This document shows positions 1-64,000 of a stretch of DNA of 64,000 bases, piece by piece. Source of the stretch: Zopfochytrium polystomum (taxonomy: Eukaryota > Chytridiomycota > Chytridiomycetes > Chytridiales > Chytridiaceae); assembly GCA_025765615.1 (NCBI GenBank), contig JAIVFJ010000001.1, forward strand, positions 744,001 to 808,000. The letters run 5' to 3'. The number at the start of each line of letters is the position of its first letter. Positions within the stretch are counted from its first letter, which is position 1. Both the position numbers and the translations under genes were made by a program. Below the pieces are notes generated by a model that ran no database searches, had not been told where the DNA came from, and was given only the letters and a program-made list of their open reading frames with translations.

Positions 1-743
1 GACTGGGAAATCCAGTAACAATGTGGAGGCGCAAGATGCAGCAAGCTCCAGGGCGGCACCAAGTGCAGCACTCCAATCCAACTGAAGAAGACAAGAGAGT
101 GGGGAGGAAAGTGGCCAGGTTGGAGCCACCACCATGGAGCAAGGCTCCCTCTCTGTCAAAGATAAGCCCTAAGTTGAAGGGGGTTGGACACAGAGGGCAA
201 ACACAAGGAACAGTTAGTGTGCAGAGGTGTCTGTTGAATTAAATCAGAACTGTTTTCCACTTAACAGGACCAGACACAACTTGTCTCACTCCAAGGAGAA
301 GTTCCAACTCAATCCAAGGAGGGGGCACACAGGGGTGGGAGACAGTGGGAAACTTCTTACTCATCCTACTAGGACACAGACATCTGCTTCACCAAGCCAG
401 AGGAATTCCTTATCTTAGAAGGAAGGAAGGTTAACACCCACTCCCTCGCCCAAATGTGGCACCATGACATCACAGGCATTAATCTGAGAGAAAGAGGGTC
501 TGAACCCAGTGAAGACCAGGCCCACCAGAGGCCACAGGAGCCAACAACCAGGGAGGGGGGGGCATACCTGAGAGACCATTCCTGCAGCAGTACCTGACCA
601 GACAGCTCATTCATATCCCCTTGAGAGACCTGGATTTGACTAGATGTATTGACAGGAATCTAGAGGCACCACCACAGATTTACCCTCCATCCTTCCATCA
701 CCAAGTGGCTCCTACCCAGTCCAACCTAAACAGCATGCAGAAT

Positions 744-835
744 TGGTGAGGTGCACTGGGGCTTGAACCCAGCACACTGCCATCATGGCCAAGAGGACTT
801 CAACCTCCTGTCACACACCAGGGGACTGCCACCCC
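744..835 (-). repeat. tRNA-like sequence with encoded CCA (possible SINE head)
   Basis: On the minus strand about 92 nt fold as a class II tRNA. There is an acceptor stem of about six pairs, a D-arm with GG in the loop, an anticodon arm of five pairs with loop TTGAAGT (anticodon would be GAA), a long variable arm built from GCCAT/ATGGC, and a perfect five-pair T-arm CTGGG-TTCAAGC-CCCAG. It is followed by ACCA. Nuclear tRNA genes do not normally encode CCA, and a long variable arm does not fit a Phe anticodon. A tRNA-derived repeat or pseudogene is more likely than a working tRNA gene. Confidence 0.4.
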
Positions 836-1489
836 CAGCTCTACATACAGTCAGGAAGAAAAGGGCAGGCAAGGGACTTCAGGCACAGGTTCTCACAGTC
901 AACAAGATGGGGGCAGCTGCTTAAATAGGAAAGGGTTGGAATCACCAGGGAGGAGGGAAAAAGGAGGGAAAACACATACAAAACAGCAAAACAATAAATA
1001 AAATAGTAAAGAAAAGAATGGGAGGAGTGAATCACCAAGAAATGGGGCTGAGCCAGCCTAACAAGGAAGACAGCCCAGAGAATCATGGGGCATTTCTTGG
1101 CAAACAGAGTGGAGAGGGCTGGCAAGAAATGATTGGTGCAGGTAAGAAGACAGTCACTCTCAGCCACACAAGAAAGGAACGACACAGACAGAGACAACAA
1201 GGAAGAAATAAAAGAGAAAACAGGAAAAACAGGAAAAACAGGATAAATTACTTATTGCAAAAATAAGTAAAAATCACCAATGAATAGATAAAGAAAAACC
1301 CTGTGATCTCATACCCTTTTATGAGGTATTACATCATGGTAGCAGGTGGTAGGGCTTGTTAGCTCTGCCATCATCTTGTTAACTGAGTCCATCTGAGCTT
1401 AGCACTTCTCCCACAGAGTGTTTCAGTCCTAAGTCATTTCCAAAAGTGAGGGGCCATTGGCCAGGCATAGTAGGACTTTGCATTTCTGC

Positions 1490-1573
1490 CCAGTCTGTTA
1501 ACTAGCATGTCTCAAACTTGGCACCTTCCCAATTGAAGGGAGCACTCTAACCACTGAGCAAGGGAGCCTTGTA
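1490..1573 (-). repeat. Degraded tRNA-like sequence (SINE-type)
   Basis: The minus strand has a box A-like run TTGCTCAGTGGTTAGAGTGC, then an anticodon-type hairpin TCCC-TTCAATT-GGGA (anticodon would be CAA), then a box B-like AAGTTTGAGAC. The T-stem does not pair well, so this is a decayed tRNA-derived sequence. It lies in the same CpG-poor stretch as the tRNA-like sequence at 744-835. Confidence 0.35.
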
Positions 1574-1999
1574 TCAGTAATTAGAATCAAGACTGAGTCT
1601 TTCTGTCTGCAACATCACCAATAATAAATAATAATAGTAGCGCTCAGAGGCAGACATTCAGAGCCAGTCAGAGGCTGTATGGAATCCCAATAAATAACAA
1701 GAGAGTAGGAATCCAAGCCTAGTCACGTTTTGCCAGCAAAACGCAGGTCAAGACAGGGTGGTAATCCACACAATTACCAGTTAAAAAGTGGGTATACACT
1801 TAATTTATTTGAGGTCACAGGCTCGACAGCCTGTTGTTCTCATACCCATGCTTCCTTGCTTTGGTGCAATCCTTCTGTGTTCGGTTACCTTCGACATGCC
1901 GTGCAGATATTGAATACAGGCAAGAAGTTCCAGCCCAGGAGAGTAACCAATCGCCAATTGGGCACTTGATTTTAAACTACGGCACATGCAACCTGCTAG

Positions 2000-2365
2000 T
2001 CACACTTCAATGATCCCCAATTCCTCGTCCTTGTCTTGCATGAAGGGCAGTACGGATGAGTTCCACACTCTCGCTCGGGCCATGTGCTCCTGCTTCCCCT
2101 TCACTTGCACCACGTCAATGTATGCTATCAGTTGCTTGTTGATTATCCGTGCATATACTGTGAGAGCACGTGCTCCTATTGCTAATGGTTGGATCTGAAT
2201 GGGTGTTTCCACGATCTTGCTCTCACCTGCATTCAGTACCACGCTCTCAGTGTTCAGCACGTATAGTCTCCTGCTGTTGTCGGCATGGTCACCCTTTCTT
2301 GCTGCTATGAGAGTGTGGTAGTTTTTCACATGTTCTCCCGACACGAAAGAATATGGTACACTCAT
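2000..2365 (-). pseudogene. Remnant ORF, possibly LTR-retrotransposon pol spacer or dUTPase-like
   Basis: A 121-codon ORF starting with ATG. Its second half alternates short beta-strand-like stretches and contains AGESKIVETPIQIQ, then ARVWNSS, an acidic patch and ELGIIEV. This order (an exposed 'pGe..k.v', then 'v.N.s', then 'lG.+e') resembles the segment between protease and reverse transcriptase of LTR retrotransposons, and also the beta-barrel of trimeric dUTPases. I cannot decide between them, and no protease, reverse transcriptase or integrase is visible nearby, so any element is incomplete. It follows the ORF at 2399-2761 on the same strand after a 33-nt gap. Confidence 0.3.
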
Positions 2366-2398
2366 GCTTCGTTGGGTGTGGGTGACCCGCCAAGCAGT

Positions 2399-2761
2399 TC
2401 AGCTCCAGGGACTACGTATGCTAGGCACTGTACGTTGATATGGATCATCAATACGTGCAAGTAGATCCTCTTTGCCTGTTGCATCAGTCTCACTATTGGA
2501 TGACAGGGACAGACTGGAGATGGAGTGCATGTCATCCATATCATGACTCTCCTGTGTATGTGCTATATCATATGCCTGTTGCTCTACTGCACGTGATGAG
2601 ACTATGGCACCGAATATGACTGCACTCGACAATACTCTTGATGTCAGTCTCCGTGTGCTCTTGTAGTCAGCAGGGGCAGCAGATGATAGGCTGCAATCAT
2701 AGAATTCCCAATCGTAGTTGCTGGATGGAGCAATACCACTTTCCTTCTTCTCGGTGGTCAT
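2399..2761 (-). CDS. Hypothetical 120-residue ORF
   Basis: An ATG-initiated ORF of 120 codons. The protein is rich in Ser, Asp and Glu, has one short hydrophobic stretch near residues 45-55 and no motif I recognise. A TGA stop is followed 33 nt later by the ATG of the next minus-strand ORF. The two may be parts of one decayed element or two exons; I see no clear splice sites. It lies just upstream of, and divergent from, the Crinkler-type gene. Confidence 0.25.
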   Translation of the reverse strand: MTTEKKESGIAPSSNYDWEFYDCSLSSAAPADYKSTRRLTSRVLSSAVIFGAIVSSRAVEQQAYDIAHTQESHDMDDMHSISSLSLSSNSETDATGKEDLLARIDDPYQRTVPSIRSPWS

Positions 2762-2885
2762 GGCTCAAATCAGAAAAAATGGCTCTGTTCTCCAAATTTT
2801 TTTTTTTTCGCAAAGGACCAATCAAAATAGAATACGAACTAGAACAACGTTTCTTTCATTGAAACTTCCATGTCACCAGCGAAAG

Positions 2886-4259
2886 ATGGAGCCAAACGCA
2901 GCTTTCACACTTGTTGATGGCCACATTGCCGTAGACGAGGATTCGGAGCCGGGCTACGCAGACATCCTATCTTTGAATCTTGAGTCGGGAATCACATCAC
3001 AAGAAGAGCGACTTCCGATTATTCCAAGCGAACTTCACAACATCATCGACTACATCGGCGTCGATAAAATTGTGAGAATGTCGAAGGACGAGGTGAAGGA
3101 GGCAACACGTATCGGCCTACCGAAGTTGGATCAGGATCGCCTCGTCTTTGTCAAGAATCACGTCATTCCAGCGGTTGCTGCTGGGAGCCCAAATCGTACA
3201 ACGCTGGAGCTTGTGCTCACACAAGCCCTTGCCAATGCGATCTTCTACGAGATGATGAAAGAGGATTCAACACTGGCAAGCGTTCGGGGAATCATCAAGC
3301 AAATGTCCGGTGTGGACCTTTCTCAGCCAGTGGATCTGTTCAGAGAGTACGAGAAGGACGACTTGGAGGCCGCTTTCTTCCAGACATTTACTGACCCCGA
3401 TGACTACATTGAACACTTGAAAAATGAAATAATTCGCTCCTCTAGAAGCTATGGAGAGGACTGCTATTTTCCTGGTGTCTCGATCGTGCAGACGAGTGGT
3501 TCAGGAAAATCTCGATCAATTGCGGAGCTTTCAAAGTCATTCTACGTAGTCTATTGCAGCTTCATGCGCAAGGCATGGACTGGATTTCCCCAACGCTCCA
3601 ACATTGCAGACGAGCTTCTTAAAGGCAACAGCGACTTTGAAGCTTACTTCAAGGCGTGTTACGAAGTGGTAAACAGGTACCTCCGAGCTAACAACGGATC
3701 GCAACGCCCATCGGAAGACTTATCTCACGATTTTTTCAAGCAACAAGTGAGGGCAGGAACACGAGATTTATTTTATGAAGACTTGGAACGGGCAATGCGG
3801 AGTATCACCAATGACAGGAGTGGACTTAGCGAACCCGGATCGTTGAAGATGCTGTTTGTCTTCGATGAGGCGCACCAGATGCGAGATTACCAAACCGTTC
3901 CCAAATCAACCAATCATACTGGAACGGCCTTTGTCAGAATGAGGAGGGCGGCCGCCAAGCTCTTCAGCAAGCAGCAAACACAGGCGTTTATCATCATGAT
4001 GGACACGACATCCAGAATATCTACCATTGGCCCATCAGCGGAACAAGACCCGTCCATGCGTGTCGTGCAGGGATTAAAGATCTTCCGCCCCTTGTTTTTG
4101 ATCGGAAATTTTGATGTTGGGCAAAAGAGTGCGTACGGCAAGCCTCTCGATGTTGCGTTGGGTGCAGGGCGACTCTTCGCCCTGGGTCGTCCTTTGTGGC
4201 AGTCCCTGATGAAGGATGAATCGTCCAAGAGAAAAGTCCGCACGCTGGCTGTTTTGAAG
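2886..4259 (+). pseudogene. Crinkler-type NTPase-nuclease gene, 5' part (interrupted)
   Basis: The first ATG after an AT-rich leader opens a reading frame of about 458 codons before the break. It has a Walker A motif TSGSGKS at about residues 204-210 within a 'gvSIVQTSGSGKSRS' context, and a Walker B motif VFDEAH at about 325-330. The following beta-strands and helices are typical of the STAND-like P-loop NTPases that precede nuclease tips in Crinkler-RHS proteins of chytrids and oomycetes. Such proteins are proposed NTPase-nuclease effectors or conflict-system enzymes that act in nuclei. At codon T-L-A-V-L-K (4242-4259) the frame runs into foreign sequence. The homologous continuation resumes at 7032 in the same phase. 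As it stands the gene can only make an NTPase fragment. Confidence 0.7.
4240..4259 (+). repeat. Direct repeat, left copy
   Basis: A 20-base exact match to 7032-7051. The flanking bases differ on both sides (C versus T before; A versus T after), so the match ends exactly here. Confidence 0.85.
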
Positions 4260-4265
4260 ATTGAA

Positions 4266-6639
4266 ATGACAAAGGTGATAGCAGTTGTTTCACTGGTAGC
4301 AATCTTATGCGTAAGTCTGGTCAAGCGCAAATGGCAGGTGACGGCGATGAAGACACCTGAAGAGATTAGGGCGGGTAACTGGAGCCTTGATGACTGGGGC
4401 AAATTCGGTCCCTACAATGCAGAAGGCGAGTACATTGATCCTGAAACGGAGTGCGATGGGCAGCCCTGTCCGCCACTACTCCCACTGGGCGAGCCACACC
4501 CTTGGAAGCCCGGCCCACCATCTCCAACTTGCATACAAGTGACAGAGGAAATTCAGCATTGCAACTATCTACCGGAAGGCTATATAGATGTCACATATGA
4601 AGAGTTTCTTGCACTAGAAGCAGAATCTTTGACAGAAAACCACGACGAGGAAGAAAAAAAAAGTCTCAACCAACAACTCGACAGCCAGCCCATCCTTGAA
4701 GAGACGCTTAAGGAGGAGGTCCCAGTGGATGCTTGAAACATCCCCAGAAGAGAGGATATTGGTGATATGGTCCGGTGCCCCGATGACCTACACCATTGTT
4801 GCGGTAGATACTCTTCAAAACTCCATAGAGACAGCAGCCGATATAATATCATTAAGCATCGAAAGGTGGAGGACAGGATGCAATGAGCCAGAAGGAGGTT
4901 TCACTTCGAAAATCACTTATACAGAATCGGCCTCCTTAGCCTCGATATGGTTCAAACTACAAGACACAACTGTCTGTGGAGACCCGAGCGCGATTGCTTG
5001 TGCCTTTTTCCCAAGCGATTACAGTAGGACAACGAACACAGTGCTAATAAACTATCCGCGGCTGGTTGCCAGAACTCTAGAAAAATCTGTTGTGGCTATG
5101 TCACATGAGCTGGGGCATGTTTTGGGCCTAGCGCATAAGATAAACGCACAGGAGGCAGGGATCTGGTACGCTTCTGCTTACGACAGCTCCTCTATAATGC
5201 TACCATCGAGTCTAAGCCTCAGCGCTATAACAGAAAACGACTGCCTGGCAATTAAGTACTATAACGATGGATTTCCCGAGGTCAGGTGGTGCAAGGTTGT
5301 AAGATCAGGAATAGGTAGATGCTTCAATGCCAAGCTGGCATATGCACAACCCTCTCTCCAAAGTATTAGATTAAGAGGCAACCAAAGATCGACTGTGGTG
5401 GGACATGACGACTTGCTACTCGACTCCGACGAAATATCATGCACCGGGGCTGATTCATCACTCTATACGCTTATTGAGACCGACAATATCAATTTCCTCG
5501 AAGGCTATGTCTACCCGGATTTCAGTCTATATGAATGCCAGGGACTAACCACATCTTCAAGCAGCAACTATATCTATGTTATGCAAAGCGATGGTAACTT
5601 TGTATCATATGACCTAAGTACGGGAGCAGCTATCTGGTCAACTAATACAGGAGGGCAAGGAGATCAAGGATATAGCATTGTTTTTCAGACTGACGGTAAT
5701 GTAGTAACTTCCTCAAACTCTGGCGATATCATATGGAGCTCCGGGACTTATGGAACATCACCACTGACATTCGGACTTGGAGGTGAAAAGTTATACCTCC
5801 AATCTTCGGGCCACATGTCTATTGTGGGTGGTGGTGGAATCACTCTCTGGTCTTCAAGAGATGAAATTGTCTATCAAGACATACCGCTTCGAATGTCGAG
5901 GTACGGTTTATGTCTAGATGGTGCTGAGAACGTATCCGCTGGTTTGCCACAGCTCTATGCCTGTAACTCAACACCCGATCAAATGTGGAGTGTCACTACT
6001 CTTGGTGAAATAATAAGTACGCAGTCGGGCTTGTGTCTCATGGCATATCCAGATCCGCTGATTGGTGCACCACTAGTAATGCTTCTACCTTGTGACGGAG
6101 AGAGTGCCTCCCGTTGGAATTTCCTCTCCACCGGAGAAATATACAATCAGAGATTCAGATCATGCCTTGGGGCAACGCCGGATAATCCATCTTCCGGTTC
6201 TGAACTCAGAGTCTCTCCTTGTTCACAACAAGGTACTCAACTGTGGCTTAGAATCATTGCTAACTCTGGATCGATGATAAACTCAAATGGCATGGTACTA
6301 GACGGTGGAGCTGCTCAACAAGGCACTACTGTTCAATTGTGGGATTATAATGGCAGTATCGATCAACAATGGTCTTTCTATACGGATGGCTTGATATCGC
6401 ACAAGCAATCAGGCCTCTGCTTGACCGATTCTGAGCTAAATAGCGAAGTGTACGCGATACTTACGCTAGAGAGATGCACAACAACAGATAATCAGCGCTG
6501 GAGCGCTCAAGGGGGTACATTCGTTAACCATTGGAGTGGACGATGTCTTGACAACTACCAGTCGAACACCCAAGCTGGCAATCCTGTCGGAGCTTATCCA
6601 TGCAACAATGAGGATAGTCAACAATGGAGCTTCGAATAA
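4266..6639 (+). CDS. Secreted zincin metalloprotease with bulb-type and ricin-type lectin domains (frame break)
   Basis: The ATG at 4266 starts a hydrophobic signal or anchor segment (MTKVIAVVSLVAILCVSLV), followed by an acidic, Pro-rich, pro-region-like stretch that stops at 4736. The main frame is open from 4633 to 6639. It holds a zincin active site HELGHVLGLAHK (5104-5139), matching HExxHxxG/LG of matrixin-like proteases. Next come bulb-type lectin repeats (QSDGNFVSYD, QTDGNVVT) around 5580-5860, then six QxW repeats (for example QQWSFY, QRWSA, QQWSFE), enough for two ricin-type beta-trefoils. The two frames overlap at 4633-4736, where an A9 run (4654-4662) could explain a one-base shift; a short intron is possible. 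Likely role: a secreted protease that binds glycans. It sits entirely inside the insertion and ends about 390 nt before the right repeat. Confidence 0.65.
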
Positions 6640-7031
6640 AAGCAATGACAACTAAACATTCCGAATCGTAAGACGAAAGAGAAACTGGTAAAAGATAGAA
6701 GCGAAACAAAGAAACGACTAGCCCCACCTCAGTCCACGCTAGCCAGGCCAACACTCCATCACACAAGGTTTCAGCGGTACAAATCCGTCTACCACCTCTA
6801 TGCTACATAAATCTGGTTCTATGAAAGGTTCCCCTTGTACTCTTAAAACACCCGCTCAAAACCGCCACTCGCCACTCTCATCTCACCAATCCCGCATGCT
6901 ATCATGCAAGTCGAAAGAGTACCAGGCAGAATGCACCATTTCAATGGAACAAGGTTGGGCGGAGATTAAGGAAATAGTAGTTGTCCAGTAAATTGAAATT
7001 GATAATGATATGATTATAGATGTTGTTGCTT
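6640..7031. other. 3' flank of the metalloprotease gene inside the insertion
   Basis: About 390 bases between the protease-lectin stop and the right direct repeat. It is AT-richer than neighbouring exons and has no convincing ORF. The last 45 bases (around 6990-7030) are AT-rich and loosely resemble the first bases of the insertion (attgaaat..gata..), but the similarity is too weak to call a repeat. Confidence 0.4.
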
Positions 7032-7051
7032 GCACGCTGGCTGTTTTGAAG
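7032..7051 (+). repeat. Direct repeat, right copy
   Basis: A 20-base exact match to 4240-4259. It is followed by LAGGTSKPKFDE, the natural continuation of the interrupted NTPase gene. Confidence 0.85.
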
Positions 7052-8723
7052 TTGGCTGGCGGGACTTCCAAGCCTAAGTTTGACGAGACGTTTGCAATTG
7101 CTGTAGTTCGCACCAGAGTGCCGTTCGTCGTTATGAGGTCGTACATTGCTTCTGAGCTTGTTGCGTCACATATGTGGTGGTGCTATAGGATTGACGACAC
7201 GCGACAGCACGTTGTCGCCGGGCTCCCTTCTGAACCCATCCTCGCAGAAGCTGGTGCTTGTTGGATGCATCACGCGGTTCATCTCAATCCGATCTTTGAG
7301 AAATTTAGCACTTCGATCACAGCTGGTTTCATTGATGTTGGAGAAGGAGGCGAGACGGTGGCGCAGCTTAATCTCATACTTGGGCGCGACTGTGCTGCAG
7401 TGCACTTGAGAAAAGACGTCTCGCCTGTAAAAGGGGAGCCTCCTGTTGTGACGGTACTATCAAGCACTCAATATTCCCTGGGAGTCGCAAGCTCACAATT
7501 CTTAAACCATTTAGAGCACAGTGATGAGGCGTCAGGTCAACGCGGAAGTGCGTGAAGTCGATCAAGTGGAGAAGGTTTGGCTGCAGCCTCAAATTAAGTT
7601 TCTGTGCTTGTGACCAGTTTGATACACTCTAAGCTTTGTCTCTTTCCCTCAGGGTGATGATAGAGATCCCGGCTTCCTGGCAGCAGACTCAGTTCTCTTC
7701 AGCGGGGCGATTGGCGTCCTTTCTTTTTTGGAGGCAACTTTTACTGCTGCAGCTGTCGGGGAATTGCGCAGAGCTTCCAAGCGGCTAGCTTTTCTCACGG
7801 GGTTGCCAGACCCAGTGGAAGTTGGGCAGATATCGTTTACCCACTTTGTTCCCATGTTCGACCGTGTTACGAACATGAGAGACCTGGCAACACTTTTTTC
7901 TCGTGGCGCCGCCGTCAAGTGTCCTCCTGGCTGTCCCGGTGTGGACTTGATTATTCCAGTGCTTATGCCTGGCCGGACTGGGGATTACAGCCTTCTTGCG
8001 GAAAATATGACTTTCATTCTTGTTCAAGTGAAGAACTACCAGCTTCGCGGGCAAGACCAAAGCTACCCGGACTCTGCAACACGTCACAATTCACCACAAC
8101 GTTGCGGTCTTGACACTTTTCCGCAGCACCTGTACATATCATTGTACATGGGATTAGACCTGCACCCCGCTTCATACAAGGTTTGGCACCCGGGCTCGAA
8201 TCTGGAAAATGATTTCACGGCTCCTGAAGGATTGGAGAAGTACGCAAAGCTTTTGCAGCGTTTGGGTGAGGATGATGGAACTGAGTGCCAAGCGCTTCGA
8301 AAGGAGGCTCAGGAGATTTGGAGGACGCACAAACGCAACACTCACACCAAACGGACGAAGAGGAAGTTGGCGAGTGAAGTTGAAGATGGCGAACCGTCGG
8401 ACGGTGCGCAGGACGGGATTAGCGAATGCCCAGACACCCATTGGGTTGTTGACCTAGCCGATGCCGTTCGCAAGCGGCGCCAGATTGCCATTTCGCTCCT
8501 CGGGCTCCGCGACTCTCTATACATCTGTCTAGAAGGAAAGGAAGTTGTACTACAATGTCTCATGAGCGTTCTTCGCGGTCCAACCAACCCACTCAAGACA
8601 GCGAGCGTGAACGATAGAGCCATATTAGCTCGTATGATGTATCCGATGAGCATGGAGAAAGTTCGAGAAGTTGAAGAATATGTGGATGAGGAAGCTTTAC
8701 CGTCGGAGATCGATCTCCTCTGA
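7032..8723 (+). pseudogene. Crinkler-type NTPase-nuclease gene, 3' part with PD-(D/E)xK-like nuclease
   Basis: This continues the gene begun at 2886. The frame from 7032 encodes the C-terminal half of the NTPase region. At least one intron follows: 7575-7652 (donor GTTTGG, acceptor CCCTCAG) gives an in-frame join, and a second one near 7454-7535 is needed to keep the frame. The last exon, 7653-8723, encodes GVDLIIPVL and, about 25 residues later, FILVQVKNY. That D...QxK arrangement is the restriction-endonuclease-fold signature in Crinkler-RHS tips, with Gln in place of the more common Glu. A basic region (KRNTHTKRTKRK) may be a nuclear localisation signal. The stop is at 8721-8723. The part is separated from its start by the 2.8-kb insertion. 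Confidence 0.6.
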
Positions 8724-9237
8724 GGGTCTCTGCTTCAATCGCGCCTCTATCTTGCACCAGTTGACTTCTATATTATTTAAGCTTTGCACCGCTTCCTGTT
8801 CGGGAATCCGTAACCAGCATTCAGCACTGTAAACTGCAATATATTTAATTTCGAGGGCAGCCCTCTGAGCGAGAAACAAGTGAGAGACAGAAATGGACAG
8901 AGTGGATGCGTTGAAATCACACAGCGGAGAAATAAGCAGCCCTCCTCGTGCTTGTGTTCCACAGCTCAGTTACCTTGACCACCAACCTTTGTCATTTGGT
9001 GCTCTCGCCAACCAGCTTCGTCAAAGCAACACTTACCATTACGGTCACTCCACCATCGCTTTCAATTTCAAAAAAAAAATACATTCCTGATGATAGAGAT
9101 AGATTCATGATGTCACCGGCAATAAAAGTGGGCGCCAAAAAGGTGCGATGCCACTAGTAAGCTTAATAGGTAAGAAAGCAATATGTGTAGAAGTAGTACA
9201 AAGAGTAGAACAGAAGGTTCCAAAAATGTAGGCACAA
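8724..9237. other. Intergenic, convergent gene ends
   Basis: About 510 bases between the 3' ends of two converging genes. There are only short ORFs and an A9 run near 9070. No RNA gene or repeat recognised. Confidence 0.5.
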
Positions 9238-10281
9238 TTACTCCACAACCACTCCAGAGCGGAGCGACCGCAATTCCGCCGCCCGCATCCTCCTTTTCTC
9301 AATGTTCCTGTGGCGGACGCAAAACAGCGCTGCGACGCATGCCAGAATGATTGAGGCGATAACGATGAACGCAACAGCGACGCTGGAAAGAGAGGAATTG
9401 CCCGAGGACGACGTGGAAACGTCCGTGGTAGTCGAGGCCGGAAAGCGAGTGATGAAGATCTAAAACAAAAAAAAGGAGAAAAAATAAACAGTTCAAAGAA
9501 AACGAAATCGTCTGTAGATTGGGGAAACAACTCCGTTGCAGAATAGAATTGGGGGTTTTCTCACCTCGCTGACATCCATCATGCAAGTCTTGACTCCAAA
9601 GCTTCCCCTGGGAACCAGAGTATCCCACTCAAACCTCAGCTGCTTGACGTTCACGTTGTACTTGCTCGACGATTTGAACGAGATCGTGTCCAATCTCTCC
9701 GCGACGCCATTGTCAATGGTAGAGCCAATCACGCAGGTGTAATCGTCGGGCGCGGACAGCTCAAAGAATGTGTCTTGAACTGTGTTGTACGCGACGGATA
9801 CGTTTGGGCAGCTGCGCCGGTTAAGCGCAAAGCCTCCGTCAAATGTATCCGAGGTGTCGCCGTACTGAACGTTTGCCTGGCCAACAAAAAAACACAGTCG
9901 CGCGTTAACGATCGTAAATGAGGACTCAAATAGATCCCTCTCACATAGTTCAGCACGATTCCGGTTTTCGACGATGCAAAGTTGAAGTTGATCCTGTTCA
10001 AAACAAAAAAAAATGGAAAAAAAAAAAGGGTCAGCGCAAAGGCGCCCATCAGGCCGAAAGATGCTCTTTTACCATTGTGAGCTGCAGCTGCCAGTGCCGT
10101 TGATATAGTCGGGCTTTGACACCCAGCGCGTGCCGGCACCGCTGTTGATGCCGCTCGCGGTCTGGGCGTCAATAACCTCGGATGGGTTGCACACGTCGTT
10201 CTCGCAGGGGCCTTCCGTCCAGTAGGAGGAGGCGGTGACTTGAGCGGTAAGAGAAATGGAGTTTGAAAGTGGAGTGCTCAT
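9238..10281 (-). CDS. Single-pass membrane protein of unknown function
   Basis: Four exons join in frame: 10073-10281, 9945-9993, 9565-9876 and 9238-9459 (792 nt, 263 residues). All introns are GT-AG with pyrimidine-rich ends. The ectodomain-like part has six or more Cys and short beta-type stretches (for example SYWTEGPCENDVC, SKPDYINGTGSC). Near the C-terminus lies one membrane span (LSVAVAFIVIASIILACVAALFC), followed by a basic tail RHRNIEKRRMRAAELRSL. A perfect acceptor (TTTCAG) lies just upstream of the ATG used here, so the true start is probably in an upstream exon. A candidate with a signal-peptide-like MNIQLIIIIVAG begins at 10572, but I could not fix the donor. I do not recognise the family; it is probably a type I surface protein. 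Confidence 0.6.
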
Positions 10282-10920
10282 GGCTGAAAGAGTGCTTGGC
10301 CTAAATCAGGGGAAGCGGCGACGGGATCGCTGAGGGAGTGAATGTAGTGGCCCGTTTGCGGAAGACTGTGGGCAGGGGCGTGGAAAGAAGCCGGCAAGGT
10401 GGAGGCGCGCGTGTTTGCAAAATAGAAAGACAGCAGCCGCCGAAATCTGGGGGAAGGCCGGGTGGCGACGGTGGTTGAAATCCGATTGGTTCTCCGTCAG
10501 AAATTTATCAATCAGAAGTGCAACAATGGGTGCTTGGCCCGCCACGATGATGATGATGAGTTGAATGTTCATCGCATTCGCGTCGCGTTGTCGGTTTCAG
10601 TCAGTCTTTGCGGGTGGTCGCTGTCGAAGAGTACTCCGTGACAGTGTCGCAAAGTGCTCGCTCGATATTTACTCGCACCCAAACAATGCCCCGAATTGGC
10701 TCCCGAAAGGCTCGCGGTCCATTAACGCAGAGCTAATTTTGGGTTGACCCACACAGCTGAACATCAATTGGAAGCTGTCTTCATCTATGAGAGGAAGTTG
10801 CGCTAACCACCAAGTGTATTCTTGTTGACAGTCAAATGCCAGTTCACGTCATCATTCCCCGACACCCACGCACCCTTAACTCCGAATCCGCCCTCACCCC
10901 TGAAGACTTTGACCCAAAGC
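10282..10920. promoter_or_regulatory. Intergenic / upstream region of the membrane-protein gene
   Basis: This region separates the membrane-protein gene from the 3' end of RPL28, both on the minus strand. It probably contains the first exon and promoter of the membrane-protein gene: an ATG at 10572 followed by a signal-peptide-like hydrophobic run, and the acceptor at about 10284-10289. No other feature recognised. Confidence 0.35.
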
Positions 10921-11191
10921 TTACGCAACCAGCTCAACCTTGCCGCCGGCAGCGATGATCTTCACTTCAGCCCGCTTGCTGATGAGACGAGCCTTGACGA
11001 CGAAGGGAACCTTGGGCAGATTGCCCTTGCCAAGCAGCTTGGTGACACCCTTGCTGGCAAGGTCGATGACTGGGACGGGGCCTTTCGGGTTGGCAGCGGC
11101 GGCCTGCCTCTGCTCCTCCGGGACGAGCGTCCAGAGCTTGTCAAGGTTGAGGGTGGGGCAGTGGTACTGGTTCTTGGTGTAGTGGAAGTAC

Positions 11192-11228
<37 letters not shown>

Positions 11229-11763
11229 TGTCCATGTTGATACGGTGGTGGTGCTGCCCACCAGCAAGACCACGACCACCCGGGTGCTTCCTGTGCTTGC
11301 CTGGTTGGTGGATTCGAGATCAAACGTAGCCGATCAGCGCTCACCAAACACAAGCGCGATGCGCGCCCGATCTGCCAAAAAGTGCAATAAAGAGCCTTAC
11401 CGACACGACCGTGACCGGCCGAGACGTGACCACGGAGCTTCCTCGTCTTACGGGTTCTGGTCGGCTAAGAAGGTGGCATCGAGGAACGAGTTAGGAAGAA
11501 GTGGGCAATATAGATCGGTTCGGGGCGAGCTGATTGTGGCACGAGTGGATCGTCGTCTAACGTCGAGCACCCCTCATCGGGACATTGCACAGCAGAGCAC
11601 ACACGGGCGATCTACAGCTGTGGCAGTTTTTCTGACAGAGACGGTGGGAATCTGGAGGTCTCAGGCGGAACTAGCGAGAAGGCTGAAGGGCAGGATGGGA
11701 TTGGATGGGATGGGATGGGATGAGGGAGGGGTAACGGGGGTTCGTTGGGTGAGTACTGACCAT
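10921..11763 (-). CDS. RPL28: 60S ribosomal protein L28 (uL15, RPL27A)
   Basis: Three exons give 148 residues: 11761-11763 (only the ATG), 11401-11464 and 10921-11300. Introns are 11465-11760 (296 nt, with a CTAAC branch site about 30 nt before the acceptor) and 11301-11400. Family signatures are [20 protein letters not shown], the GGQHHHR loop, [11 protein letters not shown], and a C-terminal KAKFISKxAE-like part ([13 protein letters not shown]). Length matches the usual 148-149 residues. The product is a core component of the large cytosolic ribosomal subunit near the peptidyl-transferase region. The first intron directly after the start codon is long compared with other introns here, as often seen in fungal ribosomal protein genes. 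Confidence 0.93.
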
Positions 11764-11909
11764 GGCTGGGGGTTATTCAAAATTGAAATTTTCGCCTGAG
11801 GGCCTCGCCCGCCCAGTGTGGTGATCCAACTTGTCTGACTTGTCCGCCCCCTCCCGTTGTCTGTTCATTCCTTCCCACACACACACCCTCTGTGCCTCTG
11901 GTGTCTGCA

Positions 11910-14198
11910 ATGCCACCAACTCGACCAACGCCGACAGATACGCTCGCTACTCAACTCTCTCCAACATCGTCTTCGTCCTCGCCTACAACCCCGCCGCGGC
12001 GCAACGTGGTTCCTGCGAACCTTCCTTTTCCCTCCGTCTTTTCATCCCCCTCCGCATCCGCATCAGCGTCATCCTCCTCCTCGTCGTCCTCGTCGTCCTC
12101 TTCGTCGTACACCAACTCGGCCAACGACCCGATAGCCGCAATCCAACTCGTTTTTCCAGATATTGACCCACAGTGGGCACGGCACGTCATTTCGAAGCAC
12201 TACCGTCATCATGAGAATGCCGCATCGGCTTTGATCACGAAAATCCTCGAGGCGCGGCAAGGGCACTACCCACGAGGAGATTCGACGGACCACTCTTGCA
12301 GAAACGAGGTGCTGCGAACGTTGATGGCCAGGTTCCCAGATTGCGACCCCACTTTCATGAGGCAGCAGATTGTCGCACACCCTCTCGACACAGTCAATGT
12401 GGTCACAGAACGGCTCTTGAAATTGGAAAAGTCCTCATCGTCTTCGACTCGCAACCCCACTCCCGGATATCCGAAGCGGCTTGTGTTCGACAGTTTGTCC
12501 AAGGCCGACCTCTTCCAGTCGCCAGCCTATGTAACCGGAGCGACGCATAAACTGTACGCAGACTACCCGGATCACTGGAAATCTAGTATCAGGGCCGTGC
12601 TTGCCGAATGCAATTCGCACTACCCAACAGCGTGGTTTAAACTCCAGGAGATCAAAGCTCCAACGTGGTGGCTCCCGTTCGGTCGACGCCCATACCACTA
12701 CGTTCCCGAAATGGACACACCTGCACTCGTCGAAGACATTAAGGAGCTGGATCGATTAAAGATGCTGCGGCTGGCAGCACATGATGGTGAATTCGCGCAG
12801 GCTATGAACCACGCCTGAGTATCAGAAAAACGACCAGCTCATTACCTGTGGCTGCTGCTTTACGGAAGCGGTGTGGGAAGACTTGCGACAGTGTGACAAC
12901 GGTCACCTGTTTTGCCAATCCTGCGTGAGGTCCTTTGTCGAGATCGGGTTGTTCCAAACAGGCCAAGTTCGAGGAAAGGAGGTTGCGTGCCTTTCTGGAT
13001 GCGAGGCAAAAATATCCCAGGAACAAGTAAGGCTGACGACAGAGAATATTTCATGACTGAAGCTTGGACTCTTTCAGGTTGAGAAATCAGTGTCGCGCGA
13101 CGTATTTCTCACGTACGAGCGACTGCTGACGGAGAAGATATTGCAGGTGGCAGGAATGGAGTTCGTCAGGTGCCCATTTTGCCAATATGCAGGTGTGAAA
13201 ATTTTGTTGCTCGTTTTGCTTGCCCCTTTATTGCGATTGAATCTTTTTACTTTCGGAACGAGTAGAGGCTCGGGATCTCAACCCACTGGCACAACTATGG
13301 GACCAAGTTTTGGACAGCATCGAATATTTGCGGCACCATCTCAGATGCCTTGATATTCCCGAGCCAGCACTCGCTTTCGCTCTTTTGTTCTCCTCCCAAG
13401 TGGTGCTGGCTTCGTTCGCCACCTCTATCTGGCTGGGCTCATTCAACCTCGTCGTTTTCCTGGCTTTCGGCCACATCAGCGGATTCTTCGACATACTTCA
13501 AGACCGACTGGAATCGCTTGGGTGGATTCCTCCCCAGCCTCGCCCGGCCCGCATCACAGCGGACCTGCGGCGGAAGAAAAACTGGCCTTTCAACTGCCTC
13601 AACTGCAAAAGGGCGTCTTGCATGCACTGCCAAAAGGAATGGCAGCCGCTGCACGTGTGCTATGAGACGGAAAAGGATTCTCTTCGTTTGTTTGTAGAGC
13701 AGCGAGTTAGTGAGGCCTTCATTCGCATTGTAAGTTGTGGTTAATCGGATGATCTGCCGCTCTAACTTGTCTTGCGGGGTGTAGTGCCCGAATTGCGCGA
13801 TCCAATTCACAAAAGTCGACGGATGCAATAAGATCACCTGCCCTTCTTGCAGCAGACATATGTGCTTTGTTTGCCGAGGGTAAGGAATTTTGTTGTTCTG
13901 CAACAAGAGCTGCATCTTGACGAGCCCATTTCAGCGACATTACCAAAGAACGGTACAACCACTTTTGCCAGCATTTTCGAGTGATTCCCGGCTCCAAGTG
14001 CAGCGAATGCGACAAATGCGATTTGTGAGTAAAAGGCTCCCTTTTTTTCTTTCTCTTTCTTTCTCATTTTGAGATGCTCCCAGGTATCATACGGAAAATG
14101 ACGAAGTGACCAGGAGAACTGTCGCGGAAAACGCTCGTCGAGAATGGATTGCCAGACACCCAGAGGCGAGACAGCTCCAGCTTGGTGTTATCGCGTAG
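11910..14198 (+). CDS. RNF216/TRIAD3-like RBR E3 ubiquitin ligase with CUE-like motifs
   Basis: Exons: 11910-12815, 12817-13026, 13078-13192, 13263 (or 13266)-13729, 13785-13879, 13935-14024 and 14084-14198, about 665 residues. After a Ser-rich leader (14 Ser in a row) come two CUE-like segments (VFPDIDPQW and RFPDCDPTF). Then follow RING1 (CGCC..CDNGHLFCQSC..CPFC), a BRcat part (FNCLNCKRASCMHCQKEW) and RING2 (CPNC..GCNKITCPSC..MCFVCRG), plus the RNF216-type tail HFCQHFR..CSECDKCDLY. RBR ligases load ubiquitin on a RING2 Cys before transfer to substrate. A hydrophobic 40-residue insert lies between RING1 and BRcat. One extra base (T at 12816) must be skipped to keep the frame: GCC-TGA-G reads through as A-E in the family context. 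Confidence 0.82.
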
Positions 14199-14749
14199 AG
14201 CACTTCTTTCGTATACCCATTCTCTTCTTTCTGCACACCCCCTCTCACACTCATTCGCTCACTTTGATTGTCAAGTAAACACTTTGGTCGTGTCGTTTTC
14301 TCTTACCGTGTCCGTGGACTTAACTCTAGACGACCCCAGCGTGTTCCCCGAGTTCCCTTCAAAGGAGAGGTTTTCCGCTTGCGCTTTTTCTTCCTCTCCA
14401 GATGCTATCTTGCGTTAAGTTATGCCGAGGTTGTGTTTTTCTCTCTTCCTATATGGTTGCGGCTGTGCCGTTTCGATTATGTCACTAAACTAAAAAAAAA
14501 AGGAATTTGGTTCCTCCACCGCCAACCCTCGGCAATCAAGCGGGTGGCAATGAAAGGAGCGAGGAAAACAGGATCTTGCCTTCCTTAATCGTTTTTCGCT
14601 TGTGGCAAACTTCCGAAATTTGCACCAACTCGCTCCATTGCCATCGCCAGCTCGGCAATTGATACACACCAAATTTAAAACCCCGAAACTCAGATGAACG
14701 CCGAAAACACAAGAAAATAAAAAAATAGAACAACAGCCGAAACATAGAA
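14199..14749. other. Intergenic region between the RBR and Dpy-30 genes
   Basis: About 550 bases with only spurious short ORFs. It must hold the 3' end of the ligase transcript and the promoter of the next gene; an A9 run lies near 14493-14501. Confidence 0.4.
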
Positions 14750-15694
14750 ATGTCCAAAGACCAAAGCGCCGCCGCCGACAAAGACCGGATTCCACGGCAA
14801 CCCCTGGACGAGGACGCCGCCGAGGACGCCGAGTTCGACGCCATCTGGGGCCGTGACGGTACCGCACGCAGCTCCACCGCCGCAACCGCCGCAACCGCAA
14901 CCGCAACGGCCGGGATCGGGCGCCCCGCGTCCGCCTCGCAGCAACCCCCGCCGCCGCCCTCGACCGCCTCCGCGCCCCCATCGTCCTCGTCGTCCTCGGC
15001 GTCGGCGTCGACACACCCCTCCGCCCCGCCCTCCGCGCAACCTTCGACACCGGCATCCGCTGCGTCGTCGTCGTCGTCGTCGTCGTCGTCTGCGCGACAC
15101 CACAACAACCACCACGGCCAGCCGTCCAACTCCGACCTGCGCCGTGAACGCCACAGCGCCGCGGCCCCGCCGCCTTCGCGCCGCAGCACGGCCGGCGCGC
15201 CGGCGGCGGCGGCGTCGTCTTCGTCGGTGCGCGGGAGCCGGGCGGGGGTTTCGTCTGCCCCCGCCGCTACAGCTGCTGCGGCTGCGGTGGCAGGTCAGAG
15301 CGAGGAGTACACTGACGCCAGCGTATTTGGCGCACCGTCGGCGGCGGCGATGCAGCAGCAGTTGCAACAGCTGCTGGACGCGAGCGGCGCCGACGAGCCG
15401 ACGCGGTACCTGGAGGAGCAGGTGTTTCCGGTGCTGCTGCCCGGGATCGAGAAGCTGCTCAAGTGCGTCAAGAGGAAGGACGAGATGGCGGACGAGGTCG
15501 TGGGCAGTCCGCTGCTTTGGCTGGGGCAGGTATGCAGATGTTTTATTGTGGTTTTTGCGCGAAAAGATGTCTTTTGGCAAACCTTTTCCACCCTCAAACT
15601 GCCCTCACTCGCAAAGTACTTGGTGATGAATAATCCAAGAGGAGCCGGCCAGGACATAAGCGGTCAGGCTGAGGGATGCGAGCTGGAGGCCTAG
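14750..15694 (+). CDS. Dpy-30/RIIa-motif protein with long low-complexity N-terminus
   Basis: Two exons, 14750-15529 and 15617-15694 (285 residues), joined by a GTATGC..AAAG intron. The first 180 residues are Ala/Ser/Pro-rich, with runs of CCG/TCG-type codons. The last quarter contains YLEEQVFPVLLPGIEKLLK and, across the splice junction, LLWLGQYLVMNNPR. This fits the Dpy-30 motif (Y-L-E..V.P.LL.GL......P...LA.YLL.NN), a two-helix dimerisation module used to anchor on AKAP-like helices. Dpy-30 motifs occur in COMPASS, and in radial-spoke and adenylate-kinase proteins of flagella. The large N-terminal extension is not that of COMPASS Dpy-30, so a flagellar or scaffold role is more likely. Confidence 0.65.
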   Translation: MSKDQSAAADKDRIPRQPLDEDAAEDAEFDAIWGRDGTARSSTAATAATATATAGIGRPASASQQPPPPPSTASAPPSSSSSSASASTHPSAPPSAQPSTPASAASSSSSSSSSARHHNNHHGQPSNSDLRRERHSAAAPPPSRRSTAGAPAAAASSSSVRGSRAGVSSAPAATAAAAAVAGQSEEYTDASVFGAPSAAAMQQQLQQLLDASGADEPTRYLEEQVFPVLLPGIEKLLKCVKRKDEMADEVVGSPLLWLGQVCRCFIVVFARKDVFWQTFSTLKLPSLAKYLVMNNPRGAGQDISGQAEGCELEA

Positions 15695-16090
15695 GCGAAA
15701 CGGCGCAATCGGAGGACATCCAAGTTTTCGACAGATTGATTCACTTACTTTCTTCACCGGGATGTATTGTGAGCTTCAAGTGATACTTCGGCGACAACCA
15801 GGAAAAATGGAGGGAAACCACTGACCAACAGATAAAGAACAAAGAAACGGGGGGCAGGTGTTGGAGTGATGTTGCACCAAGAACGGTAGAATACGAATAA
15901 ATGTAACTTGAGAATATGACAAAAAGCTGCAGGGATCATTGAACAAGTTGTGTAGTGAAAAAATAAAAAAATACTTGATAGCAATGTGAAGAGTGCAGGA
16001 CAAAAATTTTAATGGACTGAGACGCGCACAGATCAAGGAGCCAGGAAGCTTCTCATCACACACTCACCACCTTCCCCGGGGCTCATACTT

Positions 16091-19000
16091 TCAAATAAGC
16101 TCCTTCAAGATGCTGTCATAGTACTCCGTGTAGACCTCGCCGTTGAATCGCACCCACACGGAGACCTTGTAGCTGAAGCTTTCCAGCTCGGTCCGCACCG
16201 GCTCAAGGCCGGCCCTGTCGAGGCCCTCGCGCTTGAACGTGCCCGTCACAATATGCGCCTTGATGGCGGCCATCACCCTCCTTCGCACCAGGTTAAAGAC
16301 CGGGTCCTTTGTCGACATGGTCTTCTCCACCATCGTCTTGATCAGCGCAACCTTGTCCTCCCCGAGCTGCTTGTTGCGGCGCTGCAGCAGGATCTCTGAG
16401 ATTTTGGCAACGACCTGGAGCGAGAGGTTGTCGAGCGTCAGCCCTTCGGGGTCGTTCAGGAGCGCGAGCAGGTTTTCCTTGAGGCCGATAACGAACGCCT
16501 TGTCTCCGCGTATCTCGGTGACGATGTTTTGCGAGAGCATGATGAGGGCCGCGATGATGACGAGCTTCTGTGCTTCGTTTTGGAACTTGTTTAGGCGGAC
16601 CGCGTCCATCACGAGGGTCTCTGGCAAGGCTCCGTCGGTGTCTGGAGCAGATGTGGACGCTTCGCCCGCAGCAGAGTCTTTGACCACCGCGCTGCCGTTC
16701 CACCCAAAGACGAGCCCCAGGATGGCGTCATGGAAAGCGTCGGTGTAGCGGACTCGGTTCTCGGGAATAGCAATGCCTTCGGGGTTTCTCGCGCGTGCGA
16801 CCTCTTCCTGCAAGCGGACCGAGCGGCTTAGCCATTCTTTAGTGCGGTCCAGTGTGACCGAACCGGACTCGAGCGCGGTTTTGAAATGTCCGCGTTCGTA
16901 CTCGACAGCAACGTCCTTCAAATGGGGCTTCAGACTTTGCAGACGGAAATTCGCTAGGTCCAGCTTCATGTCGTCCAGAAGGCCCAAGATGCCCTCGATG
17001 ACGCCGACAAAGTCGGCGCTGCCTGCAACTGCATTCAGACTGGCGTTCAGATCGCGCACCGCCTGATCACGAATAGGAGCGCAAAGCTGAGACATTTTCG
17101 TGATCACGAAGGAGAGTAGTCCTTTCAGATCAAGCGTCTTTGTCACTATCTTCTGGTGAATGAACTCCACATCCATGAATTCGACAAGATCCGCTGCGAT
17201 CTTGCCCTTTTCCGAGACCATGGAGAGTAGTTGCTAAAACCTCAATGTGAATAGAAGCGTTTGATGACGAATGAAACAGCTTTATCACCTTTCGAATGTC
17301 CGTGATAAAATCAATCAGATGTGGAAGGTATTCGCCTCTGGCAAATGACGACCGAACGTCGTCGAAAAAGATTTTCCGAACAGAGTCTCGAACTTGTGTC
17401 TCCAACGCCGAAAGCTCCGGCTTCTTTAGCGCAAAGTCGGGGTCAAGCGTGAGTTCGTGCGCCAACTGTTCATTGGACATCGGGGATCCAAACATGGACG
17501 CGATGTCTATCGTAGTTGAGCTCAGTCGTCCCGCGAGAGACTGGGTCGACAACCGTGGGCTCTCGCCGAGAACCCGAGACTTTGCAACAAGAGGGCTAGG
17601 GGTTCGGCGCTCGTTTCTGCGTAGCGGAGAGATGCCTCGACTCGGTGTAGCAGGTCCAGAGTTCAGTGGCGAGACTGAGTCGGACGAGGAAACAGACATG
17701 CTGCTGGGGAAGCGTTTGGGCGACGTCGAAAGGAGGTCCGAAGCGCTTGTTCGACGCATAGCCGGAGAAACCGATCGAGATGCGCTTCCGCTCGTACTGC
17801 TCCCTTCGTCGTCGGTGGGCGTCTCGGCGCGGTTGTCGCTCATAGAAAAGCGTGAAAGGCCATCGACAGTGTGCATGGCATCGTCGTCCTCGCTTTCTTC
17901 TTCCATGAGGCCAAACTCCTCGTGCAGTTTCTTCCTCTTCTCTTTCAGACTCGCCAACGCGGAATCTCCGAAGCGGCGCAGCCGCGCAATAATGACCTTT
18001 TGCTGCTCGTCGATTTTTGGCCCCCACTGAACGTCTGCGTCCATCTGCTCCCGAACAGAAAGCCAGAGCTTTTCCAACTCAAGCCAGTGGGAAATTAGGC
18101 CGTCAATGATTTTGCGGGTGTCGCGCTCCTTCCACTCTTCAAAGCTTGCGTAGTATGAAGCCCATGATTTGACTGCTTCCAAAAGAATGGTGACTGGCCG
18201 GTTTTCTGTTTGAAACCCTTGCGAATCAACCCACGCTTCGAATTTGGAAAGCATCTCGGACGCGTCAGCTTTGAGCTTCTGAACAATCTGTTAGGTACAG
18301 CTATCGGATCAGTACAGCCTACCTCCTCCTCCTCTTTGGCGTCAGGAATGATGGCGGCAGGGTGAGCAACGATGATGAAAGCGCTCAAAAATACGCGCGA
18401 AGGGTTTTTCCATGGAGCACTAGATTCGTCTAACTATATTGACGAGGTAAGCTCTGGCACGCGACGCGGTACTGGTTTTTACCTTGGACAGCACTTTCTT
18501 GAACTGGGCAAGAACAGCAGCGATAGATCGAATAACTGATTTGGACTGGACCAGCTTCACAAGATCGTCAAAGCTCTTCTCCGTCGCCTTCTCCACAGTC
18601 AGACCCGACTTCTTCCACAACCGCAGCAGCTGAGCGACAGAGGCTGCTCTCCACCATCTCTGAATCTTGAGGGCAGCAGCCTCTTGAATCGAAATCAACT
18701 CGGTGTTGTGCAACAAAATGTCGTTCAGCTGAAGCAGCTTTGACCGCGGAATCAGAGCGATCTGGCGACGACGGAGCTCGCTGGATTTCAGCCGGTCCTC
18801 GAGGAGGCGCCGCTGCGCCGCCGCTTGCTCCTGCTCCTTGCGGAGGGCGTTGTCGTGGACCTCCTTGACTTTCGCGTTCTTGGCGGCAACGGCTTTCGTC
18901 TGCAAGAAGAAAAAGTATGGGACGCACGTTTAAAAACACCATCAAACGTTAAGGACGAAAGGACTAGGGCCTTGGGGGTGGGACTGTAAAGGTGGGTGGG

Positions 19001-19404
19001 TGTTTCCAAACAAGTTTTACCTGACGATCCTTCAAGTCCGCCCGCTTACGCTCCGCGGCGGCCAAGTTGTCCTCGATCTTGATCCTGCCCTCCACGTTTT
19101 CGCTGCCCGACTGCCGCCTGTGCGCCGACATCACCTCCTGGACGTGGGAGTGGCGTTTCGCGAGGCGCGATCGCCGGGCCTCGATAAAGTCCCGGTTCGA
19201 CCGGTCGTGCGAGTGGAAGGAGACCGACGACGGGCTGGTCGGAGACGGGATACCGCCGGCCCCGGCGGCGCTCGTGGTGTTGACGCGGAGGCGGCTCCTC
19301 CCTTGCGCCTTGAGCCGCTCTTCGAGGTGGAAGGGCTTGCCGGCGGGTTGCTTCAGGCTGAGGACGTCGATGACGTAGAAGCCCGACTTTGATATCTTCT
19401 CCAT
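16091..19404 (-). CDS. TCP11/SOK1 family protein
   Basis: Five exons join in frame to 1,017 residues: 19021-19404, 18483-18899, 18323-18433, 17289-18287 and 16091-17233. The N-terminus is basic and coiled-coil-like. The Tcp11 domain follows, with the signature PWKNPSRVFLSAFIIVAHP at the start of exon 3 and the long helical C-terminal part (for example LVEFMDVEFIHQKI, RVRYTDAFHDAILGLVFG, ELESFSYKVSVWVRFNGEVY). Between them lies a Ser/Pro-rich linker (about residues 330-480) likely to be phosphorylated. The yeast member Sok1 acts in cAMP/PKA signalling and mammalian TCP11 is needed for sperm motility, so a signalling role is expected. The start at 19404 is chosen because it opens the conserved basic region; an upstream in-frame ATG at 19557 adds Pro-rich sequence and is less likely. 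Confidence 0.85.
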
Positions 19405-19843
19405 GGTCGACGTGCCGCTGGGAACGATGGAGTGGGGAGGCGCGGGTGGTGGAAGTGGCTGCGTTCGAGATCTGACAGAGGAGGCGGGAACTGGGGGCCA
19501 AGTAGAAGCCCTGTTCAGAGCGAGGAAGATCGAGGAAGGCAAACAAGAGGAAGGCAATAAGCAGTGACCTTGCGATCTTCAGGGAGTGGATTGGCTGGTC
19601 GGTAAGGGAGGATTCAGTAACGGATTTGAGGGAGCGGCCCAGCAAGTGATTAGAAATCGACGAGGCGCTCTCAAAAATTGTGGCGCGAGCTCGTGATTGA
19701 TTGAATCGATGACTCCTGATCACGAAACTCAGCAGAAAAAATGCACCTTCTCAAGCAAGCCCCCAGGCTCTCTCTTTCGACCAAGCACAATTCGCCACGG
19801 AAAACTACAAACTACCCAATCAGCGCGGCTTTCGCGGCTAGCT

Positions 19844-21710
19844 TTATTTCTGCTGCGCAAGCTTAAGAATCTGTACGAAGCACTGGCGGAAATCCTCCAC
19901 CAAATCCAGCTTGTCCTCAATCCCCACACTGACCCTACACACACGCGGGTCAATTTTCGAGTCCACCGCAGCCCGCCATTCGATCAGGCTCTCAACACCG
20001 CCGAGCGACGTTGCGTTCGCAAACAGCCGCAGGTTATTGCACGCGAGTTGCGCGAGCTTCGGCGTCTCAAAGCTGATGGAGAGGACACCCGAACCGCGGG
20101 CTCCCCAGCGGCGAAGCAAGGCTGGCGGGTCGGTGGACGATGCCTTGGCGGGGCCAACGTCTCCGGGCGAAGGGAGCGACAGCGTCGCGTGCCACACTCG
20201 GTGAACTACTCCGGGCGGCGGTGGTTGGATTTCGACATTCGGTTTTGTGGGGTGAGGGGTTGGGGTTTTCGACGCGAGCCATGCCGCGAGGAAAGTGGCA
20301 CTCTCTGACTGCTTCGTAACGCGAATTTCGAGAGTTCGCAGACTCCTCAAAAGGAGCCAGGCTTCCATGTTGCCCATCACGTTACCGATGGCGTTTCGTT
20401 GCTGCAGGAGCTTAAATGGAAGAGTACCAACAGATGCATCGTTAAATCAGGAGCACTTTCTACATCAACTGGGACATGAGCGAGAGACCAGATACTTACT
20501 TGGTTTCTGGTAGCCTTGTCCTTCACAACCAAGACACCGCCAAGGAGGTCCGAGTGCCCACCGAGGAACTTTGTGCTCGAGTGCATAACCATGTCGGCAC
20601 CTTGGTTTTTGAAAGTAAACTTATTCAGAAATGAGGATCTTGCTTCTTTCGTCTTACCATAGTTCAGGCAAAACTGAAGAGGCGGCGGCGTAAATGTAGC
20701 GTCTACGACCACGTGCGCCCCTTCTGAGCACAAAGCCTTGAACCTCTCAACGTCTTTCGTTCCAAAATCAAAAACAGAGAAAGTCAGTGCAAAGAACCAA
20801 GAAAGTTCCGCTCGAACATTGTACCATAGATTTCGCCGCGAGGATTCTGCGGAGACTCCAACCAGACCAAGTCGCCGGCAACGAATTTGACAGAATCAAG
20901 GTCGAGCGTCTCCAGGAAAATCGCTGTCTGATGACGTGGCGCAAGATATTGAATTGATCAGCGATCAGCACGAAAAAACCAGAGACGCCTACGGTGTCTC
21001 GACCGCGCTTAAACTCGTTGAGGACTGAATGCGTTCCGAAATACCCCTCGCCTGGCAGGAAAACGCGCTTCGGCTGGTAGAACTGGAACGCCGCCGCAAC
21101 AGCGGCGAGGCCAGACGCGTAGGTAAGGGCAAAACCTATCAAAGTGCAATTCGCACTCCGTGAGAACGCGAGCGAAGCGGCAGCAGATTGCATACCATTC
21201 TCAAGGGCGCCGAGGACGATTTCTACGCGGTCCCGCGTCTCGGTCGTGTACCGTGAGTAGATCAACGGGATTTCCGAGGGATCGGTTGCGTGGACATCCT
21301 GCTTCAGCGCGAGCCTCTCGGCTGCACGCTCGTTCCAGTCGGAAGGGTACCCTACGTTGCAAGTTGAGCATTTATTGGGGAGATGTCAGGAAAGTCCCGG
21401 CTCGCTTGGTGCAGCAATAGATAGATAGAGGGAGGAGAGTGCAGATCCTTTGGAGAATAGGTGGATTCAGGAAGGGAATGGACGGACGGTGCTACGAGGA
21501 TGATGGGTGGATGAGGAGCTACTGCAACTGCTAGTAATACTACTGACTGTAGGTGGACGAGAGGCCGATGGGTGCGGCGAGGTCGGCGGGGAGGCGGCCG
21601 CGCGGGGCGAGGGCGATGTTGTCCGCATGAACAGCGAGAGTAGAAAACTCGAGGGCCAACTGGTGGTGGCCGGCTTCGTTATTGGTGTCGTCGGCGGCGG
21701 GGGAGGCCAT
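19844..21710 (-). CDS. PLP-dependent transsulfuration enzyme (cystathionine gamma-synthase/lyase family)
   Basis: Seven exons give 442 residues: 21548-21710, 21196-21351, 20993-21135, 20825-20927, 20658-20753, 20500-20600 and 19844-20410. Cys/Met metabolism PLP-enzyme signatures are present: STLAVHAD near the N-terminus, YSRYTTETRDRVE, LENG..ALTYASGLAA, LVWLESPQNP, HVVVDATF, and MHSSTKFLGGHSDLLGG with the Schiff-base Lys at about residue 231. The C-terminal domain includes MGNMEAWLLLRSLRTLEIR and GSGVLSISFE. The family exchanges substituents at the gamma-carbon of homoserine esters or cystathionine in Met/Cys interconversion. The sequence around the Lys looks closest to fungal Str2-like enzymes, but substrate choice cannot be read from motifs alone. 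A T30 run (21792-21821) lies just upstream of the ATG. Confidence 0.87.
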
Positions 21711-21790
21711 TCCTTCGCTGTGGCGCTGGCGTGATTCGGTCGGGTTTCAAGTTTTTCTTTTTCTTTCTTACTTCTTTTCTTTTTGGCCCG

Positions 21791-21791
<1 letters not shown>

Positions 21792-21821
<30 letters not shown>
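21792..21821 (+). repeat. Poly-T tract (30 nt)
   Basis: A run of 30 T on the plus strand, about 80 nt upstream of the start codon of the transsulfuration gene (minus strand). It reads as poly-dA in the transcript direction and may be a nucleosome-excluding promoter tract. Homopolymers of this length are also prone to miscounting. Confidence 0.85.
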
Positions 21822-21822
<1 letters not shown>

Positions 21823-22161
21823 AGTTTTTCCCCTCCCCGCGTTCATTCAATTGGTCTGCAAATCCGCCACGGGCTCGCCGCGCTAATGCGCTAAATACCG
21901 TCTTTGCGGAAGACACATCCGCTCTCAGCCGAACATTCCTTTCAACAACAAATCGCTTCTTCTTTCCTTTCCGTCAGCTTAAATGGCCACTCAGACGACA
22001 CGCGCTAATCGATGGCGTCAACGAAACGATAGAAACAGAAGTGCGTTGCACAATGCACCCGTGATTGAAATTTCCACGGTGACCAAACGGCCCACATCTT
22101 CCTCCATTTAAAGCTACAAAGGCGGAAACAATGCCAATGGCGGGATATTGCGGTGTTTGTT

Positions 22162-23591
22162 TTACAATTTCCTGAGCGCTAAAGATGGACTGAAAGACGT
22201 CCAGATGAAAAGAGGTTTCACTCGCGGACTCAGGCGTCTCATTTCCTGCCGGACGCTTGCCGTCAAAGCAGCACGCAGTCAACCGACAAGATCAGTTTCG
22301 CGCGAATTAGGGGGGTTTCGCACTTACAACATTGTTTAGCTCTGCGAACGTTTCCATCATGGTCGAGAGAGGTGTTGGCCGCTGCAATTTGCAGTCTGCA
22401 GGGATAATTGTTATTAGAATTCAGCTGCAGGGGAGGAGGCGCTTACCAATGCCTTTCAGGCTTGAAGTGGACTCTGGACGTCGTGGTGGTCGTGGCGGTG
22501 GTGGTCGTAATGGTGCGCGCACGAGCAGAGTAGCGTGGAGGCCACCGCGAGGAAGCGGCTTCATTCCGGCTTCTCGAATACTGAACCGCATAAATGAAAG
22601 TCCCCATCCATCAGGCCAGACTATTGCACTGGCCCGAAAGCGAAGACGAGTGGCATGGGTCCAAATTTGTGAAAAAAAGACAAAAAGTATGAGCACCTTC
22701 ATCCAATATTGTTTCATGTCCGCAGCGACGTGATTGAAGGAATCTTCATCCCTTTGGGCTCTTACTAAGTAAAGTGGTATTTTCCAAAGGGCCAATTCTG
22801 TTGTACTTTAATTCTTCAATGTGACCCTTTTCTCAAGTATCTCGAACTGAAGTAGCTGGAAAATTTTTGTTGCCGGTGGAAGAAATGTAGAATCAGATAC
22901 TCACACAGACTGAATGAAAGGGGTAATCTGGTCAGATGGTTTCACCCAGCCGATGATGGTCGTGTGACTGTTGGAGATGTGCGCAGGCTCTCCACCTTCC
23001 CGCCACCTCCATTTGACCGGCGCGTGATGGGAAGTCATGCATCCTTACCTCTGCGAATCGTCGCTGGAGGAGGCGTCTTGGTCCGAGAGCTGTCCGACGT
23101 GATGCTTGCTGTGTCTTCGTTTTGTTTTCTGCTACGCACCAGGCCGCAGCCTCGAACTCGGATCTCTCGGTTGGTTTACATGAGGATAGTTCAGGTCGAG
23201 CTCTGGAGGCTACCAGGGCTTCAATTGAAAATGCTACAAGGAAGCATTAATATTTATGAGTACTACTCCCTGGAACGATGCACCCATTTTGAATTTCACG
23301 TACTGATCCTGCACTGGCACAGTGAGTTCAATCACGCTGAGTGAAGAATGACCATGGGGGGGTATCTGCAAGAAAAAGTTTAGAAAAGGAGGGGCAAATC
23401 GAGTAGGGACTGCATCGATGTTCGCCATAACGTTAGTTTGTCGGATGGCTCGAGTGGCGAAGAGAGGTTATCACCTCCTTTCCGCCAAGCACATTCCCAC
23501 AGGCCCTGGGCGGGCGTCCGTCTCGGGGCCAGAAGGGCGCCGTGTCATCGCAGCCGTCCTCTGAAGGGCCGTTGCTGGCTGATGGATGCAT
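22162..23591 (-). CDS. Unknown seven-exon gene
   Basis: Seven exons join with consistent phases to 275 residues: 23475-23591, 23267-23365, 23049-23131, 22905-22967, 22447-22760, 22328-22395 and 22162-22245. The introns have good acceptors (CTTTTTCTTGCAG at 23366) and mostly GTAAG- or GTGAG-type donors. Recognisable pieces are an acidic N-terminus, IPPHGHSSLSVIELTVPV, a basic/Ser-Asp linker (KTKRRHSKHH..ASSSDDSQ), TIIGWVKPSDQITPFIQSV, a hydrophobic stretch after YWMK (possible membrane span), a Pro/Arg-rich part, and LQRPTPLSTMMETFAELNN. I do not recognise the family. The last exon and the 3' end are least certain: another frame downstream is also open (HLDVFQSIFSAQEIVKQTPQ). Confidence 0.45.
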
Positions 23592-24308
23592 CGGCGTTTT
23601 CAAAAGAGAGAGAGGGAGAGAGTGTGTGTGTGTGTGTGTGAGTGAGTGAGTGAGCGAGTGAGAGAAAGAGAGAGGGCCAACAAGAGAGGTGGGGGTGTCT
23701 GTCTTCTGTCGGGGGAGTGCCATCCATTCCTGCGCGGGAGCGTCGAAGGCGCGCGCGTGATCTGCGTGATCCGCCACGCCTCCCTGTCGTGTCGGAGGGG
23801 GGCTGAGTTTCTCCGCGGTTTGTCTTCGATAATGCGCAGTGTCTGTCTGCTTCCCTCCCTGTCTGTCAACCACGAAAATGTGGGGCTTGTGTGGCTGGCA
23901 TCCAATGCGGGTGTGGTGATGGTGATTGATGGTGATGAACGATGGTGATGATGGTGGATGGCGTCGGCGGTGATTGATGACGCTCTGTGCGAAACAAGCC
24001 CCGCACTGCCCCGAATATTGGCAAGGGCGTGTGTGAGACGGTAGTAACATGGAGGAAAGTTCGAGCAAGAAAGAAAGAGAGGAGGAGACAGAGACAGAGA
24101 CAGAGACAGAGACAGAGACAGAGAGAGAGAGCGAGAGTCATTGACCTTTGCAGACAGAGAGAGTTGCACGCACACACAGAAATCGGTTTCTTCTTTTTCT
24201 TTTTTTTTCTTCTCTTTCTCTTTCCCCCTTGTACATCTTGCCCCGTGCGAAAGAAGCGAAATAACAACACCACAAACACAGAACTACGCAGAAGCCGAAG
24301 TAGCGGGA
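23592..24308. promoter_or_regulatory. Divergent intergenic region with microsatellites
   Basis: The region separates the start codons of the unknown minus-strand gene and the plus-strand fusion gene, so it should hold both promoters. It contains (GT)n followed by (GAGT)n near 23620-23660, GA-rich tracts, a (GACAGA)n array around 24086-24130, and a long CT-rich tract at 24186-24230. The latter lies about 80-120 nt upstream of the fusion-gene ATG. No TATA box is obvious. The divergent promoter at 46306-46894 has the same kind of composition. Confidence 0.5.
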
Positions 24309-27300
24309 ATGGGCACGGACGTTTCGGGCCTGCCTGCTGGGTCGGCCGGGCTGAGCGTTACCCACAATCGACCTCTCGCATTCCTTGCCGCAAACGCGGA
24401 CTCCCTGCAAGGCGCTGCCGGCGCGTTCGCAGCAGTCCCCGCTGCCACGAACGCGACTCTGAACGCAACTACGCCGTCGGCGGCGCCCGCGACGGACTAC
24501 TACGCGTCCGTCCTCACCCAGACGCTGACATTTTACGACACGCAGCGCTCGGGCCGCCTGCCGTCCTCGATCCACCAGGCGTTCCCCATGATGATGGACT
24601 CTGCCCTCGACGACGGCAAGGACGTCGGGCTGGACCTCGTCGGCGGGTACTTTGACTCTGGCACGTCCGTTGTCAAGTACACGCTGCCGCTGGCGTTCTC
24701 GCTGACGACCCTCGCGTGGGGCGCGATCGAGTTCCCCGAGGGCTTTGCGGCCGCGAACCAGACTGCGCACTTGCTCGACACGGTCAAGTGGGGCACCGAC
24801 TACCTGATGAACTGCGTGCCAAACAGCACGGCGCTCGTTGTGCAGGTAACGTAACACATTTTGATCGCTTGCACCGTCGTTGCTCTGCGCGTCGCGCCGG
24901 AGAGCCAGCGAGCGAAACGCACGCCCCCCATCCTTGCTGCTCCTTGAAAAGCCCTTGCGTGCTTGGCTTGAGTGTTCTTGTTGCCTGACTTGTCCACCAG
25001 ACGGACAAGAGTGTTTGTTTCCGCCAGTCTCTTTCCCTCTCTGTCTCTGACCCACCCAACCCAACCAAACAGGTCGCATCAAAGGAGCGCGCGTCGGCAT
25101 GGAACAACCCCGCAAACATCGCCTCCTACAACCTGCGAGCCACTTTCACGGCCGGCACTCAGCTCCCCGCCTCCGACGCCGCCGGCGAGACCTCCGCCGC
25201 CTTGGCCGCCGCGTCAATTCTGTTCAGGACCGTCAACGAGACGTGTGCGTCTTAACCCTCTTTGTCCATCGAACTTTTCATCTGATCAGCCGCCCTCCCC
25301 CAACCCCCACCGATCGATCATTCTTCAGACTCGAATCAGTTGCTGGCGAAAGCGAAAACCGCGTTCGAGTACGCCGACACCTACCGCGGCCTCGCCTACA
25401 AGAACATACCTCCCGAGAACGGCGCGTTCGTTTACTCTCCGTGGGGCTACCTTGACGATCTTGCGTGGGGAGCGGCGTGGCTTCACAAGGCCACGAACGG
25501 TACGGGGTTGGGCACAAATGGCACGAGCTATGAGGCCATTGCCATGGATCGGCACATGGAGTGGTTGGCCGAGAAGGACAGTCACTTTTCGTGGATCCCG
25601 GATTACCGATTCAATTGGGACATGAAAGATAGAGGCGTGGATGTACTGATGGCAACCACCCTCTCGGATGGGATGAGCTCGTTATACGGTTCAAGGGTCA
25701 AGGGAATGTTCGCCAACATCTCATATCCCGGGGACGAGTACTCGTTCTTCTCCCAAGGTACCTCGCGTTTTCTCTTTAAAACGGTCACTTAATCATTCGT
25801 ACTCACTAATTATACCTGGATGCCTTTTATAGGTGGCCTCCTCATTCGCGACCTCGCTCTGCAGCAGGACTATGACTTCGTGTCGGCCCCAGATAGCATC
25901 AACGTTGCCTTTCTTGGCTATATTGTCAGCAAATACAATGCGAAGGCGAACTCCGACCTCGCCACCATCGCCTCGGAGTTTGCCACCGCTCAGTTGAACT
26001 ACGTGCTAGGCGATAACCCGTCAAATTTCACCTTTATCACGGGAATTGATTCAAGGTCGCCAATAAACCCTTGTAGCATGCTGATGCATGGTGGTATCAA
26101 CATCTCCTACCCGGTGAACAACAAGTATGTCCTACCCGGTGCTCTTGTCGGTAAGATTATAGAGATATCCCACTTCTCTAGACATTCGGTTCTAACTTTT
26201 CGTGATTTACTCAAAGGTGGTCCTACTGTTCGCGATAAGTATGTTGACACACGACTCAATCGACTGTACACCGAACCAAAGCTGATATGTAGGTGAACCC
26301 ATCGCTTTCAGCTTTTGAGTAATATTCTATATCTCTATTAGACAACGCTGCCCTCCCCGGCTTGCTAAGTCGACAGCTCACCGTACGCCAAAGTATTCCA
26401 CCAATGAAGGAGTGGATGGCTGCCAAAATCGAATCCCTCCGTCCATCACTCTCTGCGAGTTCAGGGGGTCAGTGCGGTGACGGCCGCTGTGAGCAGCGCT
26501 CTGAAACGTGCCACTCCTGCCCAATCGACTGTGGTGCCTGCGTCCCCATTCCTATAAATGATTGTGTCGTCAACGGCTCCCTGACCTTCACGTTTGACGA
26601 CGGTCCAACGAGTATCACACCGAGAATACTAGACATCCTGAAAGCATACAATGTTACGGCCACTTTCTTCGTCACTGCTCAGAATCTCGAGGACCCGACT
26701 TACGCAGGATATGTTCGTCGAGCAGCTCAGGAAGGGCACATTGTCGGTGCTCATACGTACTTCCACAAAGACATGACGACGCTGACGGACGAACAGCTGT
26801 TTGCGGATTTGACAATGGCACACATTGCCATTTCATCTGCAACCGGCGTCGCGCCCAAGCTGTTTCGATCGCCGTACGGAAACTACAACAAGCGCACCTT
26901 GGCTGTTGCGCAGGTCTGATCGCTTGAAATATCCTTGAAGAACTGACACTTAGTTTTTTGTTTTTTTTTTCAAACTTAAGGCGTTCGGGTACATTCCAAT
27001 TGCTTGGAGCTTTGATGCTCGTGACACAATGATGGTTTACAAATCGGCGGAAGATCCCGGCGCTTTGTTTAGTCGATTGCACCTTTTTGACGACAAGGAA
27101 AACACGCCCGGAATTATCTCATTGCACCATGACATTGCGCCAGCGAATGCCGACATCTTGGAACAAATGGTCCAGCAAGTTCCGTTGTGCGAATTCACCA
27201 TCATCGACATGCCAACTTGCCTGGGAACACCTGTTAGTCGATTCAACGACTGTAAGATTTTTGACAGAGCGGTACGCCTCGTGCTAAAACTCCCTGCATT

Positions 27301-30300
27301 GTGACATCGAGTAGTGCCCTCCATTCAAGTTTCAAGTTACTACGCCAAGGTTTCCTCCGAAAACGGGACTGGTCCACCGCTTCCGATCAATGTCGCCCAA
27401 AGCACTACTGGTGCCATCATCGTCAGCATTTCGTACTTTCAAATCATCTTCGGTGTTACTCTTGTCATGCAGTCTGTCATTGCTGTCCATCGAGCAAGCC
27501 GACATCGGGCCAAGCCTGCAAGAACGCGTGCCTTGAACACCATAATTTCAACCGGCATCGTTGTGTTGCAAGCATTTGTCCTCATCGTTTTCGCAAAGCC
27601 TTTCATCGACCTTGGCGCGTTCGCGCTCGATCCGGGCAGTCTGTGGGTGAACGTTGGTGACTCTTCCTTCCCTGGTGCTGCAGAACACGTTCTCGGCGCA
27701 GTAAATGCAACCGACGTAGCCGGTTCCGCGTTCAGGCTCACCTTGTTTTGGCGTATTCGAGCCATTCAACAGTCACTCTCTAATGTCGGTTACTACGGAT
27801 TCCTCGGCCTTTCAGTGCTCAACACCGTCATTGTGTTTGCTGAGTTTTGGATAGGGCTTGGCTACTGTCTATACTACGGCATCACGCCGTTCTGGAGGAA
27901 GAAGGTTGTGAAAGAGGAGCCGCCAGTGCCGGTGGCGACTCTGGCGCGAGGATCGGCCAAACGGAGGCGCGAAAAAGGGAAGTCAAACAACAGCGAACTC
28001 GTCGATGATCATCGTGGGATTGTCTGTACAGTTATTCCTGTCTACAACGAAGTGCCCGACGTGCTGCAGAGAACTGTCAAGAGTATTGTCAACCTGAAGT
28101 GGGCAACTTTGCTTTGTTCCTCCTCGTTCCTGGACTGACACAGTATTTCTTCTCCATTTTCTCAACCCAGGTACCCTAAACATCTGATGCACGTAATTGT
28201 TGCCTTTGACGATGATCGCGAAACAGACGAATATGAAGCGTTCTGCGGCATCATGTCCAAGCAGTCTCCGCCTTACTCGGATCGGCTGACTTGCCTTATT
28301 GAAGGTGTCAATGTGACAATCTGCCGGTTCCCCCACGGTGGAAAGCGCCACGCCCAAGGGCACGGCGCCTTGCTCGCTCGCGAGAAAGCTGAGGAAATTC
28401 GATGCCGGTTCGAAGGCTCTGCGGGCAGGGAGCTGGAGAAGTTCATTTTGTTCATGGACTCGGATATGAATGTGTTTGACGACGCGCTTGAAGCATTGAT
28501 GGTTGATATGAGCAAACGGAGGCAGTGCGAGGCCATGACGGGTTTGACCACAGTTCGAACAAAGGGAAGCAACATTTTGGAAATCATGCAAGCGACTGAG
28601 TGTGAGTAATACCGTCGTAGTTTCCGAATTGGCACGACTGACAATTGAATTGTGATTAGACCTTCGAATTCAAGTGCTTGAAAAAACCTTCCACGACTTC
28701 TTTGGCACTACCACGTGTCTTTCGGGCTGCCTCACGCTCGTTCGGATGGAAGCTCTCGACCGAGTTGCACCACTTTACTTTGATGGCGTTTCCGGCTACA
28801 ATCGCCGATCGTTCTTTAAGGATGCTTCCACGGTATCCGATGAGCCCATCGACAACTCCGTTCATGGCTTTTGGCGCATGCATCTTGGCGAGGACCGATG
28901 GCTCACGTTCCTCCTCGAAATGCACGGCAGCAGGTTCCCTGAAAACCGGCAGTCGACCCGCGGCTGCGGCAAAGGCGTCGTAGGATTTTGCCTGGGCGCA
29001 CGGGCTTCGACGGAGGTGCCTAACACTCTCAAGGTTCTCATTCAGCAAAGACGAAGGTGGATTCTTGGCATGCTCGCAAACGAAGTGCACAACCTCTCAA
29101 CGTCTGGACTGTGGCGCTGTCATCCGCTTGTGACCTTCCACCGTGCACTGTTAATGGCAGGGTTCGCTGGAGGAATGATTGACCTCCTCGTCGTTCTTAA
29201 CCTTTTGTTCTGGGGCGTTTCACTCGTGGCGAAGGTTAATCTGCTTATCCTCGTCACCCTCAACTGGTTTATCGTCGTCTGGGCAGCCCTTGGAACTCGC
29301 CAGGCGGAAGTGATACCATGGTTCCCGGTCTATTTCCTCGGCCAGCCCATCTTGAATGCATTCTATAACGTTCACGCTGTTTTCACGATGAAGCGCAAGA
29401 CTTGGGGCGGTCCTCGGTCTCTTATGGAATCAGAGCGTGCCCGTAAAAAGAATCAAACTCCAGCGAGGATTTGGGCTGCTCGCGTGAACCCCGAGTCTGT
29501 GGAAGAGGAGTTTGTGAGGCCCGTATGGAGTGTCCTCGCCTACAAAGCCACCCACCACCTGCTCGTCCTTTTACTGGTCGCTTACACATTCCAGCGCGGA
29601 GTGCTCATCGCATCGACCATATCAACAGTCGAAATCGGCCTTCAAATATGTGTTTTGTTTGTTGAGGTTATGATCCACTCAATGAACCTTGTGACGGGTA
29701 TCGCGAACTTGCCCATCCCAAAGCCTATTCGAGGTCCCGTTGTTGGCGAGTTTGAGTTCACTGACGAGACCGACGAAGGAATCGAGCGTCCGGGAGTTGC
29801 GGAGGAGGAAATCCCGACTACAACAGTGGAAGATATTGTGCAGCATTCGCCGGCATCTTCTGTCAGTAACTCGTCAGATCCCGACGCTGTGATAGCAGAA
29901 AGTCCGCAATCTAGGGGCAGCCCGTCGACTCCGGTTCCCTCGTACCCGTTTCCCTCACCGCGGCGCCTCGACCCCAACGTGCGCTCGTCTGTGGCCTCTG
30001 TTGCTGGCACTGAAATCACACTCTCGGAACCGCTTCGCGCTATCTGCGCTACGCACCCCAATCGTCGATATACTGTGGATGTTTTTGTTACGACGTACAA
30101 GGAACCGATCGAGACGCTCGAGGCAACCCTCGTAGCCTGTTGCGAGCTCCTAGTGCCGCCATTTGTCTCCCACGTTCAGATCAGCGTGCTCGACGACTCT
30201 CCGACGCCAGAAAAGGCCGCCCTCTGCGCCTCCTGGGGCGACGACCGGGTTGTCCGCCACATCACGCGCCCAAACAATCTGCACGCCAAGGCCGGCAATA

Positions 30301-31812
30301 TCAACAACGCCCTCGAAGTCACGAGCGGTGACCTTATCCTGGTGCTCGACTGCGACATGGTGCCGGTCCAGGAGGCCCTGGTGGTCCTTGCGGCAAACTT
30401 GCTCGACGATCCGACTGTCGGCTGGGTCCAGTCGCCTCAGCGTTACCGAGACGTCTTGGAGGGCGACCCGTTCTGCGTGCGCTCACAGATTTTTTACGAC
30501 CGCTTGCTGCCAAGCTTGGATGCCCGTGGGGCCGTTCCCTGCGTCGGAACAAACTTTATGAGTTGAGTGTCCAAATGGTTTCTTTCACGTTCCCCATCTT
30601 TGTGGCTAACAAAATGTTCCACCTTTAACCCCTCTTTCCGCCATTAAGTCAAACGAGAGGCCCTCCTGTCAATCGGCGGTATGCCAACAGACTCTGTCTG
30701 TGAAGACTACCTGATGGCTTTGGACCTGTTCCGATTGGGTTGGAAATCTCGGTATCTTCGACGAAACCTTGCGTTTGGAACAACACCTCAAACCGCTGAG
30801 GAAGTCCGCCGTCAGCAGACCCGCTGGCAAGTCGGAGGATTACAGGTCATCCGGGAGCGGTTCGGAGCGGGTGGAATGAAGGGATGGCGAGGTCAGTTTA
30901 GTTCCCTTCTTTGACGCGTATTGCTAACGCGTGTATGATTATCACTCACTTCCGCCTCAGCAATCACCTACCTTCTCACCTTCATCAACTATGCCGTGTA
31001 CCCGATTCTGCGACTTCTCGCCACATGCTTCCTCATTATTTACCTCTGGACAGATTTTAACCTGTTCTCAAACCGCATCCCAGTGACTGCCCTGTTCTAC
31101 TATCCCATCACCCTCCTCCAGTCGATTCTCTTGATTGTGTCCCCCCGCTTTGCGCTCTCGTGGAACATGTGGTGCGACTTGCAACGCGGCGGTTTCTTGC
31201 TGGCGAACCTGCTGGACGCGTTCATCACAAACGGGTTGACGTTTGCAAAGCAGCGCACGTTCAAGGCCACCGTGACGGGAGGAGCTAAAAAGAAGAAGAA
31301 GGCCGGCGTATGGCAGCATTGCTGGTTCCATGCGCTGCTTGCGGTCATCCTGCTGGGTGGATCTGCTTTCACCTGCTGGAGGGCGTCGAAGAACCACGGC
31401 TATGTCCCTAAAGAGTGAGTTCCCAGTGCGCAATCTGGGTAGAAACTAAAAAATTAACGCCCGAAATCTGTTTTTTTTTCTTGCACCCTTGCACTCGTGC
31501 AGCCCGGACCCGTTCGCCGTGTTCCCCGACCCGCCGCAATCCCCGCCCCGCCCGCTCGCCCTCGACATTGTGATTCTCAGCTACGCCCTGCAAGAAACCC
31601 TCGTGCTCATCCGCTACATCTACCACACCCTCTACCCGCCCGCACCGCTCCCGGCCGACGACCGCACCTACGCGTCCTCCGTCAAGTTCAAGAACTGCGT
31701 GGACGTCATCCTAGGAACCGTCGTCACCGCCGTCATGCTGGTCGCTGGAACTGTTGTGCCGTGGTTCCAGCCGGGCGTCGTGTTTGCCGATTTCTGGGTG
31801 CTACCGTCGTGA
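24309..31812 (+). CDS. GH9 - NodB deacetylase - chitin synthase - cellulose synthase-like fusion protein
   Basis: Thirteen exons: 24309-24845, 25073-25244, 25329-25757, 25833-26150, 26217-26288, 26342-26913, 26981-27251, 27315-28098, 28171-28601, 28660-30561, 30649-30891, 30961-31414 and 31503-31812. Together they are 6,495 nt, exactly 2,165 codons including the stop. Order: GH9 fold (residues about 60-530; GGYFDSG, LAWGAIEF, YVLGDNPSNFT, YNAALPG); Cys-rich CGDGRC..CPIDCG linker; CE4/NodB domain (TFDDGP at about 591, AHTYFH, RSPYG, D-A-R-D, SLHHD at about 744); three spans (about 823-980); chitin-synthase GT2 (VIPVYNE, MDSDMN at about 1147, CLSGC, GEDRW, QQRRRW at about 1323); about four spans; BcsA-like GT2 (VTTYKEP at about 1668, LDCDMVP at about 1757, CEDYLM, QQTRW at about 1885); C-terminal spans. 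The GH9-CE4 junction lies inside exon 6, and CE4 runs into the first spans without a stop. No classical signal peptide is seen at the chosen ATG. Confidence 0.8.
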
Positions 31813-32979
31813 AATTGTAGTTGTTTACGATAAATAGGGGACCGACGCCTCGTTCTTTTACTGCAACCAGAATCGTCCCTGTTTCTTTTTGCTCTCTTCC
31901 CCGTCGCCCTTCCTTTCCAGCGCTCAGAATGCGCAGCTTTTCCTCGTTACCGTTCCCTTCTCCTTCTTTTCTTTTGGGCTGCGACCTTTCTGTCATTATT
32001 CCTGCATCGCCTTCCCCAAATACTTTTTCCAACCTCTTGTCCTTGCATGTCAACTTTAAATCTGCCATAGCGGTCCGCGGATCCCTCCAGATTGACAGTA
32101 CTGTTTTTTTGTTTGTTTTTTGTTTTGTTAACTATTCATTCTCCGTTTCCTTCCTTTACCCGCTTCGCGGGCCATTTTATAGTTTGTTTGAACGAATGCT
32201 TGACCCCCTGCAAACCCTCCCTGACCTGCCCGGTATCCTGTATTCTTTTGTCGTGGGTGGATCCCTTATAGTGAGGTGTTTTATTGTGCGAGGGTCAGAC
32301 TTGGAAGAGTAAACCAAACCCTTTTTCGTCACGTGTAAGAGGACAGATTGCTGTTGAGGGACGACTTTCTACTCACTGCAGAATGGCCGTAGGTGGGAGT
32401 AGTATTGTCAGTCATGGAATCAGCACAAGGGAGGTCTGGTGTGTTCTGTGGTGGGTGGTTTCAACCCTCTTGAGGAAGGGCTGCCTACTTACTCTTCTGC
32501 GAACAGAATTCCAGCCACTGGCAAAACTTTGCACCTCACACTGCAAGGCACCCTCGTCATCTTGTTCTGGTGGTTGGCAGTATTTTCAGTCCATGTGGAG
32601 TAGGCAGCCCGAAGCCGTTCACACAAAATACTCTCGTTCTCGGCGCTCTCAGCGTCGCTTTGAGAACGAAATGAAGCTGCTGGGTGTGCAGAATAGTCGG
32701 AAAGTAAAGGAAAACGCTGTCAACACCAGCTGTGCCACTTTTGACTCAGGTTTGGCCTGTCTTGCAACAAGGCTCCCAGCGGGTCACTACTTCCGGATAC
32801 ATGAGCTATGTATCCGATAACAGTGCAAGGACGTCAGTTTCCATCTTTCCATCACCGCGCCTCCAAGCTCAGATTTCGTATTTAATATGGCATGGACTCC
32901 ATGACCCGCCCCTTCGTCCTTATCCTGGAAGAGCACGACTCATTTTCCAGTCGCCATCGCCCACACCCAGTTCTACCCG
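31813..32979. other. Intergenic region with inverted repeats
   Basis: No gene is supported here. 31813-32280 is pyrimidine-rich and is probably the 3' region of the fusion gene. At 32478-32489 and 32599-32610 there is a 12-bp perfect inverted repeat (GGGCTGCCTACT and its complement, 109 bases apart). A second small one (TCGTTCTC / GAGAACGA) lies near 32635-32668. This block may be a decayed foldback element or part of the promoter of the next gene. Confidence 0.4.
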
Positions 32980-34461
32980 ATGAAGCATCACCGACCCCAC
33001 GCGCAAAAGCGCCTTTCGCTCCTCGTCTTCGTCACCGCAGCCACCGCGGCACCTCTCGTCCACACCAAGCCGATCCTCGGCGTCGCCGACCCCGTCGTCT
33101 CGTTCAACGCCACTTTCCAATCTCGCTTCAGCCGAACCCTGTGCAAGAAGGCCACCCACCACTGGGCCGACCACCCCGTCACCAAGATATTCGACGTCCT
33201 CGACGCCTTGAACTGCGACGGCGATAAGCCCGCGGCGGGGAGGAGCCCCGTCGCGGTCGGCATGCGAGCAGAGGACCTGTACCTGCCCGCCCCAAGCGCA
33301 ACAAACACGGCCGCGGGCAAGAGCGCAAATGGAACTTCTCGGAGCGGAAGCGGGCGCTTGCAACGCCGCAGCGACGACGGGGCGCCCCACGGCGACCGGT
33401 TCGGTTGGATGCACGGGATGGTCGACTGCGAGCAAGGCGGCGGCAGGCAAAGCTACGTCTACGGGTGGTCCCAGTCCCAGCGCGACGTCAAAAAGAAGCC
33501 GGCCTTCAGGGCAAAGGTTTCCTTGTGCAGCGACATCGGCGGGGCTGTCTGTAATTATGCTCCGGAAGGCTACCAGTGGAAAGGCCACTACACCGCTTAC
33601 AACGACGACGCAAACCACCTGTTCAATGTATACATCGACAAAGGAACCACCCCGAAAGGGACGCATCCGGTTGGCCATATCGTCAAGGCCATGGGAACCT
33701 CCGGTTCGCTCGACACCCTCGGCGCTGCGGTGTGGGGCGGCGGAGAAAAAAAAGTGTACAGCTACGACGGCACGAAGAGTTGCAAGCTCATGTACTGGAC
33801 GACAGGATCGCCCGCCTTCCGCTGGACGTTTCAAAAAAAGGAGATGCAGTACCAGCTCCAGACCTCCATGGGCAAAGCCCTTTGGTCAGAGCAGCTCGTG
33901 TGGATGGTCGAGCAAAGCGACAATCCTCGTTCGAGCACGGGTTCCTACGACAAATCGAACTTTCTGGTGTCCCAACAACACAACGCGCGACAAAGCATCT
34001 GCTACAACGGCAACCGCTTCTCGCCGCTCCTCCACTGGGAGTTTAGCAAAGGACTCAGCCCAGATGAGTGGGGAAACTTTTACGAGGCGACCGCGCGTCA
34101 GCTTGGCAACTACATCCAGAACATTTGGAATCCCGCCGCGGCCCCTTGCTCGGCGCACGCGTTGCCCCAAAAATCGGTGGCCGCGATGTACCTTGGCCCA
34201 TTCGAGAGCAAATCATCGTTTATCCAGGTGCAACCGAGCGTCTCTATCGGCTTCATGGCTTTGTCGGTCATGGACATCCAGCACGGCGATTGCGCTGCGA
34301 TGACGGATTTGTTTGTCGCGTTCAGCGTTCTGTCTGGAGTGTTTGGAGCAGTGGCGTCCATAGAAGCTGCAACCATTAAGGAATCTGCTGGTATACTATC
34401 GGGCGTATTTGGAAGCATTGGTTCTGCCGGTGGATCGACCCTTTTTACGAGTCTTTGCTAA
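32980..34461 (+). CDS. Orphan secreted protein
   Basis: An intronless ORF of 493 residues. It starts with a signal peptide (basic KHHRPHAQKR, then LSLLVFVTAATAAP with a likely cut near residue 25). A Ser/Gly-rich, variable stretch at about 95-135 precedes a compact domain with scattered Cys (for example HGMVDCEQGGGRQSYVYGW, KVSLCSDIGGAVCNYAPEGYQWKGHY, DKGTTPKGTHPVGHIVKAMG). The last 60 residues are hydrophobic and Gly/Ser/Ala-rich (VLSGVFGAVASIEAA, GVFGSIGSAGG), which could insert in a membrane or assemble. I do not recognise the family. Its place between two chitin-synthase genes suggests, but does not prove, a cell-wall or surface role. High GC in third codon positions agrees with neighbouring real genes. 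Confidence 0.7.
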   Translation: MKHHRPHAQKRLSLLVFVTAATAAPLVHTKPILGVADPVVSFNATFQSRFSRTLCKKATHHWADHPVTKIFDVLDALNCDGDKPAAGRSPVAVGMRAEDLYLPAPSATNTAAGKSANGTSRSGSGRLQRRSDDGAPHGDRFGWMHGMVDCEQGGGRQSYVYGWSQSQRDVKKKPAFRAKVSLCSDIGGAVCNYAPEGYQWKGHYTAYNDDANHLFNVYIDKGTTPKGTHPVGHIVKAMGTSGSLDTLGAAVWGGGEKKVYSYDGTKSCKLMYWTTGSPAFRWTFQKKEMQYQLQTSMGKALWSEQLVWMVEQSDNPRSSTGSYDKSNFLVSQQHNARQSICYNGNRFSPLLHWEFSKGLSPDEWGNFYEATARQLGNYIQNIWNPAAAPCSAHALPQKSVAAMYLGPFESKSSFIQVQPSVSIGFMALSVMDIQHGDCAAMTDLFVAFSVLSGVFGAVASIEAATIKESAGILSGVFGSIGSAGGSTLFTSLC

Positions 34462-34621
34462 TTATTGAGGTTCTGTTGGTTTACTGCAAGAACCTTTATT
34501 TCCCGAGGCACTCCATTTGGATAATATTCCTTTTGCATTTTGTTAGAATGAGAGAGAATCTCCCCTTGAAACTTGATACTAGGTGTTTCGAGTCGAGGAA
34601 ACCAGACTTTATTGCAGAGGT

Positions 34622-37600
34622 CTAATCGCTGTGCCTTACAGCGAAAGGCATAGGGCGCGGTCCATGCAGGCGGCCGCCACCAACAACCGGAACTCCACCG
34701 CCACGGCCGGCTGTCGCCACACTTGGAACCACAGACTCCCCCGAAGACTTGACCGCCTTCCTGTCGACCAGCGTCATACTCACCACGACTTCGTCCTCCT
34801 CATCCACCGAGGCACCCAAGCTTTTGATGCCCTCACCAATGGCGCTCCCTTCACATGCAGCCGACAAGCTCGACGACACTTCCACTGCTTGCGCAAACTT
34901 GCCCTTGTCTTGCCCACGCGTGTTCACGGCTTTCATAGGAGCGGGTTTCGGTGCCGTCACCGGGTGGTTTCTCAAGTCGCCGTATTGCAAGTCGTCGACA
35001 CTGCTCACGGAGAGCTCCACTGGGATCGTTTCAGGCTCTGCTGCCCTTGCAGCCGCTCCGGCGCCGTAACCGACCGTCTCGACGGGAAAAGCCGATTCCA
35101 GAGGCGGTCGCGAAAACTTTACAAATGGCGGCGGTCGCGGACCCTTCAGATGGCCCGTGCGCGTCCCGCAAGCAGCCGAAGATGTAGCTTCAGGATTGAT
35201 GATAGCATCGCCCATAGCAGGAGCGGTTGCAATCTTTTCGCGGTGAGATTCTGTAGTCCTAGCTATACCGTTGTTTTCATTAACAAAGCCTTCAGGCCTT
35301 TTGGACGTTTGCGGATTCGCACTTCTTGCTCCTTCCTGCAGTCTTTTGCGACTGGCCTCGCCATTGACTGCGACAAGAAATCGAATGGGCTCGGAACCAT
35401 CCTCTGCGGCTGGCGTTGCAGGTGAATTGGGCAATATGGGCTGTGCGGTGGCGGGGAGTGTGACGGTTTTCACCGAAAAGGATGAAAGAGACGGAGCGAT
35501 GCTCCGCAAAAACCCGGAAACAGAGCTCATCGTCATCCAGGAATTGCCATGCGATGCTCCCTGCTCAACCGATGTTGTGGGTGCGCTTGGCTCGCGCCTC
35601 TCCACGGTTTGGGGCGAAGGAGTGGGGGCCGGTTCATAGATGGTAGCTGCCGAGGATGACATAGATCCCCTGCTTTGCCGGTTATGCCAATGTAGCTGCA
35701 TACGCCTCGCGACTATTCGTTCAGCCTCCCACTCTGACCAGCTGAAAACCAGCAGGGACGTTAGGGGTGATCCTCCTAGATGCGCTCTTCCCACTTGAAA
35801 AAAAATAATGGAAATCTCACCGCTTCATGGCCACAGTAACTGTGTTTCTAGCATCGTCTCCTGCCCCGTGGCCCTCCCGCCCACGGCCCTCTCCCTCGAC
35901 ACGACGCGTTTCTCCCCACGAGAAATCGTCAAAGTTCCAAAAAGCGTAAAGCGGCAATACAAAGTTCCACACAGGTATGGAAACAATATAGATAAGGAGC
36001 CAGAGGACATACACGTATCTGCGCGTTGTAAGAATAATTAAAAGTCCAGGGAGGCCCAGTGTTCCAATCATAAGATAAATAGGTAGCGTCGACACGGTTC
36101 CCGTAAATATAGGCATGAATAGTAGCACAAACAAAAACAAGAGCGCCGCCGGCAAAACAATCGTCCCGATGAGTTCCAGCTTTTGGGGGGCGGAGGGGTT
36201 GAGAGTAACGGTCAGCATAAAAGCGATGGAAACAGAACTCAAAGCATTTTCAATCGCACTTAACTGCAACGACAAACTGAACACTAAAACAAAACACGCC
36301 ACACAAGTCTCTCATCTGGACGAGCTCATACAGATTATGAACCGTCGAGTTGATCCATCTGCGCCTTTGCGACAGCAGCGTCTTGAAAGTGTCGGGGACG
36401 ACCGTCCGACAAACAGCTTGCGGTACAAACACAATCTTCCGTTTCGGAAAGGTGCGTAGCATCAGAGTCGTCAGGTAACGATCCTCGCCAAGCAGCAGCA
36501 GGTTCTTCTTGTGCAGTGTGTCGACAGAAGATTCGCCGTACTCTTCGACAATGTCCGGGTTGGCAAGAACCGGCACCGTCCACGCGCCGTGCGGACCCTT
36601 TGGCACCTTGACGCGGTACATGCAAAAGCAGCCCGGCAGGCACGTTACGGCGCCAAAGCTAGACTCAAATGCTTTCCCCAGATGGTGCGATATAAAGTAC
36701 TCAAACACTTGAATGGCCGTCACCCACGATGTCCGCTTGTTTGCGATGCGGGTTTCCCCGCACAGACCAATGATTCCAGCGTCATTCTTCATTGCTTGGA
36801 CCATAAACTGAAGAGACTCGGGTGCGATGCGCGTGTCAGCGTCGACCATGAGAACCAGCTCGTAGGCATCGGGGCGCACGGCACCACCACCCAAAACGGC
36901 GTGGATCTTTTTAGCAATTTCAAAGTCAAGCGGTGTCATTGCGTGGTCGAACAGGATTCGTGACATGAAGTTCATGAGAATCATCTGTGAGTCGCGTTTG
37001 CCGCGGTTTCCCGACTTTTTCTGGTGCGGCTCGGCTGCTTCTTCCGGCGTGCCGCATTTTACAACGGCGATCATAGGGACGCTACCGCCGCAGGTGTGAT
37101 GAAAATGGCCGACGAACTTGAGAGAAAAGTATTTTTGAGATGCAGTACACGCAAAAAAAAAATACCATTTTGAATCTTCGGTGAGCCTTACCACTTTCGC
37201 CATGTTGAGCTGGCGAGCACCATGACCAATCGAAACATAGCTCTTTGCTTCTATTGGGCCTTGACCGTCCAAGGGGTCCATCATACCAACTATTGCATCC
37301 GGAGTCGACGTCCTATTGCCGCTTCCAGTAATGTTTCCGTCGGCTACGACCCACAGAAGCTTTCTCGCGTCAGGATAATTTGAACTCGCCAGCGACTCGA
37401 GGGTGCCGCGGATTCCGTCCTCTCCTTCCGAATAGCAAGTGACAAATAAAATGACGTACGGGTCGTCCGCCGCTGCAGCCTCCCGCCTCCCAGTATCACC
37501 GATGGTAACGGTCGATTGGGCAATGATCTCTTCTGGATCTTCGTGGGCGCTGGCGCTCATCACAACGTCCAGGGGAACGGCAAACTGCGGAGTCGATTTT

Positions 37601-39394
37601 GGAGTGTAGCGGTGGGAGTTTCCAGTGAAGGTCGACAGTCCGTAAAACCCATGAACCCTCCTCGCACTTCGGTCGATAACTAGCCGCCGTGAGTAAAGCC
37701 AGTGAAACGCCATCGCCGAAAAGAGCTTCGCACCGAGCAAGGATAGAATGACGGACAGCGTGAAGGACTGGATAACGCTAACACCAACGCATCCCATGGG
37801 TTCTTGGTCAATATCACCGACAACCGAAAGCTGGGACAAGCACATTGCGAGGTTAGATGCTTCGCTGGTCGTGGAGAGCAGCCTTGTGCCATCTCGACCG
37901 ATGCTGCGGAGAAGAAGTTGCCTTGTACTATAGGTGAAAAGGATGACTGATCCGTCCGTTCCCAAAGCAGTAATGTTCAGCACAAGACCGTTGTAGACGG
38001 TCAGAGTGTGTGGTGGCCCCACGTTTACGCCGACATCTGTCCACGTGAAAAATCCCTGGCCCTTCGGTGATAGAGAAGACAGAATGTCAGACGACGGGCA
38101 AGGGCTCCCCGCAGATGGTGCGAGTGGTGGGGACCCGGGAATTCTATTCGGAAGCGAGCATCGAGCGCTGGTTATTCCCCGAAAAGATGCGCATAAATCC
38201 ACGGGAGGCTGAAACAGCGCGGTCAAATCCGCCCCAAACCAATCAATCGTCAAATTGATCCCCGCTTTCTCCAAAAGCAAGTCGCGAAGGGCCGTGAAGT
38301 CGTAAATTTTCCCAGAAATGATCACATCATCACGGTAATTCACGGACCGATGGTCGTTCTGATCGAGAATGGCGTCGCGAAAATCGGTTGAGCTGCTCCT
38401 GGGGCACATTGTTTCTTCGAGCCCAAACGTTAGGAACCCAAGTGCGGCCATGCAAATCATGATGAGGAAGGCACAGTGTAACCTATAGTCGGCGAGTCGG
38501 GCAGCGCTCAGTTTGCGAAGATGGGATTAAATGAAGCACAACACCTTTTCGCGCCACGCTTGCCGAACTGCCGCGTTCTTCTTTCCAACAGCTTGCCAAG
38601 CAACAGTCGCAAACACAACACGTTGCAAAGCGGACCGCAAGCTTCCACCAGTCGATCGGCGCTGCTACTGGGTCTTTGGGAGTAAACGCTGCACCAAAGC
38701 GATGTCTGTAAGTCGTCGCACCTGGTTGATTTTGTCCAATACACGTGGGACCAAGATCAGCAATAGATTAAAAGCAAGCGTCTCTCGATCCACCCACCTG
38801 TTCTTGCGAGCTGAGGAGTGGTGGCGCGCTTGTGAGACGGTTCCACCGCTTCTGTCAGACCTGAAGGACGCCTCATGTCGACTTGCCAGGCTCCCGCCTA
38901 CCCTCCGGACGGACCGCCGCACCGAGGACGCGACCGCACGCGGGAGCTGCAGCGCTTCTCGAATCTCCTGGATGAATCCTTCAGGCGGGTTCGTGGGATA
39001 CCGTGTGAGCGGTTCTCCTATTTGCCCTGGATCCTCGACAATTTCCTGGTTTGCGACCACATCGTCGGATCCGTCGACGACGCGAAGTTCAGCGCGGGGA
39101 CTCTGGCAGCTCTGGGGCGTCAGTGTGGGGGGTCGGCGGGCGGTTGGTCGCCGTCGCATCGCCAAAGAAGATCCTGGTTCGCGGGCCGACAATCGCGCTG
39201 CTTGCGGCGTTGGTCGCGAGGTCCGGTCGTTGGGATGAGAACGAGGGGCCTGCTGCCTGAGAGGAAGAGTAGCCAGATGCGCTATTGCTCGATGGAAATG
39301 GAATCGGGTTTGCGGGCGCCGGTGCAGCGATGACGCGTGGGAGGGGCGCCTGGCGGATCTGGCGGGGCCACGTTGTCAAGTCGGCCATGCCCAA
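34622..39394 (-). CDS. Division II chitin synthase (class IV/V-like)
   Basis: The reliable exons are 37192-38482, 36265-37116, 35821-36179 and 34622-35741. The exon before them ends at 38543 and encodes VRQAWREKV, a chitin-synthase landmark. Further N-terminal exons lie up to about 39394 (open frame with [21 protein letters not shown]), with boundaries I could not fix. Catalytic signatures are present: [53 protein letters not shown] and [15 protein letters not shown]. These are followed by [27 protein letters not shown] spanning an intron, and [13 protein letters not shown] b5-like segment precedes the catalytic part ([16 protein letters not shown]). No myosin motor is seen. The last exon adds a low-complexity, Ser/Pro/Thr-rich tail of about 370 residues. 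The enzyme polymerises GlcNAc at the plasma membrane. Confidence 0.85.
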
Positions 39395-40030
39395 GCTGGC
39401 GTGTCGGAGAGCGAAAAATTCCTGTGGCTGACAAGCTCAAGGTGGGAATTGTCTCATCCGGGGCGTGGTTCGGTGCTTCTTGACGTGTTTCAACGAAGCG
39501 GATAGCTTGGACTATTCAGCAGGAATGAACGCAGAACCGGCTCCAGACGACCATGGCTTCCGCACTTGGTGGGGCGGATCAATTGGATGAACGAGAATGT
39601 ACGACTCGATTTTTTGATAATCATGAGCCATTCTTGCGAAATATACATTGGGGTTGACACCAGGTCGAATGGCGATAAAATTTGCAGGAATAACAAGAAG
39701 ACTTCAAGTGAGTACCTCCAGGATGCATGAATTCCAACGGTAGACCCTCACCTCCCCGATGGATTGCCCTTGAAGACTAACTCCTATGCTGTATGGTCCC
39801 GTTCAAGCCCACAGCTCTGTGCAATTTTTGGGCGTCACTGTTTGGTTAACTCGCGTTCCTGGAAAAGGTACTCAAAGAAGGCCTCTCAGTTTGTACTTCT
39901 TTCTTCTTTCCGGATTTTACGAACCAACGGGAAAGTTTGAACGCCGCACAGCTTATTCGCCGGCGTTTGTCGAGGCGGCCTTTCAAAAGAGGAACTTCTG
40001 ACTTGGACAACGACAAGCGATCTCAAAGAC
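39395..40030. promoter_or_regulatory. Divergent intergenic region (chitin synthase / mitochondrial S21)
   Basis: About 640 bases upstream of both the minus-strand chitin synthase and the plus-strand S21 gene. Small ORFs only. Upstream exons of the chitin synthase may lie here. Confidence 0.35.
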
Positions 40031-40550
40031 ATGCTCTACCTCGCCGGCCTCCTGCGATCGGCGCGTTCGATCCTCCTCACCACACCCACCACCGCCCTCC
40101 CCCACACCCTCTCCCCAACCCCATCCCCACCCTTCACCGCCGCCTTCAGCCGCGCCTACCGCTCGCACATGGCGCCGCGCAGCAACACCGAGCCGCATGG
40201 GCGGTCGGTGCCCGTCTCTGGCAAGGGCGTGGCGATGGCGTACTTTCGGCTGCGCGAGATCCTGAACGAGTCCGAGGTGCGGCAGACGGTGCGGTACCAG
40301 GAGCGGTTCGAGCGCAACCACGATAGGATGCGGAGGAAGAGGAGGGAGGCGGATTGGAGGGTGTATATGGCGCATGTCAAGAAGCAGGTCGGGTTGGCGA
40401 AGGAGCTGGATTTGAGGTGCGGTTGTTTTTCCCTTGAGTTTTCTTCATTTGTTTCGTTGATGAAGGCGGGAGAGATTCGGTGCTGATCGCTCGCTGTTTT
40501 GTAATAACTCCAGGAAGCGGATCGCACGCAAGAACTACGATGAGATATGA
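40031..40550 (+). CDS. MRP21: Mitochondrial small-subunit ribosomal protein bS21m
   Basis: Two exons, 40031-40416 and 40514-40550, give 140 residues. The first 45 residues are rich in Leu, Ser, Thr and Arg without acidic residues (MLYLAGLLRSARSILLTTP), as expected for a mitochondrial targeting peptide. The rest has the S21 pattern: EVRQTVRYQERFERNHDRM followed by a very basic helix RRKRREADWRVYMAHVKKQV and a C-terminal KRIARKNYDEI. S21 binds the 3' domain of the small-subunit rRNA. The intron is GTGCGG..CTCCAG. Confidence 0.75.
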
Positions 40551-40738
40551 TTGCATGGGTCGAAGTGTCTTGGTTGCGTTGAACAAGAATCCTCTCCAGC
40601 GATTGAATAAACAAGGATGCCAGCCAACTTCATTTTGTTACATAATAATCAACAACATCGTTTGTTGGGTGCGCAATGCCCCCCCGCTAATCATCCCTTC
40701 CAAACCCCGCCTCCCCCCCGCCTCCTCCGCGCTAATGT

Positions 40739-43700
40739 TCAGCTCCTAAACAAATCCTCCATCTCCGCCGCGTCCGCTCCCAGCGCGCCCGCACTGAAAC
40801 ACAACGCCGCGCTGCTCCGCGCCAGGTACGCCATGGTGCCGTCCGGCCCGTCCGGCGCCAAATCGAAAAACAGGCGCCTCGCCATGCCCTCGTTCGCCTC
40901 AAAGCTCAGGTCCGACGGCTGCGCGCCGGCTGCCGAGGGAGCGGCGGCGGATCCAAAGATGACGGCGCTGGCCGCGGCCAGGTCTGCCGGCGAGTGGCGG
41001 GCGCGCCAGTGCGTCCAGAACTGGCCGACGGCGTCGCGGATCACTCGTAGCACGTCGACCGTGCCAGACGTGATGGCCGCGTCTGGGTGCCGCGCGGCGA
41101 TGCGCGCGATCACCGTGAGGCACTCGAAGGCGATCTGCCGCTCGGCGGGGTCGCGCACGGCGTCCAGGTGCGATTCGACTTGCAGGGCTGTGACGCAGGT
41201 GGAAGGAGGGTTAGAGATTAAGATGAGGGAAAGCAAAGAAGGAAAACGAATCAAAGCCCGACGTCGCCTCACCAAAGTTAAACTCCTCCGGCGTCTTCTC
41301 GCTGACGGTCGGGTCTCGCGGCAAAAACTGCTTCCCGACCAGGATGCCGTGGCACCTGCTCAGCACCCTCCAGACCTGCGGGTAGAACCCGGACGGCACC
41401 CGATTGAGTGCCCCGTCGTTTTTGCGGCGGCGCAGCCAGCGGCCGTGGGAGGGCATCACCAGATTGACCGTGGCGCCGGAAGAGAGCAACCGCGTGGGGC
41501 CTTTGCTGCTGGGCAGCGCGGCGAGGAGCCGCTTGCGCCGCGCCGCGAGGTCGAATGATTTGATCTGCGGCTCCGTCGGCCCGCGCCCGGAGCTCTGGTG
41601 CGCCTCGGGCACGCTGCCGGGCTCGGCGCCCTTTTCGCCAATGATGCACCACGAGTCGCGGTGTGAGACTGCGCGGATGAGGGAGGAGCCGATCGAGGCG
41701 CACGCGGCGCGAGCCGCGTCGTTGAGGCTTTCGGCGCAGTCGTCCTAGTTGAAGAAAGTAAAATTGTGAGTGGGTCGCTTGGACGCTTGGTCCACGATGC
41801 CGGCACACTGAAAATATTAAAAACAAAGTCTTACCTTTGCCACAATAATCACAATCATCCCCGGCTCCAACCACTCAATCATATTTGCAAACTCGTTCGA
41901 CTCCTCAACCGATATGTGCGTATCAAACGACGCGGTCTCAATAATCGCGCCGTCCAGCGGGTCCAAGATCACCACATTCAGCCCGCGGCCGAACACCGAG
42001 TGCATCGACGTCATGACATTGTCGCGGTACAGCTCGATCTTTGCAAAGTTGCCCGCGCCGAACCCGGCCGACTGCGCGGTCACGTTCAGCTGGCTGGGCA
42101 GCGGGATGCCCGACATGGAGAACTTGAGCGTGTTGGTGGCTTGGCTGGCGGAGACGCCCTGCAGCTGGATGTTGCGCCAGCGGTACGAGGTCGAGAGGCC
42201 CATGAGGCTGTCGGCCGTCGAGGTTTGGTCGCGGGTGGAGAGGACCGCGGTGAGGAGGGATTTGAGCTCGAAGGGACTCAGCTTTTGTTGTGCACAGGGA
42301 AAAGAGAATTATGGGGTTTGGTGTGAGTTCGCTAAAAGTTGGAACTAAAAGTTGACGGAACGAAGATAAATTGCGGTGAGTCTCTACCTGCATCATGAAT
42401 TCAACAGATTCCTCTTCGTCGCAGCCGCGCATTCGTGAAATTTCCTCTCTCATTGCTATTATAAAAAAGTACGTGCGCACACGCTGGATTCCGTCGAACA
42501 ACTGTGGAGTGGCTCGCACGAGCGATCCCAGGTACGTCAGGATTTCTTGGACGAGCGGAGGCTCACGAACGTCGCTTGCGCTGAAAGGTCACAAATGTTG
42601 ACACCCCAAAGCGAAGAAAAAGACCTTTCAATTGAAAACTAACCAATGCTTATAAATCAACTCGGACAAGATTTCCGGTGCCAAAGGGTCCGTTATAAAG
42701 TATTCCTGCGGTCCAAAGCTGATCGTGACGGGTTTCCCACGGATGAGTAGGTCGCCCACATTAATTGTCAGAGAATTGACGTTTTTCCGCAAGAGCCCGG
42801 CGGCCTGTCGGACGATCGACCACTGTTTCAGGGGCATTGCTTTGATGTAGACCTCTTCGATCAAGCTGCGGACCGTGCCAAGTTCCGGTACTTCCCCCTC
42901 AAAGCCGATACAAGAGTACAGGTCTGTAAACAAAGTAATCGCGGAGTTCAGAGTGACGTTTTGATGAAGTTACGATGTAAACATAACATACATTGAAGCA
43001 AATCCATCTGATCGTGAATGTTTGTCGAAGACTTTAGCAGCACCATCGCCGGCTCCAGGCTCGACGGATCCGATAGTGTCAGCGTCAACAACTCCATCGA
43101 ATATTCCGCGTTGCTTCCGAAACTGTCGGTCGACACGTCCACGGGTGAGTCCACAAACCCGCCAGCTCCCCTAGCTGCTGCCGTCGCCGCGTCGGCCGTC
43201 GTGCTGATGCTCAGCCCGCTCTGCCTCGCCGCAGCCGCCGCCGCAGCCTTTTGTGGTGCGCCGTCATTGACGTCAAACACGTAGCTGTTGCGGCGCGAAA
43301 GCGCCGCACCGCCGCCCACTGCGTCCGGATTCATGCTAGTCTCTGTCAGCGTCGCGCGCATCTTGGACGACGAGCCGCGGCGCGGCGACGCGGTCCGCAG
43401 CGTCGGGGTGCCGGGGCGGCTCTCGATGAACCGCAGCGGGGTCGCCGGCGGAATCGCCGCCGCCGCCGCCGCCGCTGCATCGACGGGTGATAGCGGGACT
43501 GCTCCGGCGGCGGCTCCCACAGCGGGGGTGGCGACGGGTGGACCGAGGTCCAGGGCGGCCATGTCGTCGTCGTCGACGTGGTCGCGCAGCTTGAACTGCT
43601 CGTACTTTGTCGGGTCCTCGGTGTAGTAAGGGCTCTTGAGCGGGCTGCGCGACTTGCGGTGTGACCCGTCGGCGGAGGACTTGCGGCGCGCGCTCCGGCC

Positions 43701-46305
43701 GCGCTGTGGGCGTTGCGAATAGTGCAGGCGCTCGTGGTCGTGCGGACCCACGTCGCCTTTGAGGGTTTGTCGCCACTCTTCGGCCTCGTCCATGTTTTTG
43801 GTTGATATGAGAAAGTCGAGAGACTCGATCGACGCGAGGCCGATCATATCGGCAAGCTTCCCGACGCGCACTTTGACGCCGGCGCACGTACCGGTCCGCA
43901 GCGACATCAGGAAGTTGAGCAAGTTTCGCTTGCTGTTGGATCCGTTGTTGAATCGCCAGCGGGATGGACCTGTGATCTCTTTCGATCCGCGGGCCTCGCC
44001 AAACATTTCCTTGGTGAGCATGACAACCATTGTTGGGCGTCCTGTGTACCACCAATGATTCTTTACAAAAGTAAGCTCTTGCTCGAAGATGCTAATAACT
44101 GTTGGAATCTGCGTCAGCTCGCACTAGTATGAGAGTTGTCTTTTTTTCAAGCACTCACGGTAGTTGTAGTCACTAACAAGATAAAATTCTTCCTTGTTTG
44201 TGAAATGAGGCAGAAAAGCGTACAGCTGTCCTTGACAACGATAGATCTTTGAAGTGCTCAGCGTTCCCATCGGCCGCTTTGGCCGCCCGGAAAGGCCCTG
44301 AAAGTAAGCAATCGACGTGAGAACAAAAGCAATACGGGTTGAATCCTGACCAGCTTGGCATTTTTCCCAAGAGAAAGATAGGCGTCGCGGAGGGCCGACG
44401 CAGTTGAGACTGTGATAGGTGCGCACATGTCCACCGTTTGCGTCTCAAGGCCGTAGGCGGCGAGCTGGTCGCGAAGCTGGGCGCTCTCCGCAAGCAGCAC
44501 CATTTGAACCACAACCTCGGATGCTTGCTTCGGGCGGTTCGGCAGAAAGCGTCGGCCCAAGGGGTCGAGCTCTGCTGGGCTCAACAAGTCTTCTTTGATA
44601 AGGCTTCCGAGAATGTAAAGCGACTGTGCCCAAACCAAAGGAATGTTTTCGTTCGGGTACCGCTGCACCGATCCAGGGTCTGCCTTTTCCTGATTGGTGT
44701 AATCCCTCGGAACAATGTATAATTCAGGAACAAGCGCTATCCGATTTGGTCGAGGCGACGACGGGGCGGCGATCGACCTCCGTCGCGAGGAGGATCGCCG
44801 TCGATTGTTGTCCTTGTGCAACTTCTGGGTGTGGTCGTAGTCTTCAGCCACGCTGAAGCGCGAAAGTGTGCCAGAGTCCACGAGGAGCGGCTCCAGCAGT
44901 TGGCTGTATTCCTCCACTTGGTTGGGATCGTCGCGGAACAAGCCGTCGAGAATCATGTACGTGAAGAAGAGCGGCCATTCGCACTCGATGTGCTCGAAAA
45001 TTTTCAGCTCGTGAGAGTCGTAGTGAAGGCTGCAAGAATTGGGGCGGATCAGAGGAATGTGGCGCATGCTTCTTCAAGGCCAAACTTGTCACTATTACCG
45101 GCTCGTGTCCTCGAGCACCGTTTGGTGCCCATCTCTCAAAAATCGCTTGAAGCCGTACTTGCCCCCGAGCTTCTTTACCATTTCTGATCTGGTCTTGGCA
45201 ATGAGCTTTGGGTCGCTGACAGCGAATCCCGGAAACGAGATCACGGACAAGACTTGTTCAACGGATTAAACAAACGAAACTCCAGTCCTCATTAAACTTA
45301 CGGGCAGCGTCGATTTCTTTCGAATACGACTCTCGGGGTAGCGCGGAGTGGAGGGTTGTGTAATTTCGTGTTAGCTCATCCGGTAGAACATGAATGACCT
45401 GAATACAATTATTGGTACGCGGAGCATCAAAGCCGTTTTCCGAGATGTTACGTACCGAAGACGGGCCGCCCCTTGCTCCGAACAAATTCAACCCATTGAT
45501 TGCCTGAAGGGCCGCGACGGCCATGCCAATGCTGGAAGAGTTCAGCTCGGGCTGCCCGTGATTGAGCTTGTTTCCACGCTCCCAAATGCCGTAATCTGGT
45601 GTCCGATACGCCCGCTCAATGTAAAAAACGAGGTTTTGTATAAAGTCCACCTCGTCCTTGGTGTAAATGATGAGAAGGCCGGACGCGGTCATTTGGGCGA
45701 GCGCGAGCAGAAAAATACTTGTAGCATCGATTTGCAGGTGGCCCCATTCGCGATCGCCCACAACGACGTCTCCATTCGCGGTGTTATATCTGTTTTGAAG
45801 CGAAGGGCATGATCAGTTGGCGGGATGCTTCGAGTCCAGAAGAGTAAATCTTTGCAACGTGCTTTGCGTGAAGAGAATGTTCCAAGGCCTGAGTGTTCTT
45901 GAACAGCTCGACCTTGTGGGCCTGTCGCATCATTGCAAACAAAAGGCCGCGCATGCACTTGATTGTGGCGTTCTCGAGTTCATCTGTTGAACGAACGGAA
46001 AGGAGTGTCGTGCGTGTCGGAGTTTGAAGATCAGTCAAGAAAAAGACGCGATCCAACCAACACTTACACGTTCTACCCTCGTCGTCGTCGATCCTGCGGT
46101 ACGCCAGGGCGAGGCCCCAGACGGCGAGGATCGAGTACACGTTGTCTCTCGTCCAGGCATGCGTGTAGTCGCCGTGGGTGGTGACAGCGACGGAAGCGGG
46201 AATCAGGCCGGTGGCGGGGTTCTGGCGCGACAGGATGATGGTCGACACCTCGTGGAAGCGGCGATCGAGAGCGACCCGAATGTTGCGGCGCCGCTGGTCG
46301 AGCAT
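40739..46305 (-). CDS. Phosphorylase kinase alpha/beta-type regulatory subunit with GG domain (minus copy)
   Basis: Thirteen exons join exactly in frame to 1,569 residues: 46068-46305, 45863-45983, 45789-45456, 45398-45302, 45252-45099, 45029-44351, 44297-44159, 44098-42992, 42923-42644, 42580-42388, 42281-41835, 41744-41273 and 41187-40739. The N-terminal half is the GH15-like helical barrel of phosphorylase kinase regulatory subunits ([89 protein letters not shown]). A Ser/Ala/Pro-rich linker at about 750-900 may be regulated by phosphorylation. Near residues 1210-1320 lies an ILEI/FAM3 GG domain ([40 protein letters not shown]). The C-terminus has [15 protein letters not shown] and KVW-type motifs of PHKA. 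In animals this subunit confers Ca2+ and phosphorylation control on glycogen phosphorylase kinase. Confidence 0.85.
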
Positions 46306-46894
46306 TCTTGCTCTCTTCTGAAAGAAAAGTTGCCGAAGGCGACGGCGGCGACGGCAGCGCGCGCGTTCGACAAGGACAATTGTGTGTGTGTGTGTGTGTG
46401 TGTGGCGGGTCGCTCCGAGACCGAGGTGGCGATGACTATCGATGTGGGAACGCGCAAGTGTGACTTTCGCGTGTGGAGAATTTTGTTGTGGGAAAGCGAC
46501 AGACAAACTTCAAGGAGAGAGAGAGAGCGATGGAGAGAGAGAGGGGGAGAGAGAGAGCGAGTGAGAGAGAAAGAGAGAGATACCCCACACATCAATCGTG
46601 ATGCTGCCAAACGATAATCTTGCCTCCCGCTCCCACGTGCCGCCGTCGGTCAGTCAGTCAGTCGGTCGCAAGAAGGGACTGATCCCGACAGGCAGGAGTC
46701 CTTTATCGTAATGCTCATCTCTCTGTCGCGCTCGCTGTCAGCCCCACCGACGATAAAAAAAACGAGAAAGGAAAACCGACAACAGCAACAAAGAGAAAAA
46801 CAAAAAAAAAAAAAAAAAAAGAAAGGAGAAAAGGAAAAAACACTCAAACCCCGCCGATTGAGCCGCCACTGCCCCCCACTCCTCCCACACGCGA
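46306..46894. promoter_or_regulatory. Shared divergent promoter of the two kinase-regulator paralogues
   Basis: A 589-bp region between the two start codons. It contains (GT)10-type repeats at about 46380-46403, GA-rich arrays at 46517-46580, an A19 run at 46802-46820 and AG-rich leader sequence before the plus-strand ATG. No TATA box is obvious. The arrangement would let both subunits be expressed together. Confidence 0.55.
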
Positions 46895-49800
46895 ATGCCC
46901 GACATCAACAACGTCAAGGCGTCGCTCGATGCCTACTACGCCCAGGTCGACGCAGTCATCCTGCAGAGGCAGAACCCCGCAACGGGCCTGGTGGGTAAGG
47001 AGCCGCGAGCTCGTTCTGGGCACGCGCCGCAAGCCAAAATAAAAAAAAAAAAACGATCTTCTCCTGTCGCCTCGTCGTAGCCGTCTAACAGTGCCTCCCT
47101 GGTAGATCCCTGCCTCCACCGCCGTCACGATTCAGTAACTATCAGTCTTTCGCTTCCAGACTTTTGTAAACGAAGCTCGATTCTAACTCCCAACACCCTC
47201 GGCAGTGGCAACTATACCGACAGCTGGACCCGCGACAACGTGTACTCGATCCTGGCTGTCTGGGGCCTTTCCCTCGCCTACAGAAGAATCGACGACAACG
47301 AAGGACGCGCTTGTGAGCTTCATCTCCATATCGCATCCCCCCCCCGGGCGCTGATATCTTCGCGCTCCTCCCTCCTTGTTGTTCTGCAGACGAGCTGGAA
47401 CATGCGACTATCAAGTGCATGCGGGGACTGTTGTACTCGATGATGCGGCAGGCCCACAAAGTCGAACGCTTCAAAAATACGCAAAACATTTACGACTCGC
47501 TGCACGCAAAGTACAGCACAACCACCGGGGAAACCGTCGTCCGCGATCACGAGTGGGGCCATCTCCAGATCGACGCGACGAGCATCTTCCTCCTGTTTCT
47601 CGCGCAGATGACGACAGCCGGAACTCTCATCATCCACACCATGGACGAGGTGCACTTTGTCCAGAACCTCGTGTTTTACATCGAGCGCGCCTACCGGACA
47701 CCCGACTACGGAATCTGGGAACGTGGGAACAAGAGCAACCATGGCCAGCCGGAACTGAACTCGTCCAGCATCGGTATGGCCGTCGCGGCGCTCCAGGCGA
47801 TCAACGGCGTCAACCTGTTTGGCAAGAAGGGTGGCCCTGCTTCGGTGAGCATCTCTCATTTCGCGAACGTCTTTTTGCTGACAGTCACGAAATAAAGGTT
47901 GTTCATGTTCTTCCCGACGAAATTACGCGCAATTACGACACACTACACAATAGCTTGCCGAGAGAATCAAACTCAAAAGAGGTCGACTCAGCCGGTTCGT
48001 GGAATCGACCACATCGGACAACATCATCACGATTTCTGACTGCTTATTTTTTTCCAGTCTTGTCGGTCATTTCATTTCCGGCCTTTGCCGTGAGCGATCC
48101 TCAGCTCGTTCAGCGCACGAAAGACGAAATTGTAAAGAAGCTGCGCGGAAACTACGGATTCAAGAGATTTCTTCGCGACGGGCACCAAACTGTTCTCGAA
48201 GATCACACAAGGTACATCGAAATTCTCATCGCTCCACTGAAAACTCACTGAGTGAAGATTGCACTACGAACCTCATGAACTGAAAATCTTTGAACACATC
48301 GAGTGCGAGTGGCCACTCTTTTACACTTACATGATCTTGGATGGATTATTTCGCGAGGACGCCAAGCAAGTCGAGGAGTACTCCAAGCTTTTGGAGCCAC
48401 TCTTGGTTCCCTCGTTTACACCCGGTCACTCTCGCCATCGATCAGGCTCTTCAATTGGCAGCGTGGAACAGCGACATTTCAAACTCGTTCCTGAACTATA
48501 TATTGTGCCAAAAGACCAGGTTGAGGCGGAGAAGCTGAGGCCTGGGACCGTTTTGCGTGTTCCAAACGAAAATGTTCCCCTCGTTTGGGCGCAATCGCTG
48601 TATATTCTCGGTTGCCTGATCAAAGACGATCTCCTCAGCCCAGCGGAACTGGACCCGCTGAACCGGAGGTCCTTGCCGTTCAGGCCAAAGCTTGGGAACG
48701 AAATTGTCGTGCAAGTGGCCCTTTTGGCGGAGAACGCGGAACTCCAGGCGAAGCTTGCAATGTATGGCTTGGAGACTCAAACAGTGGAGGGATGCAGTCC
48801 GATCACAATATCAACGCCTTCAGCCTTACGGGACGCGTACACCGCCCTCGGAGAAAGCTCGAAACTGGTATTGCCGCTATTGATAACATCCGTTATGCCT
48901 GCAGACTGAATCTTTCCCCATAGAACCTATCGGGAAGACCGCGACGACCGATCGGATCTGTCGGCACGAGCAAGCTGTACAAATGCCAGGGGAAACTGTA
49001 TGCATTCTTACCGCATTTTATGGATCGCGAAGAGTTCTATCTTGTCGGCGACAACGATTACCGTGAGTAGCTTGTGTTGTTCGGCATAAGCTTACTCAAT
49101 TTGCAGTTGTGAGTGTACTTGAGCAGGAGATTGCATTTGTCAAGAATCACTGGTGGTACCAAGGGCGACCCACTATTGTGATAATGATGACGAAGGAAAT
49201 GCTTGGCGGCTTTAGATCCTCCAATAATCGGTCTGCCCGACGGTGGACATATCAGACCAAAGCCAGCAAAGGAAATCTGGTCAACTTTATGATGTCCTTA
49301 CGAAGTGGTTTCTGCGGAGGCAGTCCGAGTTCGAGTCGGTAGACTGAGCGAGATGGTGAACACGGCGTGTGTGGAGTCGCTTGATTTTTTGCTCCTGGCG
49401 CAACCGGCCGCAGAGTACGAAGACTGGCACGACGTTCTCAAGGGCGAAAGCACGTCCAAAAAGCGCCTGCTCGCAAACGGCGTCCCCGCAGAAGAATCGC
49501 GCGGCAACCTGAGTAGCAAGAGCGGAAGCGCATCGACCCGCAGCCGCAGCATGCGCCGCCGGTCCTCGGGAGAGCTGGCTCGCTTCACAGGCCTCGGCCG
49601 GTCGTCCGCCAGCAACCGCTCAGACTACGACCTCCGCAAGTTCTCCGTGAATAATCTCAGCGGACCCGATGCCAAGCTTACTGTCCGCGCCCTTTCACCT
49701 CAACGCGGCGCAGTGTCGAACAGGGCCGTGAAGAGCCCCCTCGGCGAAGTCCTGCCCCCAACGACGCAGGGGGCGATCGACGGCGAGAACCAGCCGCCGC

Positions 49801-52352
49801 CGCTGCTGGTGCGCGATAGCTTTATCTTTGACATTACCGACAGTCCGTTGGAGCAGCAGCCGCTGAATAAAGTGGCGAGCTCGGCGGAAGACCGCCAGTC
49901 GCCCTTGCTTGAGGAAGGACTCTTGACTCTCAACCTGAAGGACCCCTCTCATGTGAAGGAGGCGATTGAGCTGCTGAAGGCGTCCACAAACCTTTTCGAT
50001 CAAGTGGATCTTCTCCAGTGTATGTTCGAATCATTCGGTCGCATTTTTCGCTTTCGCTGACGATTGCTTTGGTTCACTTACAGATCTCTTGTCCTGTTTT
50101 TCATTGAGTTACGAAGTTGAGCAGCTGGGCACTCTCGAATCGCTGTTGCAGGAAATTTACGAGCTGGCGCTGGCAAATAAGGAATGGACTGTGGTTCGTA
50201 CAGGCCGCTGGTCTGCTCCGAAAGGTCGTCAATTCCCTGACAATCAACGTCGCCGATCTCTTGATCCGAGGGAAGCCGCTGACGATCGGTTGGGGCGACA
50301 ACGAGCATTTTATCCTCAACCCTCAAAGTCCCGAAGTGTTGACGGAAACGATCTTCGCGCGATGGTAAAGTAACATCCTCGTATTGTTTCACGAGCGATG
50401 CCAGCTAACAGTGTCTCCTTCAAGTGTGGGCGATGTTCGCGAGGCGGCATTGGTGCAGGAAATCATCACATACCTTGGGTCTCTCATTCGATCGACACCA
50501 AAGATCTTCGAAGGCATCCAGCGAGTCCGGGCGTACTTTTTTATTATTGCGATGCGCTGAGGAAATTTCACGGATGAAGCAGTGCGACGAGGAAGATGCC
50601 GTCGAGAATATGATGCAGGTACTTTCTCACATTTTCATAGTGCACTCGCCCAGAATTTATATTCAATCCCTCTAGTTGAGTCCCTTCGAGCTTAAATCGC
50701 TCCTGGCTGCTGTCTTGACAGCCCACGAGAACGTCGACGACCTCTACGAAGACCAGGCCGGATCCTATCCCAGCAGAAAAAAAGCAGTCCAGGTCCGACG
50801 GCAGTCCCTGGAAGACATTTACAAATTTGCGACATCGGGGCACGCTCTCGAAGGGCCGGATCAGCTGTTCATCTCGGTTCAGTCTGCTGGCTTCAGCTCG
50901 GGCAACTTTGCGAGGATCGAAGTCCGGAGAGACGGTGCTCCGGTTGTTTTGCCTGGTCTGAGCGGGAGGGGTCTGCACGTCGTCGTGCTGGACCCTTTCG
51001 ATAGCTCGCTGCTAGAGTCGACTGTGTTTGACACGCATTCGTCTCGCGAGGCTTGTGAAGACTTTACGAGACTCATCGAATCGCTAGAGCCAAATACAAT
51101 CGTCATCATTGCTGCGCAGGTGAGCCGCTTCGGAAGTGCTTATCCGCTCCTTTTTTTTTCTTTCTTTTTTTGTTTCTTCTTTTTTTTTTCGCACTGCTTG
51201 CTCAAACGCCGTCTTCACCGCAGGACGAGTGTCGCGAGAGTCTATCTCCAGCCGCCGTCAACGCTTGCGAGTCATTGGGGTCGGACAGGGTAAGGTCGCT
51301 CAAGTACCGCGACTCGTGGTGCCTCATTGGCGAAAAAGGAACCAGCCCCGGCACCGCCGCAGAGGCTCTGTCACCATGCAGACAGTGGGCAACCCACTCC
51401 CATCATGACAAAGGAAATCGACCTGGCCACCTGGCGGCGAAAGTTTGCCAGCGGCAGCCCGTGGTCTTCACCACCTGGCTCGCCTGTGGTTGGAAACGCC
51501 AAGTCTGACACGACGTCGCTCTTGCCCTCCTGGCGGTCGCTGGCTGCGCCGCCGCAAGAACGACGGCGCCCTGAACCGCGTGCCCCCTGACTTTTACCCA
51601 AAGGTGTGGAAGATTTTGAGCCGGTGCAACGGCATCCTTGTGGGGAAGGCGTTGCTGCCGCAGCATCCTACTGTGAGCGAAAAGACGCCCGAGGAGTTCA
51701 ATTTTGGTGAGTGCCGAGAAGGTCACAGCGCTAAAGCAAGCCCCTGACTCTTTCTTTCTTCTTCCCCCAACCAACTTTGCGCGTCCAGCCCTCCAAGTCG
51801 AATCCTATCTCGACGTTATCCGGGATCCAGCAGAACGCCAGATTGCCGTCGAGTGCCTGATGGTCATATCGCGCATGTCCGAGCGGAACCCCGAAATCCA
51901 AATCACGAGCGGTGATGTGAACTTGCTACAAATCATGGATGACGCTGTCTCGCTCTTTTGGGCCTCCTGGAACGCCGCAAACGCGTCCGCGGCGGTTGTC
52001 GGAGGAGCTGGAGCGGCACCTGCAAACGGCGTGGCGGCGGCTGCGTCGGCGGCGACGGGCCATGTCGCCCCCGCTGCGGCACGAAGCCGCCTTTGCCAGC
52101 CTCGACCGGAAAAAGGGGTCCGTTGCGTCCATCAAAGACGCAGGCGTCGCCGGCGCCGCTGCCAACAGCAGCAGCGTCCGCACGTCGCGGTCCAGCGTCA
52201 ACGACGTGCTGCTCACGGCCGGGTCGCGGCGGGAGCGGCTGGCGCGCAGGGTGTTTTACGATCTGCCGATGGAGGGCCGGTTTGGGACCATGACGTTCCT
52301 GGCAAGGAGCTGCGTTAGACTGTGCTTTGATGTGTGCTGGTCTGGGCCGTGA
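46895..52352 (+). CDS. Phosphorylase kinase alpha/beta-type regulatory subunit with GG domain (plus copy, frame breaks)
   Basis: Paralogue of the minus copy, with 11 intron positions in the same place and phase. Exons: 46895-46990, 47106-47134, 47206-47312, 47390-47844, 47898-47994, 48058-48211, 48258-48867, 48924-49062, 49108-50019, 50084-50364, 50425-50618, 50676-51119, 51224-51706 and 51789-52352. Signatures include [58 protein letters not shown], the GG domain ([42 protein letters not shown]) and [15 protein letters not shown]. To follow the family alignment one must change frame at about 49321, 50201, 50560, 51360-51410, 51542 and 52030-52090, mostly by skipping one extra base. The first half (to 49.1 kb) is intact. 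Either local sequence errors or decay of this copy explains it. Confidence 0.75.
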
Positions 52353-52571
52353 GCGTTATGAATATATAAACAGGAAAGAGCACTCGTAAGCGCGTCTGCT
52401 GAGAGGGATATTCGGCCGTCGGGTGTGTTTTCCGCGTGTCAGCTCCCAGAGCCTTTTGTTTCGCGCAGCCAAGAACCAAACCAAATCAAAAAGGAGAAAA
52501 GGGAGTAGAAAAAAAGAAGCGCACCCAACAAAGCCACCAAGGCGGATCGACCAAACGGCACGCCGCTAACG

Positions 52572-55500
52572 ATGGACTTTCTCTTCGGCGCCCTGCGAGG
52601 CGAGAAGGGCCAACCCCAGACGGGGCCCGAGACGATCGACAAGTTGGTCGATCGCGCGCTCCACGCGACGCTCCTCGAGGACCGGCGCGCCGCCATCGTC
52701 ACTCTGAAGGGCCTCGCGCGGGACTGGACGCTGGTTCGTTCGCCCTGGCCCACGGTCCCCGCTGATGGACTTACCACCCGCGAACCCTATTCCCCCTCCC
52801 GGGTTTCATCAGGAAGTCGGAACAAAGGCGATGCCAGGCCATCATCAACGTGCTGCAGAACGACCGCATGGACGTCGAGATCATCAAGGCGGCCATCGAA
52901 ACTTTGACCACGCTGTTTACGCGTCAGCCGACAGCGGTGAGTGAGATCGTTGGCTCTCTGTTGGTGCCCCAGCGGCCAGCAGGGCCTCTATCGACCACAC
53001 GACCCCCAATTTACCGCATCCGAAAAAAAATAACAAAAAAAATATACCAAACACGATGGAACTAGGACTTTTATAAGCCGAAAGACCCTTCGTCGCCGTC
53101 CTCGGCGGCTGCCGACCCGCGCGATCTGGGCGTCATGCTGACCGAGATCTTTTTGAAGGTTGTTCCGCGTGGCCCGCTGTTTTCACTTTTCCGCGCGAGC
53201 TGAAGCTGACATCTCTCCTTCCCCAACCGCCCGAATAAACCCCAAAAATGGCCCCCCCCAAATAAAAAGGACTCGTCCAACGTTACGATCCTGATCGAGA
53301 TCCTGGAAGAAGTCGAATTCTACGTGCGTTACAGCACCGTCCAGCTGCTCGCGACGCTGCTCGAGAACATGGGCGACCGCGTCAAGGAATGCATCTTCCA
53401 GAGCCCCGGCGGCATCGCGCGGCTGATGGATCTGCTGGACGACAGGAGGGAGATTGTGCGGAACGGTGAGCCTTTTCCCCTTTTTGGTACCCCTTTGGAA
53501 CGGAGATCCCCAGCGCCAGTTTTGTTATTGCCAGGACACCGCGGTCTGACGGATTACATTTTTCTCCCCCACCGAATCCCGCTCGCACTGCACGCCCCAG
53601 AGGCCCTGCTGCTGCTGATTTCGCTGACGGCAAACAACGCCGAGATTCAAAAGATTGTGGCGTTTGAAAACGCGTTCGAGCGGCTTCTCGGTCTCGTGCT
53701 TGAGGAAGGCGCGTCCGAGGGCGGCATCGTAGTGCAGGACTGCCTCACGCTTACGCTCAATCTGCTGCGGTATAATGTCTCGAATCAGGTTACGTCCCGG
53801 AGGAGTGGAGGGGGGTTGGTGATCGAGTCTTGTAGAATTTGCCGCAAACTGTTCGTTCGACTGCCTCTTCCTGCCATGAGGGGGCGCGAGCTATGCGTTG
53901 GTTCTCTCCGTCTCCGGTTGGCAGGGAGGAGTTCTCTAGTGCGTAGTGTTTCTAGCCCGCCCGCTGTGACTCTCCTCAACACTCGTTTGGAATTCTCTGC
54001 CAACCGGAGCGGTAAGACCCGATCCATGGCTTGCCCCACTCATGAATGGAGGAGGTAGTGGAAAGACAGTGCATGTCCTTTTCTGACCAAGTTCTTGGCT
54101 TTGACTGCTGACATTTCTTCTTCTCCACTTCTGCAAAACCCTCCTCTGCTTGTAGAACCTCTTCCGTGAAAGCAGTTGCATCCAGAAAATTCCGTCACTT
54201 CTTTTGTCGCACGCCGCGCTCGAGGACGAAAGAGGACCCATTCCCGTCCCGCTCACGCACGAGGCGAATCGGTGGCCGGAACAAAAGGCAATCAACGCCA
54301 TTGCGATATTGGAGCTCGTGCGGATATTGGTGGGACCGAATAATCCAAATACTGTGGTAAACCAGGTCAGTCTTCGCAAGAAAAAAACGGAGTTGGGGGG
54401 CTCATATTGTCCTGCACCACAACATAGGCGATCATGAACCAATCTCAAATACTTCCGGCACTCATCGAACTTGCGGTTTGCGAACGCATCCCTTCTCGTG
54501 TGAAAGCTCAAGTTTGTTGCACCACGTCTCATTGCACACTTCAATTTCCTTTTCTAAGTCAGTCTGGTTTCGAATAATTAGGCTCTTTACGCCGTTGGAG
54601 ACGTCATGCGCGGACACCAAAAGAATCAAGACGCCTTCTCGAAATACGTTGTCGCTCCCTCCACATCGCCCTCCTCAACGTCACCGAAATTTCCTCGCCC
54701 TGCGCTTTTAATTGTCACAGAGCTTGCGCTCAGGAGCGAGGAAGAATTCCACGCGAGAGCAGCGGCCGCTTATTGCTTCCAGGTCTGAAAAATGACTTTT
54801 ACATTGAAGCCACTCAAAGTGCTGACTTGATTCACTTTCCGCTGGATTAGTGCCTCGTTTACGCTAATCCAGACACCCAAATCGCGCTTGCGGCGATGCT
54901 TACCCCTCCACCGAACGACAATCCGAATGACCCTCAAAGCGGTATGAGAACACTACTTTTGGAGCTCTTCGTGCAGCTGTTTGATTGGCTTTTCAAACAA
55001 ATCCAAACCATCAATCCCCCACACCAGACCAACCTCAATCTCCAGGATCGCTGATGGTGACGACCCTCTTGAACTGGGAGGCCTCCAAGCGCGACCCGTA
55101 CAAGGTCTGGTTCGCGACCGGCGATGCTGGCGCACGTCTTCGAGGACAACCAAAAGGCCAAGGAGCTGGCCGTCACGGTCCGCCTCAGTGAGGAGGACGG
55201 CGACGTGTCGCTCCTCCACAAAGTCATGTTTGTCCTCCTCATGGCGACGCGCGAGAACGCCGACCTCCGCATCCTCGTCGGCGTCATGTGTCTCGCCACC
55301 GTGTGGCTGCACTCATCCGTCACGTCGGTCAAGGAGTTTTTGTCCGAAGGGTCGAACGTGCAGTTTGTGAGTGTCTATTCTTTTTTATTTTGCGACTCTG
55401 TTGACGCGTTTCCCCCCGGCTGGCAGCTTATTGAACAAATTATTCAATCATCCGGAGTGGATCCCCTTGTCCAAGGACTCGCTGCGTTCCTACTCGCTAT

Positions 55501-56548
55501 TTGCCACGAATTTAATGACGACCTTGAGCCGGCTTTCACAGCAGTATGTTGCTTCGCCAGAACAGCGATCAGTCTTCGTTTTCGCTGCTGACGAAGAGTA
55601 AAATACTCCCCGCGCAGAGCGAGTTTGCAGTCCCTCATCACCAGCCGCATCGGAGCAGACGTGTTTATCAGCCGCATCGAGCGGTTGAAGGAGTCCAAAC
55701 AGTTTCAAAAGGTCTCACCGTACTTTATTCCCGTGAGTATTTTTTCCCCCTGGTACTTGCAGATGTGTAGTTGCAAGGAAGAGCTTGATCTGATCTCTTT
55801 TGTGGGCCAATTTTCTTTGTTTTTTCTTTTTTTTGTTGGGTGGGCGCTTCTTGCACAGTCGGAACGCGAAGGCAAAGCGCTGCCAGATGTCTACTTTGAC
55901 GCGGCGTTTGTTGATCTCCTAAAATCCACTGCCGGTAATTGTCTCCTCCTCTCAAGTTGTCTTGTCCTGACAAACATTGTTCAATCTTTTCCCAACCTCT
56001 CCTCCCCCACCTCGCTTCAATTGCGCTTGCGCTAGACTCTTTGGTTCGCGCTGCAGTGAGCACGAGGTCCAAAACCACCAAGCGCTCGGCGGAGGCGAGC
56101 GAATCCATGGTGGAATCGTATAAGTCTCTCATTTCCACACAGGACAAGGAGATTCAGAGGCTCAAGAAGGCATTGGCAGAGTCGGAAGCGCGGTGGAAGG
56201 ACGAAGTAAGCGGTTGCGATGTCTTCAGTACTGGGCATGGCTCGCTCACCAGCTCCGTGCTTCGCTTTGCTTTGGTTTTTTTTTCCTTTCCGCAAACCCC
56301 AACCGTGCTTTCCACCCGCAAGAACGATGCATTGCGGTCCAAGCTCGCCGAAGCGACCGACTAACCTCCGCGCAGCCGAGACGGCCGCCGCCTCGCAGAC
56401 CCGCGCGTACCAAGAGCTGAGCACCGAGCACGAAGACCTGCTCATCTGCCTCGCCGAGAGCGACATGAAGATCGGCCAGATGAGGGACCGACTGCGGGCC
56501 TTGGGGGATGCGGTCGAGAGCGACGACGAAGAAGGGGAGGAGGAGTGA
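52572..56548 (+). CDS. USO1: Vesicle tethering factor USO1/p115
   Basis: Fifteen exons: 52572-52733, 52817-52936, 53066-53158, 53270-53465, 53601-53788, 54156-54365, 54428-54475, 54582-54782, 54851-54941, 55046-55366, 55427-55543, 55618-55732, 55859-55934, 56036-56205 and 56323-56548. The head is an armadillo-like array ending in the Uso1 head signatures DPYKVWFA, HVFEDNQKAKELA and LIEQIIQSSGVDPLVQGLAAFLLAICHEFN, then SLITSRIGADVFISRI. The tail is a short coiled coil (QDKEIQRLKKALAESEARW, ESDMKIGQMRDRLRAL) with an acidic end DDEEGEEE. The family tethers ER-derived vesicles to the Golgi. The coiled coil is much shorter than in yeast Uso1, closer to animal p115. One-base insertions relative to the family seem present at about 55122, 55618 and 56361. 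Confidence 0.82.
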
Positions 56549-56665
56549 GCTGGCCTGTTAGTAGTGTCCCCGCTAATTGGGGGCAGGTTGTCGTTGTCGT
56601 CTGGTTTTTGCTTTGTATAGAAGACGTCGTCTACTTGACAAGTCTGTGTCGACCCAACTTGTTCG

Positions 56666-57032
56666 ATGTTCAGCAGATCGCGATCGTCCGCTGCCCTCAT
56701 TTCGCGGATAGCGCGGGCCGCCTTTCCAAAATGCCTTGACGTTGCCCCGCACTTTCCCGTTGTCACCGTGAGTAGACTTCGCTTAAGTGACTGTACGACT
56801 TGATCGAAGGCGTCCCCGCAGCTCCCATCCGTCAGATCGCCAACCCCGTCCGTCCTCCAGCCCGTCCGCTGCTACGATCGCAAGCGCTACGAAAAGGAGA
56901 AGAAGCTGCGGCGCGCGATCGAGAACCAGGAGGACATCTCGCTGTCGGATGCAATGGCCGTCCTGAAAGTACGCTACCGTTTCTTGGGGACGCGCGTAGG
57001 AACTATTTTGACAATTACCTCAACAACAACAA

Positions 57033-57066
<34 letters not shown>

Positions 57067-58427
57067 AAACTAGAGCTATGCCATGGGCCAAGACAAGCTC
57101 GTCACCGCCCACGTCGTCTGCCGCAAGCCCGAGGAAGGCGCGAAACCCGTCCGCGGAGACGTCGCGCTGCCCGTCCCCGTTTCGACGGCGGGTAGCTCGG
57201 CAAAGATTTTGGTGTTTGCAAAGGTGGGCGCAACCTTCCTCCCACCACCCAAAACTTTCTTGCTCCCTTCTTTCCCTTTGCTTCGACGCAGTTTTTTGTG
57301 CGCTTTTTGGGGGGTGTGAAGGGGTGGAATGTTGACGCCAAGGCTTTTTTGTTTGTTATATTTTCTTTTGCGCCCCACAATACCATGAAAGGGTCCACTG
57401 GCGGATGAAGCACGAGCGCTGGGGGCAGCATTTGTCGGCGACGAAGAGCTTATTGCGCAGGTACGGTTGGTTGCACGTGTTCACTTACGGCAATGTCCTC
57501 ACGATTTGGCTTTCCTTGGCTCGTCGCCTGACTGCCAGGTCGCGGCGGGGCAGATCGAGTTTGACCACTGTCTGTCGACGAAGGAGCTGTTCCCGCAGGT
57601 GGTCAAGATTGCGCGGATACTGGGGCCGAAAGGTTTGTGCTGAGCGACGCGTGGGTGGCGCGGAACGGCCTTGTCTCTCTATGTTTGGACTGTAAACTCA
57701 CTCTCTTATTTCTTTCTGTTTTGCTTCTTTTCTTTTCCAGGGCTGATGCCGAGTCCATCGAAAGGTGAGTTGGCGGGGAGGATGCCAAAGTTTTGGGGTT
57801 TCTGTCTGGAGCTGAATTTTTCTTTGTTCACCGAAACCCACGAAATCCGCAGGCACGGTTTCGGACGACATTAAGCAGATGATGGCCGCGCTGCGGGCGA
57901 CCAGCAAGTTTGAAATCGACGCGGATGGATACATTTCTTTGGGTGCGTTTTTGTCTCCTGAGGAGAGCTCCTGCATAGAGTCTCACTTTGTTTCTGCAGA
58001 GCTTGCTCGAACTGCGTGGCCGAACGCCGACATCCAGAGTAAGCATCTTCTACGTCCATATCGAAAGAATGCTCCCCGTCGTTGTTTGTTTGATCACATA
58101 CCGTGCTATTTTTTTTAGTTTTTATTTTATTTATTTATTTTTTTGTTTCTGCAGAAAATCTGAGAGCATTCGTAAAGGCAGTGATCGACGCAAAGCCATC
58201 TAAATTTAATGGTGAGACTTTGGGGCGACAAGGACGAGGGAATTTTAGTGCCTCAATCAGTTTTATATTGTCTGCTTACTAAACTAACCTGAACCGCGGT
58301 TCCGGCCTCGTTTTCTTTGTAAAACAAAGCCATCACGTTTGTCGAGGGGGTCAGCCTGTCCGGTCCACTGCTTCCCGGTTTCAAGCTGCCGCTGAGGCCG
58401 TTCCGGGACCTGATGGCGAAGTCTTGA
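56666..58427 (+). CDS. MRPL1: Mitochondrial large-subunit ribosomal protein uL1m
   Basis: Ten exons sum to 870 nt (289 residues): 56666-56767, 56822-56968, 57074-57223, 57392-57460, 57539-57632, 57741-57764, 57853-57942, 58000-58038, 58155-58211 and 58330-58427. Exon 1 is a classic mitochondrial presequence (MFSRSRSSAALISRIARAAF). The L1 fold shows [65 protein letters not shown] (interrupted by two introns) and NLRAFVKAVIDAKPSKF. L1 forms the mobile stalk that moves deacylated tRNA out of the E site. Exon 6 is only 24 nt. A 32-nt poly-A run lies in intron 2. Confidence 0.88.
57034..57065 (+). repeat. Poly-A tract (32 nt) in an intron
   Basis: A (CAA)n stretch passes into 32 consecutive A, ending 8 nt before the acceptor of MRPL1 exon 3. 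Its purine richness just before the splice site is unusual, since acceptors elsewhere here are pyrimidine-rich. Confidence 0.85.
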
Positions 58428-58614
58428 ACGACGAAATAAACACATACGCCGTCGCACTGTGGTTTCTTCTGCTCGACGGAGTTTAAAATTTTCTTGTCCC
58501 GTTTGCCCGTCGTTCAGCGTGAGGCTGTCGGCGTCACGGGTGTCCTTCTCCTTTGTCCAAATGGAAAAAAGACAAACAACCGATGGTGGCATTACCCACT
58601 CGAGATCTCTCAAA

Positions 58615-59099
58615 TTATCCTCCGTCAGCTCGTAGAGCGCGACCCTCGTGATTCATGGCGCGGGGAAGAACGGCAGGGGCCGGCAGCAGCGTTCCGACGG
58701 GCACGACATTGCCGGGTCCCATCACATCGGCAAAACACAGCGCGGCAGCGCGTCCGCGCGCCGCTGGGTGCCAAGGGGTATCCTTGAAGGCGTAGCTTGG
58801 CGTCGGCGTTCCGGCGGTTTGCGAGCGGACGGTAAACTTGGAGATCGTGGCATGGAGGGGGAAAGTGGCCTCCTGGACAGCGCCAGGCACCGCTGCTGCG
58901 ACGGCCTGGGAGACAGCTCCCGCAGACTGCGTCTGCGACGGCGGCGCGGACCGTTGCCCGGTTTCCAGGCGTGTTGCGCAACGAAGGCGTGCTCGCGGAC
59001 GTGCGCCATGGCCACCTCTTCGTCGGTGACAAGGCCGGGACGCTTGAGCGGGGGGAAGCGGCGTCGTTTCTGACGGCCAGCCGGGCTGCTGGTGTCCAT
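58615..59099 (-). CDS. Possible small protein gene (uncertain)
   Basis: Two overlapping minus-strand frames look partly protein-like. One (58722-59099) begins MDTSSPAGRQKRRRFPPLKR and continues LVTDEEVAMAHVREHAFVAQHAW. The other ends at 58615 and has QAVAAAVPGAVQEATFPLHATISKF, PSYAFKDTPW and ADVMGPGNVVPVGTLLPA. A one-base shift or a short intron near 58950 would join them. I do not recognise a family. High GC makes long chance ORFs likely, so this is tentative. Confidence 0.25.
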
Positions 59100-59327
59100 A
59101 GGGGAGCGAGGGCGGGAATGTCCGCCGCGTAGTTGTTGTTCATCAGTTCTGTTGAATAATTGCCTTGGCCGGTTGTGGTGCCGGTCTTTCGAGCGTTCTG
59201 CCTTGAACGGCGGGAGAGACGGGTTATGTGACTTGCGGGACTGCGAACTCGGTCAAGTGACAGAATAGTGTATCCGTAGGATGCTATGAAATATTTCCAG
59301 CCTGCGCCCCCAGGTAACGACTTGCCC

Positions 59328-59360
<33 letters not shown>

Positions 59361-59796
59361 GAAAGAATTTTAGAAGTAGAGAGAGTGTACCCTAGAACTA
59401 CGATGTTCCAGAAGCCACAGTCCAGAACAGAGCGAAGAATGGACCCTCGTTGTGTATGCAGAGGGTGAGGGCAGTGACGTAATCAGGGTTGTTTTTCGCC
59501 GCGTCTTCGCACCGTGACAATAAAAAAGAAATCATTTGTTGGATTGCCACTCGGGCCAATCATTAAGTGCGTCGCTGAGTACTCCTTGATCACGGAACCA
59601 TCAGACATCCGTCAGGAAGCAATTGACACTGAACTATCAGAAGGGGCATTAGTCGACCATGGAATCCAGGTGTGGCGGAAATACGGATCAGCTTTCAAGA
59701 GTTACCGCTATCTGTCTCCGAAGGTTTAGCAGTCGAAATGAGAGCTTGCAGGGCGGAAGCGAAATTTCCACATTCATCCACGCAACGCACTTCTTT

Positions 59797-60011
59797 CTTG
59801 CAGAGAAGCAGGGAGCATTCGTGAAGGCAGTGATCGACCCAAAGCCATTTAAAGTCCAATGTGAGAATTTTGGGGAACATGCGAGGGAGGAGATGAATGG
59901 GAGGTTTCCTCCTCTTCTACTTGAAGCCGTCACGCTTGTCGAGAAGTCAGCCCGTCCAGCCCGCTGCTTCCTAAATTCCATCTGCCGCTGAGGCCGTTCC
60001 CGCATCAAATG
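59797..60011 (+). pseudogene. Decayed duplicate of the 3' end of MRPL1
   Basis: 59797-59860 matches the acceptor and exon 9 of MRPL1 (58150-58211): GCATTCGTGAAGGCAGTGAT corresponds to GCATTCGTAAAGGCAGTGAT. The region 59926-60011 matches the last exon (GCCGTCACGCTTGTCGAGAA.. and GCTGAGGCCGTTCC). The intron between is also similar in layout. Substitutions and small indels break the frame and there is no upstream half, so this is a partial tandem duplication that has decayed. Similarity may extend to about 60140. Confidence 0.6.
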
Positions 60012-61513
60012 GCCATTCCAAGAATTGTGTATATTCAATTTTTATTTTATTTTTTGCTTCTCCTGGGGCTGAGAACAAGTTTATTGCCCCGGCCGGACGT
60101 CTTGTGTGCCGTTTAACAGTGAGACTTTCGGCTTGAGAAATAGAGTCGTTTTGCGTCTCCACGATCGTTGGTTGTTTTTTTTTTTTTTTGGCGACTTTGA
60201 GCAGAGCAACAGTGCTCTTCGGGTACCTTCAACGGAACGTCACGCATTTCACCCGATTGCCGCAATTTATTTAGTCAGACTAAGTCTTGTTTGAAAAGAT
60301 CCCAGCCACCAGTGCAAGCAAGGGCTGTCAGGTCGGCTTGTTGCCAGAACAGCGAGGCGAATTGTCTTTTGGTGGAATGGAGGTCATGTGACTTCGATCC
60401 CCGCCTGTCGCCACCGTGCGGTCCCACACAGCGCCTATTCGCCTCCCATCACAGTGTGCCCACACGCTTCCCAAGAACGCAAAAGAGCATCACAGTCCGA
60501 TAGCGACTCCCCCTCCCTCCCCGACTGCTGCTGGATATCCTTCCTCGCTGCTTGATGGACGAGGGAGGTCAAGGCGAAAATCGTGCGACAGCACGATTTC
60601 AACCTCACCCTCCGCGGACTGCAAAAGTCAGACGCAACTGGCATCATCAGGTTCAGAGCTCTGCCTTCGGTCTCACCCTGGCAATACCATGGGCACATTA
60701 ATTGCAGTCACGGCGCGTTTATTCCAGAACTCGAGAGTGTGCCATTGTTGTGATAAGGCAAATTCGCGTTTATTTGAATACAGTTTTGGCAGAAGATTGT
60801 AAAGTGAACAAACTCGATGAAACTGTAGCCCCTGGCGCGCGCGCGTGCTCCCAAAGACCTTTGGCCTGGCCTTAATCGACACGCGAGCTGGTGGGCATGA
60901 CGCGGCGACTTATCGGAGTAGCCGTGCCACCGAAGAAGATGGATTGCATCCAAACGATTAGGGTATGTCACTGAAGATGAAGGCTTTAAGAGGGTTCGCC
61001 GCTTCTCCTTAACCTTGCGGCACTTCCGTGTTTTAAAAGGAGTGATACGTAGCCCACCGACACGAAGCTGCTGCTTTGTCGGAGCAGCTCGCGCGGTCTT
61101 GTGATTGAGGGAACTCACTCTGTGGGAGTGGGGAACTGGCACTTGCCGCGGGGGTGAGTATACCGCCTGCACCCGATTGAGGTGAGGATCACGGTTACGG
61201 TCAGGGGGGGCGGGGTGGACGGGGCAGTGGGCGGTCGGCACCACGCTGCTCTGGTTGGTTTGTTCAAACGCACCACGGTGTTAGGTCACGTGGAATAACG
61301 CGATGATAGATTTGTGCAACAAACTTGAAGGGCTGACGTGGCTTGTCGTTCGCTGCGTGAGAAAAAAAAGGCAGACTCGCCTACGACGGGGTCAAAAGAA
61401 CCTGAAAAATCATATCTGTTGCGCGCAACATCGCCACCACTTCGTCTTCATCGATCCATACCAACAAGCGCTGTTGTCGAGTCGCTAGCGCTATCTTCAG
61501 TAATCGGGAGAGA
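60012..61513. other. Long intergenic region
   Basis: About 1.5 kb between the MRPL1 fragment and the LRR gene. A minus-strand ORF at 60708-61244 has no family resemblance and low-complexity composition; I do not accept it. A short T-run lies at 60177-60190. No RNA gene or repeat recognised. Confidence 0.4.
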
Positions 61514-63994
61514 ATGGACCTCGTAAGCCAACTGGTCAGCTCTCAGGAGTCTTCCTGGGAACTTGACGGCTGCGACCTGACCCCTGCAGCCGCCGAACGT
61601 TTGGCAAGCTTTCTTCGAGGCAGCTCGTCAGACTCCCAGCCCTGCTTCGTCAAAAAGGTCTCGATTCTCGTCTGGTGCTCGCGGTCGGATCACGTTGCCA
61701 ACTCGGTTGCCCTCCTTGCGGCGCTGCAAGAGAACACCTCGGTGGAAGAGTTGAGCCTTTCGGCGACTTGCGCCCACAGAGCTACCGTAAGGAGCGGTCG
61801 TTCTGGTCATATCCAGCGGCGCGGGGAGTGGATTGGCCCCCTTGCAAGGCTCATTAAAAGGAATGAGACCCTCAAATCACTCAAGCTCTTTGTCGACGCC
61901 AATGGCATCTGCGATCCCATGCCTGTCGAGGAAATACCGCCGCCGCCTGATCTGTCCGAAGCATCTCACGCGAGCCGCCGTCACTCAACTCCGTCCACAA
62001 CATCCTCGCCCATCTCTGCAAGCCCATCATCCATCAGGGAAAGGTGTGCCAGCGCTCTTCCGACAACTTCATGGCAATTTCCTTTGGCAGCCGCACTCCG
62101 CCGCAACAGAACGCTGACGAAAATAGCGCTTTTTGGACACAGCAGTAGTTGCTCCTCGTGCTGCTCCTCGGGAGCACATGATCTGGTTGGAGCCCTTCGG
62201 TACCCGCCGCTGGCAAGCCTATCGCTATTTAATCTTCCAATTGCTGAGGCAACTGCATCTGGGATCCTGGCCTTGTTTTTGCGTGAAGCAAAGCACCTCC
62301 GCTTTGTGTCTCTGGATCTTCCACTATGCGGCGTGTCGGCAATACGCACCGTTGCCGACGCAATCTCAAAGGCGCCTCAGATCACCGGCCTGTCGTTACA
62401 ATCCTCCCCTCACTCAGGTTCAGTACTACGACCTCTATTTTCATCCTTTGGGCAAGTGGCGCGCCTCACGCGCCTCAAGATAGTTAACACGCACCTTCGG
62501 GGATCCCTGCCGGATCTAATCGAAACGCTTCCGCACCTTCCCCCGAGCTTGATGATCCTCAAGTTTGAGCTTGCAAGTCTCCGTGGAAAAGACGCTGTGT
62601 CCATCTGTGCTGCGCTCAGAGGAAACGAATTCCTCCGCACACTCAGCTTCGCCAGGAACGAGCTGGACCACATCGGCGGGCGAGCTGTTGCTACGATGCT
62701 GCGACATACCGTTCTCACCGAATTAGATCTATCCGCCAACCCACTAGGTGATGCCGGCGTTATACCCATTTTCGAGAATCTCCGTACTGGCGGTACGCTC
62801 CGGATTCTTCGACTTTGTGGATGCAAGGTCACCGACGCGTCAGGACCAGTGGTCTGCTCGATGTTGACTTCCTCAGCTGAGGCCGTGTGCTTGTCAGCCC
62901 TGCATTTGGACGCCAACCCACTCGCCGCAACATTCGCTGCCGACTTAGCCCGCGGCTTGCGATTCAATACTTCGCTCAGTCAGCTCTCTCTTAACCGCAC
63001 CAACATCGGAAGCCTCGGAGGTGTCTCGCTATCCCACGCTTTCTTTGCAATGTCCAAGTCGCATGGCCTCAACGACACGTTGAGTTTCTTGTCGCTTTCT
63101 GACTGCGGTCTAGGTGACCCAGCGAGCCGCGCCTTGTCGGCTGTCCTAACAGCACTCGGGGCCCGATGCGGGTTACGAAACTTGGACGTCAGCGGAAATC
63201 AAATTTCGGAGGGGTGGCTCTGCCGCTTGGCAAAGGCAGTGGCAAGAACAAGAATCAATGCCTTTGACGTTTCATTTAACCGCAGTATGGCTGTAGACCA
63301 CGTCGACGATGATGAATCCGATAATGACGTCGATAGCGATACAAGCAGCGTTGCTGTCGCTGAGGGCTCTGACGCTTCCGAAGCAGGCGAGGAGGATGAA
63401 CCAGAAAGCGTTTCCGGCAGCACCAATAGCGTCGTATCTGCTTTCCGCGCGGCGACGGCAAACTCCTCGTCGCTCTTTTCGCTCACTCTCGGTCCTGCAC
63501 TCGATGGAATTGTCGCTGCAAACCTTCGACGCAACCGCGCCCTGGTTGAACAAATGACCAAAGGCGTTGCTGCGGTTCTTCGAATCGGGCGAATTCTGGT
63601 TTTCACCGCCGGAGTGTGCAGGCTGCCGCGGGAAATTATGGAAATGGTGATGGAGGAAGTATGGCGGCTGGCTGCTGGACCGGCTAGTGAGTTATTCGAG
63701 AGCGAATACCGAATTTTGCGAGAAGCGGTTACCGATCGCTCCTCAATTGGATGGCTCGTTCCGGATTTCCACGAAATCAGCTGCGCCAATCAAATTCTCA
63801 GACTTTCGAGGAATGTGTGCACTTATCACCACGAAGATGAGTGTGGCGATGGCGAAGAGGAACTTTCTCGATCACAACTGAAGGCGGTGTCTTTTGATGG
63901 AATGGAGCTACTTCGAAAATGCAGATTGTTCATGCGCAGGCGGCACCTGCGTCGATCACATGAACGAACGGGAAGTCGTTCTAAATTATTCTGA
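61514..63994 (+). CDS. Leucine-rich repeat protein, intronless
   Basis: A single 826-residue ORF starting at ATG 61514 and ending at 63994, 6 nt before the window end. From about residue 230 to 600 it contains ribonuclease-inhibitor-type LRRs of about 28 residues (for example LTELDLSANPLGDAGV, LSALHLDANPLAATFAADLARGL, LRNLDVSGNQISEGWL). An acidic spacer (DDDESDNDVDSDTSS..SEAGEEDEPES) follows at about 597-640. The C-terminal domain is helical (LPREIMEMVMEEVWRLA), resembling the F-box-like or docking helix of some fungal LRR proteins, and the tail is basic. No NACHT or other enzymatic domain is seen. It is probably a cytosolic scaffold; the partner is unknown. Confidence 0.75.
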   Translation: MDLVSQLVSSQESSWELDGCDLTPAAAERLASFLRGSSSDSQPCFVKKVSILVWCSRSDHVANSVALLAALQENTSVEELSLSATCAHRATVRSGRSGHIQRRGEWIGPLARLIKRNETLKSLKLFVDANGICDPMPVEEIPPPPDLSEASHASRRHSTPSTTSSPISASPSSIRERCASALPTTSWQFPLAAALRRNRTLTKIALFGHSSSCSSCCSSGAHDLVGALRYPPLASLSLFNLPIAEATASGILALFLREAKHLRFVSLDLPLCGVSAIRTVADAISKAPQITGLSLQSSPHSGSVLRPLFSSFGQVARLTRLKIVNTHLRGSLPDLIETLPHLPPSLMILKFELASLRGKDAVSICAALRGNEFLRTLSFARNELDHIGGRAVATMLRHTVLTELDLSANPLGDAGVIPIFENLRTGGTLRILRLCGCKVTDASGPVVCSMLTSSAEAVCLSALHLDANPLAATFAADLARGLRFNTSLSQLSLNRTNIGSLGGVSLSHAFFAMSKSHGLNDTLSFLSLSDCGLGDPASRALSAVLTALGARCGLRNLDVSGNQISEGWLCRLAKAVARTRINAFDVSFNRSMAVDHVDDDESDNDVDSDTSSVAVAEGSDASEAGEEDEPESVSGSTNSVVSAFRAATANSSSLFSLTLGPALDGIVAANLRRNRALVEQMTKGVAAVLRIGRILVFTAGVCRLPREIMEMVMEEVWRLAAGPASELFESEYRILREAVTDRSSIGWLVPDFHEISCANQILRLSRNVCTYHHEDECGDGEEELSRSQLKAVSFDGMELLRKCRLFMRRRHLRRSHERTGSRSKLF

Positions 63995-64000
63995 TTCGGG

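Follow-up and report, generated by a model that had tools for sequence, protein, structure and literature searches.

The locus described here raises the question of whether cell-wall polymers can be synthesized and edited by one polypeptide and, if so, which polymers. The usual view is that separate synthases and separate editing enzymes build cell walls. In a 64,000-nucleotide stretch of Zopfochytrium polystomum DNA (contig JAIVFJ010000001.1, positions 744,001 to 808,000; the window), a single rebuilt gene is predicted to encode, from N- to C-terminus, a GH9 domain, a NodB/CE4 domain, a chitin-synthase-like GT2 domain (GT2a) and a BcsA-like GT2 domain (GT2b). The window copy is taken here to be the C1 locus, and the paralogue loci, all from Z. 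polystomum, are named C214, C17 and C378. The features of the window copy are as follows.

24309 to 31812, plus strand: whole gene, 13 exons and 12 GT-AG introns, spliced open frame of 2,164 aa plus stop
24309-24845, 25073-25244, 25329-25757, 25833-26150 and 26217-26288, plus strand: exons 1-5 (GT-AG model)
26342-26913, 26981-27251, 27315-28098 and 28171-28601, plus strand: exons 6-9 (GT-AG model)
28660-30561, 30649-30891, 30961-31414 and 31503-31812, plus strand: exons 10-13 (GT-AG model)
24501 to 26367, plus strand: GH9-like domain, exons 1-6, DAGD site reading DSGT, acid Glu kept (Pfam PF00759, 1js4 alignment, residue table)
26473 to 26541, plus strand: Cys-rich module CGDGRCEQRSETCHSCPIDCGAC (conserved in the C214, C378 and JEL0842 copies and in C17 DNA)
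26578 to 27190, plus strand: NodB/CE4 deacetylase, exons 6-7, five motifs present (PF01522, 119 bits)
27413 to 27853, plus strand: three predicted membrane spans, aa 824-842, 866-884 and 952-970 (hydrophobicity scan)
28016 to 29123, plus strand: GT2a, exons 8-10, with DDD, DSD, GEDRWLT and QQRRRW (PF03142, motif table, tree)
29169 to 29702, plus strand: hydrophobic helices after GT2a with a WGGPR loop between them (two spans pass the scan)
30078 to 31049, plus strand: GT2b, exons 10-12, with DD, DCD, CED and QQTRW (TIGR03030, solved BcsA chains, motif table)
31251 to 31283, plus strand: FKATVT stretch at the BcsA gating-loop position (F[KQ]AT[VI] in five of six rows)
31284 to 31809, plus strand: C-terminal membrane helices (span scan; P0022 alignment onto BcsA)

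The gene was rebuilt by hand, with splice junctions set from the reading frames, and this GT-AG model gave the same 13 exons, canonical junctions and 2,165 codons that the initial annotation had claimed. The total of exactly 2,165 codons, stop included, is obtained with the exon-8 acceptor at 27315, which is favoured by the paralogues and by the deposited protein P0001 ('NDLPSIQ'). Acceptors at 27312 (2,166 codons) and 27330 (2,160 codons) also leave the frame open, and both were rejected on comparison with the paralogues. The Pfam matches given below were scored on a 2,159-aa version of the protein. Three further claims about the gene held up. GH9 and NodB do share exon 6, though of GH9 this exon holds just the final few residues, followed by the opening portion of NodB; the spliced frame is open throughout from NodB across an intron into the spans and GT2a; and the 1.9-kb exon said to hold both GT2 domains, exon 10 (1,902 nt), completes the first and opens the second. 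The sequence predicts that splicing of the window gene yields a single membrane protein of 2,164 residues, and we infer that the cell makes it from one transcript as one chain.

The three further Z. polystomum loci share both the domain order and the intron positions. All window junctions recur at the same place and phase in C214 (12/12) and C17 (12/12), as do the eight that precede the contig end in C378 (8/8). Four loci thus have the order, one of them (C378) cut by a contig end and one (C17) carrying three one-base frame breaks, all in its GH9 part; once spliced, C214 gives an open frame of 2,187 aa. At silent sites the paralogues are close to saturation or past it, and dN/dS among them indicates that the folded domains are under strong purifying selection. 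C17, which yields just 38 codons before its frame breaks and has a dN/dS of 0.10-0.14 where computable, is left out of the dN/dS range. Selection is looser on the Cys linker (dN/dS 0.10, C214-C378), the N-terminus and the linker between the GT2 domains.

Deposited models of this family are often incomplete. That of the window gene is the 989-aa fragment P0095, which begins within span 1 and ends within GT2b by reading past the exon-10 donor, while the C17 model is the 1,460-aa fragment P0001, running from mid-NodB through both GT2 domains. A search for the domain order in other chytrid proteins, as the initial annotation had proposed, recovered it in two more chytrids, JEL0842 and Podochytrium, each time within a single deposited protein. 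In the JEL0842 protein, span 1 and some of NodB are missing; the Podochytrium one has neither the Cys-rich module, which lies between GH9 and NodB, nor the first NodB motif. These missing parts are probably gene-model gaps. Because the Podochytrium protein also bears a homeodomain, the N-terminal part of its model probably results from a merger. GH17, present at the N-terminus of the same protein, matches neither the window nor any of the three paralogue loci above chance, and was rejected as a lost part of the family. One relative has been deposited under the name 'Endoglucanase' alone.

Domain motifs were tabulated for six rows (C1, C214, C378, P0001, JEL0842 and Podochytrium), and C17 DNA was read separately. 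The GH9 match (aa 65-518, 322 bits) spans the whole profile (1-444 of 444), and this domain is the only GH9 found in the Z. polystomum genome. It was aligned to Thermobifida fusca E4 (1js4), in which we take Asp58, within DAGD, to be the catalytic base and Glu424 to be the catalytic acid. At the base position, C1, C214 and C378 read DSGT, as does C17 DNA, JEL0842 reads DSGS and Podochytrium DTAA, so that the Asp is changed to T, S or A in all five readable rows and in C17 DNA. The acid Glu is retained in the five rows that cover it and in C17 DNA, the first Asp of the DAGD site is also retained, and the His-x-Arg site is lost in all readable GH9 copies. The full-length match upholds the GH9 fold of the initial annotation, yet with its catalytic base replaced the domain departs from an ordinary hydrolase. 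GH9 signature patterns failed in 6/6 rows, including P0001, which has no GH9 part, and were set aside as evidence. A GH9-like domain that, by its sequence, has no base yet is under selection is a point beyond the earlier reading, and by analogy with plant KORRIGAN it may serve as a non-hydrolytic glucan guide.

The chitin deacetylase assigned to the next domain was borne out by the Polysacc_deac_1 match (aa 589-704); among solved chains the domain is nearest to 7bly, from Aspergillus niger, and to 2y8u, a named chitin deacetylase. The CE4 motifs are TFDDG, H-x3-H, RxPY, D at motif 4 and LxHD, and all five are complete in C1, C214, C378 and C17 DNA; the JEL0842 and Podochytrium models each miss some where sequence is skipped. 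A tree of 10 rows neither favoured nor disfavoured an origin of NodB from the CE4-GT2 proteins; of four other Z. polystomum deacetylase loci, two gave no usable row and were dropped.

GT2a matches Chitin_synth_2 (PF03142) over aa 1138-1455 with 99.8 bits (cut-off 27), and its catalytic motifs are kept, including EDR and QRRRW, with DDE in place of DDD in Podochytrium. The chitin-synthase-like assignment stands on a division 2 profile and motifs, with a divergent match; solved chitin synthases are distant (24.6 bits). The GT2 tree had 60 rows in all, built from the best 47 of 73 matches (P0022 omitted), P0091, P0094 and P0004-P0006; P0041, P0063 and P0066 were dropped for want of a QxxRW match. 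In it, GT2a joins the sole ordinary synthase included (one exon) at 97/91, on long branches (3.35 and 2.79). According to the portion of the source available, the Chitin_synth_2 family also catches non-chitin synthases (PMC5122149). An ordinary chitin synthase gene adjoins the locus, and its main exon scores 571 bits against the 99.8 of GT2a. Five long helices follow GT2a in a low-confidence structure model, and WGGPR is kept in the five rows that reach the loop. This model of the double-GT2 part (the 989-aa P0095) has a mean pLDDT of 44.7, too low to settle topology.

GT2b matches Glyco_trans_2_3 (aa 1750-1935, 115.8 bits) and Cellulose_synt (aa 1728-1831, 39.6 bits). Its best solved chains are 5ej1 and 4hg6, and in a fold comparison made through a close relative the six best entries were all BcsA. 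The Podochytrium relative P0022 aligns onto BcsA 249-705, and a BcsA fold with channel helices was found. Five of six copies extend far enough to include the catalytic motifs and the gating-loop-like stretch, and all five retain them; C378 ends before FKATVT. In BcsA, the third motif is TED and the gating-loop motif, with which FKATVT was compared, is FxVTxK. The proposal of a cellulose-synthase-like second GT2 is thus sustained by sequence and motifs and can be refined: GT2b is of bacterial BcsA type by sequence and by the fold of a close relative.

We give an even chance to the reading that this 2,164-residue membrane protein is a two-product wall machine, making chitosan and beta-1,4-glucan. 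GT2a would extrude chitin, which the tethered NodB deacetylase would convert to chitosan; GT2b would extrude beta-1,4-glucan, and the GH9-like domain, without its base, would bind and guide that glucan. Chitin and beta-1,4-glucan would be the GT2 products, and deacetylation would act on the nascent chain. Only tentatively can this be extended to a first known two-polymer synthase, which would use a pair of adjacent channels to co-spin chitosan with a cellulose-like glucan, combining a fungal chitin synthase and deacetylase with a cellulose synthase captured from bacteria and a cellulase turned non-cutting guide.

This arrangement would place GH9 and NodB outside the membrane and both GT2 domains inside. 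The three spans claimed between NodB and the first GT2 are predicted by the hydrophobicity scan, two of them weakly in the window copy (span 1, 0.63; span 3, 1.10). The scan covered the window, C214, P0001, P0002 and P0003, and the starts of C378 and C17 were judged by eye. Neither a signal peptide nor an anchor at the N-terminus could be seen; in the window copy the scan gives its first span at aa 824, and all that C214 shows near its N-terminus is a weak hydrophobic stretch at 14-32. A hidden signal-peptide exon was rejected, as none of the four loci has a conserved upstream coding exon; similarities there are weak or of simple-repeat type, and five unconserved hydrophobic upstream frames occur at three of the four loci. 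Because no signal peptide was seen, the proposed outside position rests on the predicted spans, charge bias and sequons, and translocation of about 820 residues would need to depend on the first internal span. Together with the weak first span, this missing signal leads to the alternative that the GH9-like and NodB domains are cytosolic, NodB acting on intracellular GlcNAc substrates. We consider this improbable, since span 1 is strong in Podochytrium (-2.67), four to five Lys/Arg lie after span 1 and before span 2, the N-terminal half holds 13 N-glycosylation sequons against 5.8 expected (P 0.002), and the Cys-rich module is conserved. The charge bias is clear around spans 1-2, with none within 15 residues of span 3. 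It is more doubtful still that the chain is as described and its GH9-like domain remains a hydrolase through another base; the retained acid Glu and first Asp, and the strong selection, would suit such an enzyme, but not the replaced base Asp and the lost His-x-Arg site.

The products of the two GT2 domains can also be read differently. Both might act on the same polymer, or GT2b might be regulatory or channel-forming, and hence no separate glucan would be made. GT2b scores 184.1 bits against the CelA equivalog TIGR03030, below the cut-off of 699.1, and is not filed as CelA; its third motif is CED rather than TED, and no PilZ (PF07238) match was found in the window protein at E 0.001. Set against these points, its motifs and gating-loop-like stretch persist in the copies that reach them, its dN/dS is 0.042 (C1-C214) and its best fold entries are BcsA, which makes a single polymer unlikely. 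Finally, read-through could have joined neighbouring GH9/deacetylase, chitin synthase and cellulose-synthase-like genes, as the fragmentary C1 and C17 models might suggest. However, the start of P0095 in span 1 and its end in GT2b mean that two domains are cut, P0001 itself extends from mid-NodB through both GT2 domains, the order and junctions are shared by paralogues so diverged at silent sites, and single proteins of two other chytrids have the same order. Chance or mis-joining as the source of the four-domain frame is very unlikely, and we give such an artefact almost no weight.

If the two-product reading is true, chitin synthase, chitin deacetylase and a cellulose synthase of bacterial type are fixed at 1:1:1, the coupling of synthesis and deacetylation becomes directly testable, and a genetic handle is gained on the assembly of a composite chitosan-glucan wall in zoosporic fungi. 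A cellulase domain would also be under strong selection despite the loss of its catalytic base. With fragment models for two of four copies and the 'Endoglucanase' naming, counts of wall genes and cellulases in chytrids of this kind would be affected.

No report of the four-domain architecture was found in the literature searched, which excluded subscription journals and preprints. Bacterial GH18-CE4-GT2 proteins are known, and P0006 has that arrangement. Like the window protein, P0006 has a hydrolase fold (GH18, 149-467), NodB (568-674) and GT2 (855-1139) in the same order, and NodB and GT2 families are also listed for the CE4-GT2 proteins P0091 and P0094. Unlike it, all three have GH18 or no hydrolase rather than GH9, and no second GT2 was seen in them; their GT2 branches apart from GT2a in the GT2 tree. 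Bacterial BcsA resembles GT2b in sequence, in fold (that of a close relative), in motifs and in the gating-loop-like stretch, whereas GT2b follows a chitin-synthase-like domain, shows no match to PilZ and falls under the CelA cut-off. Fungal division 2 chitin synthases share with GT2a the PF03142 match and the EDR and QRRRW motifs; their extra domains, in the portions of the sources available, are cytochrome b5, myosin and DEK_C (PMC5122149; PMC8778642), and not the GH9, NodB or second GT2 of the window protein. The plant GH9A endoglucanase KORRIGAN works with cellulose synthase and, as far as the accessible text goes, depends on its own hydrolase activity (PMC9099982). Like the window protein, it sets a GH9 beside a beta-1,4-glucan synthase; in the window, however, the GH9 is fused in one chain, with no N-terminal anchor seen and no catalytic base, and this loss, set against the hydrolase requirement of KORRIGAN in that text, counts against the guide analogy. 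For the chlorovirus-like (CV) chitin synthases of fungi, the synthase gene lies together with one for a polysaccharide deacetylase (PMC5122149). There, the part of the source available describes separate genes and no fusion, whereas in the window protein deacetylase and synthase are fused.

The window (C1:744001-808000) belongs to an 80-Mb assembly of 761 contigs from Zopfochytrium polystomum, a chytrid of the order Chytridiales. Its relevant features are as follows.

4633-6639 (+): long open frame in which a zinc-peptidase-like HExxHxxGxxH stretch and ricin-type lectin-like repeats are visible by eye
24080-24240: simple repeats rich in purines, together with an extended polypyrimidine tract, immediately 5′ of the fused gene's start codon; the 5′ untranslated region may contain an intron
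24309-31812 (+): fused gene
35817-38526 (-): ordinary division 2-type chitin synthase gene (PF03142, 758-aa open frame, main exon scoring 571 bits), about 4 kb downstream of the fused gene and convergent with it

With splice junctions taken from reading frames, the fused gene comprises 13 exons and 12 GT-AG introns and encodes 2,164 residues plus a stop in an open frame. Exon 8 has three possible starts (27312, 27315, and 27330), and was set to begin at 27315 because this agrees with the paralogues; that start reproduces the 2,165 codons counted in the initial annotation. A stop codon lies in frame at 24045, upstream of the start. The domain order first proposed was recovered by Pfam, which places GH9, Polysacc_deac_1 (NodB), Chitin_synth_2 (GT2a), and GT2/Cellulose_synt (GT2b) successively in one spliced frame, with positions past residue 790 five lower than in the final numbering.

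The join of the four domains is real as a gene. Four loci in this genome, on contigs C1 (the window copy), C214, C378, and C17, align over equal extent. In tblastn searches with pieces of the chain, C214 and C17 carry GH9, NodB, spans, GT2a, spans, linker, GT2b, and C-terminal spans in unchanged order, as does C378 as far as part of GT2a, where the contig ends; the first 62 residues of the window chain found no match in these three copies. Intron junctions share the place and phase of those in the window at 12 of 12 sites in both C214 and C17, and at 8 of 8 in C378. The C214 copy is a clean open frame of 2,187 aa, and in C378 the frame stays open over the 1,212 aa that precede the contig end. 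In the C17 copy (C17:268000-277900), single-base breaks interrupt the frame at three places, which all fall in exons 3 and 4 of the GH9 part, and the remaining exons are open; the breaks may be either assembly errors or decay. A NodB family search of the genome gave 40 matches.

Chitin-synthase match scores are identical within each of the contig pairs C47/C144, C7/C343, and C58/C256, which suggests uncollapsed duplicate contigs. The fused loci on C1, C214, and C378 are not such duplicates, since their silent sites differ too much. Between C1 and C214, silent sites are near or beyond saturation, and the folded domains are 80-92% identical in amino acids. For this pair dN/dS is 0.049 in GH9, 0.036 at the NodB-span joint, 0.042 in GT2b, and 0.064 in the C-terminal spans, dS being not computable for NodB, the first spans, and GT2a. 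For C214 and C378 (dS about 0.5), the values are 0.034 in GH9, 0.043 in NodB, 0.028 at the joint, 0.067 in the spans, and 0.053 in GT2a. Looser regions are the N-terminus (0.32 in C1-C214, 0.64 in C214-C378), the Cys-rich linker (0.10 in C214-C378), and the inter-GT2 linker (0.20). The low values over both domains and joint indicate that selection spans the joints of the chain rather than acting on islands.

A whole-chain search of about 5.8 billion proteins, which scores only candidates sharing the most words and may miss distant relatives, yielded 21 matches among 7,987 candidates scored. Besides P0001, deposited from C17, there are two full relatives, P0002 (Chytridiales sp. JEL 0842, 1,968 aa, deposited as Endoglucanase) and P0003 (Podochytrium sp. 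JEL0797, 2,845 aa); each has GH9, NodB, Chitin_synth_2, and GT2/Cellulose_synt successively, so that the order which the initial annotation proposed to seek in other chytrids does occur there. In P0002, part of NodB and the first span are missing; in P0003, the Cys module and the first NodB motif. These gaps look like exons skipped in the deposited models. Residues 133-551 of P0003 contain a homeodomain at the start and then a GH17 domain behind a membrane span; this N-terminal part is probably a merged gene model, but may be a real GH17 addition. A query of spans plus GT2a (7,996 candidates scored) matched only P0001 and P0095, the latter being the deposited model of the window gene, which begins within span 1 and terminates inside GT2b by read-through of the exon-10 donor.

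In the fused GH9 copies, the DAGD site (T. fusca E4 residues 55-58) has become DSGT, DSGS, or DTAA; the base is lost in the five copies readable at the site and in C17 DNA, the His-x-Arg site is also lost, and the acid Glu is retained, the roles of these positions being those they have in GH9 enzymes. All 12 matches of a six-frame GH9 search of the genome (10 candidates, all scored) fall within the four fused loci, and therefore no further GH9 was detected. The five NodB motifs are complete in C1, C214, C378, and C17 DNA, and among solved structures the best matches are 7bly, from Aspergillus niger, and 2y8u, which is named a chitin deacetylase. GT2a retains DSD, GEDRWLT, and QRRRW in all copies reaching them, with DDD changed to DDE in Podochytrium. 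GT2b retains DD, DCD, CED, and QQTRW in the five copies reaching them, and has an F[KQ]AT[VI] stretch at the position of the BcsA gating loop. A separate intron-split cellulose-synthase-like GT2 gene lies at C9:426500-432500 and appears to be of the fungal Tft1 type.

Between NodB and GT2a the chain is predicted to cross the membrane three times, as initially proposed. Lys/Arg residues stand behind span 1 and ahead of span 2, which fits an inside location of the intervening loop; span 3 is weak (1.10), with two Lys/Arg before it and one after within 15 residues. The N-terminal 815 residues hold 13 sequons, where shuffled sequence gives 5.8 (P 0.002), compared with 3 against 1.5 in GT2a (P 0.19) and 1 against 1.4 in the linker plus GT2b; raw counts for the corresponding regions of C214 are 10, 1, and 2. 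After GT2a, the scan accepts only two spans for the window copy and three for C214, and a low-confidence structure model has five long helices. By analogy with BcsA, four spans and one interface helix here would place GT2b inside. No signal peptide or anchor was seen in the chain or upstream, which counts against this topology.

Under such an arrangement, GT2a would draw on cytosolic UDP-GlcNAc and drive chitin, its likely product, through its own channel, and the tethered NodB domain, if outside, would deacetylate the emerging chain to chitosan where synthesis occurs. GT2b would in like manner drive out a putative beta-1,4-glucan, which the GH9-like domain, without the usual base yet strongly selected, might bind and order.

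Two surveys describe fungal chitin synthase fusions with myosin, cytochrome b5, and DEK_C (PMC5122149, PMC8778642), and one of them reports that a viral-type chitin synthase gene and a deacetylase gene are colocated (PMC5122149). According to a further source, most fungal GH9 proteins have a single domain, one GH9-transposase oddity being noted (PMC5428031). Our literature search found no report of the GH9-NodB-GT2a-GT2b order, and the fused chain is therefore one of known parts in a new order; it is possibly a new kind of two-product machine. The nearest architecture found is GH18-CE4-GT2 in the deposited protein P0006. For KORRIGAN, a membrane GH9 of plants, an association with the cellulose synthase complex is reported, as is a requirement for its activity there (PMC9099982). 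In the chytrid chain, by contrast, the GH9 partner is fused and its cutting function has apparently been given up.
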